64,000 bases of DNA. Origin: Rheinheimera sp. 4Y26. Its GTDB lineage: Bacteria > Pseudomonadota > Gammaproteobacteria > Enterobacterales > Alteromonadaceae. Location: assembly GCF_025245835.1 (NCBI RefSeq), contig NZ_JAOBWS010000001.1, positions 248,001 through 312,000 on the forward strand, given 5' to 3'. The position numbers were made by a program, and so were the translations under genes. Below the pieces are notes generated by a model, which was not told the origin of the DNA, ran no database searches, and saw nothing but the letters and a program-made list of their open reading frames with translations. Positions 1 through 64,000 of the stretch are shown here, piece after piece; positions within the stretch are counted from its first letter, which is position 1; each line of letters starts with the position of its first letter.

Positions 1-2
1 GT

Positions 3-269
3 CCGCGCTGTAACGGCAGAGGCACCCATGGTCAGGTGGCCGTGTTTGAATTTATGCTGGTGAATACCGACATCCGTAATGCCATTTCACAACAAAAAAC
101 TGCCACTGAACTACGCTGGCAGGCGCTGGATGCCGGCATGATTACCATGCGAGACAGTGCGCTGAATCTGGTAGTTGAAGGTGTGATCCCGCTCAGCGAG
201 TTACCCAAAGTGCTGCTGCAGGAGCGGATGGCTCCGGAAAACCGCGGTGGAGTGAGGCCATCCGTATGA
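3..269 (+). CDS. GspE/PilB-family secretion ATPase, C-terminal fragment
   Basis: Only the last 88 codons are present; the gene enters from the left edge in the frame that starts at base 3. The fragment begins just after the second cysteine pair of a GspE/PilB zinc motif (RCNGRGTHGQVAVFEF matches the usual C-x-x-x-G-x-x-G-R-x-x-x-x-E-x pattern) and continues with the alpha-helical end typical of type II secretion or type IV pilus assembly ATPases. Such proteins are cytoplasmic hexamers that drive pilin polymerisation. Walker motifs lie outside the window, so GspE and PilB cannot be separated. The stop overlaps the next start as ATGA, which indicates translational coupling to the MoxR-like gene. 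Confidence 0.75.
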   Translation, partial: PRCNGRGTHGQVAVFEFMLVNTDIRNAISQQKTATELRWQALDAGMITMRDSALNLVVEGVIPLSELPKVLLQERMAPENRGGVRPSV

Positions 270-1348
270 CAAAAACGGCACAAAAATTATCAGCAGAGCA
301 GGCTTTTGCGGCTGAGCTGGAACAACTGCAGCAGCAGGACACAGCGCCTGTGCCACCTGGCTGGGCTATGTCGGCCATTGCGGTGGAACGTTTTATCTGT
401 GGCGACAGTGCGCTTGGCATCAGCCGCAAATTTGTCGCCGAAGCTGGGGTTGTCACACGCATTATTCTGTCCTTATGCACCCAGCGTGGTATTTTGCTGA
501 CCGGCTCCCCTGGTACCGCCAAATCCTGGCTATCAGAATTGCTGGCGGCCGCTATTAGCCGTGATTCAACCCAGGTGATCCAGGGCGGCGCCATCAGCAA
601 CCTGAGCCAGCTGCTTTACAGCTGGAATCCACAACTGATGCAGCTGCAGGGCCCAAGCCAGCAAGCACTGGTCAGCACCCCGCTGTACAGAGCCATGCGC
701 GATGGCAAAATTTTACGTTTTGAAGAAATTACCCGCTGTCCGCAACCTTTGCAGGACGCTGTGTTGTCCATTTTATCTGAGCGTATTCTGGTGGTGCCGG
801 AATTGCCTTCAGCCCAAAGTACCCTGTATGCCACGGCCGGTTTTAATATTGTGGCCACCGCCAACAGCGTGGACGAAGGCATTCAGCGCATGAGTTCTGC
901 GCTAAAACGGCGGCTGAGTTTTGAGCATATAAAACCTATCCGTCATCTGGATGATGAAGCGCAAGTGATACTGCAGGAGTGCAATAAACTGATGGCGGCC
1001 AACCACATTATGGTGGAACCGGCGCACGAGCTTATCCAGGTGCTGGCCACTATTTTTCACGAACTGCGCAATGGCCAGACGCTGGATGGCCGCAGTACCG
1101 ACCGGCTGGCGGGCGCCACTATGTCAACCGCCGAAGCTGTCAGTGTTGCCCATGCCATTTATACCCACGCTTATTATTATCAGCAAAGCCGCCCTGATGC
1201 GACATTGTTGCTGCACGTGTTGTTGGGGTCCGCGTTAAAAGACCAGCCAAAAGACCGGCGGCGGCTGCGACATTATGTTGAAACCGAATGTGCCGAACGT
1301 CAGGGCGAATACTGGCAAAGTTTATATCAACAAAGACACTTGATTTAA
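266..1348 (+). CDS. MoxR-family AAA+ ATPase
   Basis: A 360-residue cytoplasmic AAA+ protein. Walker A is GSPGTAKS at residues 80-87, Walker B is ILRFEE at 149-154, sensor 1 ends at N200 (NIVATAN), and an arginine-finger-like ALKRR lies at 212-216. MoxR proteins act as chaperone-like remodellers, usually with a von Willebrand A partner. No VWA gene is visible here. Instead the start codon overlaps the stop of a GspE/PilB-type gene by 4 nt and an unknown 113-residue protein follows 12 nt downstream. The pairing suggests a role linked to pilus or secretion assembly, but that is inference. Assignment to the MoxR/RavA branch is good; the client is unknown. Confidence 0.85.
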   Translation: MTKTAQKLSAEQAFAAELEQLQQQDTAPVPPGWAMSAIAVERFICGDSALGISRKFVAEAGVVTRIILSLCTQRGILLTGSPGTAKSWLSELLAAAISRDSTQVIQGGAISNLSQLLYSWNPQLMQLQGPSQQALVSTPLYRAMRDGKILRFEEITRCPQPLQDAVLSILSERILVVPELPSAQSTLYATAGFNIVATANSVDEGIQRMSSALKRRLSFEHIKPIRHLDDEAQVILQECNKLMAANHIMVEPAHELIQVLATIFHELRNGQTLDGRSTDRLAGATMSTAEAVSVAHAIYTHAYYYQQSRPDATLLLHVLLGSALKDQPKDRRRLRHYVETECAERQGEYWQSLYQQRHLI

Positions 1349-1360
1349 TTGGAGATTTTT

Positions 1361-1702
1361 ATGCTGAAAAACAACGACAAGCTGTTGGTTTGTTATCGCA
1401 GACTATTCATTAACGATGAAAATCGCTTTTTCCTCGGCACCGTTGATGAATACGACAATGGTCTGGTCAAGATCACCGGGCACAGTTTTCTGCGTGACGG
1501 CATTACCGGGCAAATAGCGGAAAAATCCAGCCAGGCGACTAAAATTTTGTCAATCAGTGCAGGTTCGCTGATTGTTTATCTGTTACCGGATAGCGTCGAT
1601 ATAGACAAGCTGCACTTTTCTCAGCAAAAGTTGAAGATCTGTCTGACGGATGGTCAGGATTTTAGTCTGGATTTAACGGAAAAGTCGTTGCGCCCCAGCT
1701 AA
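1361..1702 (+). CDS. Hypothetical protein, last gene of the GspE/PilB-MoxR operon
   Basis: A 113-residue protein I do not recognise. I chose the ATG at 1361 because GGAG sits at 1351-1354 with normal spacing; an upstream TTG at 1349 would overlap that site. There is no signal peptide or membrane segment. The sequence alternates short hydrophobic strands with charged turns and ends in KSLRPS, suggesting a small beta-rich cytoplasmic domain. It follows the MoxR gene by 12 nt and is probably co-transcribed with it. Function unknown. Confidence 0.7.
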   Translation: MLKNNDKLLVCYRRLFINDENRFFLGTVDEYDNGLVKITGHSFLRDGITGQIAEKSSQATKILSISAGSLIVYLLPDSVDIDKLHFSQQKLKICLTDGQDFSLDLTEKSLRPS

Positions 1703-1742
1703 GTCTGCGGCGTTAAAACACAACCTTATGTAGATTTAGTCT

Positions 1743-1787
1743 GGCTGTAACAGGCTTTGCCATTGCCGGCACGGGCTGGTTACAGCC
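1743..1787 (+). other. Inverted repeat between operons
   Basis: GGCTGTAAC at 1743-1751 is exactly complementary to GTTACAGCC at 1779-1787, with a 27-nt GC-rich loop that contains a further GCCGGC palindrome. No T-run follows, so a rho-independent terminator is not supported on either strand. It lies in the 207-bp gap before the GGDEF/EAL gene and could be a transcript-end hairpin or a regulatory site. Confidence 0.4.
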
Positions 1788-1909
1788 TGATACTGAATAA
1801 CCTGGTTGCTGAGCCTGAATAAGGAACGAGCTTGCGTTGCCTGCGCCCTGAAGTTAAGGTGGATTTTTCTAAATCGCGTTTGTTCAGCACAAACAAAAGT
1901 TAGGATGAA

Positions 1910-4366
1910 GTGTTGGTGCAGGTTGAATATGTAGCATTATTGGTCACTGGCACTTCGATGAACGAGGCTGTGCATCGGGTTTTGCCTGCCAACAGTCAGG
2001 TGCAGATTATCCGGGTCGATAACAGCCTTGACGCTATTGCTGTGCTAAAGCAACAGGCTGTGCAGCTGATTATTTCTGAAATTGATATTGGTTCAATCGA
2101 CGGCTGGCGCCTGGCCAGACTGGTTCGCGCCAATGTGCTCAAGTGTGATGAACACACGCCTTTTATTCTGCTCAGTTCTACCTATTGTGAACGGATCACC
2201 GAAACCACGGCCCGGGCTTATGGCATCAACCTGGTGGTGGCAAAACAACAGCTGGCGGAGTTACCCCGGCATATCAATCATTTATTGCAAAAAGCTGCAC
2301 ACAGCCAAAACCGGCAATGCATTCTGGTGGTGGAAGATGAACCTGATATTGCTGAACTGGCCCGCCGTATTCTGCAGCCCAATTATGATGTGGTGATTGC
2401 AGCCACAGGCCCTCAAGCGCTGGTTTGTTTTGCGGAGCGGGAATTCGCGCTGGTATTGCTGGACGTGATGTTGCCAGGCCTGAATGGTCAGCAAGTGCTG
2501 GCAGAAATGATGCGCCAGCGGCCTCAGCAGTCTGTGGTGGTGATGACAGCACATGGTGGTATTGAGATTGCCGAGCAGATGATGCTGCAGGGCGCTGCCG
2601 ATTTTGTCAGTAAACCCTTCAGGGCAGAGCAACTGCGGCGGGTGATTGATGTTGCCACCCAACGCGAAGATTTTCTGGTCAGTAACGAGCAGTTTAAACA
2701 AAAAGTTGAACAACTGGCGGGCAGCGAAGAGCGCTACCGGGCCTTATCTCTGGTTCATCAGCGGGTATTGGACCATGTATCTACAGTGCTGATGGAGTTA
2801 GATCCAGACGGAAACATCCGCTTTGCCAATAAAGCCTGGTTCGATTTGGTAGCTGGCAGCAGTCTGCAGCATACCGGCAAGCTTGGCAGTTTTTTCCATC
2901 CGGCCGATCGGGTGCTGTTTGAACAGCAATTACAGGCCTTGTGTCAGGGCAAGGCGCAGCAATGGCATATTGAACTGCAATTGATGATGCCGCAGTGCTG
3001 GGTTGCGCTGAATATGGCGCAGCTGCCGGACCAAATGTCAGGTGTCACTGTTACGCTCGAAAATATAGAAGAGCGCAAACGAGCCGAGCAGGAGTTACAG
3101 CATCTGGCGATGCACGATCCGCTGACCAGTTTATATAACCGCCACTTTTTTGACCGGGAATTGATCCGGCTGGCAGGACTTGCTTCTGCTGAACGGACAC
3201 ACGCTTTACTCTATATCGATCTGGATCATTTTAAGGTCATTAACGATTCCCATGGTCATTCGCATGGTGATGCCATATTGCGTGAGGTGGCGCTGCGGCT
3301 GGCAAAAGAGCTCAGTGCAACAGATTTGCTGTGCCGGGTTGGCGGAGATGAGTTTGTGGTGCTCACCCAGGATAAATCCATGCAACAAGCAGTAGAGCTG
3401 GCGGAGCAGTTATGCCAGCAACTGCAAAACCGGCCTTACACTTTAAAAGATAAAGTCTATTCACTCAGTTGCAGTATTGGTATCAGCCTGATTGACGGCA
3501 GTATGCCGGATGCACAAATTTATCTGCAACAATCTGATATTGCTTTGTATGTTGCCAAAGACAAAGGCCGGAACAGGGCACACTGTTACAGTGTGCAGGA
3601 TGCGGCAAGCCATACGCTGCAAAATTCATTGCAATGGTCACAACAACTGCGCGAAGCCATAGTGCGTGACCAGATTGTGCTGCATTTTCAGCCTGTGGTT
3701 TGTGTCAAAACCAACGCAGTGGTTTATTTTGAAGCTCTGGTGCGCTTGAGTCTGGCCGACCGGCTGGTTTATCCGGGTGATTTTATTCAGGCATTGGAGC
3801 AGGTAGAAGACATTAACCTGTTGGATCATCAGGTGATTGCCAAGACCATCGCCATGATGAGCCGGCATCCGGTGCTGAAAAAAGTGGCCATTAATTTGTC
3901 GGCCCAGGCATTCAGAGATGAGCGGTTGGTGCCTCTGATTGAACAAAAACTGCAGCAATATCAGGTGTCACCACATCGTATTGTGTTTGAGCTGACCGAA
4001 ACGGCCAGTTTAAATAATATCAGCGGCACCTATGCCATGATTGAACAGTTAACCAGTTTAGGTTGTGAGTTTTCGATCGACGATTTTGGCACAGGTTTCA
4101 GTACCTTCAGTTACCTGAAACAGTTGCCGTCCGGCAGTATTAAAATTGACGGCTCTTTTGTTAAAAATATGCACCGCGACAAAATGGATTTCACTTTAGT
4201 GAAATCTATGGCGGAAATAGCCACCGCACTTGGCCGTAAAACAGTGGCCGAATTTGTCGAAAATGCGGACATTTTTGCCATGCTGGCACCGCTGGGTATC
4301 GATTATGCCCAGGGTTACCACATCAGCAAACCGCTGCCGATCGAACAAATCGAAAAAACATTCTAA
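1910..4366 (+). CDS. REC-REC-PAS-GGDEF-EAL c-di-GMP signalling protein
   Basis: An 818-residue cytoplasmic protein starting at GTG 1910 behind AGGA at 1902-1905. Domains in order: receiver 1 (about 8-125), receiver 2 (about 136-250, acceptor D185, T213, K235), PAS (about 285-385), GGDEF (about 395-555) and EAL (about 575-815). In receiver 1 the position matching the phospho-acceptor is E57 rather than Asp. GGDEF is intact at 478-482, but the I-site arginine is absent (S-A-T-D at 469-472). The EAL half keeps E608-A-L, N-L-S, E-L-T-E and DDFGTGFS (724-731), so both synthesis and hydrolysis of c-di-GMP look possible. No partner kinase is adjacent. Confidence 0.9.
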   Translation: MLVQVEYVALLVTGTSMNEAVHRVLPANSQVQIIRVDNSLDAIAVLKQQAVQLIISEIDIGSIDGWRLARLVRANVLKCDEHTPFILLSSTYCERITETTARAYGINLVVAKQQLAELPRHINHLLQKAAHSQNRQCILVVEDEPDIAELARRILQPNYDVVIAATGPQALVCFAEREFALVLLDVMLPGLNGQQVLAEMMRQRPQQSVVVMTAHGGIEIAEQMMLQGAADFVSKPFRAEQLRRVIDVATQREDFLVSNEQFKQKVEQLAGSEERYRALSLVHQRVLDHVSTVLMELDPDGNIRFANKAWFDLVAGSSLQHTGKLGSFFHPADRVLFEQQLQALCQGKAQQWHIELQLMMPQCWVALNMAQLPDQMSGVTVTLENIEERKRAEQELQHLAMHDPLTSLYNRHFFDRELIRLAGLASAERTHALLYIDLDHFKVINDSHGHSHGDAILREVALRLAKELSATDLLCRVGGDEFVVLTQDKSMQQAVELAEQLCQQLQNRPYTLKDKVYSLSCSIGISLIDGSMPDAQIYLQQSDIALYVAKDKGRNRAHCYSVQDAASHTLQNSLQWSQQLREAIVRDQIVLHFQPVVCVKTNAVVYFEALVRLSLADRLVYPGDFIQALEQVEDINLLDHQVIAKTIAMMSRHPVLKKVAINLSAQAFRDERLVPLIEQKLQQYQVSPHRIVFELTETASLNNISGTYAMIEQLTSLGCEFSIDDFGTGFSTFSYLKQLPSGSIKIDGSFVKNMHRDKMDFTLVKSMAEIATALGRKTVAEFVENADIFAMLAPLGIDYAQGYHISKPLPIEQIEKTF

Positions 4367-4413
4367 TACAAGATCTTAGACATCTTGTCTGCTGTTGTTT
4401 TAACCAACCCTGT

Positions 4414-4467
4414 GATATACCCATGGCTGGGGGAAATGAACTCCCATGGCTTTTTAAAAGGTATATC
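4414..4467 (+). promoter_or_regulatory. 5' leader hairpin covering the ribosome-binding site of the next gene
   Basis: GATATACC (4414-4421) pairs exactly with GGTATATC (4460-4467), and inside it CCATGG (4421-4426) can pair with CCATGG (4444-4449). The only good Shine-Dalgarno sequence for the ATG at 4470 is AAAAGG at 4456-4461, which overlaps the 3' arm. Folding would therefore be expected to limit ribosome access. The structure is seen directly; a control function is inferred. Confidence 0.5.
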
Positions 4468-4469
4468 AA

Positions 4470-6254
4470 ATGCACGATCAATTGATTGAGCATGGACAGC
4501 AGATGGACAAGGAGCAAGTGACGTATGCAGATCTCGTCGTTGAGTATCTGAATTTATTAGGTGTTGAATATGTTTTTGGCGTACCGGGCGGTGCCATTGA
4601 ACCACTGTTTAACGCACTGGCGCGCAGTGAGCGCCGCGGTGGTGTGCGGGCAGTGGTGGCACGGCATGAAGCCGGTGCTGCTTTTATGGCGGATGGTTAT
4701 GCCAGAGAAACCGGAAAACTCGGCGTTTGTTGCGCCACCACAGGCCCTGGCGCGACCAATCTGCTGACCGGCGTTGCCAGCGCTTACGCCGACAATGTGC
4801 CTATCTTAGTAATCACCGCACAAACCCCTTTACCCAAGTTCGGCCGGCGAGCCTTGCAGGATTCTTCCTGTGCCGCCATTGATATTGTTGGCATTTTTCG
4901 CCATTGCACCCGTTATAACTCCTTGGTCAGCCATCAGGAACAACTGGAAAACAAACTGATAGCCGCTGTGATGGCGAGCAGCCGTATTCCGGCCGGCCCT
5001 GTGCATATTTCGATTCCATCCGATATTTTACGCACCGAAGCAGGTTACCTGCCCAAAGTCAGGCCTGAATTATTAACCCAGCAATTTCAGCTCTCCGACA
5101 GAGTCGCGCTGGAAAAGCTGATTCAGGAGCTGTCACAGGCTAAACATATCGCGCTTTTTATTGGTGACGGTTGTAAGGATGCGTCCGGCAGCATTATGCA
5201 GCTGGCCACTTTGCTGAATGCGCCTTTTGTCTCCGGCCCTATGGGCAAACGCTGGGTGGATGAAACTCATCCGTTGTATCGGGGGGTTTTTGGTTTTGCC
5301 GGACACAGCAGTGCGGCTGAGTTATTGGCTGACAAAGACGATAAGCTGGATTTGGTGCTGGCCATAGGTGCTGCGCTGGGGGAGCTTGGCACCAGTGGCT
5401 GGGCCGAAGAGTTAATCAATCATAAGCTGATCCATATTGACTCCAGCGTTGAGCATTTCACCCGCTCGCCTATGGCCAGACTGCATGTCTGTGGTTCTTT
5501 GCCGGTGATCTTTAAAAAGCTGGTGGACGAAGTGCGGCAAGCTCAGCTGAAGTGGGGCAAATGCTGGCCTGAATTTGGTTCTGTACCTCCACTCAATGCG
5601 CTGGGTGGTCGTAGTCTGTGGCGCGATAGTATGGCGATGGAACATCGTCAGCTGCCATTCAAACCACAAAGCCTGTTTTGTTTGCTGGCCCGCATATTGC
5701 CCGAAGGAACGCGGTTTTTTGCCGACGCCGGCAATGCATGGGCCTGGGCAATTCATTATTACCAGCGTGCTGAATCCAACGGCAAATTCCATATTGCGAT
5801 GGGGTTAGGCGCTATGGCCTGGGCTATAGGTGCTGTCATTGGCTCTGCGCTTGGTGATAGCAGCGGCGCGGCGCACGTTTGTGTGACCGGTGACGGCGCT
5901 TATCTGATGAGTGCGCAGGAGATCACTGTCGCCAAACAACAGCAGTTGCCCATTTTGTTTATTGTGCTGAACGATGGCGTGCTTGGTATGGTGATGCATG
6001 GCCAGCGGCTGGGGAATGCAGAAAAAATAGGTTTTGAACTGGGCGCTGTGGATTATGCTGCGCTGGCATTGGCGCTTGGGGTGGATGCTGCGGTGATCAC
6101 CGCTGCAGAACAACTGCTGGCGCTGGATTTTTCCGCGATTTTTCAGAAACAAGGGCCCACGCTGTTGGATATCCGTATAGATCCGGAGGAAATCCCACCG
6201 ATGTTATCCCGTATCCAAAGTCTGCAGAACCAATCGATGACGCCGGGCGGTTAG
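4470..6254 (+). CDS. Thiamine-diphosphate-dependent enzyme, acetolactate-synthase-like
   Basis: A 594-residue protein with the three-domain layout of the acetolactate synthase / pyruvate oxidase family. The N-terminal cofactor domain has the catalytic glutamate (RHEAGAAFMADGYAR, E67) and GPGATN; the central FAD/nucleotide-like domain follows; the C-terminal ThDP site runs from GDG at 474-476 to N501-D502. Family members decarboxylate 2-oxo acids and transfer the aldehyde unit to an acceptor. No ilvN-type small subunit is adjacent, so housekeeping valine synthesis is unlikely. It converges with two citrate-synthase-fold genes, hinting at shared acyl chemistry. Start at 4470; an alternative ATG at 4503 would remove 11 residues. 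Substrate unknown. Confidence 0.82.
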   Translation: MHDQLIEHGQQMDKEQVTYADLVVEYLNLLGVEYVFGVPGGAIEPLFNALARSERRGGVRAVVARHEAGAAFMADGYARETGKLGVCCATTGPGATNLLTGVASAYADNVPILVITAQTPLPKFGRRALQDSSCAAIDIVGIFRHCTRYNSLVSHQEQLENKLIAAVMASSRIPAGPVHISIPSDILRTEAGYLPKVRPELLTQQFQLSDRVALEKLIQELSQAKHIALFIGDGCKDASGSIMQLATLLNAPFVSGPMGKRWVDETHPLYRGVFGFAGHSSAAELLADKDDKLDLVLAIGAALGELGTSGWAEELINHKLIHIDSSVEHFTRSPMARLHVCGSLPVIFKKLVDEVRQAQLKWGKCWPEFGSVPPLNALGGRSLWRDSMAMEHRQLPFKPQSLFCLLARILPEGTRFFADAGNAWAWAIHYYQRAESNGKFHIAMGLGAMAWAIGAVIGSALGDSSGAAHVCVTGDGAYLMSAQEITVAKQQQLPILFIVLNDGVLGMVMHGQRLGNAEKIGFELGAVDYAALALALGVDAAVITAAEQLLALDFSAIFQKQGPTLLDIRIDPEEIPPMLSRIQSLQNQSMTPGG

Positions 6255-6291
6255 CTTGTTCAGAAAAAGCCAGCGCTGTTAAAACACATCA

Positions 6292-7125
6292 TTAGTCAAT
6301 CACAGGAACACTTCGGGCAGGATGCCCCTGATAGCTGATATCGGCACATTGCAAAGCCAGAAAACTACGTTCAGTCTGATCAAGTTGGTCAACGTAACAA
6401 GCCATCACACCGCTGGCAACACAGAGGTTTTTAATACGGTACACTTCGTCCGGGCTAAAACCCTGATCTGACATAAAGGCGGCGGTGTAACCGCCAATAT
6501 TAATGCCCATGCCAAAGGTCGCCAGTAAGTAGTCAGACAGCTGATTGGCCAGCGTCAGGTGCGGGCCATCGGTAAAACCCAAAGCTGCCGTCATACGCCT
6601 GTGAGGTTCAATACGTTCGTCGTGGCGGGCCACAGGACGGGCAAAACCAATAATGGCGGGTTTGCCGTGTTTGAGCGGCACTCTGGCCACCAGTTGCTCA
6701 ATGCTTAAGCCTTGCTCAACCTCAAGCCGCGCCCGTTGAATAAATTCCATCGCCAGTTTTGAGGTAAGGCTACCGCCATAAGCGCGGGAATCAGCTGCCA
6801 GACAACCAGCGGCAGTGGCTGCGGTCGGGCTGCTGTGCAATTCACCGGCGAAGGCGCCAATCTGGTTACACCAGATACGGGCATCCGGATAGCTCATCAC
6901 CATAAAATTGTTTTCCAGCCAGCAGCCAAGCTCAGCGCTAATCAAACGACCTGTAGCATTGAGCACCAGCACCTGCATATAACTTTTTTGCAGGAACAAG
7001 TCATTGAGCAGGGAATATTGCCGGATTTGCACATCCTGGCCGCCAACCCATTTACCAATGCGGCTGACAATACGGCCACGGCGGGAATCCCACAACGCCA
7101 GCTTATTCGACTTGTTGGTATTCAT
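6292..7125 (-). CDS. Citrate-synthase-fold protein (citryl-CoA lyase-like), second of a pair
   Basis: A 277-residue protein starting at ATG 7125 (MNTNKSNK); upstream codons in this frame overlap the previous gene. The stretch YPDARIWCNQIGAFAG and the following alanine-rich helix to RAYGGS are typical of the citrate synthase / citryl-CoA lyase superfamily. By eye, the usual G-F-G-H site reads GFARPVARHDER, and the A-H-x-x-E-Q helix reads MACYVDQ, so the canonical catalytic histidines appear replaced. It overlaps the preceding paralogue by 23 nt and is the last gene of the TonB-receptor cluster. It may be a non-canonical enzyme or the partner of the 250-residue protein in a heteromer. Confidence 0.7.
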   Translation of the reverse strand: MNTNKSNKLALWDSRRGRIVSRIGKWVGGQDVQIRQYSLLNDLFLQKSYMQVLVLNATGRLISAELGCWLENNFMVMSYPDARIWCNQIGAFAGELHSSPTAATAAGCLAADSRAYGGSLTSKLAMEFIQRARLEVEQGLSIEQLVARVPLKHGKPAIIGFARPVARHDERIEPHRRMTAALGFTDGPHLTLANQLSDYLLATFGMGINIGGYTAAFMSDQGFSPDEVYRIKNLCVASGVMACYVDQLDQTERSFLALQCADISYQGHPARSVPVID

Positions 7126-7855
7126 AATCTTCGTCCGCGAGTAAAGGTGAGGCGGTGATGGGTCTGTGAGTTTGTTCCATACCATGGGCCAACAGCCCCG
7201 GGGCACGCAGCAGCTGAAATAAACCAATGCTTTCGCGCTGGCCAATGCCAAGGTCGAGACAGGCTGCAGCACAAAGCCCTACATCCAGCACACCCTGTTG
7301 CTGTGGTTGCCACTGTTGTTGTAATTGCCGGCATAACGCCAGTGCCGGGCCTGCCGCCGGAAGCCGGGCAAGCTGGTTGAGTATGTCAGCCATCAGCGGA
7401 TCCGCTTCCCCATAGAGCTGGCCAAATCCTGCCGGCGGCAGTTGATTGTCTGTGCTGATCCCGTCCAGTTGCTGTTTCAGCGCTTGCCAGGCGCTTGCCA
7501 CCGCTACAGCACCCTGACGTTCGCCGCCCAGGACCTGTAAGCCAATAGGTAATAAATGTTCCGGCCGCGCTTTACTGACTGCGGCCGTCATCACAGCTCT
7601 GGTGGCCGGATGGCGCGGGCCGGCGTTACATAAAGCAATTTGCAGCTGTTGCAGTAGTTGGGCCTGGGCTGCATCTGGCAATTCGCCGGTCAGCAGCAAA
7701 AACAACAGATCGGTAAAACTGCGTTTTTGCATCAGTTCCAGCAAGTCATAACCACAGATGCGTTGTTGTACTGTCAGATAAGGATTATCCGTTGCCGCAA
7801 CTTCCTCAGTAATGCGGCTGCTGCTTTGTGCGGCATAAACAAAATCTTTGTTCAT
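7103..7855 (-). CDS. Citrate-synthase-fold protein, first of a pair
   Basis: A 250-residue protein. The N-terminal ITEEVAATDNPYLTVQQRICGYDL, the LLTGELP helix, LGGERQGA and the C-terminal RAPGLLAHGMEQTHRP match the order of conserved blocks in the citrate synthase superfamily. The blocks that normally hold catalytic histidines read GGERQGA and GFGQLYGEADP, so glutamine or arginine stands where His is expected; the late A-H-x-x-E-Q block is kept. The gene starts 1 nt after the stop of the TonB-dependent receptor and overlaps the second citrate-synthase-like gene by 23 nt, so all three are almost certainly one transcript. Activity cannot be assigned. Confidence 0.7.
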   Translation of the reverse strand: MNKDFVYAAQSSSRITEEVAATDNPYLTVQQRICGYDLLELMQKRSFTDLLFLLLTGELPDAAQAQLLQQLQIALCNAGPRHPATRAVMTAAVSKARPEHLLPIGLQVLGGERQGAVAVASAWQALKQQLDGISTDNQLPPAGFGQLYGEADPLMADILNQLARLPAAGPALALCRQLQQQWQPQQQGVLDVGLCAAACLDLGIGQRESIGLFQLLRAPGLLAHGMEQTHRPITASPLLADEDYEYQQVE

Positions 7856-7856
7856 G

Positions 7857-9995
7857 TTATGGCTGCCAGTTGTAGCTGATTTGTAAGGTCAGGCTGCGAC
7901 CTTCCAGCAGGAAATCATTGCTGATGGCGGTACCGCTGGGTTCATAGGCTTTTTTATTCAGCAAGTTGCGAATGGCGGTTTTTACTTGCCACGGACTTTG
8001 ATCAGGCCGGTAATTCAGCGACAGATTCCACAGTTGATAATCGGGCAGCGGAGCGCGGTTGTCATTTGCCGCCCGCTGGCGGTCTGCTATCCAGTGGGCC
8101 CAACCCGACACTTGCCAGTTGCTGTTAATGTCGTAATACAACCGCAACGAAGCGGATTGTCCGGGCGCATTGGCCACCTGTAAATCAGTGGCTCTGTTGG
8201 TGGTGTCCTGATAAGCAAAATTAAAGTCGGCACGCCAGTGCGCGGCAGGGCGCCAGTTCCATTCAAACTCGGCACCCTGGCCATCCAGGTTGTACAGGTT
8301 GGCGGTTTGTAATGAAGATGTTCCTGGCACTGCTGTTTTGTCGATTAAATCCTTGGCTCTGTACTGATACAGGTTAAATACCAGATGATTGTCAAAGTTG
8401 ATCTGGTAGTCAAATACCAATTCAACGGTATCTATGGTTTCCGGATCCAGATTGGGGTTGCCAAGCGCTGACGGATTATTTTGTAAAAACAATTCGTTAA
8501 AAGAAGGTGCCCTAAAAGCGCTGCCATACAGCAGTTTAGTGGTCAGATTATGCGCCGTGTCCCACACCACAGCGAGGCGTGGGTTCACTGTGCTGCCAAA
8601 ATCGGAAAAGTGGTCGTAGCGCACACCATAAGTGAGGGCCCAGTCGGCGGCAATCTGCCAGATATCCTGCACACTCAGATGTACATTGGTGCGGCTGACC
8701 GGTTTGACATAGATATAGTCAGTGCCTGTCACATCCGTCAGTTGACCGTCGATTTGCGCCACAGTGCCATCAATAACACCAGGGCCAAAGTTTTTCAGTT
8801 CTCTGGGGCTGAGTTTTTGTTCAAAGGCACCAAACTCCAGGCGCAGTTCATGCTCGTTCACGCCCTGATAGTTCAGGATACTGTTAAAGCGGCTGTCCTG
8901 ATGGTTGCTGCGCGGACTGCCGATATAACCCTCAGTAAAGGTGACCCGTCCGACCGGTTTGGTAAAATTGGCATTGCCATCGGCACCGATGGGGAGGCGG
9001 GTTCCGGCCGGAAACAACACAAAATAAGTTTCGCTGCGGGCATCCAGATACGACAAATCATTGGTCCAGGACAAATTGTCATTGAGCTGATGCACATGGC
9101 TGAGTTTAGTGCGGTAATCACGGAATTTTTGGTAGCCAGCCGGATCCAGCGCCTGAGCGCCGCCAGGGCCTAGACCACCATCTCGTTGCTGCCACCACCA
9201 GTGCTCCCAGGTAAAACCCTGATATTGCACTGTGGCGTGTGCATTCAGAATATCGTAGCGGGTTGCCAGTGCGCCGGGGGCTCTTGATGCTTTGGTGCCA
9301 AAAATGCGGTCAAACACAGTTTGCTGGTCAGCGTTGACCACACGATCGGTATCTCCATCCGATTGCTGATGTTCCAGCGCAAAACCCAGCGCCAGCTCTT
9401 GCCAGTTTCCGCCTGTTTGCAGCCATAAATCGCGGCTGCCAAAACTGCCAATGCGCGCGCCCGCGCTATTGGCGCTGGAGCTCAGGTTTTTGGTGACGAT
9501 ATTAATCACACCGGAATAAGCGTCAGCACCATAGACTGCAGTGCCGGGGCCGCGGATCACTTCAATACGCTCAATAATATTGGCCGGAAAACGAAAGGTA
9601 TAAGGTAAGCCGCCGGAAAAACTGTTTTTAAATTCGGTGCCGTTGAGCAGCACCAGCACCTGAGGGTTAAATCCGGTCTGAAGGCCGCGGATGGAATACA
9701 CAGAGTCCAGCCGGCTGATGGTCGAAGGGGCAACATGTAAACCCGGTACCATTTCCAGCACTTCATCCAGATGGCTGGCTCCGCTGCGGGCAATGTCTTC
9801 GGCTGTGATTAAAGTGGTTACTGCAGGTGCTTTATCAATACGTTTGCTGGTGCCGGTGGCAATACTCACCATGTCCAGTTCACCATAAAAATCGGCAACT
9901 TCTTCTTCGATGGTGTTTTGCCGCGCAGCCCAGCTGGCCGCGCTATGCAATGATGCCAGCAGCAGGATAGCACGAACAAACGGATTAAATTTCAT
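7857..9995 (-). CDS. TonB-dependent outer-membrane receptor
   Basis: A 712-residue receptor with a signal peptide ending near residue 23 (AASWA). The plug domain runs from about 45 to 170 (PAVTTLITAEDIARSGASHLDEVL, IRGLQTGF, IERIEVIRGPGTAVYGADAYSGVINIVT) and a 22-strand-type barrel follows to the C-terminal LTLQISYNWQP. It resembles vitamin B12/siderophore-type plugs with a short N-terminus and no signalling extension. Downstream are the two citrate-synthase-like genes at 1-nt spacing; upstream, 97 nt away, is a histidine kinase and a periplasmic binding protein. The context suggests uptake of a specific compound sensed by that kinase; the ligand is unknown. Confidence 0.9.
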   Translation of the reverse strand: MKFNPFVRAILLLASLHSAASWAARQNTIEEEVADFYGELDMVSIATGTSKRIDKAPAVTTLITAEDIARSGASHLDEVLEMVPGLHVAPSTISRLDSVYSIRGLQTGFNPQVLVLLNGTEFKNSFSGGLPYTFRFPANIIERIEVIRGPGTAVYGADAYSGVINIVTKNLSSSANSAGARIGSFGSRDLWLQTGGNWQELALGFALEHQQSDGDTDRVVNADQQTVFDRIFGTKASRAPGALATRYDILNAHATVQYQGFTWEHWWWQQRDGGLGPGGAQALDPAGYQKFRDYRTKLSHVHQLNDNLSWTNDLSYLDARSETYFVLFPAGTRLPIGADGNANFTKPVGRVTFTEGYIGSPRSNHQDSRFNSILNYQGVNEHELRLEFGAFEQKLSPRELKNFGPGVIDGTVAQIDGQLTDVTGTDYIYVKPVSRTNVHLSVQDIWQIAADWALTYGVRYDHFSDFGSTVNPRLAVVWDTAHNLTTKLLYGSAFRAPSFNELFLQNNPSALGNPNLDPETIDTVELVFDYQINFDNHLVFNLYQYRAKDLIDKTAVPGTSSLQTANLYNLDGQGAEFEWNWRPAAHWRADFNFAYQDTTNRATDLQVANAPGQSASLRLYYDINSNWQVSGWAHWIADRQRAANDNRAPLPDYQLWNLSLNYRPDQSPWQVKTAIRNLLNKKAYEPSGTAISNDFLLEGRSLTLQISYNWQP

Positions 9996-10092
9996 ATGCA
10001 GTGATCTCCAAGGTGACTTTTGCGCAAATTACCTGCCCGGCGTTTCTACAACATAGCAGTATTTTGTATAGAAGCTATTGATTTTTATACAG

Positions 10093-11625
10093 TTAAGTTT
10101 TTAATATCGGAACGTATACCACAAATTCAGAGCCTGCGCCCGGTTTGCTTGAAACCTGAATTTTGCCATTCATCAGGCGGACAAATTGTTGGGTAATGGC
10201 CAGTCCGAGACCGGTGCCGCCGCTCTGTCTGCTCTGACTGCCATCAGCCTGATAAAAGGGAGTAAAAATTTTATTCAGTTCAGCCTCTGTCATGCCGATT
10301 CCGGTGTCGGCAATGCTGAATTCACAGCCTGTTTCCTGATAGCGCACTGTTAAGCTAATAATGCCACCCCGGGTAAATTTGCAGGCATTACTGAGTAAAT
10401 TCACCAGAATTTGCAGCAGTTTTTCACCGTCCAGATAAAGTTCAGGCGAGTGTTCCGGCAGCTGCAGTTGTAGCTGGTTTTGCTGTAATAAAGGACGGAT
10501 CAGTTCCACCGCCTGGGTCACTACCGAATTCAGCCGGACAAAACTACAATGCAGTTCCATTTTTCCCGCTTCTATTTTTGCTAAATCAAGCAGGCTGTTG
10601 ATCATCTTCAGCAGGTTCTCTGCATTCTGTTGCGCCCGGTTTAAGTCGGTGGTCAAGTCGGCATAGTCACTAAATTCCAGCTGCTCGTTCACCAAATCGA
10701 TATAACCAATCACCGACTGCAATGGGGTGCGTAGTTCGTGGCTGATATTGGCCAGAAATTCGGATTTGTGGCGACTGGCCGTTAGTGCCGCATCGCGGGC
10801 TGTGGTCAGTTCCCTGGTACGGATTTGCACCAGAGACTCTAATTTTTGCTGGTGTAATTTCAGTGCTTCGTCGCGTTCGGCAATGGCGGCAGCCATCTGC
10901 TGATAAGACTGGCTGATGTCCTGGATTTCAGAGCTGCCGGCCAAGACAGGTTCAGTGGCTTGCTGTAAAAAGTCTTCACTTTTCATCCGTTCAGACAATT
11001 GATGCAGTGGCTGGATGATTTTTTGCAGCCAGTTGCTGAGAAACAAAAAAATACTGACCACTGCCACAGAGAGCACCAGCAAACTTAACATCATCAGGTC
11101 TCGGTTTTGTTGTTGCAGCCGCTCTTTGCTAAAGACCAGCAGCGCATAACCCAGGTTTTGCATCTTGGCGGTGTCCAGCGACAATTCCGATTCGCTGTGC
11201 TCTGCCTGCGACTGCACCTGCACCGGTGCGGCCAGATAGATAAATTGATCGTTTTGCCAGATAAACATCTGGTCTGGATTATTGGCTAAGTTGTCGCGAA
11301 ACTGACGGGCATGGATGTCATCACCGCGCCAGACCAGCATGGTATTTTCGTTGCTCCACAGGCCGGCACCAATCAGATCCGGAAAAGCCTGCATCTGCTG
11401 CAATACGGCATCGGCATTTTCTGCACTGGCGGTTAACAGCGCTAAGACCGATTGTTGTGAAAAAGACAAAGCCAGTTGTTGTGCGTTAGACAACATTTGT
11501 TGATTACTGGAGCGGGAGGTCAGGGCAATCAGCAGTATGCCAAGGGTGGCGACCAGCACAAACAGGCTGGGAAGCAACAGATTAAGGAGTTGGCGCTTCA
11601 GTGTTGGAGTGTTTTTTATTGCCAT
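10093..11625 (-). CDS. Membrane sensor histidine kinase
   Basis: A 510-residue kinase with two membrane segments (about 13-35 and 178-198) flanking a periplasmic sensor of about 140 residues, then a HAMP-like linker, a coiled coil and a complete transmitter. The H-box is ISHELRTPLQ with H296; the N-box is NLLSNACKFT; the G-boxes are DTGIGM and GTGLGL. There is no receiver domain and no response-regulator gene beside it. It starts 12 nt after the periplasmic binding protein gene, which is likely its sensory partner. The next gene is the TonB-dependent receptor. Confidence 0.9.
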   Translation of the reverse strand: MAIKNTPTLKRQLLNLLLPSLFVLVATLGILLIALTSRSSNQQMLSNAQQLALSFSQQSVLALLTASAENADAVLQQMQAFPDLIGAGLWSNENTMLVWRGDDIHARQFRDNLANNPDQMFIWQNDQFIYLAAPVQVQSQAEHSESELSLDTAKMQNLGYALLVFSKERLQQQNRDLMMLSLLVLSVAVVSIFLFLSNWLQKIIQPLHQLSERMKSEDFLQQATEPVLAGSSEIQDISQSYQQMAAAIAERDEALKLHQQKLESLVQIRTRELTTARDAALTASRHKSEFLANISHELRTPLQSVIGYIDLVNEQLEFSDYADLTTDLNRAQQNAENLLKMINSLLDLAKIEAGKMELHCSFVRLNSVVTQAVELIRPLLQQNQLQLQLPEHSPELYLDGEKLLQILVNLLSNACKFTRGGIISLTVRYQETGCEFSIADTGIGMTEAELNKIFTPFYQADGSQSRQSGGTGLGLAITQQFVRLMNGKIQVSSKPGAGSEFVVYVPILKT

Positions 11626-11637
11626 CTGATTTTTTAA

Positions 11638-12555
11638 TTATTTGAATGTAATGGCAATTTGTCGTAATACTTCCGGTTTGTATTCCATGCCAAGGTGTGC
11701 GGCCGTGCGTAGATTGACTGCCAGCTGAACTTGTTGCAGTGGTATTACGGTAGCTGCGATTTTGGTCTGGTGCAACTGTTCAACCATCAACACCAACTCG
11801 CGACCCAGCTCAAAATGATCCGGAAAAGTGGAAAATAATACGCCTCTTTTGGCATGTTCGGGTTTACTGGAAAACAACACTATATTGCGCTCCCAGGCAA
11901 CTTCCAGAATTTTTGGCAGAATGACCTGTTCATTGACTGACACCGGGTCGAGCGGCAACCAGACGGCCGTGGTTTTGGCATCGATGTTTTGCCATAACTC
12001 CTGGTATTGTCTGATTGCATCTTTAAGATCAGTCACCTTTTGCGCAATAACTTCAATACCTTGCTGCTGGCCCTGTTCTATCGCGATTTGAATGAGCCAG
12101 CGGCTTGATTCGGAATACAACACATGGACTTTATCCACCGCAGGCGCCAGCATTTTTAATGAGCTGAATAACACTTTGGGATCGGTTAATAAACTGATGC
12201 CAGCCAGACCGGCCGGCTGAACAGGCAAGGCACCAACCACCACACTATTGCTGCTGTGGATTTGTTGTGCCACCTGATAACCACTTTTACCCAGTGCAAT
12301 CACCATGGTCGTGCTGTCGGCGCGCAGCTCTTTGGCAAGTTGTGGCAATGAAGTCGCAGCGTCTAATTGTTGCAGGCGCATCTCACCCTGATGCTGATGT
12401 TCAATGCCGCGGATGATTTGTTTAAAAATGTCGTCATAAGGTGCTTTGACCTGAGGGTACAACACTGTTAAAGGTGCAGCCGCCCATGCTTGCCATGCGG
12501 TCACTATCCACAGCAAAAAACAGCAGAAGATGACGGGGCTGGTGCGCATGGACAT
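11638..12555 (-). CDS. Periplasmic binding protein of the PF04392 ABC_sub_bind type
   Basis: A 305-residue protein with a signal peptide (hydrophobic 8-22, cleavage near AWA). The body has the alternating Rossmann-like pattern of ABC_sub_bind proteins: AAPLTVLYPQVKAPYDDIF at the start, VIALGKSGYQVAQ, VVGALPVQPAG, VHVLYSES and LFSSKPEHAKRGVLF. No ABC permease or ATPase is adjacent. Instead it sits 12 nt before a histidine kinase and upstream of a TonB-dependent receptor, an arrangement in which the protein presents a ligand to the kinase rather than to a transporter (inference). A second start at 12549 is possible. A hairpin and a promoter-like palindrome precede it. Confidence 0.8.
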   Translation of the reverse strand: MSMRTSPVIFCCFLLWIVTAWQAWAAAPLTVLYPQVKAPYDDIFKQIIRGIEHQHQGEMRLQQLDAATSLPQLAKELRADSTTMVIALGKSGYQVAQQIHSSNSVVVGALPVQPAGLAGISLLTDPKVLFSSLKMLAPAVDKVHVLYSESSRWLIQIAIEQGQQQGIEVIAQKVTDLKDAIRQYQELWQNIDAKTTAVWLPLDPVSVNEQVILPKILEVAWERNIVLFSSKPEHAKRGVLFSTFPDHFELGRELVLMVEQLHQTKIAATVIPLQQVQLAVNLRTAAHLGMEYKPEVLRQIAITFK

Positions 12556-12578
12556 CCTTATTTACAAGCCGGGACGGA

Positions 12579-12599
12579 CTGCATCGGTTGCCGATGCAG
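12579..12599 (-). promoter_or_regulatory. Perfect 9-bp hairpin in the 5' leader of the binding-protein operon
   Basis: CTGCATCGG (12579-12587) and CCGATGCAG (12591-12599) are exact complements around a TTG loop. It lies 24 nt before the ATG at 12555, within the predicted leader of the minus-strand operon. There is no T-run. It may be an mRNA-stabilising or attenuating hairpin, or a protein-binding palindrome. Confidence 0.45.
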
Positions 12600-12621
12600 G
12601 AGTGGCATAAAAAGCCAAACC

Positions 12622-12651
12622 ATAGTGGTACACACTATAACCATTTGTCAA
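12622..12651 (-). promoter_or_regulatory. Predicted promoter with overlapping operator palindrome
   Basis: On the minus strand a consensus -35 TTGACA (12646-12651) and a -10-like CACTAT (12622-12627) are separated by 18 bp. The -10 forms half of a perfect palindrome, ATAGTG-GTACA-CACTAT (12622-12638), placed where a repressor or activator would act. It would drive the binding protein, kinase, receptor and citrate-synthase-like genes. Confidence 0.4.
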
Positions 12652-12880
12652 AAAAGCAAATTCCACTTTATTGACACAGCTCAGGTACAGTTGTTTTTTC
12701 AGGCCTGAGCATTGGGTTTGACTGTTTCAGATAACCATAACATTGCCGGTTGGTTTCGCCCAGCCCCTTGTGTTGGCAGCATCACCAGACCAAGGCGGGT
12801 GTAAAGTCAAAACTGGCGTCTGGCCGGCACAGAGCACTGCTTTGCAAGGTTAGCAGAGCGAATGCGGGTGATGCTGTAGT

Positions 12881-13795
12881 TTAGGGGATCAGCCAGAACT
12901 GTAAGCCTTGTTGCTGTAAAAAGGCTTCAGCATCAGCACCTTGCAACAGCGCTGTGGTGGCTAATAAACCAGCCATCACGCAGCTTGGCGCCGACACTGT
13001 GACAGAGCGCGGCGCATTGGGCACTGGCCAGCCGGTTTTGGGGTTTAAGATATGGCTGTAGCGGATGCCGTCTTTTTGTAAAAAACGCCTGGCATCACCG
13101 CTGGTGGCCAAAGCGCCGGCTCTGAGTGCAACCAGCATGGCTGGCTCGTCCGGTTTGCCCGGATGTTCAATACCTATGCGCCAGGGCTGCTGGTCGGCTT
13201 TGCTTCGCACTGCCAGCATATCGCCGCCAAAGTTCACCACCATGGCCGTGTTTTGTGCTGTGGTTGCTGTTGTCAGCAACTGCGCCACTTTATCCACCGC
13301 ATATTCTTTGGCAATACCGCCTAAATCAAGCTCCATACCCTTTGGCAGCCAAAGTTTATCGCCGGTAAATTTCAGTTGGTTAAAACCAACCAGAGGTAAT
13401 AAAGCTCTGACTGCTGCTGCGTCCGGAATTTGGTCCGAACCATCAAAACGCCAGACTTTTCTCAGCACCCCAGAGGTGATATCAAATAAGCCGTCGGACA
13501 GCTGATAACAGGTTTTGGCAAATTGCATTAAAGCAGCGGTTTCATCGTCCAGCTGTTGCCAGCAATCAACTTGTTGATTGATTTGGCTTAACACTGAGTC
13601 GGGTTGATACCTGCTGTATTTTTGTTCAATACGCCAGGTTTCATTGGCTGCCAGCTGAGTAAGTTCAGTTGCTTTGGCTTCGGTGACACCCTCAAGCAGA
13701 ATTTCGCAGGGGCTTGCCATGGCACGAAACTGGCCGAGCCAGCCATAACTGGTGGCTTCCAGACTGATGTTGCTGGGGGCAGTATGTAAGGTCAT
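12881..13795 (-). CDS. apbE: ApbE-family FAD:protein FMN transferase
   Basis: A 304-residue flavin transferase that moves FMN from FAD to Ser/Thr of exported proteins. Family blocks: DLGGIAKEYAVDK (157-169), NFGGD (188-192), SGDARR (232-237) and HILNPKTG (248-255). The late magnesium-site block normally reads A-D-x-x-A-T; here it reads A275-G-L-L-A-T280, so the Asp is Gly while Thr is kept. No signal peptide or lipobox is obvious, which is unusual for a periplasmic ApbE. It is downstream of DUF3570, DUF4266 and TlpA genes on the same strand, separated by a terminator-like hairpin. The likely acceptor is the DUF3570 protein, which carries a flavinylation-like motif. Confidence 0.85.
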   Translation of the reverse strand: MTLHTAPSNISLEATSYGWLGQFRAMASPCEILLEGVTEAKATELTQLAANETWRIEQKYSRYQPDSVLSQINQQVDCWQQLDDETAALMQFAKTCYQLSDGLFDITSGVLRKVWRFDGSDQIPDAAAVRALLPLVGFNQLKFTGDKLWLPKGMELDLGGIAKEYAVDKVAQLLTTATTAQNTAMVVNFGGDMLAVRSKADQQPWRIGIEHPGKPDEPAMLVALRAGALATSGDARRFLQKDGIRYSHILNPKTGWPVPNAPRSVTVSAPSCVMAGLLATTALLQGADAEAFLQQQGLQFWLIP

Positions 13796-13867
13796 GGGTT
13801 TATCCGCGTAAAATCAGCTGTTTAGCAAAGCTTATTGCCATAATACCGCTATTGCAGCCTTAAGGCA

Positions 13868-13896
13868 GAAAAAAAGCGGGCTTTGCGGGCCCGCTT
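13868..13896 (-). terminator. Rho-independent terminator after the DUF3570 gene
   Basis: AAGCGGGC (13874-13881) pairs with GCCCGCTT (13889-13896). On the minus strand the hairpin is followed by a run of T (A-run at 13869-13875 on the plus strand). It ends the TlpA-DUF4266-DUF3570 transcript and may allow partial read-through into apbE. Confidence 0.8.
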
Positions 13897-13980
13897 GAGT
13901 GACTGTTAATAGCCAGGGATTTAGTGTTTAGCAAGCCACAGCTGCGGCCCGCTAGGCAGGTCACAGCTATGACCAAGCCT

Positions 13981-15297
13981 TTAAAACGAATAACTGACCT
14001 GCAGCATCACCGCTTTAACGTCGCCAAACAGTTCCAGATCTTGCAGCACGCCCGGCAGTTCAACGCCCGGGTTATTTGGATTTTGCTGATAATATTCCAG
14101 CCGCACGGCAAAATCATGGCCGCCTTCAAGCACAGTGCCCACTTTGGCGCCCACAGTGTAAGCATCCATCTGGCCAATGCGGTAGTCGGCGCTGGCAAAA
14201 GCCGGCAGCGGCATGCCTTCACTTAAAAACGGCTGGTAAAACTCTGCTTCATCCTGAGTGTAATAACGGGCATGAGGTTCGATATACCAGTTGCCAGCCA
14301 CCGGGAAACGCCAGCGTGCATCGGCGGTATGTGAATTCAGGCTCCAGTCGTCCCACATATAGCGGTAGGACAAATCCAGATAACTGCCGCTTAAGTGCCA
14401 TTTATTCTGCCAGTACAAACTTTGTTTGGTGCGCGAATCTGGCCTTTGTTCGTAAAGGTTCTGTTGGGTAATGCCATTGCTGTTCACCACACTCAGCACT
14501 TTAAAGGGATCAGATAAATAACCGTCGGCTTTGGCAATCGAATAATTCAGTTGCATCAGCCAGTCAGGATTGATCACCTGAGTGACGCCAAACAAAAGCT
14601 CAGCCGTGGTTTTGGTGTCGCTGTCGGTGCGGCGGCTGCCATCAAAAGCCTGCTGATAAGCCCCTTCACTGGCAAAATTGCTGCGAAACAGCATAGGGGT
14701 AAAAGCAGACGGAATGCCGCCTTCCGGGTTAATGCTGTCGTGGCTGAATGAAGTGCCCACAGATAAAGTGGTATTTTTATGGTTAAAGTCGCGGCTGATA
14801 TTGCCGTTGATACCCAAAGATAAATAATCATATTCTTTGGAGAAATGACCGCCCACAGTACCCCGGTAATTGGCGGTGAGCGGCTGCTCCCAGCTGGCAT
14901 CAAGCTGCACCCTGGTGTCGTGGAAAGTATCGTCAAGCGGTGTGGCACCTGCCGCTGTGGTATAGCTGCCGGCACCGGATGGCCGGGTAAAAGTCTGGGC
15001 GTCAGGCTGAGCAACTGCACCAGTGGCTGAGGCGCCGGTCAGGCTGTCGAGTACCAGATTTAAGTTCAGAAATTTATCGTCACCAAAGTCACCGCGTGCA
15101 CTTAAAATAGCTTCGGCTGCTTTGACTCGGTCGGTTTCGCCGTAATACAGCAAAGCTGAATTAAACTGCCAGCCTTCGATCAAGCTGTCGGTACTGTTAC
15201 CGGTATTGCTGTCGGCCGCTATCGCATTGGCAGACAATAAGGTGCAGGTGGCGGCCGCTAAAGCCGCGCTGATACTGCCGGTTTTAGTTAATTGCAT
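13981..15297 (-). CDS. DUF3570 outer-membrane-like protein with flavinylation-like motif
   Basis: A 438-residue exported protein, signal peptide cut near residue 28 (ANAIA). The rest alternates short aromatic-capped strands and ends in VMLQVSYSF, as expected of an outer-membrane beta-barrel; the overall pattern matches DUF3570. Residues 84-90 read D-S-L-T-G-A-S, the D-x-x-S/T-G-A-S/T pattern that ApbE modifies, and an ApbE gene lies downstream. I chose ATG 15297: GGAGGT (15303-15308), encoded within the end of the DUF4266 gene, stands 5 nt before it, whereas the longer TTG start at 15303 would destroy this site. It overlaps the DUF4266 gene by 10 nt. FMN attachment is inferred, not shown. Confidence 0.82.
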   Translation of the reverse strand: MQLTKTGSISAALAAATCTLLSANAIAADSNTGNSTDSLIEGWQFNSALLYYGETDRVKAAEAILSARGDFGDDKFLNLNLVLDSLTGASATGAVAQPDAQTFTRPSGAGSYTTAAGATPLDDTFHDTRVQLDASWEQPLTANYRGTVGGHFSKEYDYLSLGINGNISRDFNHKNTTLSVGTSFSHDSINPEGGIPSAFTPMLFRSNFASEGAYQQAFDGSRRTDSDTKTTAELLFGVTQVINPDWLMQLNYSIAKADGYLSDPFKVLSVVNSNGITQQNLYEQRPDSRTKQSLYWQNKWHLSGSYLDLSYRYMWDDWSLNSHTADARWRFPVAGNWYIEPHARYYTQDEAEFYQPFLSEGMPLPAFASADYRIGQMDAYTVGAKVGTVLEGGHDFAVRLEYYQQNPNNPGVELPGVLQDLELFGDVKAVMLQVSYSF

Positions 15298-15515
15298 CCA
15301 CAACCTCCGCCTGCAAAACTACGGCCGCCGCTGGAGCCTTCTTTACTGAAATAAATGTGATCATCTAACGCATTGTCGAGACCGGCAGAATTAAGCTGCA
15401 TCTCTTTTTTGGCTAAAGTGCCGCGTTGCCAGGGTTTGACCGTATCAAGGCTGGCGCAGGCGGCCAGTTGTGACAACGCCAAAGCGGTGATTAATATCCT
15501 GATTTTGTTATTCAT
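15288..15515 (-). CDS. DUF4266 small lipoprotein with C-terminal Gly/Cys motif
   Basis: A 75-residue predicted lipoprotein: basic start, hydrophobic stretch and lipobox L-A-A-C with acylated C20. The mature part is only about 55 residues and ends in G-G-G-C72-G-C74-N, preceded by a Ser/Gly-rich segment. This short lipoprotein with the Gly-Cys tail matches DUF4266. The tail suggests a metal, thiol or modification site; a thioredoxin-like TlpA is encoded immediately upstream (4-nt ATGA overlap) and could keep the cysteines reduced. It overlaps the DUF3570 gene downstream. Function unknown; family assignment is by pattern and neighbourhood. Confidence 0.8.
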   Translation of the reverse strand: MNNKIRILITALALSQLAACASLDTVKPWQRGTLAKKEMQLNSAGLDNALDDHIYFSKEGSSGGRSFAGGGCGCN

Positions 15516-15973
15516 TTTGTGTCCTCTTGCAGCAGCTGCTGAATTTCGTGTTCGTAATCCTGGGTTTTTGCAGTAAAAAAGCCGGCGTGGCTAAAGCGGA
15601 TCTGGCCTGTTCTGTCGAGAAAAATGCTGGTTGGCATGCCCTGCAACTGATAATGCGAGGCCAGCTCGCCTTGTGGGTCAAATACCAGCGAAAATTGCGC
15701 AGGGTACTTTTGCAAAAACTGCATTGCGTCCGCGCGTTCTTCGTCTTCATTAATGGCAATAATGACTAAACCCTGCTCGCGGTATTTTTGCTGCATCTGA
15801 TTCAGCCAGGGAAAAGACTGTCGGCAAGGGCCACACCAGGACGCCCAAAAGTCCAGTAGCACCACTTTGCCCTGATATTGCGCCAGGTTCAGCGCCTGGG
15901 CTGGGGTTGGGGCTGTTTCGCTGGCAAAGGTTGAAAAAGTGAATAAAAACAGAAAGCTGTACAGCAGTTTCAT
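15512..15973 (-). CDS. TlpA-like periplasmic thiol-disulfide oxidoreductase
   Basis: A 153-residue thioredoxin-fold protein with a signal peptide (1-17). The active site is W-C47-G-P-C50 in the usual LLDFWASWCGPC setting, followed by the AINEDEE strand, a TlpA-type insert and the cis-proline block GMPTSIFLD. It is expected to be a periplasmic reductase for cysteine partners. It is first of the TlpA-DUF4266-DUF3570 operon, with a 4-nt overlap to DUF4266, whose paired C-terminal cysteines are the obvious substrate. AAGGAG precedes the ATG. Confidence 0.9.
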   Translation of the reverse strand: MKLLYSFLFLFTFSTFASETAPTPAQALNLAQYQGKVVLLDFWASWCGPCRQSFPWLNQMQQKYREQGLVIIAINEDEERADAMQFLQKYPAQFSLVFDPQGELASHYQLQGMPTSIFLDRTGQIRFSHAGFFTAKTQDYEHEIQQLLQEDTK

Positions 15974-16191
15974 GGAGACTCCTTGTTCATCTGACAGGAG
16001 CTTAAAAGGCTTTACTTAAGGCAATCTTAAGACTTGGGGGAGACAAGCAGCTGATGTTGTACGCAAGCTCCGGCAAACTGAAGGCCGGGAATATGAAGTT
16101 TCAGTTGGGCGGGGCTAAAAACAGGCGGCTACTCAGTGGCAACCTACCACCTCGCTGGTTGCCCGCTGAAACTGCCATAACGATAAAGAGA

Positions 16192-16524
16192 TTAAGGTGT
16201 CGCTGTGACATCCTGAATGGTGACTGTGCCACGCAACTGACGTTCTGTTGGTTCCAGCAGTTTCACGACTTTGACTGCCTGTTCTGCACGCGCAAAGTCC
16301 ATCAGCGGCTGGCCGTTACACACCACTTTTTCCACCACAGCTTTGCGTTGAATACGGTGTTCTTTGATGGTTTTTAATAACGCCAGCTTATCGTCAGCCT
16401 GGGTATTCAGGCAGATTTGCCGGGCTGTGTCTTCGGCATAAGTAAAGCTGCTGACACTGGCAGTTGCCGGTTGTTGCAAACTCAGGGTGAATAAAGCGCT
16501 GGTGATCAATAAAGCAGTTTTCAT
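16192..16524 (-). CDS. DUF3718 small periplasmic protein
   Basis: A 110-residue exported protein: signal peptide (1-22), then a short domain with two cysteines (QICLNTQADDKLALLKTIKEHRI and VVCNGQPLMDFA). The spacing I-C ... A-D-D-K ... V-x-C-N-G-Q-x-L is characteristic of DUF3718, a family common in Shewanella and relatives; the cysteines probably form one disulfide. It lies alone between TlpA and M23 genes with more than 200 bp on each side. Function unknown. Confidence 0.75.
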   Translation of the reverse strand: MKTALLITSALFTLSLQQPATASVSSFTYAEDTARQICLNTQADDKLALLKTIKEHRIQRKAVVEKVVCNGQPLMDFARAEQAVKVVKLLEPTERQLRGTVTIQDVTATP

Positions 16525-16705
16525 GGTCAGTTTCCTTGTGTTTCAGTTGTGGTATGGCTTGTTGTCAAACGGGCTTGAACCTTGCCATAACGATATTTTG
16601 GGCAATACAGCGCGGAAAAAACTGCTGGATGTGGTTAGCGGAAGCTACTTTGGGGCGAAGTGATAACAGGTAGAAAAGCAGGGACAAATCAGTAGTGTGT
16701 CATGG

Positions 16706-16734
16706 GCAAGAGCCTTGCTGAGTCAGGCTCTTGC
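16706..16734 (-). terminator. Hairpin after the M23 peptidase gene
   Basis: GCAAGAGCCT (16706-16715) and AGGCTCTTGC (16725-16734) form a perfect 10-bp stem with a 9-nt loop, 20 nt past the stop of the M23 gene on the minus strand. No T-run follows, so it is a transcript-end hairpin rather than a clear intrinsic terminator. Confidence 0.5.
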
Positions 16735-16753
16735 TGCCAGTTGTGAAGGGGTT

Positions 16754-17899
16754 TTAGTTATTTTCCAAAAGATCACCGGTATCGACCGGGCCTGAGGTTA
16801 CCGGCAGCGCTTTGCTGCCCAAATGACGCCGGTACTGGCTAAAGTTGGCCGGTAAACCCTCGACATTTAAACCGGCGCCGGTGCGCAGCTCATAATGTAA
16901 ATGGGGGTTATTGGAACTGCCGGAGTTGCCCATCTTGGCCAGCATCTGACCCGTAGTGACTGTGTCACCGGGCCTGACCTGCAGGCTGCCCTGTTGCAAA
17001 TGGCCCAGCATGCTAAATTCACCGTTGCCGTGGTCAATCAATACATAATTACCATAAAAGTGCATGGCGTCGGTTTTTACCTGCTCTGGCCGGAAAAAAC
17101 TTTGACCCCCTCTGATATTATCCGGCACATTGCCAACGGCTTCAGCCACCACACCTGCACCACTGGCATACACAGGCGCGCCCCAGGCATACCAGTCTTC
17201 ATTGTGCTCACCTGTGCCGCGAAACAACTCAAAGTGCTGATTGGTGCTGTTTAAATCCAGACTAAAACGCATAAAGTTTTGCGTCAGACCGAGCTCTCTG
17301 GCGGCCGGATGTTCGGTATTCAGCCTGCGGTGATGGGCATAATAATCGTGGCCATCGTGCACCATCATTTTGCCTTTAAGCGGCAATAACAAGGTGGTTT
17401 TGCCCTGATATAGTCTGGGTTCAATGGTGATACTGGTTTTGGTTTCGGGCGCTTCATTGACAATGCTCAGACTAAAATCGAACTGCAGCCGGTGTAACTC
17501 AATGTCAGGCCTGAAACTGTGAAAAGGGTTAAATACCAGGCTGCGACTGCCTGGTGCCAGCACCCGGCCTGGCAGAGTTTCGATACTGGGGGCAAAACCA
17601 TTGCTGTCGATACTGCGGCGCAGCACCAGTCTGTTGTTGCTGTCATAGGCTTTCAGTTCAATGCTGTCGACGCCAACCGGAGTTGTGCCCTGATTCTCCA
17701 GCAAAAAATCGAAATTAAGCGTTTGATGATGCTCACCTGCTTCCAGGTAGATTTGTTGTGGCAAAGCACTGATGTTTACCGGGCCGGCAATCTTTGGCTG
17801 TTGCAGCAGCGGGTAAAGATAAAACCAGCCTGCGCCACATAACGCCGTTACAGCAAATAGCGGCACCAGGATGCGGCGCCTGAAAATAACCAGGGTCAT
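16754..17899 (-). CDS. Membrane-anchored M23-family peptidase
   Basis: A 381-residue protein with an N-terminal membrane anchor (about 10-32), an Ig-like beta domain (about 45-170) and a C-terminal LytM/M23 domain (about 210-360). The M23 domain has the APVYASGAGVV strand, the LIDHGNGEFSMLGHL block and the zinc-binding H-L-H in NPHLHYEL. The usual first H-x-x-x-D block reads R-F-S-L-D, so the His ligand is replaced while Asp remains, as in some M23 subfamilies. It should act in the periplasm on peptidoglycan or a surface peptide. No operon partner is evident. Confidence 0.82.
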   Translation of the reverse strand: MTLVIFRRRILVPLFAVTALCGAGWFYLYPLLQQPKIAGPVNISALPQQIYLEAGEHHQTLNFDFLLENQGTTPVGVDSIELKAYDSNNRLVLRRSIDSNGFAPSIETLPGRVLAPGSRSLVFNPFHSFRPDIELHRLQFDFSLSIVNEAPETKTSITIEPRLYQGKTTLLLPLKGKMMVHDGHDYYAHHRRLNTEHPAARELGLTQNFMRFSLDLNSTNQHFELFRGTGEHNEDWYAWGAPVYASGAGVVAEAVGNVPDNIRGGQSFFRPEQVKTDAMHFYGNYVLIDHGNGEFSMLGHLQQGSLQVRPGDTVTTGQMLAKMGNSGSSNNPHLHYELRTGAGLNVEGLPANFSQYRRHLGSKALPVTSGPVDTGDLLENN

Positions 17900-17991
17900 A
17901 AAGTAAAGTCTGTTGGATTCGGATCAGCTGACTCTAGCACGACGATGAGGCAAGCAGCATAAAGGGCAACAGTTGCTTACAATTGAAGCAG

Positions 17992-18723
17992 TTAACACTC
18001 AGAGAGCATTTTGCTCCAGTTTTGTTTATAACGCCTGGACGCATTCACTATTTTGCCGTCGGACAAAGTGAACTGATAGTCGTTGTTATGCGGCTGCACT
18101 TTATGCACATGATGCAAATTCACCAGGGTAGAGCGATGCACCTGCACAAAATGGCCGGGCAGGCGCTGCAGCAGTTCTTTGAGCGTTTCGCGGATCACCA
18201 GGCTTTCGCTTAAGGTTTGAATACACATATAGTTGCCGGCTGCTTCAATCAGCACTATGTCAATGTCATCGAGCAACAGGGTGGAAGCGCCGGTGCGAAA
18301 CGACAGTTTATGATGGGTACTGGGCGGCAATTCAGGTTGTTTATCCAGCGCGGTGCGGGCGTCCAGCAGACATTGCGCCAGGCGCTGGCGCGACACGGGT
18401 TTGAGTAAATAATCAAAAGCAAAATGTTCAAAAGCGGAAAAAGCATATTGTTCATAAGCAGTTACCAGAATCAGCAAAGGTGCCGCCATGGCTGAGGCTT
18501 TATTCAGCTGCTTTAAAATATCAATGCCTTTTAAGCCCGGCATCTGAATATCCAGAAACACTAAATCCACTTCGTGCTGATGTTGTTGCAGGTATTGCAG
18601 CGTGTCATCGCCGTTGTCAAAACAAGCTTTGATGTTCAGGTTCGGATAATTGGCCAGCTTGGCTTTTAAATTGCTGATGGCCAGGGGTTCGTCATCGGCA
18701 ATCACCAGATTAATGGTCGACAT
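17992..18723 (-). CDS. LytTR-family response regulator
   Basis: A 243-residue regulator. Receiver domain at about 4-120 (ADDEP acidic pocket, LVFLDIQMPG with the acceptor Asp, T-A in VTAYEQ, K in YLLKPVS) and LytTR DNA-binding domain at about 140-240 (IEAAGNYMCI, HRSTLVNLHHV). The ATG at 18723 has GGAG upstream; the longer reading to 18765 lacks a site. It overlaps the second LytS-type kinase gene by 14 nt, so both kinases and this regulator form one operon. Targets are not evident. Confidence 0.9.
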   Translation of the reverse strand: MSTINLVIADDEPLAISNLKAKLANYPNLNIKACFDNGDDTLQYLQQHQHEVDLVFLDIQMPGLKGIDILKQLNKASAMAAPLLILVTAYEQYAFSAFEHFAFDYLLKPVSRQRLAQCLLDARTALDKQPELPPSTHHKLSFRTGASTLLLDDIDIVLIEAAGNYMCIQTLSESLVIRETLKELLQRLPGHFVQVHRSTLVNLHHVHKVQPHNNDYQFTLSDGKIVNASRRYKQNWSKMLSEC

Positions 18724-19783
18724 ATAAAGACTCCAGAGGTAAACAGAGTTCGGTGTAAAAAACACCGGCTGATAACTTCAGTTGCAGCCTGGCTTTTTGC
18801 CCAAACATCAAATCCAGCCGCTCTGCCAGCTGACTGAGACCAGCGGGCCATACCGTGGCTTCGGCGTTGTCCTGTTCCGGCTGTGGTACCCGGCACAGAA
18901 TAATTTTTAGTTGCTTGTCGTCACAGTGCAATTGAATATCCAGCTGCACCGGGCCTGAAATTTCTGCCACTGTGTATAACACGGCATTTTCGGCCAAAGG
19001 CTGTAATAACAAAGGCGGGATCTGTAGTTTGGGTAAAGGCTGCAGTTGCCAGTTCAGCACCAATCGCTCACCAAAACGCAGTTGCTGAATGGCAAGATAA
19101 GCCGACAATGCGTCCAGTTCCTGGGGGAGCGGTACCAGATTGTCGTCTTTGTTTTTCAGCGAATGGCGCAGGAAAGTGGACAAATGCTGAATCAGCTCTT
19201 CGGCCTGCAACCCCTGACGGCTGACAATCAGTGAATTGAGGGCATTTAAGGTATTAAACATAAAATGCGGATTGAGCTGGTAACGCAGCACCTTCAGCCG
19301 GGCCGCTCTAGCCTGATTTAACAGTGCCTGCTGGGCAATAAACTCCCGCTGATACAGCTGATTGGCTTTGATCAGCATATAAACCGCAGTCCAGCCGGCC
19401 AAAGGTAAAATAATGAGTTGCGAAGTGGCAAAGATCAGGTCAAACCACCCCATCACTTTGGTATTTTCCAGCGCATAAAATTCAAGCAGGCGCTGGCGCA
19501 GCACTAACAGCACAAAAAATAGCGGAATTAACCAATACAACAGCCGTTTGAGTTGTTGCATCAGACTTAAACTTGCCATCAGATAACGCTGACCAAGTAG
19601 GCCTGTCACTAATAAAGCCAGGCTGGTTACGCTGGTGTAACTGACCAGAAAAGGCCAGACCTGATCGCCCTGGCGCGGCACCAGCACAGCTAAATGGGTA
19701 TATTTCAGTAGCAAATACAGCAGCCAGTACAGCAGGTGGAAATACCAGAATCTGTGTTGGGGTTGGGTAGACCAAAGCGTCAT
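18710..19783 (-). CDS. LytS/YehU-type histidine kinase with degenerate ATP site
   Basis: A 357-residue membrane kinase (four predicted helices in residues 10-140). The His_kinase block is conserved (QLNPHFMFNTLNALNSL) as is the N-box (LLLQPLAENAVLY). The G-box DxGxG expected after it is missing: the region reads IILCRVPQPEQDN, and the GxGL block is only WPAGLSQLAERL. The protein may bind ATP poorly or act as a pseudokinase partner of the upstream kinase. Start at ATG 19783 with GAGG upstream rather than the GTG at 19807. It overlaps the LytTR regulator gene by 14 nt. Confidence 0.85.
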   Translation of the reverse strand: MTLWSTQPQHRFWYFHLLYWLLYLLLKYTHLAVLVPRQGDQVWPFLVSYTSVTSLALLVTGLLGQRYLMASLSLMQQLKRLLYWLIPLFFVLLVLRQRLLEFYALENTKVMGWFDLIFATSQLIILPLAGWTAVYMLIKANQLYQREFIAQQALLNQARAARLKVLRYQLNPHFMFNTLNALNSLIVSRQGLQAEELIQHLSTFLRHSLKNKDDNLVPLPQELDALSAYLAIQQLRFGERLVLNWQLQPLPKLQIPPLLLQPLAENAVLYTVAEISGPVQLDIQLHCDDKQLKIILCRVPQPEQDNAEATVWPAGLSQLAERLDLMFGQKARLQLKLSAGVFYTELCLPLESLYVDH

Positions 19784-19794
19784 GGTTATCCTCT

Positions 19795-20835
19795 TTAGCC
19801 TTGCCACGGCAAACAGATATTCACCTGAAAACCAGTGGGCAGCGCTTTGATCACCAAACTTGCTTTGTCACCAAAATGCTGTTGTAACCGGTTTTTGATA
19901 TTGCTCAGGCCAACCCCTGAGCTGTGATTCTTGTCCTGATGCAAACTGCAGCCCGGGCCATCGTCGGTGACAGCCAGCAACAGTTGTTCGTTCTGATGGC
20001 AGCCCTGAATGCGGATAGTTGCGCCCTGAGAGCGGCCGGCCACAGCATATTTCACCGCATTTTCCACCAGAGGTTGCAGCAATAACGCCGGGATCTTTTG
20101 CGCTTTCAGACTGTCATCGACTTCCCAGATGACCTTGAGTTTGTCGCCAAAACGGGTTTTTTGTAAGGTCAGATAAGCTTCTATTGCCGCCAGTTCGTCG
20201 GCGAGCTGTACCAGGCTTTGCGGTGACTTACTTAACGAATAACGTAAAAAAGTGGCCAGCTGCTCTGACATTAGTTCAGCATCTTCATAACGCTCCGCTT
20301 CGAGCAAAGCACAAACAGAGTTCAGCGCGTTAAAAGTGAAGTGAGGATTGAGCTGGTGCTGCAGCGCCTGTAATTCCAGCTGCTGGATATTCTGGTGTAA
20401 TTGTGCCGATTGGCGCAGCTGCTGCTGCTGTTGTTGATAACGCCAGAAGGTCAGATAACACATGGCCCAGATAAAAAGTGGCAAACTGGTGGTATCGAGC
20501 TGATTTAACAGCATGGCGGCTTTAAATTTTTCTTCGTCCATCAACACCATCCAGCTCAGATTGCTGACCGGGGCGTATAAACACAACATCACAAAAGCGG
20601 CCAGCACCACCTGCAATTGCGGTAGCTGACGGGAAAAAGACCAGTTGATAAAACGTTGGGAAATAGCAATCTCCAGCACCAGCAGCAGCAGCCTGGAAAT
20701 CACATAAGGTGGGTGAAACTCGTATTCTTCATAGGTCAGCAACATCAGCAAACCGTTCAGACCATCAAAGGTCGCTAATGCCAGCCAATAATACAGGTTG
20801 TAGCGAAGTAACTGACGTAGTTCAAGATTTGGCAT
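19795..20835 (-). CDS. LytS/YehU-type sensor histidine kinase
   Basis: A 346-residue integral membrane kinase with four hydrophobic segments in the first 135 residues, a short Gln-rich coiled coil, and a transmitter with QLNPHFTFNALNSV (phospho-acceptor His), LLLQPLVENAVKYA (N-box), DDGPG (G1) and GVGLSNIKNRL (G2). All catalytic boxes are present, unlike the second kinase. First gene of a three-gene kinase-kinase-regulator operon; the next gene starts 11 nt after its stop. Such LytS/LytTR systems typically sense envelope or metabolite signals; the signal here is unknown. Confidence 0.9.
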   Translation of the reverse strand: MPNLELRQLLRYNLYYWLALATFDGLNGLLMLLTYEEYEFHPPYVISRLLLLVLEIAISQRFINWSFSRQLPQLQVVLAAFVMLCLYAPVSNLSWMVLMDEEKFKAAMLLNQLDTTSLPLFIWAMCYLTFWRYQQQQQQLRQSAQLHQNIQQLELQALQHQLNPHFTFNALNSVCALLEAERYEDAELMSEQLATFLRYSLSKSPQSLVQLADELAAIEAYLTLQKTRFGDKLKVIWEVDDSLKAQKIPALLLQPLVENAVKYAVAGRSQGATIRIQGCHQNEQLLLAVTDDGPGCSLHQDKNHSSGVGLSNIKNRLQQHFGDKASLVIKALPTGFQVNICLPWQG

Positions 20836-21029
20836 GGGGTGTTATCCAATTGAAGCTTGCCAGAGTATAAAGACAAACCACAGAGGATGCCGCTGTTGTG
20901 ATGACAAAAGGATGAAAATTTGTGACGGCGTGCCGACAGTTTTGTTGCCGTTGTTGGTTTGAGCAGGTTCACCGTCAGGGCGGGGGACTGTACCAGAGCA
21001 GCCCATGAGCTCAGGGTAAGTTTATGTTG

Positions 21030-22538
21030 TTATTGCTGTAAATATTGCAGCAGCCGGTCAAAAGCGCGGTAACTTAGGGCTTCCAGTAACTGTGGCTTTT
21101 CAATGTTGTTTTGTTGTTGTAAATCGGCAATGGTACGGGCCACTTTCAGCAATTTATGGTAACTGCGGGCCGAGAGTTTCAGCTGCTGCAGGCAATGTTC
21201 AAAAAAGTCAGCGTCCTGCTGGCTTAACCGGCAATACTGGTTCACTTCACGGGCACTGAGTCTGGCATTGGCTTTGCCCTGACGCTGCAGCTGCAGGGTG
21301 CGGGCGGCGGCAACCCGGGCGGCAATAGTGGCTGAACTTTCGTCCTGATGTTGTTGCTGGCTCAGCACACCTTTGGGCAGCAGCGGCACTTCAATCTGTA
21401 AATCGATACGATCCAGCAAAGGCCCCGAGATACGGCTTAAATAACGCAAAATTTGCTCACGGCTGGCGCGGCCATCCTGATGATGGCCGCTCGGGCTTGG
21501 ATTTAATGCCGCCACCAGCTGGAACTGCGCCGGAAACTGTGCCTGATGACCGGCACGGGCAATATGCACAAAACCGTTTTCTAAAGGTTCCCGCAGCACA
21601 TCCAGCACTTTACGCTCGTATTGCGGCAGCTCATCAAGGAACAATACACCCTGATGGGCCAGCGAAATTTCACCGGGTTTAGGCACTGAACCACCGCCCA
21701 CCAGTGCTATGGCAGAACTGGTATGATGCGGTTGGCGAAAAGGTGGCAGATGCCAGTCCTGCAAAGCGCGCGGCCTGGCCAGAATGGAATACACAGCGGC
21801 ACTTTGCAGCGCTTCGTCTTTGCTCAGTGGGGGTAATAAACCGGGTAAACGCTGCGCCAGCATCGACTTGCCGGTGCCTGGCGGGCCAAATAACAACAGG
21901 TTGTGTTGCCCTGCGGCTGCCAGTTCCAGTGCTCTTTTGGCGCTATGTTGGCCTTTGACTTCAGAGCAGCACAGCAGTTCAGCGGCTTGTTCCGGGGCTG
22001 GTAAGGCCGGAATGGCCGGCAGCGGCTGCTGGCCGGATAAAAAACTGTGTACTTGTAGTAAGTGGCTGGCGCCATAAATACTGGCCCCCGGCACTTGCTT
22101 GGCCTGACTGGCGTTGGCCATCGGCAGTACTGCGCCGCGCTTTGCGGCCTGACAGGCGATAGCAAGCGGGATTTCGCCCACTATGGCGCGGATCTCACCG
22201 GATAAAGCTAATTCACCATAAAATTCAAAACCCTGGCTATGTTCTGCCGCCAGCTGACCACTGGCCACCAGAATGCCGATGGCAATAGGTAAATCAAAAC
22301 GGCCACCTTCTTTAGGCAGGTCGGCCGGGGCTAAATTGACAGTAATTTTGCGGTCCGGAAATTCAAAACCGCTGTTGAGTAAAGCGCTGCGAACTCTGTC
22401 GCGGGCTTCTTTGACTGAAGTTTCAGGCAAACCCACCAGCAAAAAACCAGGCAAACCCTGACTTAAATGCACTTCAACACATACCTGGGGCGCTTCCAGC
22501 CCTAAGCGGGCCCTGCTGTAAACAATGGCGAGTGACAT
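21030..22538 (-). CDS. comM: YifB/ComM-family Mg-chelatase-like AAA+ ATPase
   Basis: A 502-residue AAA+ protein colinear with ComM/YifB: N-terminal Lon-like domain (MSLAIVYSRARLGLEAPQV, GLPETSVKEARDRVRSAL), Walker A FGPPGTGKS near 220, Walker B LFLDELPQ, and the C-terminal Mg_chelatase block with ARLSAREVNQYC and SARSYHKLLKVARTIADL. ComM is a hexameric helicase that promotes branch migration during integration of transforming DNA. Length is normal for the family. It is monocistronic here, divergent from trkH. Confidence 0.95.
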   Translation of the reverse strand: MSLAIVYSRARLGLEAPQVCVEVHLSQGLPGFLLVGLPETSVKEARDRVRSALLNSGFEFPDRKITVNLAPADLPKEGGRFDLPIAIGILVASGQLAAEHSQGFEFYGELALSGEIRAIVGEIPLAIACQAAKRGAVLPMANASQAKQVPGASIYGASHLLQVHSFLSGQQPLPAIPALPAPEQAAELLCCSEVKGQHSAKRALELAAAGQHNLLLFGPPGTGKSMLAQRLPGLLPPLSKDEALQSAAVYSILARPRALQDWHLPPFRQPHHTSSAIALVGGGSVPKPGEISLAHQGVLFLDELPQYERKVLDVLREPLENGFVHIARAGHQAQFPAQFQLVAALNPSPSGHHQDGRASREQILRYLSRISGPLLDRIDLQIEVPLLPKGVLSQQQHQDESSATIAARVAAARTLQLQRQGKANARLSAREVNQYCRLSQQDADFFEHCLQQLKLSARSYHKLLKVARTIADLQQQNNIEKPQLLEALSYRAFDRLLQYLQQ

Positions 22539-22744
22539 GCGACATCCCTGACGCTTGACCTTTGCTTTAGGTGTAGCAAGATGTAAATAAAATGCAAATA
22601 AACTGATGCTCAGTGCAGCCTGCTGCTGCCCTTACTTTCTAAATGCCGGATAAGTCGCTACACTGCAACCAGATTTTTCAGGTGGGGCAGCAGCGTTTTG
22701 CCCCAAATTTCCGGCAGTCCTGCCGCTGATTTGAGAGAGAAGCA

Positions 22745-24202
22745 GTGCGCTCAGCAACAAGTCGGTTTTTGTTTTATCGGGTGATTGGTTATTTGCTGGT
22801 GATGCTGGCAGGCGCCATGTTAATTACCACAGCTGTTGCTGTGTATTACGACGAAAAAAGTTTCTGGAGTTATCTGGTTTCGGCTTTTATCACCGCAAGT
22901 TCCGGTTATTTTCTGGTGTACAAAGGCCGACACGATTTTACCCTGGTAAAACGCCATCTGTTTTTACTCACTACTTTGTGTTGGCTCTCCATTTGTTTGT
23001 TTTCTACTTTACCTGTGGTGCTGGTGTTGCCCAATATCAGTTATGTCGACGCTGCTTTTGAAACTGTATCTGCTATTACCACCACAGGCGCCACAGTGCT
23101 GACAGGCCTGGATTCGATGCCGAAGGGGTTGTTATTCTGGCGGGCTATTTTGCAGTGGATTGGCGGGGTCGGTATTATCGTGATGGCCATCGCCATTTTG
23201 CCGGCGTTAAAAATCGGTGGTATGAAGTTATTTAAAACCGAAAACTCTGACATTTCCGAAAAAATTCTGCCGCGAAGCTCCAGCCTGTCGATGTATATAG
23301 GCGTGGTGTACCTGATTTTAAGCGCCAGCTGTATGTTGTTGTTTTATTTAGGTGGAATGAGCGGTTTTGATGCTATTACCCATGGTATGACCACAGTAGC
23401 CACCGGCGGCTTTGCCAACTATGACGCCTCTTTTGGCCACTTTAACGATAAACCACATCTGCTCTGGATCTCGGGTGTGTTTATGTTGTTATCGGCGTTG
23501 CCGCTGGTATTGCTGGTTGGCACTATCAGGGGACATAAATGGATTTTGTTTAAAGATCCGCAGGTAAGGGCATTTTTTGCAATCACCGCTTTTTGTGTGT
23601 TGCTGCTTACCTGGTATCAGCATGAACATAATGCCAGGCCCTGGTTGGACGGTCTGACCCACAGCTTTTTTAATGTGGTGTCGGTGATCACCACCTGTGG
23701 TTATGCCTCGGAAAATTATTCAGCCTGGGGCGGGCTTGCAGTGATCCTGTTTTTTTATATCACTTTTTCAGGCGCCTGCTCGGGTTCTACTTCGGGCGGT
23801 TTAAAAATCTTCCGGACTCAGCTGGCGGGTTTGTTACTGATCAAACAATTTAAATTGCTGGTGCACCCCAACGCAGTCTGGGTACAAAAATATGGCAGCA
23901 AACCGGTGAATGACCAGTTGTTAGGCTCGGTGCTGGCGTTTTGTTTTGTTTATTTTGCTTCTATCGGCGCTTTGGCTTTGGGGCTGTCGATGTTTGAACT
24001 GGATTTTGTCACTGCGTTAACAGGCGCTGCCACGGCCATCAGTAACGTTGGTCCTGGTCTTGGCCCGGTGATTGGCCCTGATGGCAATTTCAGCAGTTTG
24101 CCCGATGGTGCCAAGTGGTTGATTAGCTTTGGCATGATTATCGGCCGGCTGGAAATTCTGACGGTGCTGTTGTTGTTTACCCCTATGTACTGGCGTTATT
24201 AA
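22745..24202 (+). CDS. trkH: TrkH-family potassium uptake protein
   Basis: A 485-residue inner-membrane protein with ten or more helices and the four selectivity-filter loops of TrkH: ITTTGATV, VATGGFAN, VITTCGYAS and AISNVGPGLG. The C-terminal KFGMIIGRLEILT-like block is present as ISFGMIIGRLEILTVLLLFTPMYW. It is the transmembrane subunit that works with cytosolic TrkA, not encoded here. Start is GTG 22745 behind GAGAGAAG. It diverges from comM with about 200 bp between. Confidence 0.93.
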   Translation: MRSATSRFLFYRVIGYLLVMLAGAMLITTAVAVYYDEKSFWSYLVSAFITASSGYFLVYKGRHDFTLVKRHLFLLTTLCWLSICLFSTLPVVLVLPNISYVDAAFETVSAITTTGATVLTGLDSMPKGLLFWRAILQWIGGVGIIVMAIAILPALKIGGMKLFKTENSDISEKILPRSSSLSMYIGVVYLILSASCMLLFYLGGMSGFDAITHGMTTVATGGFANYDASFGHFNDKPHLLWISGVFMLLSALPLVLLVGTIRGHKWILFKDPQVRAFFAITAFCVLLLTWYQHEHNARPWLDGLTHSFFNVVSVITTCGYASENYSAWGGLAVILFFYITFSGACSGSTSGGLKIFRTQLAGLLLIKQFKLLVHPNAVWVQKYGSKPVNDQLLGSVLAFCFVYFASIGALALGLSMFELDFVTALTGAATAISNVGPGLGPVIGPDGNFSSLPDGAKWLISFGMIIGRLEILTVLLLFTPMYWRY

Positions 24203-24402
24203 AACGCCGGTATTTGTCCGCTGTAACTCAGTTAAAATTGCTGCTGCCACATAAAAGCCAGTGCTGTTTTGCCTTCTTTCTGCAGGTGATGGTTGTTTAA
24301 AGTGCCTTTTCCTGCTGCGCAACTATCTGCAACCAACTCAGATGAGTCCTTGTTTTATCAGCAAAAAAACTGTCTTATTTTGCAATTGCAGAAAAAATAA
24401 CC

Positions 24403-24442
24403 TTGAGTTCTGCGTTTGATTGACTATTATGACGATTCGTCA
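24403..24442 (+). promoter_or_regulatory. Promoter and TetR-type operator before the exporter cluster
   Basis: A -35-like TTGAGT (24403-24408) and -10-like TATTAT (24425-24430) are separated by 16 bp. Directly over the expected start site lies a 13-bp palindrome, TGACGA-T-TCGTCA (24430-24442). The placement fits repression by the TetR-family product of the next gene, but binding is inferred. Confidence 0.6.
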
Positions 24443-24474
24443 ATTTACTCGGTGAGCTCAGGTTCCTGCCCCCA

Positions 24475-25233
24475 ATGAAAGCACAACAGCCTGCCGTCAG
24501 CATAACCACGCAAAATTCTGGCAACCGTGCCCGCCACAAGCAGCAGCGCGAGCAACTTTTATTACAGCTGGCGCAGCAAATTCTGCAGCAGGAAGGTTTT
24601 GCCGGTTTAACCATGGACAGGCTGACTGCAGCGTCTGAGGTGTCCAAAGGCACCATTTATAATCATTTTTGCAGTAAAGAAGACTTAATCACTGCACTGA
24701 GTGTCGACAGTTTAGAGCGGCAGCTGTTGTTGTTTCAGCAGGCACTGAGTGTCAGCGGCCATAGCCGGGAGCGGGCGCTGGCGCTGCATTACGCCTATTT
24801 TTTATTTTCGACCACTGAACCTACGTTATTTTTATGTTTGTTAAGTGCCGCCACCCCGGCCGTGGTGGAAAAAAGCTCAGCCAGCCGGTTGGCGCAACGT
24901 CAGGCGCTGGAGCAGCAGCTGCTGGAGTTCTGTCAGCAGGTGATCAGGCAGGCCTTGGCGGAAAATGCTATCAGTTTGCAGGACGGATGCAGTATTGAAG
25001 AGCTGACCTATCTGCAATGGGCTCAGGCTTTTGGCGCTAATGCGTTATACCGGCCCGCGCAGCAGATGGGCTTTTTTCAGGGGCTGGCGCAGCAGCAATT
25101 GGTGTTAGCCGGCGTCAATTTAATGCTGGATGGATTAGGCTGGCGGCCTTTATCTGCCGATTTTGATTATCAGAGCTGCTGGCAGCGTATTGCGTTGGCT
25201 TTGCAGCAACAAACACCACAAGCGCAGTCTTAA
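24475..25233 (+). CDS. TetR/AcrR-family transcriptional regulator
   Basis: A 252-residue regulator. The N-terminal HTH is typical: QLAQQILQQEGFAGLTMDRLTAASEVSKGTIYNHFCSKEDLI, at about residues 24-66. The C-terminal ligand domain is not close to any family I can name. It is the first gene of a same-strand cluster with an MMPL exporter, a LolA-like periplasmic protein and an outer-membrane barrel, and probably represses the cluster and itself through the palindrome at 24430-24442. No strong Shine-Dalgarno is seen before the ATG. Confidence 0.9.
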   Translation: MKAQQPAVSITTQNSGNRARHKQQREQLLLQLAQQILQQEGFAGLTMDRLTAASEVSKGTIYNHFCSKEDLITALSVDSLERQLLLFQQALSVSGHSRERALALHYAYFLFSTTEPTLFLCLLSAATPAVVEKSSASRLAQRQALEQQLLEFCQQVIRQALAENAISLQDGCSIEELTYLQWAQAFGANALYRPAQQMGFFQGLAQQQLVLAGVNLMLDGLGWRPLSADFDYQSCWQRIALALQQQTPQAQS

Positions 25234-25286
25234 ACAGCGGCTTGCACAACATCAGTTTTTACAACTCCGGATAACAGGGAATGCAA

Positions 25287-27614
25287 ATGAAACAATTTTG
25301 GCTAAACGGGGCCGTACGCCACCCCTGGTGGAGTATGGCCTGGGTCATGCTGCTGGTGGTGTTGTTTAGTATTGGCGCAAAAAACCTGTATTTCCGCGGT
25401 GATTTCCGCATTTTCTTTTCAGCCGATAACCCGCAAATGCAGGCTTTTGAACGGATGCAGGCGCGTTTTAATAAAAGTGACAATATGCTGGTGGCCATAG
25501 CGCCGGCATCTGGCACTGTGTTTGATGCCAAAGTGCTGAAGGTAGTGAAAGAGTTAACCGACGCCGCCTGGCAAACGCCTCATTCGCTGCGCGTCGACTC
25601 CATCACCAACTTTCAGCACACCGAAGCGGCAGAAGATGACTTGCTGGTGGAGGATTTGCTGTTGGACAGCAACAGCCTGGACGACAACAAAATTGCCAAA
25701 ATCAAACAGGTGGCGCTGAACGAACCGGCGCTGGTTGACCGGCTGGTGGCCAGAGACGGCAGTATTACCGCAGTGAACATTACAGTGCAGTTGCCGGAAA
25801 AAAATCAGAATCAGGAAGTGTCTGATGTGTATAACTCGGTGCGCTCTTTAACCGACAAACTGGCGGCCGAACACCCTGAACTGACCTTTTACCATGCCGG
25901 CGTGATGTCGTTGAATAATGCTTTTAGTGTGGAAGCACAGCACGATGCCAGCACCCTGGTGCCGTTGATGTTTGTGGTGATTATTCTGATGCTGGCGGTG
26001 ATGCTGCGCTCGGCGCTGGCGGCGCTGACAGTGGTGGTGATCATTCTGGTTACCATCAGCAGCACTATGGGGATTTCTGGTTGGGCCGGTATCTTTTTAA
26101 GCACAGCAACGGTCAACGTGCCCACTCTGGTAATGACACTGGCAGTGGCCGACAGTGTGCATCTGATTGCCTCCACCCAGTTTTTTATGCGGCAGGGCCT
26201 TAGCAAAGAGCAGGCTATCGAAAAATCTGTGCAAATTAATATGATGCCGGTATTTATTACCAGCGCCACTACGGCGGTTGGCTTTTTAACTTTGAATTTT
26301 TCCGAAGTACCGATTTTACGGGATTTTGGCAATCTGACCGCTTTAGGTGTGATGCTGGCCTGGTTTTTTACTGTCACCTTATTACCGGCTTTATTGTTAT
26401 TAATGCCTATTAGCCAGGGTTATGTCGAAGCTGAAGATGGCTCTTCGATGATGGACAGGCTGGCCGATTGGGTGATTCGTCACCACAAAGCTATTTTGCC
26501 GGTTACCGCAGTGCTGACGCTGGCCGGTGGTTATTTAACACTGCAAAACAACGTTAATGACGAAGCTGTGAAGTATTTTTCCACTGACACTGAATACCGT
26601 CAGTCGGTGGATTATCTTGAAGAGCGGCTGGGTGGGGTGGCTATGCTGGATATTGCCATAGACAGCGGCAGCCCGTCCGGTGTCAACGACCCCGCATTTA
26701 TCAAAGCTGTCGATGAATTTGCCAGTTATTTGCAAACTTTGCCCGAAGTGACCCATGTCAGCAGTATCAGTGACGTGTTTAAGCGGCTGAATAAAAACAT
26801 GAATGGCGACGACCCGGCCTTTTACACTCTGCCGGCGTCACAGGAGCTGGCGGCACAATATTTACTGATGTACGAAATGTCTTTGCCTTTTGGTCTGGAT
26901 CTGAACAATCAGCTGAATCAGGATAAAAGCGCCACCAAAGTGGCGATAGCACTGAAAAACCTCGGCAGTAAAGAGATGCTGGCGCTGGAGCAACAAACCA
27001 TGAGCTGGCTGGCCGAACATTACCCACAATATAAAGCCGAAGCGTCCAGCACTGCGCTGATGTTTGGTCATATTGGCGAACGGAATATGGCCAGTATGCT
27101 GAAAAGCTTACCGCTGGCGATGCTGCTGATTTCCTTGTTGCTGGTGTTCAGTTTGCGGTCGTGGCGCCTGGGGGCCATCAGTTTATTACCCAATATGATT
27201 CCGGCTTTTTTGGGGTTTGGTTTATGGCAGTTATGGTCGGGAGAAATTAACCTGGGGTTATCTGTGGTAGCGTCGATGAGCCTCGGTATTATTGTCGATG
27301 ACACCGTGCATTTTCTGGCGAAATATCAGCATGCCTGCAAAGAAGGCCGCAGCACAGAGCAGGCCATTCGTTATGCCTTTCACAGTGTCGGCCGCGCCCT
27401 GATGATCACCACAGTGGTGCTGGTGATAGGTTTTGCCGTGTTGTTATTGTCAAACTTCAGGCTAAATTCCGACATGGGGTTATTAACCCTGCTGATTATT
27501 GCCATAGCGCTGATTGTCGACTTTTTGTTTTTACCGGCTTTTTTACTTTTATGCGACCGGCAGCCGAAAACAGCGGTTGCTGCAACAGGAGAACAAACAA
27601 ATGAACCTGCTTAA
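25287..27614 (+). CDS. MMPL/RND-superfamily exporter
   Basis: A 775-residue transporter with twelve predicted helices in two repeats, each a single helix, a large periplasmic loop and five helices. MMPL-type blocks include TLVMTLAVADSVHLIAS in the first half and MSLGIIVDDTVHFLAKYQ in the second, with conserved acidic residues in the membrane. This group moves lipids or hydrophobic compounds. Start chosen at ATG 25287, with AGGGA at 25276-25280 at good spacing; the ATG at 25281 is too close. The end overlaps the next gene by 14 nt, indicating coupling with the LolA-like protein. Confidence 0.9.
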   Translation: MKQFWLNGAVRHPWWSMAWVMLLVVLFSIGAKNLYFRGDFRIFFSADNPQMQAFERMQARFNKSDNMLVAIAPASGTVFDAKVLKVVKELTDAAWQTPHSLRVDSITNFQHTEAAEDDLLVEDLLLDSNSLDDNKIAKIKQVALNEPALVDRLVARDGSITAVNITVQLPEKNQNQEVSDVYNSVRSLTDKLAAEHPELTFYHAGVMSLNNAFSVEAQHDASTLVPLMFVVIILMLAVMLRSALAALTVVVIILVTISSTMGISGWAGIFLSTATVNVPTLVMTLAVADSVHLIASTQFFMRQGLSKEQAIEKSVQINMMPVFITSATTAVGFLTLNFSEVPILRDFGNLTALGVMLAWFFTVTLLPALLLLMPISQGYVEAEDGSSMMDRLADWVIRHHKAILPVTAVLTLAGGYLTLQNNVNDEAVKYFSTDTEYRQSVDYLEERLGGVAMLDIAIDSGSPSGVNDPAFIKAVDEFASYLQTLPEVTHVSSISDVFKRLNKNMNGDDPAFYTLPASQELAAQYLLMYEMSLPFGLDLNNQLNQDKSATKVAIALKNLGSKEMLALEQQTMSWLAEHYPQYKAEASSTALMFGHIGERNMASMLKSLPLAMLLISLLLVFSLRSWRLGAISLLPNMIPAFLGFGLWQLWSGEINLGLSVVASMSLGIIVDDTVHFLAKYQHACKEGRSTEQAIRYAFHSVGRALMITTVVLVIGFAVLLLSNFRLNSDMGLLTLLIIAIALIVDFLFLPAFLLLCDRQPKTAVAATGEQTNEPA

Positions 27615-28392
27615 ACTCAAAGGCGCTGCAACTATTGCCGTGTTGTTATTTGGTTTTACCGCACCTGTATGGGCTGATGCCGCCAAAGGTTTGCAAATTG
27701 CCACAGAACGAAAGGCCCGTGATGAAGGCTGGAAAGACAGTGAAGCCAAAACCACTATGATACTGAGAAATGCCCAGGGTGAAGAAAGCACGCGGCAGAT
27801 CCGCTCTATTGCCCTTGAAGTAGCTAACGACGGTGACAAAGGCCTGACCATTTTTGATGAACCAAAAGATGTGCGCGGCACCGCTTTTTTAAACCATTCG
27901 CATACCGGCAAACCTGATGACCAATGGTTATATTTACCTGCTTTAAAAAGAGTAAAACGTATTGCATCCCGCAATAAATCCGGCCCTTTTATGGGCAGCG
28001 AATTTGCCTATGAAGACTTAAGTTCGTTTGAGCTGGAAAAATTCCGTTTTAATTACCTCAAAGATGAGACTCTGAACGGCGTGAATACCTTTGTGGTGGA
28101 GCAAGTGCCGACAGATGAGTTTTCCGGTTACAGCAAAACCCTGGTCTGGGTTGACCAGCAAGACTACAAAGTGCTGAAGATTGAATTTTATGACAAGAAA
28201 AACAGCCTGTTAAAAACCCTGTTGTTGCAGGATTATCAGCAGTATCTGGGCAAATACTGGCGGGCATTAAAAATGACCATGCACAATCATCAGACCGGCA
28301 AAAGCACAGATTTACTGACCCAGGACATTCAGTTTGGCAAAGGCCGTACTGATGCGGATTTTGATACCAATGCGCTGCAACGCAGTAAATAA
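27601..28392 (+). CDS. Periplasmic LolA-like protein (outer membrane lipoprotein-sorting type)
   Basis: A 263-residue exported protein with a clear signal peptide (cleavage near PVWA). The mature part matches the LolA-like family that accompanies MMPL exporters: MILRNAQGEESTRQIRSIALE, GTAFLNHS, WLYLPALKRVKRI, GSFMGSEFAYEDL-like FMGSEFAYEDLS, and late beta strands. LolA-fold proteins carry lipid or lipoprotein across the periplasm. ATG 27601 follows a purine-rich site inside the transporter gene. It probably hands material from the exporter to the outer-membrane protein encoded next (inference). Confidence 0.85.
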   Translation: MNLLKLKGAATIAVLLFGFTAPVWADAAKGLQIATERKARDEGWKDSEAKTTMILRNAQGEESTRQIRSIALEVANDGDKGLTIFDEPKDVRGTAFLNHSHTGKPDDQWLYLPALKRVKRIASRNKSGPFMGSEFAYEDLSSFELEKFRFNYLKDETLNGVNTFVVEQVPTDEFSGYSKTLVWVDQQDYKVLKIEFYDKKNSLLKTLLLQDYQQYLGKYWRALKMTMHNHQTGKSTDLLTQDIQFGKGRTDADFDTNALQRSK

Positions 28393-28492
28393 AAAGCGCA
28401 GTAAATAAAAAATGATTCTGGCAAGCTGGCGCGACATTTGCCTGTCAAAAGTCTGCGCCAATATATTGCCGGCGCGCTGCGAAGGAACTGAT

Positions 28493-30244
28493 ATGCGTCT
28501 GACTCCTCTGTTACCCCTGCTCTGTGGTGGTCTGCTATGGCCACTTGCTGCGGCAGAACTTGGCCCTGTCACCGGTAAAGATACCTTATGGAGTCTTGCC
28601 AAAGCGGCGCGGGGTGATGCGCCTTACAGCATGTATCAGGTGATTATTGCCTTGCAGCAGAAAAACCCACGCGCTTTTATCGGCAACAATGTGCACCATG
28701 TGCAACATGGCGCCCGGTTGCAAATTCCTACAGCGGCTGAAATTGCCGCCGTTGATGTGGAACAGGCGCGGCAAAAAGTAGAAGCCGACGAGCAGTTATG
28801 GCGACAGTTGCAAAAACGCGGAGCAAATAGCAAAGGCCGTGTTATTTCGGCTACCGATCGGCTGATTGCCGCTCAATCAAAGTTTTCTACAGCGCCAGAA
28901 CAGTTTCAGACTGTGCTGCCAGCAGCACCAGCAGCACCAGCAGCACCAGCAGCACCAGCAGCACCAGCAGCACCAGCAGCACCAGCGCTTGCTGCGGCTC
29001 CGGCTGTACCTTTTGCCCCTTCTGCACCTCCTGTACCGGATAAAACACCCCCTCAGACAGTGGCGATAGTGCCAGGGCAGAGCCGGAACACCAGCCCTGC
29101 CTCCGGCAGCGCCAGCTGGACCGACCGGCTACAAAGTAATAGTACCCTGGGGTTGGAAAGCCGTGTTTTTGCCAGACAGGGTTTGCAGCAACAGGCTAAG
29201 TTACACAACAGTGTGAATTTTTTACAGGAATGGTATTGGCAGTCTGAGGATGAAAGCCATAGCTGGACCCTGAGTCCTTATCTGCGCTGGGATCAACGGG
29301 ATGCCGAGCGGCATTTGCTCGATATCCGCCAGGCCTTTTGGTTAACAGTCGGCAGTGGCTGGGAGTTGAAGCTCGGGGTTGATCAAATCTTCTGGGGTGT
29401 GACTGAATCCCAGCATCTGGTGGACATTATTAACCAGACTGATTTTGCCGATAATATTGATGGTGAAAGCAAACTGGGTCAGCCGATGCTGCAGTTCAAC
29501 TGGTTTGGCGATTTTGGTAATCTGCAGACTTTGGTGTTGCCGTATTTTCGCGAGCGGACTTTAGCAGGGTTCAATGGCCGGCTGCGTTTACCTTTGCTGG
29601 TAGAGCAGGACAAAGCCGTTTTTGCTTCAGACAAAGAACAGCGTCATATCGACTGGGCGCTGCGTTACAGTAAACAGCTGGACCAGCTGGATATTGGTTT
29701 GTCCTATTTCAGCGGCACCTCCAGAGAGCCGGGTTTTGTGCCAACAGCGCAGGGCACTTTGTTGCCTTATTACGGCCAAATCAAACAGTTGGGCCTTGAT
29801 GCACAGTGGATAGTGGACAGCTGGATCTGGAAGCTGGAAACCATCAGACGCTCTGATGGTCAGAGCCATTACCAGGCCTTGACCGGCGGTTTTGAATACA
29901 GCATGGTAGGGGTGTTTGATTCAGATTTTGACCTTGGCTGGCTGATGGAGTATCAATACGACAGCAGAGGCATGTTTGCCAGCACGCCGGGTCAACGTGA
30001 TTTATTTTTCGGCACCCGGCTGGCTTGGAACGATGCGGCCGGAACTGAGCTATTATTTGGTATCACGCAGGATCTGGATGACAGCGGCAGTCGTAGTGGT
30101 TTATTGGAAGCGTCAACAAGGTATAACAATAATGTGCGGTTGCGGCTGGACGCCTGGTTTTTTCAAACCCGTTCGCCGGAGCAACAGATTTGGTGGTTAC
30201 GTCAGGATGATTATCTGCAATTTGGGATAGACTACTACTTCTGA
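28493..30244 (+). CDS. FimV-type LysM domain fused to an outer-membrane beta-barrel
   Basis: A 583-residue exported protein, signal peptide to about residue 21. Residues 24-85 match the FimV N-terminal LysM-like domain (GPVTGKDTLWSLAKAARGD, ALQQKNPRAFIGNNVHHVQHGARLQIP), which binds peptidoglycan. A charged coiled coil (88-125) and a Pro-Ala linker (143-170, seven P-A-A units) follow. Residues 215-583 look like a beta-barrel of the porin/DUF1302 type, ending in FGIDYYF. So one chain may tie the cell wall to an outer-membrane channel. Start at ATG 28493 with AAGGA upstream. Last of the TetR-exporter-LolA cluster, 100 nt after the previous gene. Confidence 0.75.
   Translation: MRLTPLLPLLCGGLLWPLAAAELGPVTGKDTLWSLAKAARGDAPYSMYQVIIALQQKNPRAFIGNNVHHVQHGARLQIPTAAEIAAVDVEQARQKVEADEQLWRQLQKRGANSKGRVISATDRLIAAQSKFSTAPEQFQTVLPAAPAAPAAPAAPAAPAAPAAPALAAAPAVPFAPSAPPVPDKTPPQTVAIVPGQSRNTSPASGSASWTDRLQSNSTLGLESRVFARQGLQQQAKLHNSVNFLQEWYWQSEDESHSWTLSPYLRWDQRDAERHLLDIRQAFWLTVGSGWELKLGVDQIFWGVTESQHLVDIINQTDFADNIDGESKLGQPMLQFNWFGDFGNLQTLVLPYFRERTLAGFNGRLRLPLLVEQDKAVFASDKEQRHIDWALRYSKQLDQLDIGLSYFSGTSREPGFVPTAQGTLLPYYGQIKQLGLDAQWIVDSWIWKLETIRRSDGQSHYQALTGGFEYSMVGVFDSDFDLGWLMEYQYDSRGMFASTPGQRDLFFGTRLAWNDAAGTELLFGITQDLDDSGSRSGLLEASTRYNNNVRLRLDAWFFQTRSPEQQIWWLRQDDYLQFGIDYYF
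28919..28981 (+). repeat. In-frame 9-bp tandem repeat, seven copies
   Basis: The unit CCAGCAGCA, coding P-A-A, is repeated seven times without change. Near-perfect identity at DNA level makes slippage likely; each step would add or remove three residues of the linker between the LysM and barrel domains without breaking the frame. Confidence 0.9.
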
Positions 30245-30277
30245 TTGCAGTACGCAGTTAAATCCAGAGGTATATCA

Positions 30278-31054
30278 ATGAAGTTGTGGTGTTTGCTGTG
30301 GGTATTCTGTAGTTACAGCGCGCTGACGCAGGCCGGCAACTATGTGATCGGCATTGAAGAAATTGACTATTATCCGCATTACGATTTCAGCCGTGGGCAA
30401 AAACGCGGCTACTTTGTTGATCTGATGAAGTTATTTGAAAATCACAGCGGTCATACCTTTAAATTCGAACCCTTGCCGGTCAAACGGCTGTATCACTCTT
30501 CCACCTCAGGTATCGACCTGATTTATCCCGACAATCCGAAGTGGCAACAATATCTGGAAGCCGGAGTGGAAAAACATTACAGCGACCCGGTGATTTATAC
30601 CCTGGGCAGCACTCTGGTGCGGCCTGAGCAACAACATATTCATCTAAACCAGTTCCGCACTCTGGCGGTGATCCATGGTTTTGCCCCGACCAAGTGGCTG
30701 GCGCTGCAGTCGCGTTACAACTACCGTATTGTGGATGTGCCGGATGTGGCTTCGGCGCTTGGGTTGGTGCTCAAAGGCCGGCTGGACGGCGCCAATATTG
30801 AATACAACGTGGCGCAACATTATTTAAGGGGAATTCAGCAGCAGGACAAGTTGGTGATAGGGGAGTTTTTACCTTTTACCCAACTGCCGTTTTTAATATC
30901 CACAGCAAAATATCCTGAGCTTATTCAAGAGTTTAACCTGTTTTTGCAGGAGAAAGCCGCTGAAGTGGCGGCGTTAAAACGTTTGTATCAGCTGCAGGAG
31001 CAAAGACCGACTCCTGTGGCACAGCAACTGCCCGAAACCCAGCCCGACAGCTGA
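30278..31054 (+). CDS. Periplasmic solute-binding-like protein
   Basis: A 258-residue exported protein with a signal peptide (1-19, LTQA). The pattern IGIEEIDYYPHYDF, YFVDLMKLFENHSGH, FKFEPLPVKRL and LVLKGRLDGANIEYNVAQ is that of SBP_bac_3-like binding domains often seen without a transporter in Alteromonadales. No permease or kinase is adjacent. ATG 30278 with AGAGG at 30266-30270. It begins 33 nt after the FimV-barrel gene and may be in the same transcript. Confidence 0.75.
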   Translation: MKLWCLLWVFCSYSALTQAGNYVIGIEEIDYYPHYDFSRGQKRGYFVDLMKLFENHSGHTFKFEPLPVKRLYHSSTSGIDLIYPDNPKWQQYLEAGVEKHYSDPVIYTLGSTLVRPEQQHIHLNQFRTLAVIHGFAPTKWLALQSRYNYRIVDVPDVASALGLVLKGRLDGANIEYNVAQHYLRGIQQQDKLVIGEFLPFTQLPFLISTAKYPELIQEFNLFLQEKAAEVAALKRLYQLQEQRPTPVAQQLPETQPDS

Positions 31055-31102
31055 GTGTCACCACAAAGGTGCGCCCAGTGCCGGTCTGACCATAGCGTTA
31101 TA

Positions 31103-32437
31103 TCAGCCGGCTTTGGCCGGCATTAGCTCTTGCAGTGCCCGCACTGTGGCTTCAACACCGGTGCGGATGGCAGGTTCAGGTTCAATCTTAAAAAGCGGAC
31201 TATGATGGCTTGGTACTGCCGGCCCGCCATTTTTTTCGGCAATAAAAGCAGCTTTGGGTGTGCCGCCCACCGCAAAATACAAACTTGGAATATAAGGTTT
31301 GGTGGTTAAAAACGGGAAGTCTTCAGCGCCCATGCCCAACCTTTTGTAATTCTGATCAAAAATATCCTCGCCCATAGATTTACGCCAGCTGGCTTTAATA
31401 CGCTGGGTTAGCGGAATGTCGTTCACTGTCGGTGGTGTGGTTTGTGGGTCTACTTTCACTTCCGGCAGCTTATCTTCCGGTAAACCGGCGGCGCGACCGA
31501 GGTTTTTGGCCACTCTTTCAATGGCGCTGATCAGATAATTGCGCGTTTCCATATTGTCGTTGCGCACTGTCAGCTGTAAATGCGCCTGATCCGGAATTAT
31601 GTTGTGTTTAGAGCCTGCATGAAAAGCCCCAACGGTAATCACGCCCGGCTCTTTGGGCGCCAGCTCGCGGCTGATAATGGTTTGCAGTGCCAGCACTATT
31701 TGCGCGCCCAAAACGATTGGATCTTTACCCCGGTGTGGGCTGGCACCATGAGCGCCAATACCGTGAATAATAATATCAACGCTGTCGACACCCGAATAAG
31801 GCGAACCTTCGACCGCTACCAGTTTGCCGGCTTCAATTTCACTGGACACATGCAGCGCCATGGCATAATCAGGCTGGCCAAATTTTTGATATAAACCATC
31901 GTCCATCATGCCCTGGGCACCACCGGTGCGCTCTTCTGCCGGCTGGCCTATCAGCATCAGGGTGCCGGACCAGTCTTTTTTTCGCGCCGCCATTTGCCGG
32001 GCTGTGCCTACCAGGCTGGTGATATGCACATCATGGCCACAGGCATGCATCACCGGCACTTCATTGCCATCCCAGTCTTTGCTGCGCACCTTTGATGCAT
32101 AAGCTAAACCGGATTTTTCCTCTACTGGCAGCGCGTCCATATCGGCGCGCATCATCACCATAGGGCCAGCGCCATTTTTTAAAATAGCCACCACACCGGT
32201 TTTACCAATACCGCTATAGACGTCAAAGCCTGCATCTTTTAGCTCGGCGGCCAGGCGTTTGGCGGTATTCACCTCCATATGCGACAGTTCAGGATTCTGG
32301 TGAAAATGGCGGAACAGTGGTGCCAGATGTTGTTGGTAATCCTGAGCTACGGCTTCAGGCAGCGCAGAGGTGGCGGCATAGGTCAAAGTGCTGGCGCACC
32401 ACAGCGGCAGCAGCAAGGCAATTTTATGAAGTTTCAT
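31103..32437 (-). CDS. Exported M20-family amidohydrolase
   Basis: A 444-residue protein with a signal peptide (1-21, LTYA). M20 peptidase blocks: HQNPELS, MVMMRADMDALPVEE, HACGHDVHITSLVG, GQPAEERTGGAQGMMDDG, ALHVSSEIEAG, GIGAHGASPHRGKDP and the late H of SHHSPLF. These are the metal ligands and catalytic Glu of the hippurate hydrolase / N-acyl-L-amino acid amidohydrolase group. The enzyme should deacylate N-acyl amino acids or related amides in the periplasm. I prefer ATG 32437 because it starts the signal peptide directly. Monocistronic. Confidence 0.9.
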   Translation of the reverse strand: MKLHKIALLLPLWCASTLTYAATSALPEAVAQDYQQHLAPLFRHFHQNPELSHMEVNTAKRLAAELKDAGFDVYSGIGKTGVVAILKNGAGPMVMMRADMDALPVEEKSGLAYASKVRSKDWDGNEVPVMHACGHDVHITSLVGTARQMAARKKDWSGTLMLIGQPAEERTGGAQGMMDDGLYQKFGQPDYAMALHVSSEIEAGKLVAVEGSPYSGVDSVDIIIHGIGAHGASPHRGKDPIVLGAQIVLALQTIISRELAPKEPGVITVGAFHAGSKHNIIPDQAHLQLTVRNDNMETRNYLISAIERVAKNLGRAAGLPEDKLPEVKVDPQTTPPTVNDIPLTQRIKASWRKSMGEDIFDQNYKRLGMGAEDFPFLTTKPYIPSLYFAVGGTPKAAFIAEKNGGPAVPSHHSPLFKIEPEPAIRTGVEATVRALQELMPAKAG

Positions 32438-32663
32438 CAGAAGGTCCGGGTAGCAAGGTTGATTTTTGAGCATAACAGCCATCTGTTGTCGGCGGCCAGC
32501 ACCAATAAACGCAGATTTTATTGTGCTGGTCGAAAGCCTGTCACAGAGCAGGGGTGTTGAGGAACTGTGCAGTTAAACATAATTTCTATTTGCAACTAGT
32601 GGCGGCATCAGCAAGCACTGGTACACTAGGCGGTAATTGTTCATTTTAATCAACAGGAATTAT

Positions 32664-33416
32664 ATGTTTGAGTGGATTGCAAGTCCTGAAGCCTGGATTG
32701 CCCTAGGTACCCTTGCTGCGCTGGAAATTGTATTAGGTATTGATAACATTATCTTTTTGTCAATTTTAGTCGGCCGTTTACCAGAAAAACAACGCGCCTT
32801 TGCCCGCCGTCTGGGTTTAGGTTTAGCGATGTTTGCCCGTCTGGCGTTGTTATTTTCTATTTCCTGGGTCATGGGTTTAACCGAAACCTGGTTTACTGTG
32901 CTTGGCAACGACATCTCAGGTCGCGATGTGATTCTGATAGGCGGTGGTTTATTCCTGCTGGCCAAATCCACCCAGGAAATTCACCATAGCCTGGAAGGGG
33001 CTGATGATGACGAAACTTCAGCACCTAAGGTAGTGGGCAATAACCTGATGATGATTCTGATCCAGATTATGATCCTGGACATTGTGTTCTCACTGGATTC
33101 GGTGATCACTGCTGTGGGCCTGGTGAACAACATTGAAATTATGGCTATCGCTATTGTTGCTGCTGTGTTGGTGATGATGTTTGCCGCCAAGTCGATTGGT
33201 GATTTTGTTGATGCACACCCTTCAATTAAAATTCTGGCGTTGTCTTTCCTGATTATGGTTGGCGCTATGCTGATTATTGAAGGTTTTGATGTGCATGTAC
33301 CAAAAGGTTACATCTATTTTGCGATGGCGTTCTCAGTGACAGTCGAGATGATCAACATCCGCATGCGCAAGAAAAAATCTGTGCCTGTGAAGCTGCATAA
33401 AGAGCTGTCGGAATAA
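32664..33416 (+). CDS. TerC-family membrane protein
   Basis: A 250-residue integral membrane protein with seven predicted helices. TerC blocks are clear: EIVLGIDNIIFLSILVGRLPE in the first helix pair and MILDIVFSLDSVITAVGL in the fifth, each with conserved acidic residues. TerC proteins such as Alx and YoaE are linked to manganese export and tellurite or pH response. It lacks the CBS/CorC tail seen in longer YoaE-type homologues. ATG 32664 has AGGA upstream. It ends at a strong terminator. Confidence 0.9.
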   Translation: MFEWIASPEAWIALGTLAALEIVLGIDNIIFLSILVGRLPEKQRAFARRLGLGLAMFARLALLFSISWVMGLTETWFTVLGNDISGRDVILIGGGLFLLAKSTQEIHHSLEGADDDETSAPKVVGNNLMMILIQIMILDIVFSLDSVITAVGLVNNIEIMAIAIVAAVLVMMFAAKSIGDFVDAHPSIKILALSFLIMVGAMLIIEGFDVHVPKGYIYFAMAFSVTVEMINIRMRKKKSVPVKLHKELSE

Positions 33417-33445
33417 GCGCCTGAAGCCGCTGTAAGCTGAAACAC

Positions 33446-33480
33446 AAAAAACAAAGGCCGCATAGCGGCCTTTGTTTTTA
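33446..33480 (+). terminator. Bidirectional rho-independent terminator
   Basis: ACAAAGGCCGC (33451-33461) and GCGGCCTTTGT (33465-33475) form an 11-bp stem with an ATA loop, flanked by an A-run on the left and a T-run on the right. It serves the terC-like gene and the converging yicG gene. Confidence 0.9.
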
Positions 33481-33522
33481 CACAGTTTTTGCTCAGGATT
33501 TTGTCCAGAGTTTTGCCCCGCT

Positions 33523-34149
33523 TTAAGGGTCTATTTTACTGCTGCGGCTAAACACCGGAATGGTCAGATGCCAGCGGATAGCGGCAAGGCGCAGCAATAA
33601 TAACGCCAGCATACCGGCAAACATGGCCGGCATTTTTTCCACGCCCAGTTGTAATAACCCTGTGTACACCAAACCGCCAAAAATGCAGGTTACGGCATAT
33701 AGCTCACCGCGGAACACCAGCGGTATCTCCCGGCACAATACGTCGCGGATCATACCGCCACAAACCCCGCTCATGGTGCCGAGCATAATAGCCACTAAGG
33801 TGGACGTGCCATGATCCAGCGCTTTTTGTGTACCCATCACCACAAAAAACGCCAGACCCAGCGCGTCTGCAACTTGTAAGGTGTTATTGGGAATAGTCAG
33901 ACGTTTGCGCACCAGCAGAATAGTCAGCGCTGTGGCGGCAAAAATGGCATAAAAAAAGCTGTCGTTGCGCAGCCAGATCACCGGCACATCGAGAATTAAA
34001 TCACGCAAAGTACCGCCACCAATCGCAGTGACAGAGGCCAGCACTATCACGCCAAAGCCATCCATTTGCTTGCGCCAGGCGGCCAGCGTGCCCGACACCG
34101 CAAAAACCGCTATACCCAACAAATCAAACCATTGAAAATACAGCTCCAT
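33523..34149 (-). CDS. yicG: TRIC-type cation channel protein (UPF0126)
   Basis: A 208-residue membrane protein with seven helices. Two internal repeats carry the glycine-rich motifs GGGTLRDLILD and CGGMIRDVLCREIPLVFRGELYA, diagnostic of the YicG/YadS family, bacterial homologues of trimeric intracellular cation channels. Length matches the family. GGAG precedes the ATG at 34149. It converges with the TerC gene and diverges from the next gene. Confidence 0.92.
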   Translation of the reverse strand: MELYFQWFDLLGIAVFAVSGTLAAWRKQMDGFGVIVLASVTAIGGGTLRDLILDVPVIWLRNDSFFYAIFAATALTILLVRKRLTIPNNTLQVADALGLAFFVVMGTQKALDHGTSTLVAIMLGTMSGVCGGMIRDVLCREIPLVFRGELYAVTCIFGGLVYTGLLQLGVEKMPAMFAGMLALLLLRLAAIRWHLTIPVFSRSSKIDP

Positions 34150-34270
34150 ACCTGACTCCGGCGAAATAAATTTATCATATCAACGGTACGCCGCTTTGTG
34201 ATAACTTCAGCAAAAAAATAGCTGTGATAGCGTGTACTTAGCTGATGTTATTACTGGTGTGGAGTTAAGA

Positions 34271-35140
34271 ATGCCGCGGTTATTTTCAGCAAAATATCAG
34301 GCACTGTTGTGGCTGATCCTGAATCTGTTGTTGCTGTGGCTGCTGCTGCAGTTGTATGCCCGGCACCTGGTGCAGCAGCAGTTGGCAGCGTTTAATCAGC
34401 AATATCAGCAGTATGCCCGTGCTGAAGGCTGGCCCTTGTGGCAGCTGCAGGCCTTTGAGGTGCGTGTTTTACCCTGGCGTGATGAGCTGCAGGTGCAACA
34501 GCTGCAACTGAGCCTGCCGTCCGGTGCAGTGCTGGCTGAAGTCTCAGGCATCACCTTGCGCGGGCTCATTAGCTCTGTATTTGATCAAAACCCTCGTTAT
34601 CAGCTGCACTGGCAGCAGTTGCAGCCTTCTGCTGCCGTCCTTGCCTTGCTTGGGCCGCAATGGCAGACGCTATTAAAACCGTTGTCGGGTTCAATACAGT
34701 GGCAACAATTGCCAGGGCAACAGCAGCAAAATCAGTGGCAAATTGAGAGTGGACTCGTCATGGCGGATTTGGCTGCCGTTTTGTTACAACTCAGGTTGCA
34801 GTCGCTGCAGGATCCACAACTTGGCACAGGACTAAAAGTCGATCAGCTGACTCTCGGGCTGCAGCAACAAGGGTTGGTTGACATGCTGTCTGGTATGAGC
34901 GAAACACAAAGTGCCGTGATACAACAGCAACTACAACAATGGCAGCAGCAGTTAGCCATGCCATTACCACCACAGCAACAACAGTGCGAAATCGTCAGGT
35001 TGCAGTTGGCCGCTGTTTTGCCGCTATGGCCACTACAACCACAGTTGCAATTTCAGCTGCAAAAGCCGGTGATCTGGTGGTTGCCCGGGGCAAAAAACCG
35101 TTTAACTGTGCCTTTGATGAGTTGTGACAGCGCGGGTTAG
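34271..35140 (+). CDS. Glutamine-rich membrane-anchored hypothetical protein
   Basis: A 289-residue protein I do not recognise. One N-terminal membrane segment (about 8-28) is followed by a periplasmic region very rich in Gln and Leu (runs of up to four Gln), with a repeated L-x-L-Q-Q beta-strand-like pattern and one cysteine pair near the end (QQCEIV and MSCDS). Start at ATG 34271 with GGAG at 34261-34264. The strand pattern is reminiscent of AsmA- or DUF945-type repeat proteins but too weak for assignment. Stands alone. Confidence 0.65.
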   Translation: MPRLFSAKYQALLWLILNLLLLWLLLQLYARHLVQQQLAAFNQQYQQYARAEGWPLWQLQAFEVRVLPWRDELQVQQLQLSLPSGAVLAEVSGITLRGLISSVFDQNPRYQLHWQQLQPSAAVLALLGPQWQTLLKPLSGSIQWQQLPGQQQQNQWQIESGLVMADLAAVLLQLRLQSLQDPQLGTGLKVDQLTLGLQQQGLVDMLSGMSETQSAVIQQQLQQWQQQLAMPLPPQQQQCEIVRLQLAAVLPLWPLQPQLQFQLQKPVIWWLPGAKNRLTVPLMSCDSAG

Positions 35141-37381
<2,241 letters not shown>

Positions 37382-37419
37382 CGGCGCAACTGATCGCCTT
37401 ATTGCTCCCTGAAGTAACA

Positions 37420-37450
37420 ACAGCCCCACCATGTTGGTGGGGTTGTTTTT
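37420..37450 (+). terminator. Rho-independent terminator after the M4 protease
   Basis: CCCCACCA (37424-37431) pairs with TGGTGGGG (37435-37442) around a TGT loop, extended by AACA/TTGTT pairing and followed by TTGTTTTT. Confidence 0.9.
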
Positions 37451-37459
37451 AAAAACAGT

Positions 37460-38116
37460 TTAAAACCTGAAACTCAGTTCAACACCGGCAAACCACTGAT
37501 AAGGCTCGGGGTTTGGCAGATAACCCTGTTGCCATAAAGGCTCGCGATAATATTGTTGCTCCAGGCTACGCAGGTAACGATAACGGGCAAAGGCATTAAT
37601 TTGCAGAAACTCCAGTTGAAAACCGCCACCTAAACCAGCAAACCAGTCGATCGGGCCTGAGCTGCGGTGCCGGTAACCGAAGTTGTCATAATAGTCCGTT
37701 TCTTCTTCATCAAAGGCCAGCTCGTCCAGCGCTACGCCAATTTCGCCATACAGGCTGAAGTCGTCAAAACGGCCTAAACGCAAAGAGGTATCAAAGTTGG
37801 TAAAGCCGATATCGCTGCCACCCCACTCCTGGTTGGCACGATAAAAACTAAAACTGGTGACTACTGCCACCGATTGGCCCGGCAAACCGCCCCACTGCAA
37901 ACCAACACTGCTGATTTGGCCTGCTTCGGAACTTTCAAAAGCCAGCAGGGGCCTGACACTCCATAACTCAGATTCGGTCTGGCGCGGGTAATAATGCCGG
38001 TAATCCAAAGGCTGAGCCTGCAGCGAGGTTGCCGGGAGCAGAAATAACATCGCAGTTATAACAGCGCTGCAACTGAGTTTTTTGCAGATTGAAGCTGACA
38101 AAATGAAGTTACGCAT
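37460..38116 (-). CDS. Hypothetical outer-membrane beta-barrel protein
   Basis: A 218-residue exported protein with a signal peptide ending near residue 34 (SLQA). The mature part consists of alternating strands with aromatic ends and glycine turns and finishes with FAGVELSFRF, a standard outer-membrane C-terminus. It resembles small eight-stranded OmpW/OmpX-like barrels without matching one I can name. It converges with the protease gene and diverges from the S41 protease gene. Confidence 0.7.
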   Translation of the reverse strand: MRNFILSASICKKLSCSAVITAMLFLLPATSLQAQPLDYRHYYPRQTESELWSVRPLLAFESSEAGQISSVGLQWGGLPGQSVAVVTSFSFYRANQEWGGSDIGFTNFDTSLRLGRFDDFSLYGEIGVALDELAFDEEETDYYDNFGYRHRSSGPIDWFAGLGGGFQLEFLQINAFARYRYLRSLEQQYYREPLWQQGYLPNPEPYQWFAGVELSFRF

Positions 38117-38354
38117 TGCAAAATTGCCTGTGGCTGATGGATTAGATCTGAGCCTAAAGCTCCGGATCTGAACATATTCTTAACATCAACCCTTGTTGTG
38201 CAATTACAATGGCTTTAAGGTATTGCCAGCTGAACCAAAACAGCGCTGGCCCAGTATTATTTTTAAACAGGCAGCACAGTACAATTTGTCGTGCCGGGCC
38301 GCCGGAACGTGGATAAACAGTCGCAGCAGCGATGCTTTTCTGGAGTGACTTCTG

Positions 38355-40007
38355 ATGGATCAAACCCAAAAACAACAACGCAGCAAGGTCAGGCTGATCT
38401 GTTCAGCCCTGACTATGCTGGTCCTCACGGCCTGCGGTGGCGGTGGTGACTCAGGTAACACCACAACACCAGGTGGTGGTACTGGCAATCCACCGGCAAC
38501 AACGCCGGTGTGGCAAGCCGGTGTTTATGCGCCGGAAAGCCAGTATCAGGCGCAATGTGCGGCGCCACGTTCAGGCATAGATCCATACAGTCAGCAACCA
38601 TACCCGGATAAAGCCGGCAGCGCTTTACATGAAAAGCTCTGGTTAAGGTCCTGGAGCAACCGCACCTATTTGTGGTATCGCGAACTGCCGGATCCGGATC
38701 CGGCCAGTTATAGCGTCGCGGATTATTTTAAGTTATTACGTACCACAGCCTTAACGGATTCAGGTGCCGCCAAAGACAACTACCATTTTTCCGAAGCAAC
38801 GGCCAGTTATCTGCAGCGCACTCAGGGTGGGGTGGAAGCTGGTTATGGTATTACCTGGGCTATCGCAGCAGCTGCGCCGCCAAGACAAATTTATATTGCT
38901 TACACTGAACCAGGCTCTGCAGCCGCACAACAAGGGCTGAGCCGTGGTGCTTTGTTGCTGGAGGTGGATGGCATTGACGTAGTGAACGCCAATACTGAGA
39001 GTGCAGTTGCCCGCATCAACGACTTCTTGTATCCGGATAATGTTGGCCTGAGTCATCAGCTGACGTTCCAAAACAGCGATGGCAGCAGACGCAACCTGAC
39101 GCTGGTGTCGGCCAATACCAACAAAACGCCGGTGCAGAATGTCAAAGTGCTGCAGACCCCGGCCGGCAAAGTAGGTTATCTGCAATTTAACAGTCATATT
39201 GCTTTGGCTCAGCCGCAGCTGATTGACGCTTTTACCCAGTTCCGTGATCAGGGCGTGCAGGAGCTGGTGCTTGATATGCGTTATAACGGCGGTGGTTTGC
39301 TGGCGCTGGCGTCACAGCTGGCTTATATGGTGGCCGGACCTAATGTAATTCAGGGCCGCATTTTTGAAAAAACCACTTTTAACGACAAGTATCCGAACAC
39401 AGATCCGGTGACCGGGCGGGCATTACAGCCCATGCCGTTTTACAACAGAGGCATAGACTACCAGCAGGGTCAGTTTACTAACCAGACTTTGCCAAATCTT
39501 ACGCTCAAAAGAGTGTTTGTACTGACGACGGGGCGCACTTGTTCTGCCAGCGAAGCTGTCATCAATGGTCTGCGCGGGGTAGATTTAGAAGTCATTCTGA
39601 TTGGTAATAAAACCTGTGGTAAACCCTATGGTTTTTACCCAACAGACAATTGTGGTACCACTTATTCCACCATTCAGTTTAGTGGTGTGAATGCGAAAAA
39701 CTTTGGTGAATTTGCCGATGGCTTCCGGCCAACGCCTGCGCCACAGTTTGGCGCTGATGTCAAAGGTTGTCCTTTGGCTGACGACTTTAGCAACCAGCTT
39801 GGCGATCCAAAAGAGAGATTATTGGGCGCTGCGCTGAACTATATGACGAGTTTAAGTTGCCCGCCGGCCAGTTTGTCAACGGCAACTGCAGAGACTACGC
39901 AGGCACAACAACAAAACGGCTTGCCGGTGCTGACCAAAGACCCAAGACATGAAGCAGTGATCCTGGAAAACAAACTGCGGCAACCCTTACTGCCAGAGCA
40001 GTTATAA
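38355..40007 (+). CDS. S41-family (C-terminal processing-type) protease lipoprotein
   Basis: A 550-residue lipoprotein: lipobox L-T-A-C27 followed by a Gly/Thr/Pro-rich spacer. A PDZ-like region lies about residues 165-260 (IAYTEPGSAAAQQGLSRGALLLEVDGIDV) and the tail-specific protease domain follows (VLDMRYNGGGLLALASQLAYM, GRTCSASEAVINGL with the nucleophile Ser, GNKTCGKPYGF with the general-base Lys). Two cysteines near the active site may form a disulfide. Lack of Asp at +2 and C-terminal FWWXX are not required. Probably surface- or periplasm-facing. Terminator follows. Confidence 0.88.
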   Translation: MDQTQKQQRSKVRLICSALTMLVLTACGGGGDSGNTTTPGGGTGNPPATTPVWQAGVYAPESQYQAQCAAPRSGIDPYSQQPYPDKAGSALHEKLWLRSWSNRTYLWYRELPDPDPASYSVADYFKLLRTTALTDSGAAKDNYHFSEATASYLQRTQGGVEAGYGITWAIAAAAPPRQIYIAYTEPGSAAAQQGLSRGALLLEVDGIDVVNANTESAVARINDFLYPDNVGLSHQLTFQNSDGSRRNLTLVSANTNKTPVQNVKVLQTPAGKVGYLQFNSHIALAQPQLIDAFTQFRDQGVQELVLDMRYNGGGLLALASQLAYMVAGPNVIQGRIFEKTTFNDKYPNTDPVTGRALQPMPFYNRGIDYQQGQFTNQTLPNLTLKRVFVLTTGRTCSASEAVINGLRGVDLEVILIGNKTCGKPYGFYPTDNCGTTYSTIQFSGVNAKNFGEFADGFRPTPAPQFGADVKGCPLADDFSNQLGDPKERLLGAALNYMTSLSCPPASLSTATAETTQAQQQNGLPVLTKDPRHEAVILENKLRQPLLPEQL

Positions 40008-40031
40008 CAAAGTCGTTTTAACCACAAAAAA

Positions 40032-40060
40032 CAAAAAGGCGCAGGATTTGCGCCTTTTTG
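40032..40060 (+). terminator. Bidirectional rho-independent terminator
   Basis: CAAAAAGGCGCA (40032-40043) and TGCGCCTTTTTG (40049-40060) form a 12-bp stem with a 5-nt loop. It lies between the converging S41 protease gene and the 174-residue hypothetical gene and can act on both strands. Confidence 0.9.
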
Positions 40061-40093
40061 CTGTTTACGATTGACTCAGTTAAGGCTGTCGCT

Positions 40094-40615
40094 TCATGCC
40101 AGATGGTAATCACCACCATCTTTGGCGCGGTAGCAGGCGCTGCTCTGGCAACTGTTGGTTTCTTGTTGCAGCTGACCGCGGATCATACTAAACCAGCGTT
40201 GTGGCTGACCTGCTGCCGATAATTCCAGTAATACATCCTCAATACCGGCGCTGTCGTGTGAGCCGTGTTCACCCTGTTTGCTGATCACCAGCTCAATATG
40301 GCGGCCGGCATTACATAATAAAATCGACTGAGGTTTTTCTTTACTGCCGCACAGCGCCACAAATTGGGTTGGATTGGCTAAACCACTGTTGCTGCCATCG
40401 GCAAAAAACGCCAATAAATGCTGGTAATACACCACGTAACTTTTCACATCCTGATGTGAGCCTTGCGCCAGTGGGAAGACTTTATCGAGAAAACCTTTGG
40501 AATAATTCAGCACTTGTTTCAGATGGCTGTCGTTTAATGCACTGATGGCATTCATTTGCTGACGGATGATCTGATCCAAAGGTTGTTCATGTGTGTTAGT
40601 CGCGGTCATATGCAT
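40094..40615 (-). CDS. Hypothetical cytosolic protein divergent from the DUF3612 regulator
   Basis: A 174-residue protein I do not recognise. No signal peptide or membrane helix; alpha-helical first half (DQIIRQQMNAISALNDSHLKQVLNYSKGFLDKVF) and a mixed second half with four cysteines, two near the C-terminus (NSCQSSACY). Start at ATG 40615 with GAGG upstream; ATG 40609 is a close alternative. The gene is transcribed away from the XRE/DUF3612 regulator, with a shared 209-bp region, so it may be that regulator's target. Confidence 0.65.
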   Translation of the reverse strand: MHMTATNTHEQPLDQIIRQQMNAISALNDSHLKQVLNYSKGFLDKVFPLAQGSHQDVKSYVVYYQHLLAFFADGSNSGLANPTQFVALCGSKEKPQSILLCNAGRHIELVISKQGEHGSHDSAGIEDVLLELSAAGQPQRWFSMIRGQLQQETNSCQSSACYRAKDGGDYHLA

Positions 40616-40824
40616 TTTAAATTCCTCGCTCACTCTTTTTATCTGCGCTGACTTCCTTGTGCTGCATTGGCAGCTGGCGTCGTCGTTGCTTCCTGTCATT
40701 GGTTGAGCCCGGTAGGGTGGCGGGCGTTGTTTCGCAGTCAGTCATTGCTGTTGCTTAGAAACTAGTCTATGTTGTTTTTGTGCATAATTTGACAATTAAA
40801 ACTTCACAGTGTGAATTTTACAAA

Positions 40825-42330
40825 ATGACAACACCCAAAAGCCTGATCCGCAAATCACATTTTCTCGGCACTAAAATCAGAAACCTGAGAAAACGCAATA
40901 ACTTAACTATGGAAGACTTGTCGACCCGCTGTATCCGCATCGACCCGGAATACGCACCTTCGGTGTCTTATTTGTCGATGATTGAACGCGGCAAAAGAGT
41001 GCCCAGTGTTGAAATGTTGACCGTCATTGCCGCTGTTTTTCAAAAAGAGCTGGACTGGTTTTTAGACGGTGAAGAGCAGCAGCTGGATATTACCCCGGCC
41101 AAAGGCAGCAGAGGCGGCATCAGCGGTATGGCGCTGGAGCCTGGCTTTTTGTTTTCCAACGATATTTTGCAAATTGCTATTCCGGAAATGTTGTCGCAAA
41201 CCGGTATCAGCGGTAAACAGTTTGCCCAGCTTTTAATCCGCGCCCATCAGGAACATCACCAGAACCATTTCCCTGAGCTGGAAAGAGCCGCCGAAGAAGT
41301 GGGGCAAAAACGCATGCCGCTTAGTGTCGACGAGCTGCTGCAGATTGTGAAACAACTGGGGCTTAGCATCAGCTGGTTTGATGAAACCCCAAAAGAAGTG
41401 CTGGATGAGCTTGGTGTGTTTAGTAAAAACGTCTCCACTTCGTATTTTTTACCGCCCAAAACCCTGCATTTAAACCGCATTCTAAAAAACCATCCAACCC
41501 GGCTGAAGTACGAGCTGGCGGTGCACATTGGTCATGCCGTTTTGCACAACAAAGATGGGGTAAAAAGCGGCATGACAGTGGGCGGTGCTTATGAAACTGT
41601 GGAGGCGGATTCGGGTTTAGTGGCGCCGCAGGATATTCTGCATGCCTGGCGCGACTTTGAATCCAGTTTTTTTGCCGGCGCTTTGCTCTGTCCTAAATTG
41701 CCGTTTCGCCAGTTGCTGGACCGCAATGGGTATGAAATCAGCTCCCATCAGCTGGCCGGTGTGTCCGCTTCTGTCGCCATGCGCCGTATGACGGCAGTGT
41801 CGCCTTATAGCCACTGGCATTATTTTGATGCTTATACGCCGGGTAAACTGAAAGCTGTCTATCGGGGCAATGGTATTCCGCTGCCCTGGGGCAATATGCG
41901 AAAAGTGGAAGACCCATGCCAGCACTGGGCTGTGTTCCGTATGTTTGATGTGCAGGGCGAACAAAGTTCGGCGCAATTGTCGTTGCTGGATGTGCAGGGC
42001 CAACCACGGATCTATTGTTGTGAGTCGGTCAAGGTGCAGGATTTAGCCGGCAACGCCCATGTGCTTTGTGCCGGTATCGACTTAAATCCGGCCATTGCCG
42101 CCCAGGGCATGGATGCAGATGCGATGGCGCAGGAGCTGAAGTTTTTGTGTAACAGCCAGGGCGGCGCCGGCAAGATTCCGGCGGCGATGAAAAGCACCTT
42201 AAGCACTGTTGCCAATATTCTGAATATTAACTGGGTGGCACGCAGTTTAGAAAAACCTGCGCAGCTGATTTGCGCCCGCGGCAATCATTGCCCGCGCAGT
42301 CCGGCCTGTTATCAAAGTTGCGGTGGCTAA
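40825..42330 (+). CDS. XRE-family regulator with DUF3612 domain
   Basis: A 501-residue regulator. An XRE helix-turn-helix occupies about residues 7-75 (FLGTKIRNLRKRNNLTMEDLSTRC, SYLSMIERGKRVPSVEMLTVIAAVFQ). The rest matches the large DUF3612/ScfR-like architecture, with an IrrE-type core in which the metallopeptidase motif seems lost (LAVHIGHAVLHN) and a cysteine-rich C-terminus (CARGNHCPRSPACYQSC), a possible metal or redox site. Related regulators in Vibrio and Shewanella sit near glyoxylate or acyl-CoA metabolism genes. ATG 40825 lacks a good ribosome-binding site. Confidence 0.82.
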   Translation: MTTPKSLIRKSHFLGTKIRNLRKRNNLTMEDLSTRCIRIDPEYAPSVSYLSMIERGKRVPSVEMLTVIAAVFQKELDWFLDGEEQQLDITPAKGSRGGISGMALEPGFLFSNDILQIAIPEMLSQTGISGKQFAQLLIRAHQEHHQNHFPELERAAEEVGQKRMPLSVDELLQIVKQLGLSISWFDETPKEVLDELGVFSKNVSTSYFLPPKTLHLNRILKNHPTRLKYELAVHIGHAVLHNKDGVKSGMTVGGAYETVEADSGLVAPQDILHAWRDFESSFFAGALLCPKLPFRQLLDRNGYEISSHQLAGVSASVAMRRMTAVSPYSHWHYFDAYTPGKLKAVYRGNGIPLPWGNMRKVEDPCQHWAVFRMFDVQGEQSSAQLSLLDVQGQPRIYCCESVKVQDLAGNAHVLCAGIDLNPAIAAQGMDADAMAQELKFLCNSQGGAGKIPAAMKSTLSTVANILNINWVARSLEKPAQLICARGNHCPRSPACYQSCGG

Positions 42331-42514
42331 ATTGATGAATTACATCAGCTTTCAGACAAGAAGCTGACAGATTGCGATAAAAGGCCAGCGCGCAGTTTTA
42401 AGCGGGCGGAACTTTGTGCAAAGAGCTGCAGCCAATGCAAAGGTTATGTAAATTGTTTTTTCTGGTACCGGCCCAGCTGGTACATTCTTTTCAGTTTGAA
42501 AAAAGGACAACAGC

Positions 42515-43630
42515 ATGTTTCAGGTGGTTGCGGTAAGTCTGAATCCGGCATTATTAAGTTATCTGCGTAAATATTGTGAGCTGAATGACCCTCGCTGGCA
42601 GCTGAAAATTTTTCCGACTGTGGGCAGTTTTGCCACAGCCCCCCGCAATAACGACAGTATCGATTTGTTGTTTTTTGACGCTTTGGGTTTAACCAGTTCG
42701 CAGGAAGAAAAGCGGCTGGTGTGTTTTATGGCGCCGCTGGCGCTCAGAGTGGTGGTGACCAACCCTGAGCATGATGATGTGGTGTTGTCGCATCTGGACC
42801 ACTTTCATAGTTTTATCGGCGCTTCGGTTGAATTTGATCATCTGACGCAGTTGTTCCGTAATGCTGAAAGAGTCAAACAGCTGCCACAAACGGCGCTCAG
42901 TAAAAGGTTGTTGTCGTCGTTTTTGCATTACCCGGTGTTTCCAAGGTTAAGCGAGCAGCTGCAGCGCCAGTTGCAGGATCCCAAAGTGGAAATCAGTCAG
43001 GTGGCACGTTTGCTGGAGCAAGACCCTGTGGTGGTGTCCAGGCTGATGCAGCTGGTGAATTCACCTTATATGGGTTTTGTCAGTGAAACCCTGTCGCTGG
43101 ACATTGCCATCAGCCGGCTGGGGTTACAGGTGGTGAACGCGCTGGTGCTGATGTTATCGCTCAGAAGTCAGCTGCAGGGGCTGGATCAGGCGGAGCACAA
43201 TAAGGTACTGGACAACGCCATGCAATTTGCCAATCAGTGCCGTGAACTGGCCAAAACCGCCAAATTGCGGCGCAGCCAGCAGGACCATGTGTTTATTGCT
43301 GCCATGTTCAGCTGTTTTGGCCAGTTATTGTTATTACAAAATGGGTTTGTGCTGGACGACCCGCAGTTACAAAACAGCGAGCCGGGTGAAGTGCGCGCCG
43401 ATGTGGCGGTAACAGCCCATTTGTTGTGTTTATGGGGTTTTGACAACCGCATGTTGCAGCCGCTGTTAAACCAGCATCAGTTTGTCGCCAGTGACGCGCC
43501 TGATGCCGACGTCAGCAATTGTTTATATCTCGCCAGGTTAAGCAGGGGCGAATTGCAGGCTTTACCAGCGGCGGAAAAAGAGCTGATTGCCGCTTCGGTG
43601 TTTGCCGGTGCCTTAGGGCTTAAACCCTGA
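42515..43630 (+). CDS. HDOD-domain signalling protein
   Basis: A 371-residue cytoplasmic protein. The first 120 residues look like a degenerate receiver (VVAVSLNPALLSYLRKYC, IDLLFFDALGL). An HDOD domain covers about 140-340: FPRLSEQLQRQLQDPKVEISQVARLLEQDPVVVSRLMQLVNSPYMG and ISRLGLQVVNALVLML are typical, without catalytic HD residues. HDOD proteins act in signal transduction, often with c-di-GMP or stress pathways. AAAGGA precedes the ATG. Monocistronic. Confidence 0.88.
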   Translation: MFQVVAVSLNPALLSYLRKYCELNDPRWQLKIFPTVGSFATAPRNNDSIDLLFFDALGLTSSQEEKRLVCFMAPLALRVVVTNPEHDDVVLSHLDHFHSFIGASVEFDHLTQLFRNAERVKQLPQTALSKRLLSSFLHYPVFPRLSEQLQRQLQDPKVEISQVARLLEQDPVVVSRLMQLVNSPYMGFVSETLSLDIAISRLGLQVVNALVLMLSLRSQLQGLDQAEHNKVLDNAMQFANQCRELAKTAKLRRSQQDHVFIAAMFSCFGQLLLLQNGFVLDDPQLQNSEPGEVRADVAVTAHLLCLWGFDNRMLQPLLNQHQFVASDAPDADVSNCLYLARLSRGELQALPAAEKELIAASVFAGALGLKP

Positions 43631-43640
43631 TTATCGCTGC

Positions 43641-43765
43641 AAAATGGCAGCAAATCGCAGCAAGACTGGCCATTTTTCTGCAAGTGGGCACAATGAGCCG
43701 CAAAACGGATAGGCATTGTCGGGCCGCCATAACAGCCCTGGCCGGATAAAAAATTCAGCCAGGGC
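43641..43765 (+). other. Two hairpins between the HDOD gene and the mdtABC operon
   Basis: AAAATGGC (43641-43648) with GCCATTTT (43669-43676) forms an 8-bp stem with a 20-nt loop ending in T's, a weak terminator for the HDOD gene. GCCCTGGC (43735-43742) with GCCAGGGC (43758-43765) forms a second strong stem about 110 nt before the efflux operon and could be regulatory. Confidence 0.45.
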
Positions 43766-43874
43766 AAAATATCACCACAAGGTCGCAGCTGCTGCGGCTA
43801 CAGGTTTTACACAATAAGAGTACAGGGGCATTAACAGCGCCTGTCACACAGCATTTTGCAGGGATCACAACAGC

Positions 43875-45116
43875 ATGCCGAAATTTACCAAACCCACCTT
43901 TTTGATTGTTGCCGGTGTTTTATCCATTGCGGCCGGAGCCTGGTGGTATCAGCAGAGTCAGTCAGAGCCGCAGGCTGGTGTGGCGGGCAAAGCACAAAAC
44001 GGCGCTGCAGCTAAAGCAGGTGGCGCTCAGGCCGGACAAAGACCACAAGCAGCCCGGCCTGGCGGAGGTGCAGGTGGTGTTAACCCCTGGAATGCACCAG
44101 TGCCGGTGCGGGTGATTGCCGCTCAAACCAGCGATTTAAAAGTACAAATTAAAGCCATAGGCACAGTGACGCCGCTGCAAACCGTGCTGGTACAAAGCCG
44201 GGTCAGTGGCCCGCTGCAGCAGGTGTTTTTTACCGAAGGTGAAAAAGTACAGGCTGGCCAATTATTGGCACAAATTGACCCGGCGCCTTATCAGGTGAAG
44301 CTGGCACAGGCGCAAGGCACCCAAGAACAAAATGTGGCGCAGTTGCAAAATGCCGAAGCCGACCTTGCGCTTTATCAAAAGTTAAAACAGCAAAATTCTA
44401 TTTCAGCGCAGCAATATAACGCCCAGCAGGCGTTAGTAAACCAACTCAAAGGCACGCTGAAATCAAATCAGGCGCAAATTGACGCAGCTCAGCTGGAGCT
44501 CGGGTATACCCAAATTACAGCGCCGATCAGCGGCCGTTTAGGTTTACGCAAAGTGGACGCAGGCAACTTAGTGCAGGCCAATAGCGCCGAAGGCCTGGTC
44601 ACTATCACCCAAAGCTCACCCATTGCAGTGCAATTTACTATTCCGGAAACCCAGCTGCAGGCCGTGCGTGCGGCAGTGCAGGCCGGCAAAGAGCTTACAG
44701 TCGAAGCCTGGGACAGAGCGGAACAACAAAAAATCAGTGATGGTCTGTTAACCACACTGGATAACCAGATTGATCTGGCCACCGGCACCTTAAAACTCAA
44801 AGCGCAGTTTGCCAATCAGAACGAAGAGTTATTCCCCAACCAGTTTGTCAACGTCAGGCTGAATGTGGCGGTGCAGCAAGGTGCTGTCACTATTCCGCAG
44901 GATGCGGTGCAATACGGCTCTCAAGGCACTTATGTTTATACAGTGGATGACAAAAACAAAGCGCAGTTAAAGATGTTGAAGCTGGGGGCTGTGGATAATG
45001 GTTTGATTGCGGTGGAAGAAGGTTTAAAGGCCGGCGATCTGGTGATTTTAGAAGGTCTGGACAGGTTAAGACCGGGCCGCGACGTTGAAGTAGTGCAAGC
45101 ACCGGCGCAGGGTTAA
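43875..45116 (+). CDS. mdtA: RND efflux periplasmic adaptor, MdtA-like
   Basis: A 413-residue membrane-fusion protein: N-terminal anchor/signal (about 7-27), a Gly/Ala/Gln-rich linker (32-75), then barrel-sandwich (VQSRVSGPLQQVFFTEGEKVQAGQLLAQIDP), alpha-helical hairpin (about 130-195), second lipoyl half (QITAPISGRLGLRKVDAGNLV), beta-barrel and membrane-proximal domains. It links an RND pump to a TolC-type channel. First of a three-gene operon with two permeases, which is the MdtABC arrangement. No TolC gene is adjacent. Confidence 0.92.
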   Translation: MPKFTKPTFLIVAGVLSIAAGAWWYQQSQSEPQAGVAGKAQNGAAAKAGGAQAGQRPQAARPGGGAGGVNPWNAPVPVRVIAAQTSDLKVQIKAIGTVTPLQTVLVQSRVSGPLQQVFFTEGEKVQAGQLLAQIDPAPYQVKLAQAQGTQEQNVAQLQNAEADLALYQKLKQQNSISAQQYNAQQALVNQLKGTLKSNQAQIDAAQLELGYTQITAPISGRLGLRKVDAGNLVQANSAEGLVTITQSSPIAVQFTIPETQLQAVRAAVQAGKELTVEAWDRAEQQKISDGLLTTLDNQIDLATGTLKLKAQFANQNEELFPNQFVNVRLNVAVQQGAVTIPQDAVQYGSQGTYVYTVDDKNKAQLKMLKLGAVDNGLIAVEEGLKAGDLVILEGLDRLRPGRDVEVVQAPAQG

Positions 45117-45119
45117 AGC

Positions 45120-48100
45120 ATGAATATGTCCAAACCCTTTATTCTGCGCCCTGTTGCCACGTCTTTGCTGATGCTGGCGCTGTTAATCGCCGGCATGCTG
45201 AGCTGGCGCTTATTGCCGGTGGCTGCTTTACCTCAGGTCGATTACCCGATTATTCAGGTATTTACCTTTCAGCCAGGCGCCAGCGCCGACATTGTGGCCC
45301 GTACCATTACTGCGCCTCTGGAGCGGCGGCTAGGCCAAATTCCCGGTTTAAAGCAAATGTCGTCGGCAAGTTCCAACGGTGCTTCTGTCATCACTTTGCA
45401 GTTTGCGCTGGTGGTGGATATGGGCGTGGCCGAGCAGGAAGTGCAGTCGGCGATGAATACCGCAGGCTCGTTATTGCCCAATGATTTGCCGGCGCCACCT
45501 GTATATCGCAAAGTAAACCCGGCCGATGCGCCTATTCTGACCTTAGCCGTCAGTTCCGATACCTTGCCTTTGCCGCAGGTATACGATTTAGTCGACACCC
45601 GCATGGCGCAAAAACTGGCGCAATTAACAGGGGTAGGCATGGTGAGTCTGGCTGGCGGGCAGCGCCCGGCCATTCGGGTCAAAGCCAATCCGGCGGCGCT
45701 GGCGTCGTTGGATTTAAGCCTGGAGCAGCTTCGCACTGCCATTACCGGCGCCAATACCAATCAGCCCAAAGGCAGTTTTGACGGTCCCTTCCGCTCGACC
45801 ATGCTGGACGCCAACGACCAAATCCGCGACACCAAAGAATATGAAGAGCTGATAGTGGCCTGGCGCGCTGGCGCACCCATTCGCCTCAAAGATGTGGCTG
45901 CGGTAGCACAAGGCGCAGAAGACAGATTTTTAGCAGCCTGGGCCAATCAGCAAGCGGCAGTGCTGGTGAATATTCAGCGTCAGCCGGGCGCCAACGTTAT
46001 TGAAGTGGCCGACCGAGTACAACAACTGCTGCCACAACTGACCGCCACTATGCCGGCCGCGGTAAAAGTAGAAGTGCTGACAGACCGCACCCAGAGCATC
46101 CGCGCTTCGGTGCATGACGTGCAAATGGAGCTGATTTTTGCTATCGGCCTGGTGGTTGCTGTGACCTTTGTGTTTTTACGTACTATTCCGGCCACTATTA
46201 TTCCCAGTCTGGCGGTGCCACTGAGCCTGGTCGGCACCTTTGCTGTGATGTATCTGCTTGAATTTTCAGTCAATAACCTCACTTTAATGGCGCTGACCAT
46301 AGCCACAGGTTTTGTGGTGGATGATGCTATTGTGATGCTGGAAAACGTAGCACGCCACCGAGAGCAAGGCGCCAGCCCACTCGATGCTGCGCTTAAAGGC
46401 GCCAAAGAAATTGGTTTTACGCTGATCTCTTTAACCTTTTCGTTAATTGCGGTGCTGATACCACTGCTGTTTATGGCCGATGTGGTAGGCCGGTTATTCT
46501 TTGAATTTGCCGTCACTTTGGCGGTGGCGATTTTAATTTCGCTTGTGGTGTCACTTACTTTAACGCCCATGCTGTGCGCTAAGTTACTGACTAAACTGCC
46601 AAAACATGATGATGAAACCGACTGGATGTCACGCGTTATCCGCCGTTATGGCCGCATGCTGCAGTGGGTGTTACAGCATCAAAGGCTGGCCATGCTGACC
46701 ATGCTTGGCACTGTGGCCTTAACTGCGCTGCTTTATCTGGCTGTGCCCAAAGGCTTTTTCCCGGTGCAGGATAGCGGGGTGATTCAGGTGGTAACAGAAG
46801 CACCGCAGGATATTTCTTTTGCCGCTATGGCAGAGCGCCAGCAGCAGCTGGCCGCCACTTTGCTCGGGCATCCGGCGGTGGCCAGTTTAAGTTCTTTTAT
46901 CGGCGTGGATGGCAGTAACAGCAGTATCAATAGCGGCCGTATTTTGCTGAACTTAAAAGCGCACGGCGAGCGCGAGCTAAGCGCCAGCGAAATTATCCGT
47001 GAGCTGGAGCAACAGGCCGGCACTGTCAGTGGCATTAAAGGCTGGTTTCAGCCGGTGCAGGAACTCAGTATCGAAGATAAAGTCAGCCGCACCCAATACC
47101 AGTTCAGCATCACCACGCCCGACAGCGAAGTGTTGGCGCAGTGGCTGCCGGATCTGATGGCAGCGCTGAACGCCAGGCCAGAGCTTTCTGAAGTGGCACA
47201 CGACTTACAACAACAAGGGCTGCAGGCTTTTATCGATATAGACCGCACTGCGGCAGCGCGCCTGGGCATTAGTGTCAGTCAGGTTGGCGCTGCGCTGCAA
47301 AGTGCTTATAGCCAGCGTCAAATCAGCACTTTGTTTACTCAGGCCAACCAGTACCGCGTCATTCTGGAAGTGGATCCGGCGCAAGCCCAGGGCATAGCGG
47401 CGCTGGATAAACTTTATCTGACCACAGCTGCCGGCACAGCAGTGCCGCTTTCGGCTGTGGCTAAAGTCAGCCAGCGTCCGGCCAAACTTTTAATTAACCA
47501 TCAGGGGCAGTTCCCGGCCGTCACTTTGTCTTTTAACCTGGCACCAGGTTATTCGCTGGGTGAAGCCGTTGCCGCAATTGAAGAAGTGCAACAACAGCTG
47601 CAACTGCCGGCCGAAATTGAGCTCAGTTTTCAGGGCGCAGCTGAAGCTTTTCGGGCCTCCTTGAGCAACACCTTATGGCTGGTGCTGGCGGCTGTGCTCA
47701 CCATGTACATAGTGCTGGGCATTTTGTATGAAAGTTTAATTCACCCTGTGACCATTTTATCCACTTTACCTTCGGCCACTGTTGGCGCTTTATTGGCGTT
47801 GCTGTTGATGAACCAGCCGCTCGATTTAATAGCCGTCATCGGCATAGTGCTGCTGATTGGTCTGGTGAAGAAAAACGGCATTATGATGGTGGATTTTGCG
47901 CTCGAAGCGCAGCGCAATCAGGGTTTAACACCTCGCGAAGCCATTTATCAGGCGGCCTTATTGCGTTTCAGGCCTATTTTAATGACCACGCTGGCGGCGC
48001 TGTTTGGCGCAGTGCCTTTGCTGCTTGCCAGTGGCTCAGGCGCCGAGCTGCGTCAGCCTTTGGGTTTGGTGATGGTCGGTGGCTTGATTGTCAGTCAGGT

Positions 48101-48203
48101 GCTGACGTTATTTACCACGCCTGTGGTGTATTTATGGTTTGACCGTTATTTCAGCAGTCAAAGCAGCCAGGACAAAACGGCTGAAAAGGCGGTGGTGCTA
48201 TGA
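45120..48203 (+). CDS. mdtB: RND multidrug efflux permease, MdtB-like
   Basis: A 1027-residue HAE1-type permease with twelve helices and two large periplasmic loops. Typical blocks: [21 protein letters not shown] at the start, [17 protein letters not shown] in helix 4 with paired Asp, and [18 protein letters not shown] in helix 10-11. Starts 3 nt after the adaptor stop. Order and sequence favour MdtB; MdtB and MdtC form a 2:1 heterotrimer in E. coli. Confidence 0.92.
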
Positions 48204-51200
48204 ATCTGGCGGCGCCTTTTATTCAAAGGCCGGTGGCCAGCGGTTTAATTGCCAGCGCCATTTTGCTGCTGGGGCTGTTGTGCTGGCGTTTATTGCCGGT
48301 GTCGCCGCTGCCGGCGGTGGATTTTCCGATGATAGTCGTCAGCGCCAGCTTACCGGGCGCCAGCCCTGAAAGCATGGCGGCCACAGTGGCCACACCGCTG
48401 GAGCGGGCGCTTGGCAGTATTGCCGGCATTCGCCGCATCAGTTCCAACAGCAATCAGGGCTCTGCTCAGGTGCGGCTGGAGTTTGAGCTGGACCGTAACG
48501 TCGACGAAGCCGCCCGTGATGTGCAGGCCGCCATTAACGCTGTGCGTGGTCAGTTACCGTCTGGTATGCCGGGCAATCCGTCGTATCGTAAATTTAACCC
48601 GTCACAAGCGCCGGTAATGGCTTTGGCGCTCAGCTCCGACAACCTGGCTTCCAGTGTGTTATACGACGCCGCCGCCACTGTGATTGCGCAGAAGTTACTG
48701 CAAATTCAAGGGGTTGGTGAAGTTGAAGTCACGGGCGCTTCTCTGCCTGCGGTGCGGGTGCAGCTGAATCCGGCCATGCTCAGCCATTTTGGTGTGGCGT
48801 TGGATGAAGTGCGCAGCGCCATTGCCAGCGCCAATGCCACAGTGCCTGTGGGTGTGGTGGAGCACAACGAACAACGTTGGCAGCTGGCTACTAACCAGAC
48901 CATGCGCCGTGCCAGTGATTATCAGAAGCTGGTGGTGAAGTATGTCAATGGTGCGCCTATTTATCTGTCCGATGTGGCCACAGTGTCAGACTCCACCGAA
49001 AACCGTTACAGCGCGGGTTTTCACAATGAAAAAAGCGCCGTTATTTTACAAATCAGCAGACGCAGCGGCGCCAATATAGTCGCCACTATCGATGCCATTT
49101 CCGCTGCTTTACCTCAGTTGCAGGCCTTGGTGCCGGCCGACGCCGAGCTTGCAGTGGTGATGGACAGGTCGCCTGTGATCCGCGCCACTTTAGCTGAAGC
49201 GCAAATCAGTTTAATGCTGTCGGTGCTGTTGGTGGTGCTGGTGGTGTGGTTGTTTTTGGGCAAACTCCGCAGTGCGCTTATTCCAAGCCTGGCCATTCCA
49301 GTGTCGTTAATCGGCGCTTTTGTCGTGATGTATCTGTGTGATTTTTCGCTGAATAATTTATCGGTGATGGCGCTTATCGTTGCTGCTGGTTTAGTGGTGG
49401 ACGACGCCATAGTGGTGTTGGAAAACATTAAACGTCATATCGAAACCGGCTTAAGCCCGCTGGAGGCGGCGAAAAAAGGCGCGGCCGAAGTGGGTTTTAC
49501 TTTGGTGGCGATGAACTCGGCGCTGATTGTGGTGTTTTTATCCATTTTATTTATGGGCGGTTTAGTGGAGCGGTTGTTCCGCGAGTTTTCCATTACGCTG
49601 TGCGCCGCCATGCTGATTTCGTTGTTTATTTCGCTGACGTTAACCCCCAGTTTGTCGGCGCTGCTGTTGCAAAAACAGCCCGGCAAATCGGCTGCATCTT
49701 TAGCGCAGCAAGCCACAACCACAAGCGGTATACAAAAGTTTGGTCAGCGTTTTGCTCAGAAATATCAGGCCAGCCTGGCTTGGGTACTGCAGTTTAAAAA
49801 GTCGGTGCTGACGCTGATGTTGCTGGTGTTTGGCGCCAATATCTGGCTGTACAGCCAATTGCCGGGCGGTATGTTGCCGGATCAGGATACAGGCCAGCTC
49901 AGTGGTTTTGTGCGCGGTGACGATGGTTTTTCTTATCAGGTGATGCAGCCAAAAATTGAAGAATTCCGCCAGTTGCTGCTCAAAGACCCGGCCGTTGCTG
50001 ATGTGACAGGCGCCAGCGGTGGTGCTATGGGCCTCAGTAATTCCTGGATGCGGGTGCGGTTAAAGCCGCTCAGTGAGCGCGGTGTTTCAGCGCAGCAGGT
50101 GGTCAACAGGGTGCGGATGAGCGCGCCTAAGGTGCCTGGCGCTATGTTGTTTTTAAGTGTGGAGCAGGATATCCGCTTAAGCTCACCCTGGAACAGCAGT
50201 GACTATGAGCTGTTGTTATTGTCAGGCGAGCTGAAACCACTGCGCGAATGGGGTAAAAAAGCCGCCGAAGCGATGAAAGAGCTGCCTGAATTAGTGGATG
50301 TAGACGCGCCGGGCGGCGAAGACGCGCAGCAGGTGGTGCTGAGCATTGACCGCGAAGCGGCGCAGCGCCTCGGGGTGGATATGCGCACTGTGGCCACTAT
50401 GCTGAACAACTCGTTTTCGCAGCGTCAGGTGGCCACGCTGTACGATGAAATGAACCAATACAGAGTGGTGATGGAACTGGCGCCAGGTTATACCGCTCAG
50501 CCGGAAGTACTGAAACAGCTGATGTTAATTTCCAAAGACGGCAGCCGGGTGCCGCTCAGTGCCATTGCCAGTTACGACTATGGCCTGGTCAGCGACAGGG
50601 TGCGTCACGACGGCCAGTTTGCCTCTATGGGGATAGGTTATGGCCTGGCGCCCGATGTCACTGCAGAGCAGGCGGCAGCGGCGATAGACCGGATGCTGGC
50701 CAAACTGATGATCCCGTCTGTGGTACATACGGTCAATGGTGAAGATCAGCGTAATGCTATGTTTCAGAACGAAGATAATTTCTGGTTGATGGTGGGCGTG
50801 GTGCTGGCGGTGTATCTGGTGCTTGGCGTGCTGTATGAAAGTGTGGTGCAGCCGCTGACTATTATCTCCACTTTACCTTGTGCCGGCATTGGCGCTTTGC
50901 TGGCGCTGTATCTGACCGGCTCTGCCTTTAGTTTGATTGCTTTGCTTGGGCTGTTTTTACTCATTGGTATTGTGATGAAAAACGCCATTTTGCTGATTGA
51001 TTTTGCCCTGGCGGCTGAGCGGCGGGGTTTAACCCCACAGCAAGCCATATTGCAGGCAGCCAGTCAGCGTCTGCGGCCAATTTTAATGACTAATTGCGCG
51101 GCCGTGCTGGGCGCTGTGCCTTTGCTGCTTGGCATGGGTGAAGGCTCTGAGCTGCGCCAGCCGCTTGGTATTACCATAGTGGGTGGTTTGCTGGTGAGTC

Positions 51201-51301
51201 AGTTGCTGACCTTATACAGCACGCCAGTGGTGTATTTGTTATTAAGCCGCTTTCGGCGCAACACAGCCAGTGTGGCAGACACTCTGGCTGCCGGGCGCTA
51301 A
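48200..51301 (+). CDS. mdtC: RND multidrug efflux permease, MdtC-like
   Basis: A 1033-residue HAE1-type permease, similar in layout to the preceding gene product. Blocks: [39 protein letters not shown] with paired Asp in helix 4, and [18 protein letters not shown]. The start overlaps the mdtB stop by 4 nt (ATGA), so the two are translationally coupled as expected for subunits of one heterotrimer. Ends at a strong palindromic terminator. Confidence 0.92.
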
Positions 51302-51336
51302 CACAACAACATCATCAGCCTGGTTACCCAGCCAAT

Positions 51337-51364
51337 AAAAAAACCACCTTAAGGTGGTTTTTTT
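51337..51364 (+). terminator. Bidirectional terminator after mdtC
   Basis: A perfect 28-bp palindrome: a run of seven A's and CCACCTT, followed by AAGGTGG and seven T's. It separates the converging mdtC and CigR-like genes. Confidence 0.9.
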
Positions 51365-51400
51365 ATATCAGGCGTTTAACAGCAAACTGCAAGCTGCCGA

Positions 51401-51946
51401 TTAACGGAATACGTCGGTCAGAATATCGGCCACCACCATAGTGGCAATAGACACCAGCACTAAGTCGGTGCCACAGACCTGCCACTGATAACCTTCATGT
51501 TGTGGCAGTTGGCTCAGCATTTGTGAATGGCCGAGTTTTTTTGCAATACCAGGTGGCAGTGGTTTGCCCCGCGCCAGATTTTTGCGGATGCCTGGTGGCA
51601 GTTGCTGATAACCGGTTTGCTGGTAGCTCACCGCCAGTTCGCGCGCCTGACCAAAACTGATACCGGCCGTAACATTGACACCACCAATCTGGCTGTTAAT
51701 AGCCACAGTGCCACCACCCAGGGCTGCGCCCGCCACAGCAGCGCCTGTCAGCACTGCGGTGTCGCTACTGTAGCCGGCCTGGGCAGATTTCTGACCTTTT
51801 TGCCCGGCTTTTTGCGCTTTCTGCGCTTTTTGTTCGGCGGCCTGGCCTTTATTGCCTTTGCCTGGTTTGGGGTCGGCCTGCACAGCGCTGGCACTTAGCG
51901 CAACTGCGGCGGCCACTAACAGGTGCAACAGGGTGTGTTTTTGCAT
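51401..51946 (-). CDS. CigR-family periplasmic protein
   Basis: A 181-residue exported protein with a signal peptide (AVQA). A Lys/Gln/Ala/Gly-rich low-complexity stretch (26-60) is followed by a glycine-rich segment and a C-terminal RcnB/CigR-like domain: LPPGIRKNLARGKPLPPGIAKKL and YQWQVCGTDLVLVSIATMVVADIL. CigR-family proteins are small inner-membrane or periplasmic proteins; in Salmonella CigR modulates virulence through MgtC. No mgtC is nearby. AAGGAG before the ATG. Confidence 0.8.
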   Translation of the reverse strand: MQKHTLLHLLVAAAVALSASAVQADPKPGKGNKGQAAEQKAQKAQKAGQKGQKSAQAGYSSDTAVLTGAAVAGAALGGGTVAINSQIGGVNVTAGISFGQARELAVSYQQTGYQQLPPGIRKNLARGKPLPPGIAKKLGHSQMLSQLPQHEGYQWQVCGTDLVLVSIATMVVADILTDVFR

Positions 51947-52157
51947 GGGTAACTCCTTGCGCGCAAAGGCGGCTGCTGTTTTAAGTTGTCGGGCTTTTGG
52001 TTTTAGCCCTTACCATCATGGCAATCATCGCCTGAGTGTAGCGCTCTGGGCGCCACAAACCAAGGCTTAAAAATCACGGAAAATTTGCCGGAAAAGCCTT
52101 ACAAATCTGAGCATGGCTGTTATGCTGCGCGCCATTTTTTCAGGCGGGTTTATTTGT

Positions 52158-52388
52158 ATGTTTAATAGTCAATTCAGTCAGTTAGAGCAGTCTATTCAGC
52201 GTTTAGTGCTGGACAATCAACAATTACAGCAAGCGCTGCTGCAAAAAGAAGCGGCTTTAAAAGCGCAGCAAGACGAACTGGAGTTATTACAACTGAGCAT
52301 GATGGAGTCGGAAGAGCAGGCGCAGCATGCAGCACAGCGGTTGGACGCGCTGCTGGCGTTATTTCCAAAAGCTGCAGCGCAGCCATAA
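52158..52388 (+). CDS. Small coiled-coil protein upstream of zapA (TIGR02449-like)
   Basis: A 76-residue all-helical protein with continuous heptads rich in Leu, Gln and Glu (LEQSIQRLVLDNQQLQQALLQKEAALKAQQDELELLQLSM). It precedes zapA by 15 nt, the position of the TIGR02449 coiled-coil family in gammaproteobacteria; ZapB-like function is possible but unproven. ATG 52158 chosen since it starts the heptads; the longer 52113 reading lacks a site. Confidence 0.7.
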   Translation: MFNSQFSQLEQSIQRLVLDNQQLQQALLQKEAALKAQQDELELLQLSMMESEEQAQHAAQRLDALLALFPKAAAQP

Positions 52389-52403
52389 CGCGGGGCTGCA
52401 GCC

Positions 52404-52706
52404 ATGATTCACGCCGAATATACCGAACTGACGCTGGAGATAGCAGGGCGCGACTACAAACTAAAAACCCTGGCGCAGCAGCAAGAAGGTTTGCAGGAAG
52501 CTGCCTCTTTGTTAAATCAGAAAATTTTTGAGCTGAAAAACCGCGGCCGGCATTTAAGCAACGAGCAGGCCGCTATTCTGGCGGCTTTGCATTTAAGTTA
52601 CGACCTGCTGACCGAACGCGAGCTGCTGGCGCAAGACCGGCAACGCATTGAAGAGCGGCTGACACAGCTGCAACAGGCTATTGCAGGGGCTTTGCCGCAG
52701 GGGTAA
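52404..52706 (+). CDS. zapA: Cell division protein ZapA
   Basis: A 100-residue protein with the ZapA layout: beta strands TLEIAGRDYKLK at the N-terminus, then helix (EAASLLNQKIFELKN) and the long C-terminal coiled coil (AALHLSYDLLTERELLAQDRQRIEERLTQLQQAI). ZapA bundles FtsZ protofilaments at mid-cell. It follows the small coiled-coil gene and precedes a structured non-coding region in the place 6S RNA normally occupies. Confidence 0.88.
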   Translation: MIHAEYTELTLEIAGRDYKLKTLAQQQEGLQEAASLLNQKIFELKNRGRHLSNEQAAILAALHLSYDLLTERELLAQDRQRIEERLTQLQQAIAGALPQG

Positions 52707-52734
52707 AGCTCACTGAACTGGTAATCGGGCGCCG

Positions 52735-52890
52735 CAGCTTTGCAGGCTAGTGTTGCGGTCAGATATTGCCTGAGGCGCTGTGGCATTCATACCGGCGTTG
52801 CATAGGCAGCCAAAGCCTGTTACGCCGTTCGCCCGCGAATCGCTCCCCGATTCGCTGTTGAATGCTCACTCTGCAACAAACCCAGGCTGC
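52735..52890 (+). ncRNA. ssrS: Candidate 6S RNA (ssrS) downstream of zapA
   Basis: In many gammaproteobacteria ssrS follows zapA directly. This gene-free stretch folds in a 6S-like way by eye: TTGCAG (52740-52745) with CTGCAA (52871-52876) closes the structure; GGCATTCA (52782-52789) pairs with TGAATGCT (52859-52866); CGGCGT...ACGCCG (52793-52827) forms an apical hairpin; and GCGAATCG/CGATTCGC (52835-52855) forms a second hairpin on the 3' side. Primary sequence does not clearly match E. coli 6S, so ends and identity are uncertain. fau/ygfA, the usual next gene, is absent. Confidence 0.4.
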
Positions 52891-52923
52891 TGACGAATCT
52901 ATAGATGCGGCTTTTCAGGCAAC

Positions 52924-52951
52924 AAAAAAGCCAGCATCAGCTGGCTTTTGC
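52924..52951. terminator. Bidirectional terminator between the zapA/ncRNA unit and DUF3297
   Basis: AAAAGCCAGC (52926-52935) and GCTGGCTTTT (52940-52949) form a 10-bp stem with an ATCA loop, flanked by A's and T's, so it can work on both strands. Confidence 0.85.
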
Positions 52952-52971
52952 TGTCACACAGAATGATTGGC

Positions 52972-53220
52972 TTATTTATAAAAAGCTTCAACCTTGCCTT
53001 TGACTGTCATTAACAGTGGCTGGCCGCGGCGGTCCAGCGCTTTTGGTGCCGGGAATTTTACCCAGCCTTCGCTGATGCAATATTCTTCTACGTCAAAACG
53101 TTCTTTGCCGTTAAACAGAATGCCAATTTCATGTTCAAAAATTTCTGCCACATAAAACGGGCTGCGTGGGTGAACACTCAAACGGTCTGGTAAAGCTGGG
53201 CGTGTGCTGGTATCGGTCAT
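52972..53220 (-). CDS. DUF3297 family protein
   Basis: An 82-residue soluble protein. ALPDRLSVHPRSPFY, IGILFNGKERFDVEEYCISEGWVKF and the late LDRRGQPLLMTVKGKVEAFYK match DUF3297, a small conserved proteobacterial family without assigned function (glutathione peroxidase annotations in databases appear unfounded for it). ATG 53220 chosen over an upstream codon at 53268, as the family starts with M-T/S-D-T. It marks the last core gene before the AT-rich accessory segment. Confidence 0.85.
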   Translation of the reverse strand: MTDTSTRPALPDRLSVHPRSPFYVAEIFEHEIGILFNGKERFDVEEYCISEGWVKFPAPKALDRRGQPLLMTVKGKVEAFYK

Positions 53221-53268
53221 GATAAAAATCTTTGCTGAATAAAAAGTGCGCCATTGTAGGCAAAGCAC

Positions 53269-53626
53269 GCTTTAGGCTCAAGAGTGGCGGGTGGAAATAT
53301 GAATAGCCGTGCCAGGCGTTTGACTAATGAGTTGCTTTCATGAGGGTTGAATTTATGCCATAAGCGGACGAGATACACGCGCATTTTCTTCACTTAGTCC
53401 AGACAACGACAGCAGATCATAACAGGCTAAATCATCAGTGATTGGCGATGAGTTTTTTCAGAACAACTTGCGTACCGGATATATAAGTTTTGTTGGGTTA
53501 GTTTTTATCGGATTTAGAAAAATAAGTTGAAAAATAGTAACTGAGTATTTAGCTTGGTATAAGTAAAAATCATCAAAGAAGGCGGAGAAATGTTCGACTT
53601 GCGAGCAGAGTACCTTCTATGAATTT
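53269..53626. other. AT-rich gene-free flank of the cassette segment
   Basis: No gene can be supported in this stretch. Base composition shifts to AT-rich from about 53440, matching the cassettes that follow. It ends at GTTAGGT (53627-53633), an R'-type core site. No integron integrase gene and no clear attI or complete upstream attC was found; AGAAGG/CCTTCT arms near 53578-53619 hint at a degenerate site. Confidence 0.5.
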
Positions 53627-53638
53627 GTTAGGTATTTG

Positions 53639-53947
53639 ATGGATATCGAAAAACAACCAATCCATGTATTTATTCGAGAGGTAGTCTTAAAAACTCCTCA
53701 AGGCTGGGTTCTTGCAGCGAGCTTTATTATTAATTGGCTGATAGTTCTATTGGTTTCAGTAACATCGTCATCCATTTTTGTACCTGAAAGCGGAGTTACT
53801 TCAATATATTTATTGCTTTTACCTTGGCCATTTGTTGTCTTAATGATCTTCGTCAAAGCATCGTCGCCTCATTACAATTCAAGTATATGGGCTACGTTTT
53901 TGACACTATGGATAGCTGGCGCCCCGTATTGGTGGGTTTATGTCTAA
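53639..53947 (+). CDS. Cassette-borne small membrane protein
   Basis: A 102-residue protein with three predicted membrane helices (about 22-42, 50-70 and 78-98). I do not recognise it. ATG 53639 lies 6 nt after the GTTAGGT core site, and the TAA stop is part of the GTCTAAC core of the following attC-like site. This compact fit is typical of an integron cassette. No ribosome-binding site, as is common for first cassettes. Function unknown. Confidence 0.6.
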   Translation: MDIEKQPIHVFIREVVLKTPQGWVLAASFIINWLIVLLVSVTSSSIFVPESGVTSIYLLLLPWPFVVLMIFVKASSPHYNSSIWATFLTLWIAGAPYWWVYV

Positions 53948-54018
53948 CAATACACGCATTTGCGGCATTCGGCCGCAGCGAAGCTCACAAGTTCGCGCGC
54001 GTGCGCTAATAGTTAGGG
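53942..54018 (+). repeat. attC-like recombination site 1
   Basis: Starts with GTCTAAC (53942-53948) and ends with GTTAGGG (54012-54018), core sites whose CTAAC/GTTAG parts pair. Inside are CACGC (53953-53957) with GCGTG (53999-54003), and two hairpins: TGCGGC/GCCGCA (53961-53977) and GCGAA/TTCGC (53978-53996). Length 77 nt and single-strand foldability fit attC. The last core base is G, not the usual pyrimidine. Confidence 0.6.
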
Positions 54019-54039
54019 CTAAATAAAGGAGCTAGTTCA

Positions 54040-54498
54040 ATGACCAAAACTTGGATTTTTGTTTTAACGATGCTTTTTGCAAATTGCACATTTGTAAATG
54101 CTCAACATGAATATGACTCTGATACAGCGGAGAACATAAAATCTATTTATTGGCTAACGAAAACCGAAGATGGCGCTATTGTGTACGCTCGATTGGAAGG
54201 TTTTTACTCGATCAGGGATTTAATCGATCAGACAATATTGACAGGCCATATCTCTCAGGATGCAGTAGTAAACTCAGATAGCGCAGATAAACTTCTTCTG
54301 ATGATGCCAGAGCAGGAAAGTATTCTGGAAATCCTCATAACTGATAATCACCTAATTTTTAACGGTTTAAATTATCAGTTGGATAGTAATTTGATAAATA
54401 AACTAAAAGCTATGAATGACTATCGGATTGATAAAGGTGATTTAATCTCACCAAGCATGTTATCAATTGCCAAGGAAAGGTTTGGCAGTCACCTCTAA
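54040..54498 (+). CDS. Cassette-borne exported hypothetical protein
   Basis: A 152-residue protein with a signal peptide (1-21, cleavage near VNA). The mature part is acidic and soluble, with no motif I recognise. AAGGAG lies at 54026-54031 upstream of the ATG at 54040. It occupies the second cassette, between attC-like sites, and has AT-rich codon use unlike the core genes. Function unknown. Confidence 0.65.
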   Translation: MTKTWIFVLTMLFANCTFVNAQHEYDSDTAENIKSIYWLTKTEDGAIVYARLEGFYSIRDLIDQTILTGHISQDAVVNSDSADKLLLMMPEQESILEILITDNHLIFNGLNYQLDSNLINKLKAMNDYRIDKGDLISPSMLSIAKERFGSHL

Positions 54499-54504
54499 AT
54501 GGCC

Positions 54505-54592
54505 CTGACGAACAAATATTATCGCCAAAAAACAGCGCTGGCTGCTACTTCAACCCGCTGCGCGGCTTTTCGCGCTAAATTTGGGCGTTATA
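54505..54592 (+). repeat. attC-like recombination site 2 (degenerate)
   Basis: Lies between the second and third cassette ORFs. AATATTATCGCCAAA (54515-54529) is imperfectly complementary to TTTGGGCGTTATATT (54580-54594), and AGCGC (54534-54538) pairs with GCGCT (54572-54576). The GGGCGTTAT end resembles Vibrio-type attC sites, but the R'' core (GACGAAC) departs from consensus. Less certain than site 1. Confidence 0.4.
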
Positions 54593-54623
54593 TTTTATTT
54601 ACTTAACAATCATAGAGTCTGCC

Positions 54624-55142
54624 ATGCGTATCTTAATTACCTGGGTTTTTCTGTTTTTTACAGCTGTTCCGGTGCTGGCGGCCGATCCTGGTGAACTGGT
54701 TGTTATTGCAAAATCCTATAAACTTCACTCAAAAATTCTTAAAGATACTCGTCGTTATAACGTTATGTTGCCGGCAGGGTATGAGGAAGGGAAAGCTGAT
54801 TATCCGCTTTTGATTTTGCTTGATGGTGGCGCCAATGAAGACTTCCATCATTTATCAGACATAGTGCAAGTGTCTGTCGGTAATGGCTCAATGCGTCCTT
54901 TTATTGTTGTGGGTATCGAAAAAACACAACGCCGCCGTGATTTTACGCCGGCAACGGATGACCCACGAGATAAGGAAGTTGCCCCCATCGTTGGCGGTGC
55001 TAACGAGTTTCGTCGTTTTCTTGCAGAAGAACTGCTGCCGAATGCAAAACGTCACCCCAACTTACCTGCACGATCACTGGCTGCTTATCACCCGTTGCAC
55101 TTTCATGTAACCACCAGTTTCAGCAATCATCCAGTTAATTGA
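54624..55142 (+). pseudogene. Truncated exported esterase-like alpha/beta hydrolase
   Basis: A 172-codon ORF with a signal peptide (cleavage near VLA). The first 150 residues match the start of the PF00756 esterase family (RYNVMLPAGYEEGKADYPLLILLDGG, FIVVGIEKTQRRRDFTPATDDPRD, GGANEFRRFLAEELLP). The protein breaks off just before the G-x-S-x-G nucleophile elbow and ends in an unrelated tail (LAAYHPLHFHVTTSFSNHPVN), so the catalytic triad is missing. A MITE-like element begins 18 nt after the stop. Probably non-functional, the remnant of a cassette cut by deletion or insertion. Confidence 0.7.
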
Positions 55143-55152
55143 CCGTCAGATA

Positions 55153-55321
55153 TGAGCGCAGGCTGTGTGAAAACTATCTCGAATTCGCGTAATTGGACAA
55201 TTTCAACTGAAAAAGGCTCATAGATTAAATTCTGCAGGACGTTGGAGCTAAAACCACCTGATACTTCACGTAGCATCGCGTTAAAAATTTACTCTGAGAG
55301 TTTTCACATAGCCTGAGCGAG
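55153..55321. mobile_element. MITE-like element with imperfect 8-bp target duplication
   Basis: The element spans 55161-55313 (153 bp). The left end GGCTGTGTGAAAACTATC (55161-55178) matches the right end read in reverse complement, GGCTATGTGAAAACTCTC (55296-55313), at 16 of 18 bases. The flanks TGAGCGCA (55153-55160) and TGAGCGAG (55314-55321) look like an 8-bp target-site duplication with two mismatches. No coding capacity. A non-autonomous IS relative or an internally deleted IS is the likely explanation. Confidence 0.6.
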
Positions 55322-55469
55322 TTGCAGCTGTTCAGATCAAGCGCTCTTAGTAACGTCCGCTTTCAGTGAAAACCTGCGATTAGAGCGCCCCAGACCCTAC
55401 GACAGCAACTGGCACAAGGAAGCTGATGGCCATTCAATGCCCTGGTCTGAATAAAACAAACACGACAGA
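55322..55469. other. Gene-free stretch after the MITE
   Basis: No gene. GCGCTCT (55341-55347) pairs with AGAGCGC (55382-55388), an inverted repeat with a 34-nt interval. The sequence GCAACTGGCACAA near 55406 recurs near 58518 on the far side of the sigma-factor unit, which may mark the boundaries of an inserted segment. Confidence 0.35.
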
Positions 55470-55793
55470 CTACTTCGTTAGCACTCCGGTGCTGGTGAAG
55501 CAAGCGGTAATGACGACCAGAACCAACACCAGTGCACTTGCCATGCTGAACTGTCCTCCCGACCAGTCTCGGGCGACATGACTAAACATGGGATTATCCT
55601 GTAATTGCCAGGCCGCTAATCCAACACCTGAGACCAGGCCCAACCACACTGCGCGGTTAGAGCGCCGGCGTGGAGCTGGTAAGCGCGACATGACGGTATC
55701 GACAAAACCGTCATCCGGGACTGCATCTGCTGCACTGTCGCGAAGCAGCTGGTTCAACAGGTCATCGATTTGCTCTTCCTTGCTTAAACTCAT
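55470..55793 (-). CDS. Predicted anti-sigma factor
   Basis: A 107-residue protein: an acidic helical N-terminus (SKEEQIDDLLNQLLRDSAADAVPDDGFVDTVMSRLP) followed by a membrane helix (about 48-62) and a second hydrophobic stretch near the C-terminus (about 82-102). This size and layout, with the start overlapping the ECF sigma gene stop by 4 nt, are typical of membrane anti-sigma factors. No ZAS zinc motif is present. It ends the four-gene minus-strand unit. Confidence 0.7.
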   Translation of the reverse strand: MSLSKEEQIDDLLNQLLRDSAADAVPDDGFVDTVMSRLPAPRRRSNRAVWLGLVSGVGLAAWQLQDNPMFSHVARDWSGGQFSMASALVLVLVVITACFTSTGVLTK

Positions 55794-56359
55794 GTGGTCA
55801 CTCCTGTATTCTCGTTGCTTTGGTAGTCTTTCAGCCATTGACGCAAACGTGCACTGCCGCGTGTCGCGTGCGTTTTTACCGTGCCAAGGGGCAACCCGGT
55901 GATGTCGGCCGTTTCCTCATGACTCAGTCCCATCTGCGTGTGATACAGCATCACCAGCCGTTCGCCTTCAGGCAGTGCCTGCAGTGCCTTTTGCAAATCA
56001 TGTTGCAAACCTGCGCGCTGTCGAGGTCCTGTGGCCTGGTCAAGCAGAGTTTCTTCCTGCATTTCATCAATGGGTTGCTGCCGATACGCCTGCAGGAAGC
56101 AATTGTGTGCGATGCGATACAACCAGGTTGAAAATCGCGCTTCGCTGCGAAATTGCGACAATTTCCGCCACGCCTGCAGGAAGGTGTCTTGCGCTAAATC
56201 ATCTGCCCAGGCGTTATCATTCCGGCACAGGCGACGTAATTGCGCCCGCACGTTGCTTTGATGCCTGCGAACCAGCTGATTAAACGCCTGCCGGTCTTCA
56301 TTCAGCAGGACACGCTTCACCAGCGCCAAATCAAGGCGCGATTCGACATCAGGAACCAC
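55790..56359 (-). CDS. ECF-family RNA polymerase sigma factor
   Basis: A 189-residue sigma factor. Region 2: AFNQLVRRHQSNVRAQLRRLC, DDLAQDTFLQAWRKLSQF and STWLYRIAHNCFLQAYR; region 4: LPEGERLVMLYHTQMGLSHEETADITGLPLGTVKTHATRGSARLRQWL. I place the start at GTG 56359 because sigma homology begins there; it overlaps the end of the upstream DUF gene by 11 nt. It is coupled to the anti-sigma gene and should direct its own operon including the serine hydrolase gene (inference). Confidence 0.88.
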   Translation of the reverse strand: MVPDVESRLDLALVKRVLLNEDRQAFNQLVRRHQSNVRAQLRRLCRNDNAWADDLAQDTFLQAWRKLSQFRSEARFSTWLYRIAHNCFLQAYRQQPIDEMQEETLLDQATGPRQRAGLQHDLQKALQALPEGERLVMLYHTQMGLSHEETADITGLPLGTVKTHATRGSARLRQWLKDYQSNENTGVTT

Positions 56360-56726
56360 GCATGTCGCCTGCGCGCTGATCGAGCCACCAATTACCGAGA
56401 TAGCCAAGGCCCAACATGACGGGCAATAGCCCCAGGCCCCAAAGGTCCGCAAGACGCTGGCCCTCGTCACTTTGCACCGGCAACACCAGTAGGGTCAACA
56501 TCAGACCGACGCCGCCGCACAATAAGACCAGACCACGTCGCCGATCAGCATGGGGTTGATGCTGCTCGGCCAAAACCGTCAAGGGCAAGTCCACGCCTTT
56601 GTCGGCCAGTTGCAGCAAGGTGCGATAACGCGCCTCGGTTTGCTGGCGAACAAAGCGCAGGGCCAGTGCTACCAGGGCAACAGGCGTTGCCAGTACTAAA
56701 AGCGGTATCATCATTTCGATGGTCAT
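56349..56726 (-). CDS. DUF6249-like membrane protein
   Basis: A 125-residue protein with three hydrophobic segments (about 5-25, 65-82 and 92-112) and a conserved-looking cytoplasmic part, RYRTLLQLADKGVDLPLTVL, which recalls the DUF6249 family often found beside ECF sigma factors. It lies between the serine hydrolase and sigma genes, overlapping the latter. AGG lies before ATG 56726. It may help sensing or anti-sigma control; not known. Confidence 0.6.
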   Translation of the reverse strand: MTIEMMIPLLVLATPVALVALALRFVRQQTEARYRTLLQLADKGVDLPLTVLAEQHQPHADRRRGLVLLCGGVGLMLTLLVLPVQSDEGQRLADLWGLGLLPVMLGLGYLGNWWLDQRAGDMRGS

Positions 56727-56754
56727 TTGCAAACACCTACTGTTTTATGAGGGT

Positions 56755-58194
56755 CTATTGGGATTTGGTGGCAACAGGCGTTACCAGTGGCATCCGGTTA
56801 CCATAGTATTCAACCAGCGATTCTGCCGCGGGTGGGCCCATGTTGGAAAGGGCAATCACCACATCACCAGTCGCCGGATAAATTCGTAAAGCGCCGTTCA
56901 TGCCCTCTGCACCACCAACATGTCCGAAGTGACGTGCTGTGCCTTCACCGCCCAACTGGAAACCGTAGCCGTACAAGCCGCTGGGCGTCTGACTGCGGGT
57001 CGCGGCTGCCAGTGTTTGTGCTGATATCAACTTGCCGCTTAATAATGCCTGTACAAAGAGTTGCAGATCGCCGGTAGTTGAATAGCCCCCGCCTGCGGCA
57101 GTGCCGCGCCACGGCAAGGTGTCCCGATTATTCACCAGACCTTTTTCTGAATGCATATAACCGACCGATAGCTGTGTGCGTACCTGTTCTTCCGGTTCAG
57201 CGCCAGTGGCGCGCATCCCGGCAGGTTTGAAGATATGGTCGTGGACATACCTGTGGTAAGACTGGCCGCTAACCCGTTCAATCACGCGTCCCAACAGGAC
57301 ATAACCGTAGTTGGAATATGCCTCGCGGCTACCGGGGGTAAACTCTGACGCGCGCTGGCCAAACAACCGGATATAATCGGCGTGCTCACGGGTATTTAGT
57401 CTTTGTTGCTGATATTCATCAGTAAAAATGTCGCCTGTGCCACCGGTATGGGTCAGCAAGTGCCGCAGAGTTGTGTGTTTGGCGAGCGTGGTATTTGGAT
57501 AATCGGATAAATAAGTGATCAGTGGTGCATCCAGCTGTAACTGGCCGCGTTCAACCAGTTGCAGCACAGCAATCGCCGTAAACATTTTATACATAGAGCC
57601 GAGGCGGAATTGTGTGTTAGCAGTGTGCTTTTGCGCGGTGTCGCGACGCGCGTCACCAAAATGTTGTTGCAGCCGAATGTCGCCGCCACGAGCGACCAAA
57701 AGATTGCCGGCGAATTGATCCTCTGCCAGCAGTTTCTGCGCTTTGCGTTGCAGCCGCTGCTGTGCATCGTGCTCGGACAACCGTGTGGGCATCAAATCCG
57801 CGGGCACAATTGCCATCGGTTTTAGGCTAACCGATTTGACCCGCTTTGAGTCGTTGCCATCCAATTGCAGCGTCATGCTGCCGACCCGGTCGCCATCATG
57901 TTCGCGAATAATCACCGTGACCTGGCCGGCATCATCCTGCGTCACACGCAACGCCTCAAATCCGCCCGTCATCTGCCGGAAAGCCAGTTCACGCTCCAGT
58001 TGCATATCCGGTTCATGTGCTGTTTTAAACGCCTGCAGCTTGGCCGCATCGCCGGTGTTAAAAGCCTGCAGCCGCTGTTTGGCGAGTTGCGCTGCCGGCG
58101 TCTCTGGCCAACTGATTTCAGCCAAAGTCGTTGCAGAGGCGAATGCCGCACAAAACAAAGCCAGCAGGGAAATCTTCTTATTGAATAAAAGCAT
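56755..58194 (-). CDS. Beta-lactamase-fold serine hydrolase (class C / AmpH-like)
   Basis: A 479-residue exported protein with a signal peptide (about 1-25). An N-terminal domain of about 140 residues precedes a penicillin-binding-protein-like catalytic domain: S-M-Y-K (nucleophile Ser and Lys in RLGSMYKMF), Y-S-N (EAYSNYGYV) and the third motif H-V-G-G (FGHVGGAEGMN), the esterase/DD-peptidase version of KTG. These enzymes act as peptidases, esterases or D-aminopeptidases; beta-lactam resistance cannot be inferred. ATG 58194 with GGAG upstream. Likely the first gene of the ECF sigma unit. Confidence 0.88.
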   Translation of the reverse strand: MLLFNKKISLLALFCAAFASATTLAEISWPETPAAQLAKQRLQAFNTGDAAKLQAFKTAHEPDMQLERELAFRQMTGGFEALRVTQDDAGQVTVIIREHDGDRVGSMTLQLDGNDSKRVKSVSLKPMAIVPADLMPTRLSEHDAQQRLQRKAQKLLAEDQFAGNLLVARGGDIRLQQHFGDARRDTAQKHTANTQFRLGSMYKMFTAIAVLQLVERGQLQLDAPLITYLSDYPNTTLAKHTTLRHLLTHTGGTGDIFTDEYQQQRLNTREHADYIRLFGQRASEFTPGSREAYSNYGYVLLGRVIERVSGQSYHRYVHDHIFKPAGMRATGAEPEEQVRTQLSVGYMHSEKGLVNNRDTLPWRGTAAGGGYSTTGDLQLFVQALLSGKLISAQTLAAATRSQTPSGLYGYGFQLGGEGTARHFGHVGGAEGMNGALRIYPATGDVVIALSNMGPPAAESLVEYYGNRMPLVTPVATKSQ

Positions 58195-58793
58195 GTGATG
58201 TCTCCGTCCAGTCCAATACTGGTTGCAAAGACTCTGATGCAAAGGGATGCGGTTTTAGATTCAATGCCCGGAAAATTTTTTCCAGGGCTCCGGCGGCCTC
58301 AGTGAGTTGGCTGCAATCTTCTATCGACTTTCGGTTGAACCAGCATTAGCCGAAGTTGATGAGCAGCCCCTGACTGACAACATCATGGTCAGCAGAAAAC
58401 CCGAAAGGGCACACTTTTGATCGCTCACTCTTGGGATGCCGGTGTTGGCTTTGATAGGGTTTGGTGATAGTGGCTTTGACCAATGTAGGGGGATGGCCTA
58501 CCCCTACGCACCGTCAAACGTCGGCAACTGGCACAAAACTGCGATCCGACGAAGTCGTTACTTTCCGTGGAGCTGGTGGTGCGATTAATTTGCAACAGGT
58601 GGTAAGGAGCGGTTGCAATAAGGTGGTCAATAAAATGCAATTAATCAGTGCAACTTCAGGTCGACAATATGCGAAAAGTAACAGGCAAAAAACGGAACTG
58701 CATTTTTGAATATTAGGTCTGGATTTGTACTGCCCCTAGGCAGAAAAACGCTGATAAATTTCAGCCTGGTTGGCTTTTTCAGCTCACTGTTGG
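58195..58793. other. 600-bp gene-free region with nested hairpin
   Basis: No gene can be supported. It presumably contains the promoter of the minus-strand sigma unit. GATTAATT (58583-58590) pairs with AATTAATC (58639-58646), and nested inside TGCAAC (58591-58596) pairs with GTTGCA (58612-58617). The repeat GCAACTGGCACAA also occurs near 55406. A low-quality 82-codon ORF (58461-58709) is not convincing. Confidence 0.4.
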
Positions 58794-58799
58794 TATAGT
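58770..58799 (+). promoter_or_regulatory. Predicted promoter for the leader ORF and RsgA paralogue
   Basis: A -10-like TATAGT (58794-58799) is preceded at 18 bp by TTGGCT (58770-58775). Transcription would begin near 58806 and produce a leader of about 230 nt containing the 13-codon ORF. Confidence 0.45.
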
Positions 58800-58834
58800 T
58801 TTCCGGTTTCGGTCACACCAAGAAGGAGAGTTTG

Positions 58835-58876
58835 ATGATTGCAGTAATGACCCACCCGGCGAAGGCTGCGGCGTAA
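58835..58876 (+). CDS. Leader peptide ORF, 13 codons
   Basis: ATG at 58835 opens M-I-A-V-M-T-H-P-A-K-A-A-A followed by TAA. A consensus AAGGAG (58823-58828) stands 6 nt upstream, far better than chance for so short an ORF and stronger than that of most full genes here. It is located 160 nt before an RsgA-type GTPase gene, with CCCGGT/ACCGGG (about 58915-58934) hairpin between. Such layouts are typical of translation-attenuation leaders, for example those responding to ribosome stalling; the inducing condition is unknown. Confidence 0.6.
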   Translation: MIAVMTHPAKAAA

Positions 58877-58914
58877 GTTAAACTTTTCCCTTTTTAATTT
58901 AACCTGCCTTTGCC

Positions 58915-58934
58915 CGGTGTTTGCTTACCGGGAT
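58915..58934 (+). promoter_or_regulatory. Leader hairpin downstream of the 13-codon ORF
   Basis: CCCGGT and ACCGGG arms enclose an 8-nt loop. There is no T-run, so anti-termination is less likely than control of translation or RNA stability. It separates the leader ORF from the RsgA-type gene by 100 nt. Confidence 0.45.
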
Positions 58935-59035
58935 CTCTGAAAACCAATTTATACGGTTTACATTTGCTTTGTTCCAGAGTTCCTAACCATTTTTACTGTA
59001 CGTACAGTTTTTAACTGTATGTGAAAGGAAATGAC

Positions 59036-60076
59036 ATGAACTTACCCTCAACGTTACAACAACTGGGGTGGCAGGCTTTTTTTCAACAACAACTTAATCT
59101 GCAAGAATTTGAAAATGCAGTTATTGCCAGGGTCACAGCACATCACAGAAGTAGCTATGAGCTGATGACAGTAGGCGGGGCTTGCAGTTTAATTGCTAAC
59201 CCGACTTTACCGCAGATAACGATTGGCGACTGGTTGCTGTTGGATACAGCTGGCCGTTTTATTCGTTTGTTAGCAAGAAAATCGTTATTCAAACGCAAAG
59301 CGGCTGGCAGCCAACTTGCTGAACAACTGATTGCTGCTAACGTCGATACGCTGATTATTGTCTGCTCGTTAAACCACGACTTTAATTTAAGTCGGATAGA
59401 GCGCTACCTGACATTGGCTCATGAGGCTGGTGCGGAGCCTTTACTGGTATTAACCAAGATGGATCTATGTTCAGATGTTGAAGCCTATTTGCAACAGGTA
59501 AAACAACTGGATCCAATGCTGATGGTTGAAACGGTCAATGCGCTCGACAGCAGTTGTAGTCATATCTTGCAACCTTGGTGTAAAGCAGGCAGCACACTAG
59601 CAGTAGTGGGTTCTTCTGGTGTTGGTAAGTCTACGTTAGTCAATACTCTGACTGACAATTCGGAACAAAAAACAGCAGAAGTACGAAGTGATGATAGTAA
59701 AGGCAGGCACACGACTACTGCACGCTCAATGCATTTTATTGCTGCGGGGGCGGTAGTGATAGATACGCCAGGTATGCGCGAACTGCAACTGACAGACTGT
59801 GATGACGGCATTCGTCGCACTTTTGCAGACATAGAGTCGTTAGCCAGGCAGTGCCGCTTTAATGACTGTCAGCATTTTGCTGAACCAGATTGTGCTGTGC
59901 AACAGGCTATTGCACAAGGCAATTTAGACGCAAGGCGATTGACGAACTATCAGAAGCTAAATGCTGAACAGGCACGAAACACTGCATCTTTGCAGGTAAG
60001 GCGTGCACAGGAGCGGCAATTTAGTAAAATGGTTAAGTCAGCGAAATCATTAAAAACCAGAAAATATACTGATTAG
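59036..60076 (+). CDS. rsgA: RsgA-family ribosome small-subunit GTPase (paralogue)
   Basis: A 346-residue circularly permuted GTPase. An N-terminal OB-fold (about 15-95) is followed by G4 (LTKMDL), G5-like region, G1 (VVGSSGVGKSTL), G2 (GRHTTTARSM), G3 (DTPGMREL) and the C-terminal zinc domain (CRFNDCQHFAEPDCAVQQA). RsgA checks 30S maturation. It differs from typical housekeeping RsgA in lacking the usual orn/psd neighbours, so it may be a second copy. ATG 59036 follows AAGGA at 59025-59029; a GTG at 59021 is less likely. A leader ORF and hairpin precede it, suggesting inducible expression. Confidence 0.88.
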   Translation: MNLPSTLQQLGWQAFFQQQLNLQEFENAVIARVTAHHRSSYELMTVGGACSLIANPTLPQITIGDWLLLDTAGRFIRLLARKSLFKRKAAGSQLAEQLIAANVDTLIIVCSLNHDFNLSRIERYLTLAHEAGAEPLLVLTKMDLCSDVEAYLQQVKQLDPMLMVETVNALDSSCSHILQPWCKAGSTLAVVGSSGVGKSTLVNTLTDNSEQKTAEVRSDDSKGRHTTTARSMHFIAAGAVVIDTPGMRELQLTDCDDGIRRTFADIESLARQCRFNDCQHFAEPDCAVQQAIAQGNLDARRLTNYQKLNAEQARNTASLQVRRAQERQFSKMVKSAKSLKTRKYTD

Positions 60077-60194
60077 TAAGATTCACGCCGCCGAAGGGCG
60101 GCGTTTTCTAAAGGCATATCTCCGATCCACACTACAGATGGCTATCGCTATGAGAAACTGTGGCACAAACTGCCATCAAATCCCAATATGCGCC

Positions 60195-61091
60195 TTACAT
60201 CTCAATATACTGCGGCCAACCCAGTAACGGGTTTTGCATACCTTGTTTATGTTCAAAAGCATCCAGTTGTTCTGGTGAAGCGTTTGCCAGCGCCTTTTCG
60301 CGGTATTTCACCGCAAAGTTCATAGTTTTTAACAGCGCTTGAGCGAAGTTTTGCCCTATATCGGGGCGGATGGCCTCGCTGATGCCGGGCGGCAGTTCGG
60401 CCAGGGCCACTTCGGTTTGCAGCTGCAAATAAGCCACGTCAAACCAACGATCCTGTAATTCCACCTGACGGATACGTTGTTTTAAATCCTGTTTTACTTT
60501 GCTGTGGCCACAGAACACACGGTAAATCACCACTTCGGCCAGCATGCCTTCGAGGTTAAAGTGCTCAAAAGGGTCGAGCACAGTTTGCTGGAAAAACTGC
60601 TGTTTTAACACCGTAATGGCGTTGCGGCGGTTGGCTTCCAAAAGCGCATTTTGATAAATCTGCCAGCCTTGCCACTCTTCGGCGTCCGGCGGGCTGGAAA
60701 TATCATTGAGCAGCTGCTCGTCCACCTCACCAAACAGCGATTTACGGTTGGGCTGTTTATGGCTGACTGTTACCAGCATGCTCCAGCCTTTTTGAAACGG
60801 CTTCATCACGCTGTCGGCGCTGGTCAGCAGTTGCAGCGCTTTTTGCTCGTCCTGACCGCTGAGCTCAGCCAAACCTAAACTAATCACGCCAATGACATCG
60901 TGAGCGGCCTGCTCCAGCAGGTGCATTTTGTATTTGTTGTAAAACTTATCGGCAAACTTCAGGCTCATCAGCACGGCTTTGCTTTTAATTTGCGCCAGTT
61001 CAGCATTGCTTAGTTGCTGCTGTTCCTGCGCCTGTCGCAGCACTTTGCTGAAAAACGGGCCCTGATTGCTATCGCGTATGGCTAACTGCAT
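60195..61091 (-). CDS. Hypothetical protein of the J-domain cluster (298 aa)
   Basis: A soluble, largely helical 298-residue protein that I do not recognise. No signal peptide or membrane helix. Segments such as SNAELAQIKSKAVLMSLKFADKFYNKYKMHLLEQAAHDVIGVISLGLAEL and EAIRPDIGQNFAQALLKTMNFAVKYREKAL look like helical bundles. AAGG precedes ATG 61091, 8 nt after the previous stop, so it is co-transcribed with the 253- and 193-residue proteins. Function unknown. Confidence 0.75.
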   Translation of the reverse strand: MQLAIRDSNQGPFFSKVLRQAQEQQQLSNAELAQIKSKAVLMSLKFADKFYNKYKMHLLEQAAHDVIGVISLGLAELSGQDEQKALQLLTSADSVMKPFQKGWSMLVTVSHKQPNRKSLFGEVDEQLLNDISSPPDAEEWQGWQIYQNALLEANRRNAITVLKQQFFQQTVLDPFEHFNLEGMLAEVVIYRVFCGHSKVKQDLKQRIRQVELQDRWFDVAYLQLQTEVALAELPPGISEAIRPDIGQNFAQALLKTMNFAVKYREKALANASPEQLDAFEHKQGMQNPLLGWPQYIEM

Positions 61092-61099
61092 GGCAAACC

Positions 61100-61861
61100 T
61101 TAATCCAGAAAACTAAACATCTCGTCCACTTCGGCGTATTCGTCGGTGGCCTGATTTTTCTCTTTGGCTTGCATCACCAGCTCAGTGGCAAACTTATTGA
61201 TAATATTTTCCCAGCCTGAATTCTCGTTGCGGATCAGGCTCTTAATCGACTGTTCCACTTCGGGTGTCAGCTGGCGAATCAGCGCCAGTAAACTGCGTGG
61301 ATCGTCAAAACCCAAACCATGCACTTCTTCGTTTAAATGGCGTTCGGTAAAGCTGACCGCTTCTTCTAAATCCTGTTCTTCTTCGTGCAGGATGTCGTGA
61401 ATTTCGTCTTCATCTTCAATCACTTCGCCACGGTATAACTCAATAAAGGGAATAGACAGATAAAACAAACCGGCCGGATCTTCGGCAATACACTCGAGAA
61501 TTTCGGCTTGTTTTTCTTCGGTTTCCTGAGTGCGGATCAGGTAAGTTAAAAAATCAAAAGTGTGCTGTTTTAACTCTTCAGCGTTATTTTTGATTTTTTC
61601 TTCCCAATACAACGGCTGCTGACACACGATGTCGCGGATTTTTTCCACTGTCATCAGCTCAGAAATAATCGAAGGGAAGGAAATATCATGTTGGCTGTTA
61701 ATTTGCGTCAGCGTCACAATATCAATATTTTCAATCACTTCAACCAGCTGGGCGTCTGACATGGTATTGGCCATCAGCTCAAATCTTTTGCTGGCTTGCT
61801 TGGGTTCAACCACAGCCAGTTCTTTAATTTCTGCAACTGCAATCTCAATCAGACTATTCAT
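61100..61861 (-). CDS. Hypothetical protein of the J-domain cluster (253 aa)
   Basis: A soluble, strongly acidic 253-residue helical protein without recognisable domain. The middle contains a Glu/Asp-rich segment (GEVIEDEDEIHDILHEEEQDLEEA, about 145-168). Its ATG shares a base with the TGA of the upstream gene (TGATG), so translation is coupled. The helix pattern is HEAT-like in places but this is weak. Function unknown. Confidence 0.75.
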   Translation of the reverse strand: MNSLIEIAVAEIKELAVVEPKQASKRFELMANTMSDAQLVEVIENIDIVTLTQINSQHDISFPSIISELMTVEKIRDIVCQQPLYWEEKIKNNAEELKQHTFDFLTYLIRTQETEEKQAEILECIAEDPAGLFYLSIPFIELYRGEVIEDEDEIHDILHEEEQDLEEAVSFTERHLNEEVHGLGFDDPRSLLALIRQLTPEVEQSIKSLIRNENSGWENIINKFATELVMQAKEKNQATDEYAEVDEMFSFLD

Positions 61862-62442
61862 CAGCGACCTTCCCGTTTAAAGGTAATTTCATCATATTGA
61901 TCATCATAACCTTCTTCGTCTTCATCATCAGTGCCGTCGTAATCGTCAGCGGCTTGGTCACGCTCGTCACTGTAGTCTTCTTCTTCTTCTTCTTCTTCTT
62001 CGTAATCGTCACCATCGTCATGGCCCCCCTTGCTGCGTTGCACAGGGCTGGATGTTTCATTCGACAATAGAAAAAGCACGGCACAGGCTTCAATTAACAG
62101 GCTTTCGTTATAAGCGCGGATGGTTTTTACCAGCGGTAAATCGGCGTTGTTAAAGGCCACTGTGGTTTTAAAATCGTCCCATGCCGGAGCATTGCCGCTT
62201 TTTAACCACTGCGACCATTTGAGTTTGGCTTCACCCGGAAACTTCACCCGGCCATAAAGTGCCACCGGTAGATATTCCGGCACCGACTGCAGCATATCAG
62301 GCGCTGCCTGCAAAATGCCTTTGATTTGTTCAGTAAAAGCGGCCAGCGCTTTTGGGGTGTCCGGGTCGTTATAAGAATCAATGTTTTCAAAGGCATCGGT
62401 TTTCAGTTGTTCTAACCGTGCTGCGTTAAATTTCTGGCTCAT
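61861..62442 (-). CDS. Hypothetical protein with acidic tail (193 aa)
   Basis: The first 135 residues form a globular helical domain that I do not recognise (AAFTEQIKGILQAAPDMLQSVPEYLPVALYGRV, WDDFKTTVAFNNADLPLVKTIRAYNESLLIEACAVLFLL). Residues about 145-188 are an almost continuous Asp/Glu tract with a run of eight Glu, encoded by GAA repeats. Acidic tails of this kind occur on histone- or ribosome-binding and chaperone-like proteins. First of the three-gene unit, 145 nt after the J-domain gene; AGGA before the ATG. Confidence 0.75.
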   Translation of the reverse strand: MSQKFNAARLEQLKTDAFENIDSYNDPDTPKALAAFTEQIKGILQAAPDMLQSVPEYLPVALYGRVKFPGEAKLKWSQWLKSGNAPAWDDFKTTVAFNNADLPLVKTIRAYNESLLIEACAVLFLLSNETSSPVQRSKGGHDDGDDYEEEEEEEEDYSDERDQAADDYDGTDDEDEEGYDDQYDEITFKREGR

Positions 62443-62587
62443 GGTGGGTCCTGCTGTATTTTATTGCCAACTGAATGGCATGGTTCCCGCTGTACTTTTT
62501 GTTTTGGGCCGCTTTTTTGCCCGCAGCTCTGTGCTGTGGTCTTTGCAGAGCTGGTCGCTTTAACTGCTTGTGGTCTGCAGCGCCGGG

Positions 62588-62878
62588 TTAGCGCGGCGGA
62601 TAATATTGCTCCCACAGCTCCTGCATGGCTGCAGTTGGGTCCGGCACTATCACGTTATTAAAATCTTTAATAAAAGCAGCACGTTGCTTTGGGTCTGACA
62701 ACACATCATAGGCTTCTTTGACGCGCTGCAGCTGCACTGCGGCCTGCTCTTTGTCATCTTCAGAGCTGCCCTGTAATTTGTCCGGGTGGTATTTATTGGC
62801 AAGCCTTTTATAGGCTTTTTTAATCTCTTCTTCGCTGGCGCTGGCTTTTACGCCAAGCACACGGAAATAGTTGATCAT
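62588..62878 (-). CDS. Small J-domain (DnaJ-like) protein
   Basis: A 96-residue protein consisting of a J-domain (residues 1-70: [31 protein letters not shown] with the H-P-D motif, [16 protein letters not shown]) and a short tail ending in YYPPR. No G/F, zinc or C-terminal DnaJ domains. It should recruit and stimulate DnaK on a specific client. AGGA precedes the ATG. It leads a same-strand group of three unknown genes, which are plausible clients or partners. Confidence 0.88.
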
Positions 62879-62975
62879 ACAAGGTTCCTGCAGGTGGCGG
62901 CCTGTTGATTGACTGTTGCAGTCGCAGGTCGGTGAATGGCGCGATCATAGCAGAAAACCGGCCCTTATCAGCAGG

Positions 62976-63620
62976 CTAATCTGCGTCCATTAAACATTGT
63001 TGTAGCTGACTGACCGTTTCGACCACTTGCCAGGCACCGGCAAAATCGTAATGGCGGCAAAAGCTGTGTTTGATCACCACACAACGCAAACCGGCGGCGA
63101 TGGCGGCCTGCAGGCCGCGCGGCGAGTCTTCCACCACGATAACCTGCTCTGCTGGCTGGCCGCTTTGCGCCAAACCGCGTAAATAAGGCTCAGGATGGGG
63201 TTTGCCTTGCTTTACTTCATCGCCGGTCAGTACAAACTGAAAATGCGCCAATAGGTTAGTGTGTCTGTGGATCAGCTCAAAATGCTGACGATGTGCGCTG
63301 GTGACAATGCCATGCTGATAACGGGGTTTAAGCTGTGCCAGCAGCGCCGCCATGCCGGGCACAGGGGCAATGTTAACTTCACTGAGCATACTGGCGTAAC
63401 GGCGGTTGCGCTCCAGGCGCAGCGCGGCAATTGCTGTTTCAGTCAGCTGCTCTGGCAATAAATGCCAGGCGCCGATGTTATCCAGTAAAAAACACTGAAA
63501 AAACTGCTGTTCGGTCAGCTCCAGCCCCAGTGTTTGATAAAAGTCGCGGTTGCACTGGTAATACAGTGCTTCGGTGTCAACCAGTACTCCATCGTTGTCC
63601 CACAAAATAAAATTAGCCAT
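62976..63620 (-). CDS. HAD-superfamily phosphatase (beta-PGM/YqaB-like)
   Basis: A 214-residue HAD-IA hydrolase. Motif I reads DNDGVLVDTE (nucleophile Asp), motif II VTSAH, motif III K in KQGKPHPEPYLRG, motif IV VVEDSPRGLQAAIAAGLRCVVI. The alpha-helical cap is of the beta-phosphoglucomutase / GPH class, so a small sugar phosphate or phosphoglycolate is the likely substrate. Length is standard. It diverges from rfbC. Confidence 0.9.
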   Translation of the reverse strand: MANFILWDNDGVLVDTEALYYQCNRDFYQTLGLELTEQQFFQCFLLDNIGAWHLLPEQLTETAIAALRLERNRRYASMLSEVNIAPVPGMAALLAQLKPRYQHGIVTSAHRQHFELIHRHTNLLAHFQFVLTGDEVKQGKPHPEPYLRGLAQSGQPAEQVIVVEDSPRGLQAAIAAGLRCVVIKHSFCRHYDFAGAWQVVETVSQLQQCLMDAD

Positions 63621-63761
63621 GCTGCTGCCTGTGGCATAAAAAGTTGCGGCGATTATTCACAGCAGCTTACAACAGCGCAAGTTGAATGCGGCCGGCGAAC
63701 AGCATTTGCTGCTGTGTCCTGCTCTGGGCGGCTGACTTGCGTTTTTCTGAAAATCACCGAC

Positions 63762-63784
63762 AATGCCGCCATTGCGGCATTTTT
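63762..63784 (+). promoter_or_regulatory. Terminator-like hairpin in the leader of rfbC
   Basis: AATGCCGC (63762-63769) and GCGGCATT (63774-63781) form an 8-bp stem with a CATT loop, followed by TTTT. It lies about 30 nt before the rfbC start, on the coding strand, and no gene ends here on that strand, so an attenuator-type role is possible. Confidence 0.45.
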
Positions 63785-63813
63785 GCCTGCAACAAGTTCT
63801 GAAAGGCCGCTTT

Positions 63814-64000
63814 ATGCAGATGATCCCAACCCAAATTCCTGATGTGGTGATATTACAACCGCGCGTTTTTACCGACGAACGGGGTTATTTTTTGCAGAGT
63901 TTTCAGCAGCAACAATATCAGCAGTTGCTGGGGCGAACGCTGAATTTTGTGCAGGACAACCATTCTCATTCCAAAGCCGGAGTGCTGCGCGGTTTGCATT
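63814..64000 (+). CDS. rfbC: dTDP-4-dehydrorhamnose 3,5-epimerase, N-terminal fragment
   Basis: The first 62 codons of rfbC, cut by the window end. QPRVFTDERGYFLQSF, FVQDNHSHSKAGVLRGLH match the RmlC N-terminus including the start of the conserved N-x-S-x-S-x-x-G-x-L-R-G-L-H block. The enzyme makes dTDP-4-dehydro-L-rhamnose for O-antigen or exopolysaccharide. GAAAGG precedes ATG 63814. An O-antigen or dTDP-rhamnose locus probably follows to the right. Confidence 0.92.
   Translation, partial: MQMIPTQIPDVVILQPRVFTDERGYFLQSFQQQQYQQLLGRTLNFVQDNHSHSKAGVLRGLH

Follow-up and report, generated by a model that had tools for sequence, protein, structure and literature searches.

Covalent cofactors on Sec-exported proteins are usually held to be added after export, with haem c as the usual example. 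Parts of the main text of Meheust et al. 2021 (PMC8238504) describe flavinylation of a DUF3570 protein by ApbE, in an experiment on the DUF3570 of Chlorobium luteolum, together with clusters of DUF3570, a thioredoxin-like protein and DUF4266 that sometimes include DsbD. The first-pass annotation of the locus considered here proposed that its DUF3570 is flavinylated, an idea that was therefore already in print. DUF3570 flavinylation clusters are known; what appears to be unusual in this locus is that the cofactor enzyme is apparently intracellular and acts ahead of export. No discussion of the missing signal of ApbE was found in those main-text parts, nor any discussion of the compartment of DUF3570-linked ApbE in the literature searched, and searches of mostly open literature gave, among the papers listed, no relevant report of flavinylation before export.

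The gene cluster

The window, i.e. the whole stretch of 64,000 nucleotides of Rheinheimera sp. 4Y26 DNA analysed here (C11:248001-312000), holds genes for TlpA, DUF4266, DUF3570 and ApbE, each with a strong Pfam match and all on the minus strand, which bears out the four-gene, single-strand cluster first read from the letters (Table 1). TlpA matches both Redoxin (E 2.7e-23) and AhpC-TSA (E 7.5e-21). The DUF4266 gene overlaps its neighbours on both sides, its start with the stop of tlpA and its stop with the start of DUF3570, and the order TlpA, DUF4266, DUF3570, ApbE is seen in 88 of 139 loci. As for the hairpin listed between DUF3570 and apbE, eight terminator-like hairpins were found against a shuffle mean of 5.9, i.e. 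they are about equally frequent by chance.

Table 1. Features of the DUF3570 cluster, in positions of the window
Feature	Position	Strand	Basis
tlpA-like exported thioredoxin, 153 aa, active site SWCGPCRQ	15512..15973	-	Pfam Redoxin/AhpC-TSA, CxxC motif
DUF4266 lipoprotein, 75 aa, lipobox LAAC, C-terminal GGGCGCN	15288..15515	-	PF14086 E 3.2e-23
DUF3570, exported, probable outer-membrane beta-barrel, 438 aa, C-terminal Phe	13981..15297	-	PF12094
DUF3570 signal peptide, about residues 1-28	15214..15297	-	sequence MQLTKTGSISAALAAATCTLLSANAIAA; cleavage site judged by eye
Predicted flavinylation motif D84-S-L-T-G-A-S90, predicted FMN site Ser90	15028..15048	-	conserved 64/64
Terminator-like hairpin and T run, DUF3570/apbE gap	13874..13896	-	consensus match only
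apbE, KEYAVD type, 304 aa, predicted cytosolic FAD:protein FMN transferase	12881..13795	-	PF02424 E 1.8e-70
AMASPCE block, start of ApbE domain, residues 25-31	13703..13723	-	alignment
KEYAVD of ApbE, residues 163-168	13292..13309	-	alignment and tree labels

DsbD is absent from the cluster, and the only DsbD_TM match in the genome lies at C11:914311, on the same contig but at a distance of about 650 kb; across 70 loci, DsbD is a neighbour in 4. A shared metabolic neighbourhood was sought and rejected, as 716 neighbouring ORFs around these 70 loci gave no clear substrate; the commonest extra neighbours are a histidine kinase (17), a response regulator (14), DUF1501 (8) and an unassigned lipoprotein-like protein (8). 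Extracellular disulfide reduction by Shewanella oneidensis was not used, since it is attributed to cytochromes in a passage of PMC10986466. A C-x-C at the C-terminus is present in all 137 DUF4266 proteins sampled, and a signal-like N-terminus in 128 of these 137 and in 107 of 115 TlpA proteins.

The predicted flavinylation motif and barrel

The PF12094 match covers the full length of DUF3570 (E 3.4e-164, profile positions 2-427 of 427). Residues are numbered from the ATG at 15297, which gives 438 aa, while the ORF listing begins two codons earlier at a TTG; the motif then falls where it had first been placed, with D84 at 15046-15048 and S90 at 15028-15030. Taken by itself and without regard to conservation, the motif is mildly unusual: D..[ST]GA[ST] arose in 160 of 20,000 shuffles of the DUF3570 sequence, and among the 85 window ORFs of at least 100 aa only DUF3570 carries it. 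It is taken as real because it is conserved among relatives, which rules out a chance motif. In an alignment of 64 DUF3570 relatives, drawn mostly from 80 named loci, D84, L86 and G88 are identical throughout and positions 87 (T/S), 89 (A/S) and 90 (S/T) keep to their pairs in all 64; D..[ST]G[AS][ST] is present in 79 of the 80 named loci. The first-pass annotation had staked its proposal on the motif being conserved beside apbE, and with the conservation seen here and the joint occurrence of DUF3570, DUF4266, TlpA and ApbE the proposal passes that check. Flavinylation of the window's DUF3570 is likely. A second motif like that of C. luteolum is absent from the window protein, whose second copy is TGAV; at position 95, none of the 64 relatives has S and 5 have T.

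The window protein has a signal peptide, as judged by eye, and a C-terminal aromatic residue, as outer-membrane beta-barrels do, and it is probably such a barrel; the last residue is F, Y or W in 111 of 139 DUF3570 proteins. The mature protein has no cysteine, the sole one (C18) lying within the signal peptide, and the post-signal portion is cysteine-free in 127 of the 139. A search for related solved structures gave 0 matches at E up to 10. Reading residue alternation by hand suggests 16 strands, and strand parity in this hand count would place the motif on the outer side.

ApbE of the KEYAVD type

The ApbE of the window has no signal peptide, with just 6 open codons ahead of its ATG, and thus lacks the signal peptide or lipobox that is the trait of canonical extracytosolic ApbE; the wholly extracytosolic system envisaged at first pass is not borne out. 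Its domain carries the conserved core residues of the FAD:protein FMN transferase fold, and among solved structures the profile of its type finds 13 distinct ApbE sequences, the best being 1vrm (E 1.1e-60). The KEYAVD-type proteins form one clade (48 of 97 tree rows, SH-aLRT 100), and where they have KEY, KG[YW] is found in those other clades that have a recognised motif. The same genome also encodes a second, signal-bearing ApbE.

Signal peptides were predicted by a home-made hydrophobicity rule with a cut of 2.0, a caveat being that of the DUF3570 proteins themselves only 80 of 139 pass at 2.0 and 120 of 139 at a lax cut of 1.8. By this rule, a signal-like N-terminus is found in 2 of 101 KEYAVD-type ApbEs against 33 of 40 others, and in 6 of 106 DUF3570-linked ApbEs against 29 of 35 unlinked ones, comparisons in which the Fisher p-values ignore shared ancestry. 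Four of the six signal-like linked enzymes belong to other DUF3570 branches (L077, L082, L084, L085). The two KEYAVD-type exceptions are probably false: in L119 the scoring segment overlaps the end of the DUF3570 gene of that locus, and in L145 it falls on the conserved core. A signal hidden by a wrong start codon was also considered, but the signal-less result stands when every start in the stop-to-stop frame is tried; in 46 of the 101 frames at most 30 residues precede the domain core.

Co-occurrence across genomes

In 274 genomes, a KEYAVD-type ApbE is present in 39 of the 40 with a full-length DUF3570, which spread over 33 family codes, and in 3 of the 234 others, at cut-offs of 165 and 217 bits that were chosen after the scores were known (the next lower ApbE scores being 203 and 197 bits). 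A second draw of 398 genomes, partly overlapping the first, gave the type in 14 of 16 DUF3570 genomes, the other 2 having a local divergent ApbE that is signal-less by eye. Most of the 39 genomes also keep signal-bearing ApbEs. Two genomes, G091 (100% complete) and G006 (96%), have a single ApbE each, of the signal-less KEYAVD type, and show no match to FMN_bind, NqrB/RnfD or DUF2271, which are other substrate families. In G006, as in G003 and G137, no apbE adjoins DUF3570, yet the signal-less type is found elsewhere in the genome.

Counting against cytosolic loading, 4 of 47 motif-bearing DUF3570 proteins in the class sample come from genomes without the KEYAVD type (L076, L079, L083, L085), and a signal-bearing ApbE adjoins the DUF3570 of L085. 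Five genomes have a KEYAVD-type ApbE but no DUF3570 match, so the type has other substrates too. In G056 and G193, a porin encoded next to the signal-less ApbE was considered as a flavinylated protein and rejected, since it lacks D..[ST]GA[ST].

Proposed flavinylation before export

The reading favoured here, with a probability of roughly 0.6, is that the flavin of this cluster is attached before export and that the barrel then exchanges electrons with TlpA and DUF4266. The cytosolic ApbE of the dedicated clade would draw FMN from cytosolic FAD and join it to Ser90 while the DUF3570 precursor is still unfolded; the flavin-bearing chain would then pass Sec and assemble as an outer-membrane barrel, with FMN where a long loop begins after predicted strand 3, on the outer face if the strand count is correct. 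DsbD would feed the periplasmic thioredoxin TlpA, which would exchange electrons with the flavin of the cysteine-less barrel via the C-terminal Cys-Gly-Cys of DUF4266, a redox chain that we infer from sequence, as we do the modification site, the barrel topology and the path and direction of the electrons. Cytosolic FMN loading of the DUF3570 precursor is probable. By a modest balance of the evidence, the entire ApbE clade would be cytosolic and would put FMN covalently on barrel precursors ahead of Sec, so that the attached cofactor crosses the inner membrane and ends on or near the surface.

A precedent exists in autotransporters, which according to passages of PMC8151025 are glycosylated in the cytoplasm, i.e. 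modified ahead of Sec export. Against the model, folded apo-NqrC accepts flavinylation in vitro (passages of PMC12052999), and an unfolded substrate is therefore no general need. The C. luteolum ApbE may also have a signal peptide, which would count against cytosolic loading, because its test is described in PMC8238504, in the parts mentioned, as using 'a similar cloning strategy' to that for a pair with both proteins signal-peptide-truncated. If FMN is added before export, flavinylation would be independent of periplasmic FAD, the KEYAVD sequence would mark one ApbE clade as cytosolic, and outer-membrane flavoproteins could follow the logic of glycosylated autotransporters. As Shewanella sp. 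ANA-3 has the same cluster, the prediction is testable in easily handled bacteria.

Alternative explanations

The same parts may serve another use, for which there is a tentative case: the flavin would accept thiol electrons from DUF4266 and TlpA and send them outward, in disulfide formation or metal reduction, instead of serving periplasmic reduction. This would suit the strand parity and the 25 clusters that include a VIT1 iron transporter, for which the main-text parts of Meheust et al. 2021 (PMC8238504) suggest iron assimilation, but the neighbours in the window give no pointer to a substrate and sequence cannot tell direction.

It is rather unlikely that DUF3570 receives its flavin in the periplasm, once exported, whether from a signal-bearing ApbE or from the linked enzyme, which would have to leave the cytosol along some unknown route. 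ApbE substrates of known location are, in the parts of the literature drawn on, all extracytosolic except a Klebsiella fumarate reductase, the window's genome owns its second, signal-bearing enzyme, and the S-type DUF3570 (SSAS) adjoins a signal-bearing ApbE in L077, L082 and L084. However, the sole ApbE of G091 and of G006 is signal-less, and 39 of 40 genomes with DUF3570 retain the signal-less type even though most also have signal-bearing ApbEs.

That the linked ApbE acts on a cytosolic protein, with DUF3570 not its cellular substrate, is improbable. Passages of PMC12052999 document such a pair in Klebsiella, and the five genomes with the type and without DUF3570 fit; motif conservation, gene order, co-occurrence and the published finding that a cognate ApbE flavinylates a DUF3570 (PMC8238504, main-text parts) speak against it, as does the lack in G091 and G006 of the three other substrate families searched, namely FMN_bind, NqrB/RnfD and DUF2271. 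Hardly credible is a motif kept purely for structure in a branch whose barrel is never flavinylated, for although G93-A94 beside the motif are identical in 64 of 64 despite the loss of the second motif, D and S/T persist while neighbouring residues change and ApbE is retained along with the motif.

Comparison with known systems

In comparing the locus to the DUF3570 clusters in the main-text parts of PMC8238504, the same four families and the conserved motif are seen, and 316 of those clusters are without DsbD, as is the window cluster; the C. luteolum DUF3570 has two motifs and the window protein one. Flavinylation of NQR/RNF by a periplasmic lipoprotein ApbE (passages of PMC10722498) shares the enzyme family and the D-x-x-[ST]-G-A-[ST] type of motif; in contrast, that ApbE is exported with a signal or lipobox and reads KGYAVD, whereas the window ApbE has neither and reads KEYAVD. 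The cytosolic ApbE for Klebsiella fumarate reductase is, in the passages of PMC12052999 concerned, likewise without a signal peptide, but its target remains cytosolic while the target here is exported. Autotransporter glycosylation, as covered in passages of PMC8151025, similarly has a cytosolic enzyme acting, ahead of export, on a protein of the outer membrane or cell surface; it adds a sugar via unrelated enzymes, whereas the locus described here would add a redox cofactor.

Gene Cluster and Previous Reports

The TlpA, DUF4266, DUF3570 and ApbE genes of the window all lie on the minus strand and have strong Pfam matches; the first three overlap each other by a few bases, and a 185-base gap with a terminator-like hairpin lies ahead of apbE. 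The DUF3570 protein has its best named relative in a Rheinheimera record (94% identity), and its flavinylation motif, on which the first-pass annotation built a possible extracytosolic redox chain, was found where that annotation had placed it. Genes for a TonB receptor, a histidine kinase and an ABC-type substrate-binding protein lie downstream of apbE and may be a separate unit.

Features with coordinates (window positions, or positions in sampled loci, L)
Feature	Location	Strand
Window, within a 4.08 Mb genome	C11:248001-312000	
DUF3570 motif, D84-SLTGA-S90	15028-15048	-
TonB receptor, kinase and substrate-binding genes	7857-12555	-
Locus of a genome with the signal-less ApbE type, no DUF3570 match	L234:4140-4538	
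Locus of a genome with the signal-less ApbE type, no DUF3570 match	L235:5688-6020	+
Signal-less ApbE directly 3' of a general porin	L223:6064-8070	
Signal-less ApbE directly 3' of a general porin	L224:4154-6159	
ApbE of signal-less type, complete genome G034, no DUF3570 match	L222:6473-7561	

The names DUF3570 and DUF4266 were met, in the literature searched, only in Meheust et al. 2021 (PMC8238504). According to that paper, C. luteolum DUF3570 was flavinylated when coexpressed with its own ApbE, and changing both of its two motifs abolished this; DUF3570 occurred in 227 of 285 clusters with DsbD, 316 clusters combined ApbE, DUF3570, a thioredoxin-like protein and DUF4266 without DsbD, 25 clusters had an iron transporter, and the function was held to be uncertain. 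The cluster finding is real and the core of the idea already in print (Meheust et al. 2021); the new point is the compartment of ApbE.

Compartment of ApbE

Read from its sequence, the window ApbE is without a signal peptide: the frame has room for just six codons 5' of the ATG, and the 24 N-terminal residues ahead of the AMASPCE block are polar. Signals were scored as an uncharged 10-residue window of mean hydropathy at least 2.0 near any possible start, and this rule was passed by 6/106 DUF3570-linked ApbEs (same strand, at most 4 kb away) against 29/35 other ApbEs of the same genomes. By type, it was passed by 2/101 ApbEs of the KEYAVD type, as in the window, versus 33/40 others; of the seven non-KEYAVD failures, five (L058, L074, L075, L114, L149) come from DUF3570 loci, and the L185 and L186 ApbEs have N-termini that look exported though missed by the rule. 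The partners passed in 128/137 cases for DUF4266 and 107/115 for TlpA; DUF3570 passed in 80/139 at the 2.0 cut and 120/139 at 1.8, so that the rule is a strict one for this family, the signals of which are weakly hydrophobic.

A quick-method tree was built from 97 ApbEs, taken from the class sample and from nine named loci together with additional copies. In it all KEYAVD and KEYAAD sequences, with a few lacking the exact string, form one group of 48 (SH-aLRT 100). Signal-bearing ApbEs adjoining S-type (see below) or odd DUF3570 proteins (L077, L082, L084, L085) fall in a separate group.

Conservation and Co-occurrence

The first-pass annotation called for motif conservation among DUF3570 homologues and co-occurrence with ApbE, and both hold. 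All 64 aligned proteins (63 of 80 named loci plus the window) read D, any, L, T/S, G, A/S, S/T at the seven positions. A DUF3570 match is present in 71/274 class genomes, at 165 bits or more in 40; a profile built from 20 signal-less ApbEs (cut 217 bits) detects 42/274 genomes, comprising 39 of those 40, all except G052, and 3 of the remaining 234 (G034, G056 and G193, the last two with weak DUF3570 matches). In a phylum draw of 398 genomes, DUF3570 reaches at least 265 bits in 16, of which 14 have the ApbE type, the other two (G512, G360) having a local divergent ApbE, by eye without a signal; the two draws partly overlap and the counts are uncorrected for kinship.

Among 61 DUF3570 proteins of the class sample, 47 have the G-type motif [DE]..[ST]G[AS][ST], and 13 the S type, for the most part D..[ST]SAS; L056 has neither, showing I at the usual S/T position. 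A KEYAVD-type ApbE shares the genome of 43/47 G-type versus 4/13 S-type proteins, and two of those four genomes also carry a G-type copy. The DUF3570 proteins that read D..[ST]SAS instead of SGAS represent a second branch, comprising L073, L077, L078, L080, L082, L084, L087 and L089-L092; L077, L082 and L084 have apbE alongside, encoding signal-bearing enzymes. At L033, L041 and L242 the DUF3570 frames, which carry DTWSGAT, are double the normal size at about 900 residues.

Genomes G091 and G006 each have one ApbE, signal-less, and DUF3570 motifs DSISGAT and DILTGAS, respectively; searches for FMN_bind, NqrB/RnfD and DUF2271 gave no match. DUF3570 is the only candidate substrate there among the families searched, and if flavinylated it would be so by a cytosolic enzyme.

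The signal-less type also occurs in 5/398 genomes without any DUF3570 match (L231, L234, L235, L249, L254). In three, those with enough flanking DNA, a small EF-hand protein bearing PQ[AV][MW][ST]GAS.[KR]MPP adjoins ApbE; strong matches (E 1e-35 or better), to a profile built from two of these same proteins, occur in 4/398 genomes, all within the five. It is a candidate new substrate with Gln replacing the usual Asp, and a literature search found no link between such a protein and ApbE. A 718-residue frame at L253 (G352, contig C255) has at least five matches to the profile. The porin beside ApbE in two related genomes (L223, L224) has no motif and was rejected as a substrate; their DUF3570 lies elsewhere, its motif reading DLLA[ST]AS.

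Proposed Mechanism and Comparison with Known Systems

In the aligned DUF3570 proteins, counting by hand the strand-like alternation and measuring off the loops suggests 16 strands. The motif would then open the long second loop, which by parity from both ends would face outward. Cys is absent after the signal in 127/139 DUF3570 proteins, and all 137 DUF4266 proteins end in C-x-C. A lipobox-like stretch is found in 117 of the latter, and in none of these is it followed directly by Asp, in keeping with sorting to the outer membrane. Such features would place a thiol carrier, DUF4266, under the barrel and the flavin within it, and electrons may pass along TlpA, DUF4266 and FMN in either direction.

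As an outer-membrane precursor, DUF3570 would be unfolded while in the cytosol. The motif that ApbE requires is short and includes an indispensable Asp; in an engineered protein that was folded, it was suggested to have been inaccessible (PMC10722498), whereas apo-NqrC can be flavinylated in vitro (PMC12052999).

The window DUF3570 differs from Chlorobium-like proteins (e.g. L069, L070, L072, L074) in having one motif rather than two. Bulky adducts in relation to SecYEG pore size are, by its title, the topic of a study cited in PMC8082313. On whether Sec passes an FMN-bearing chain, a precedent is provided by autotransporters, which are glycosylated in the cytoplasm ahead of export (PMC8151025).
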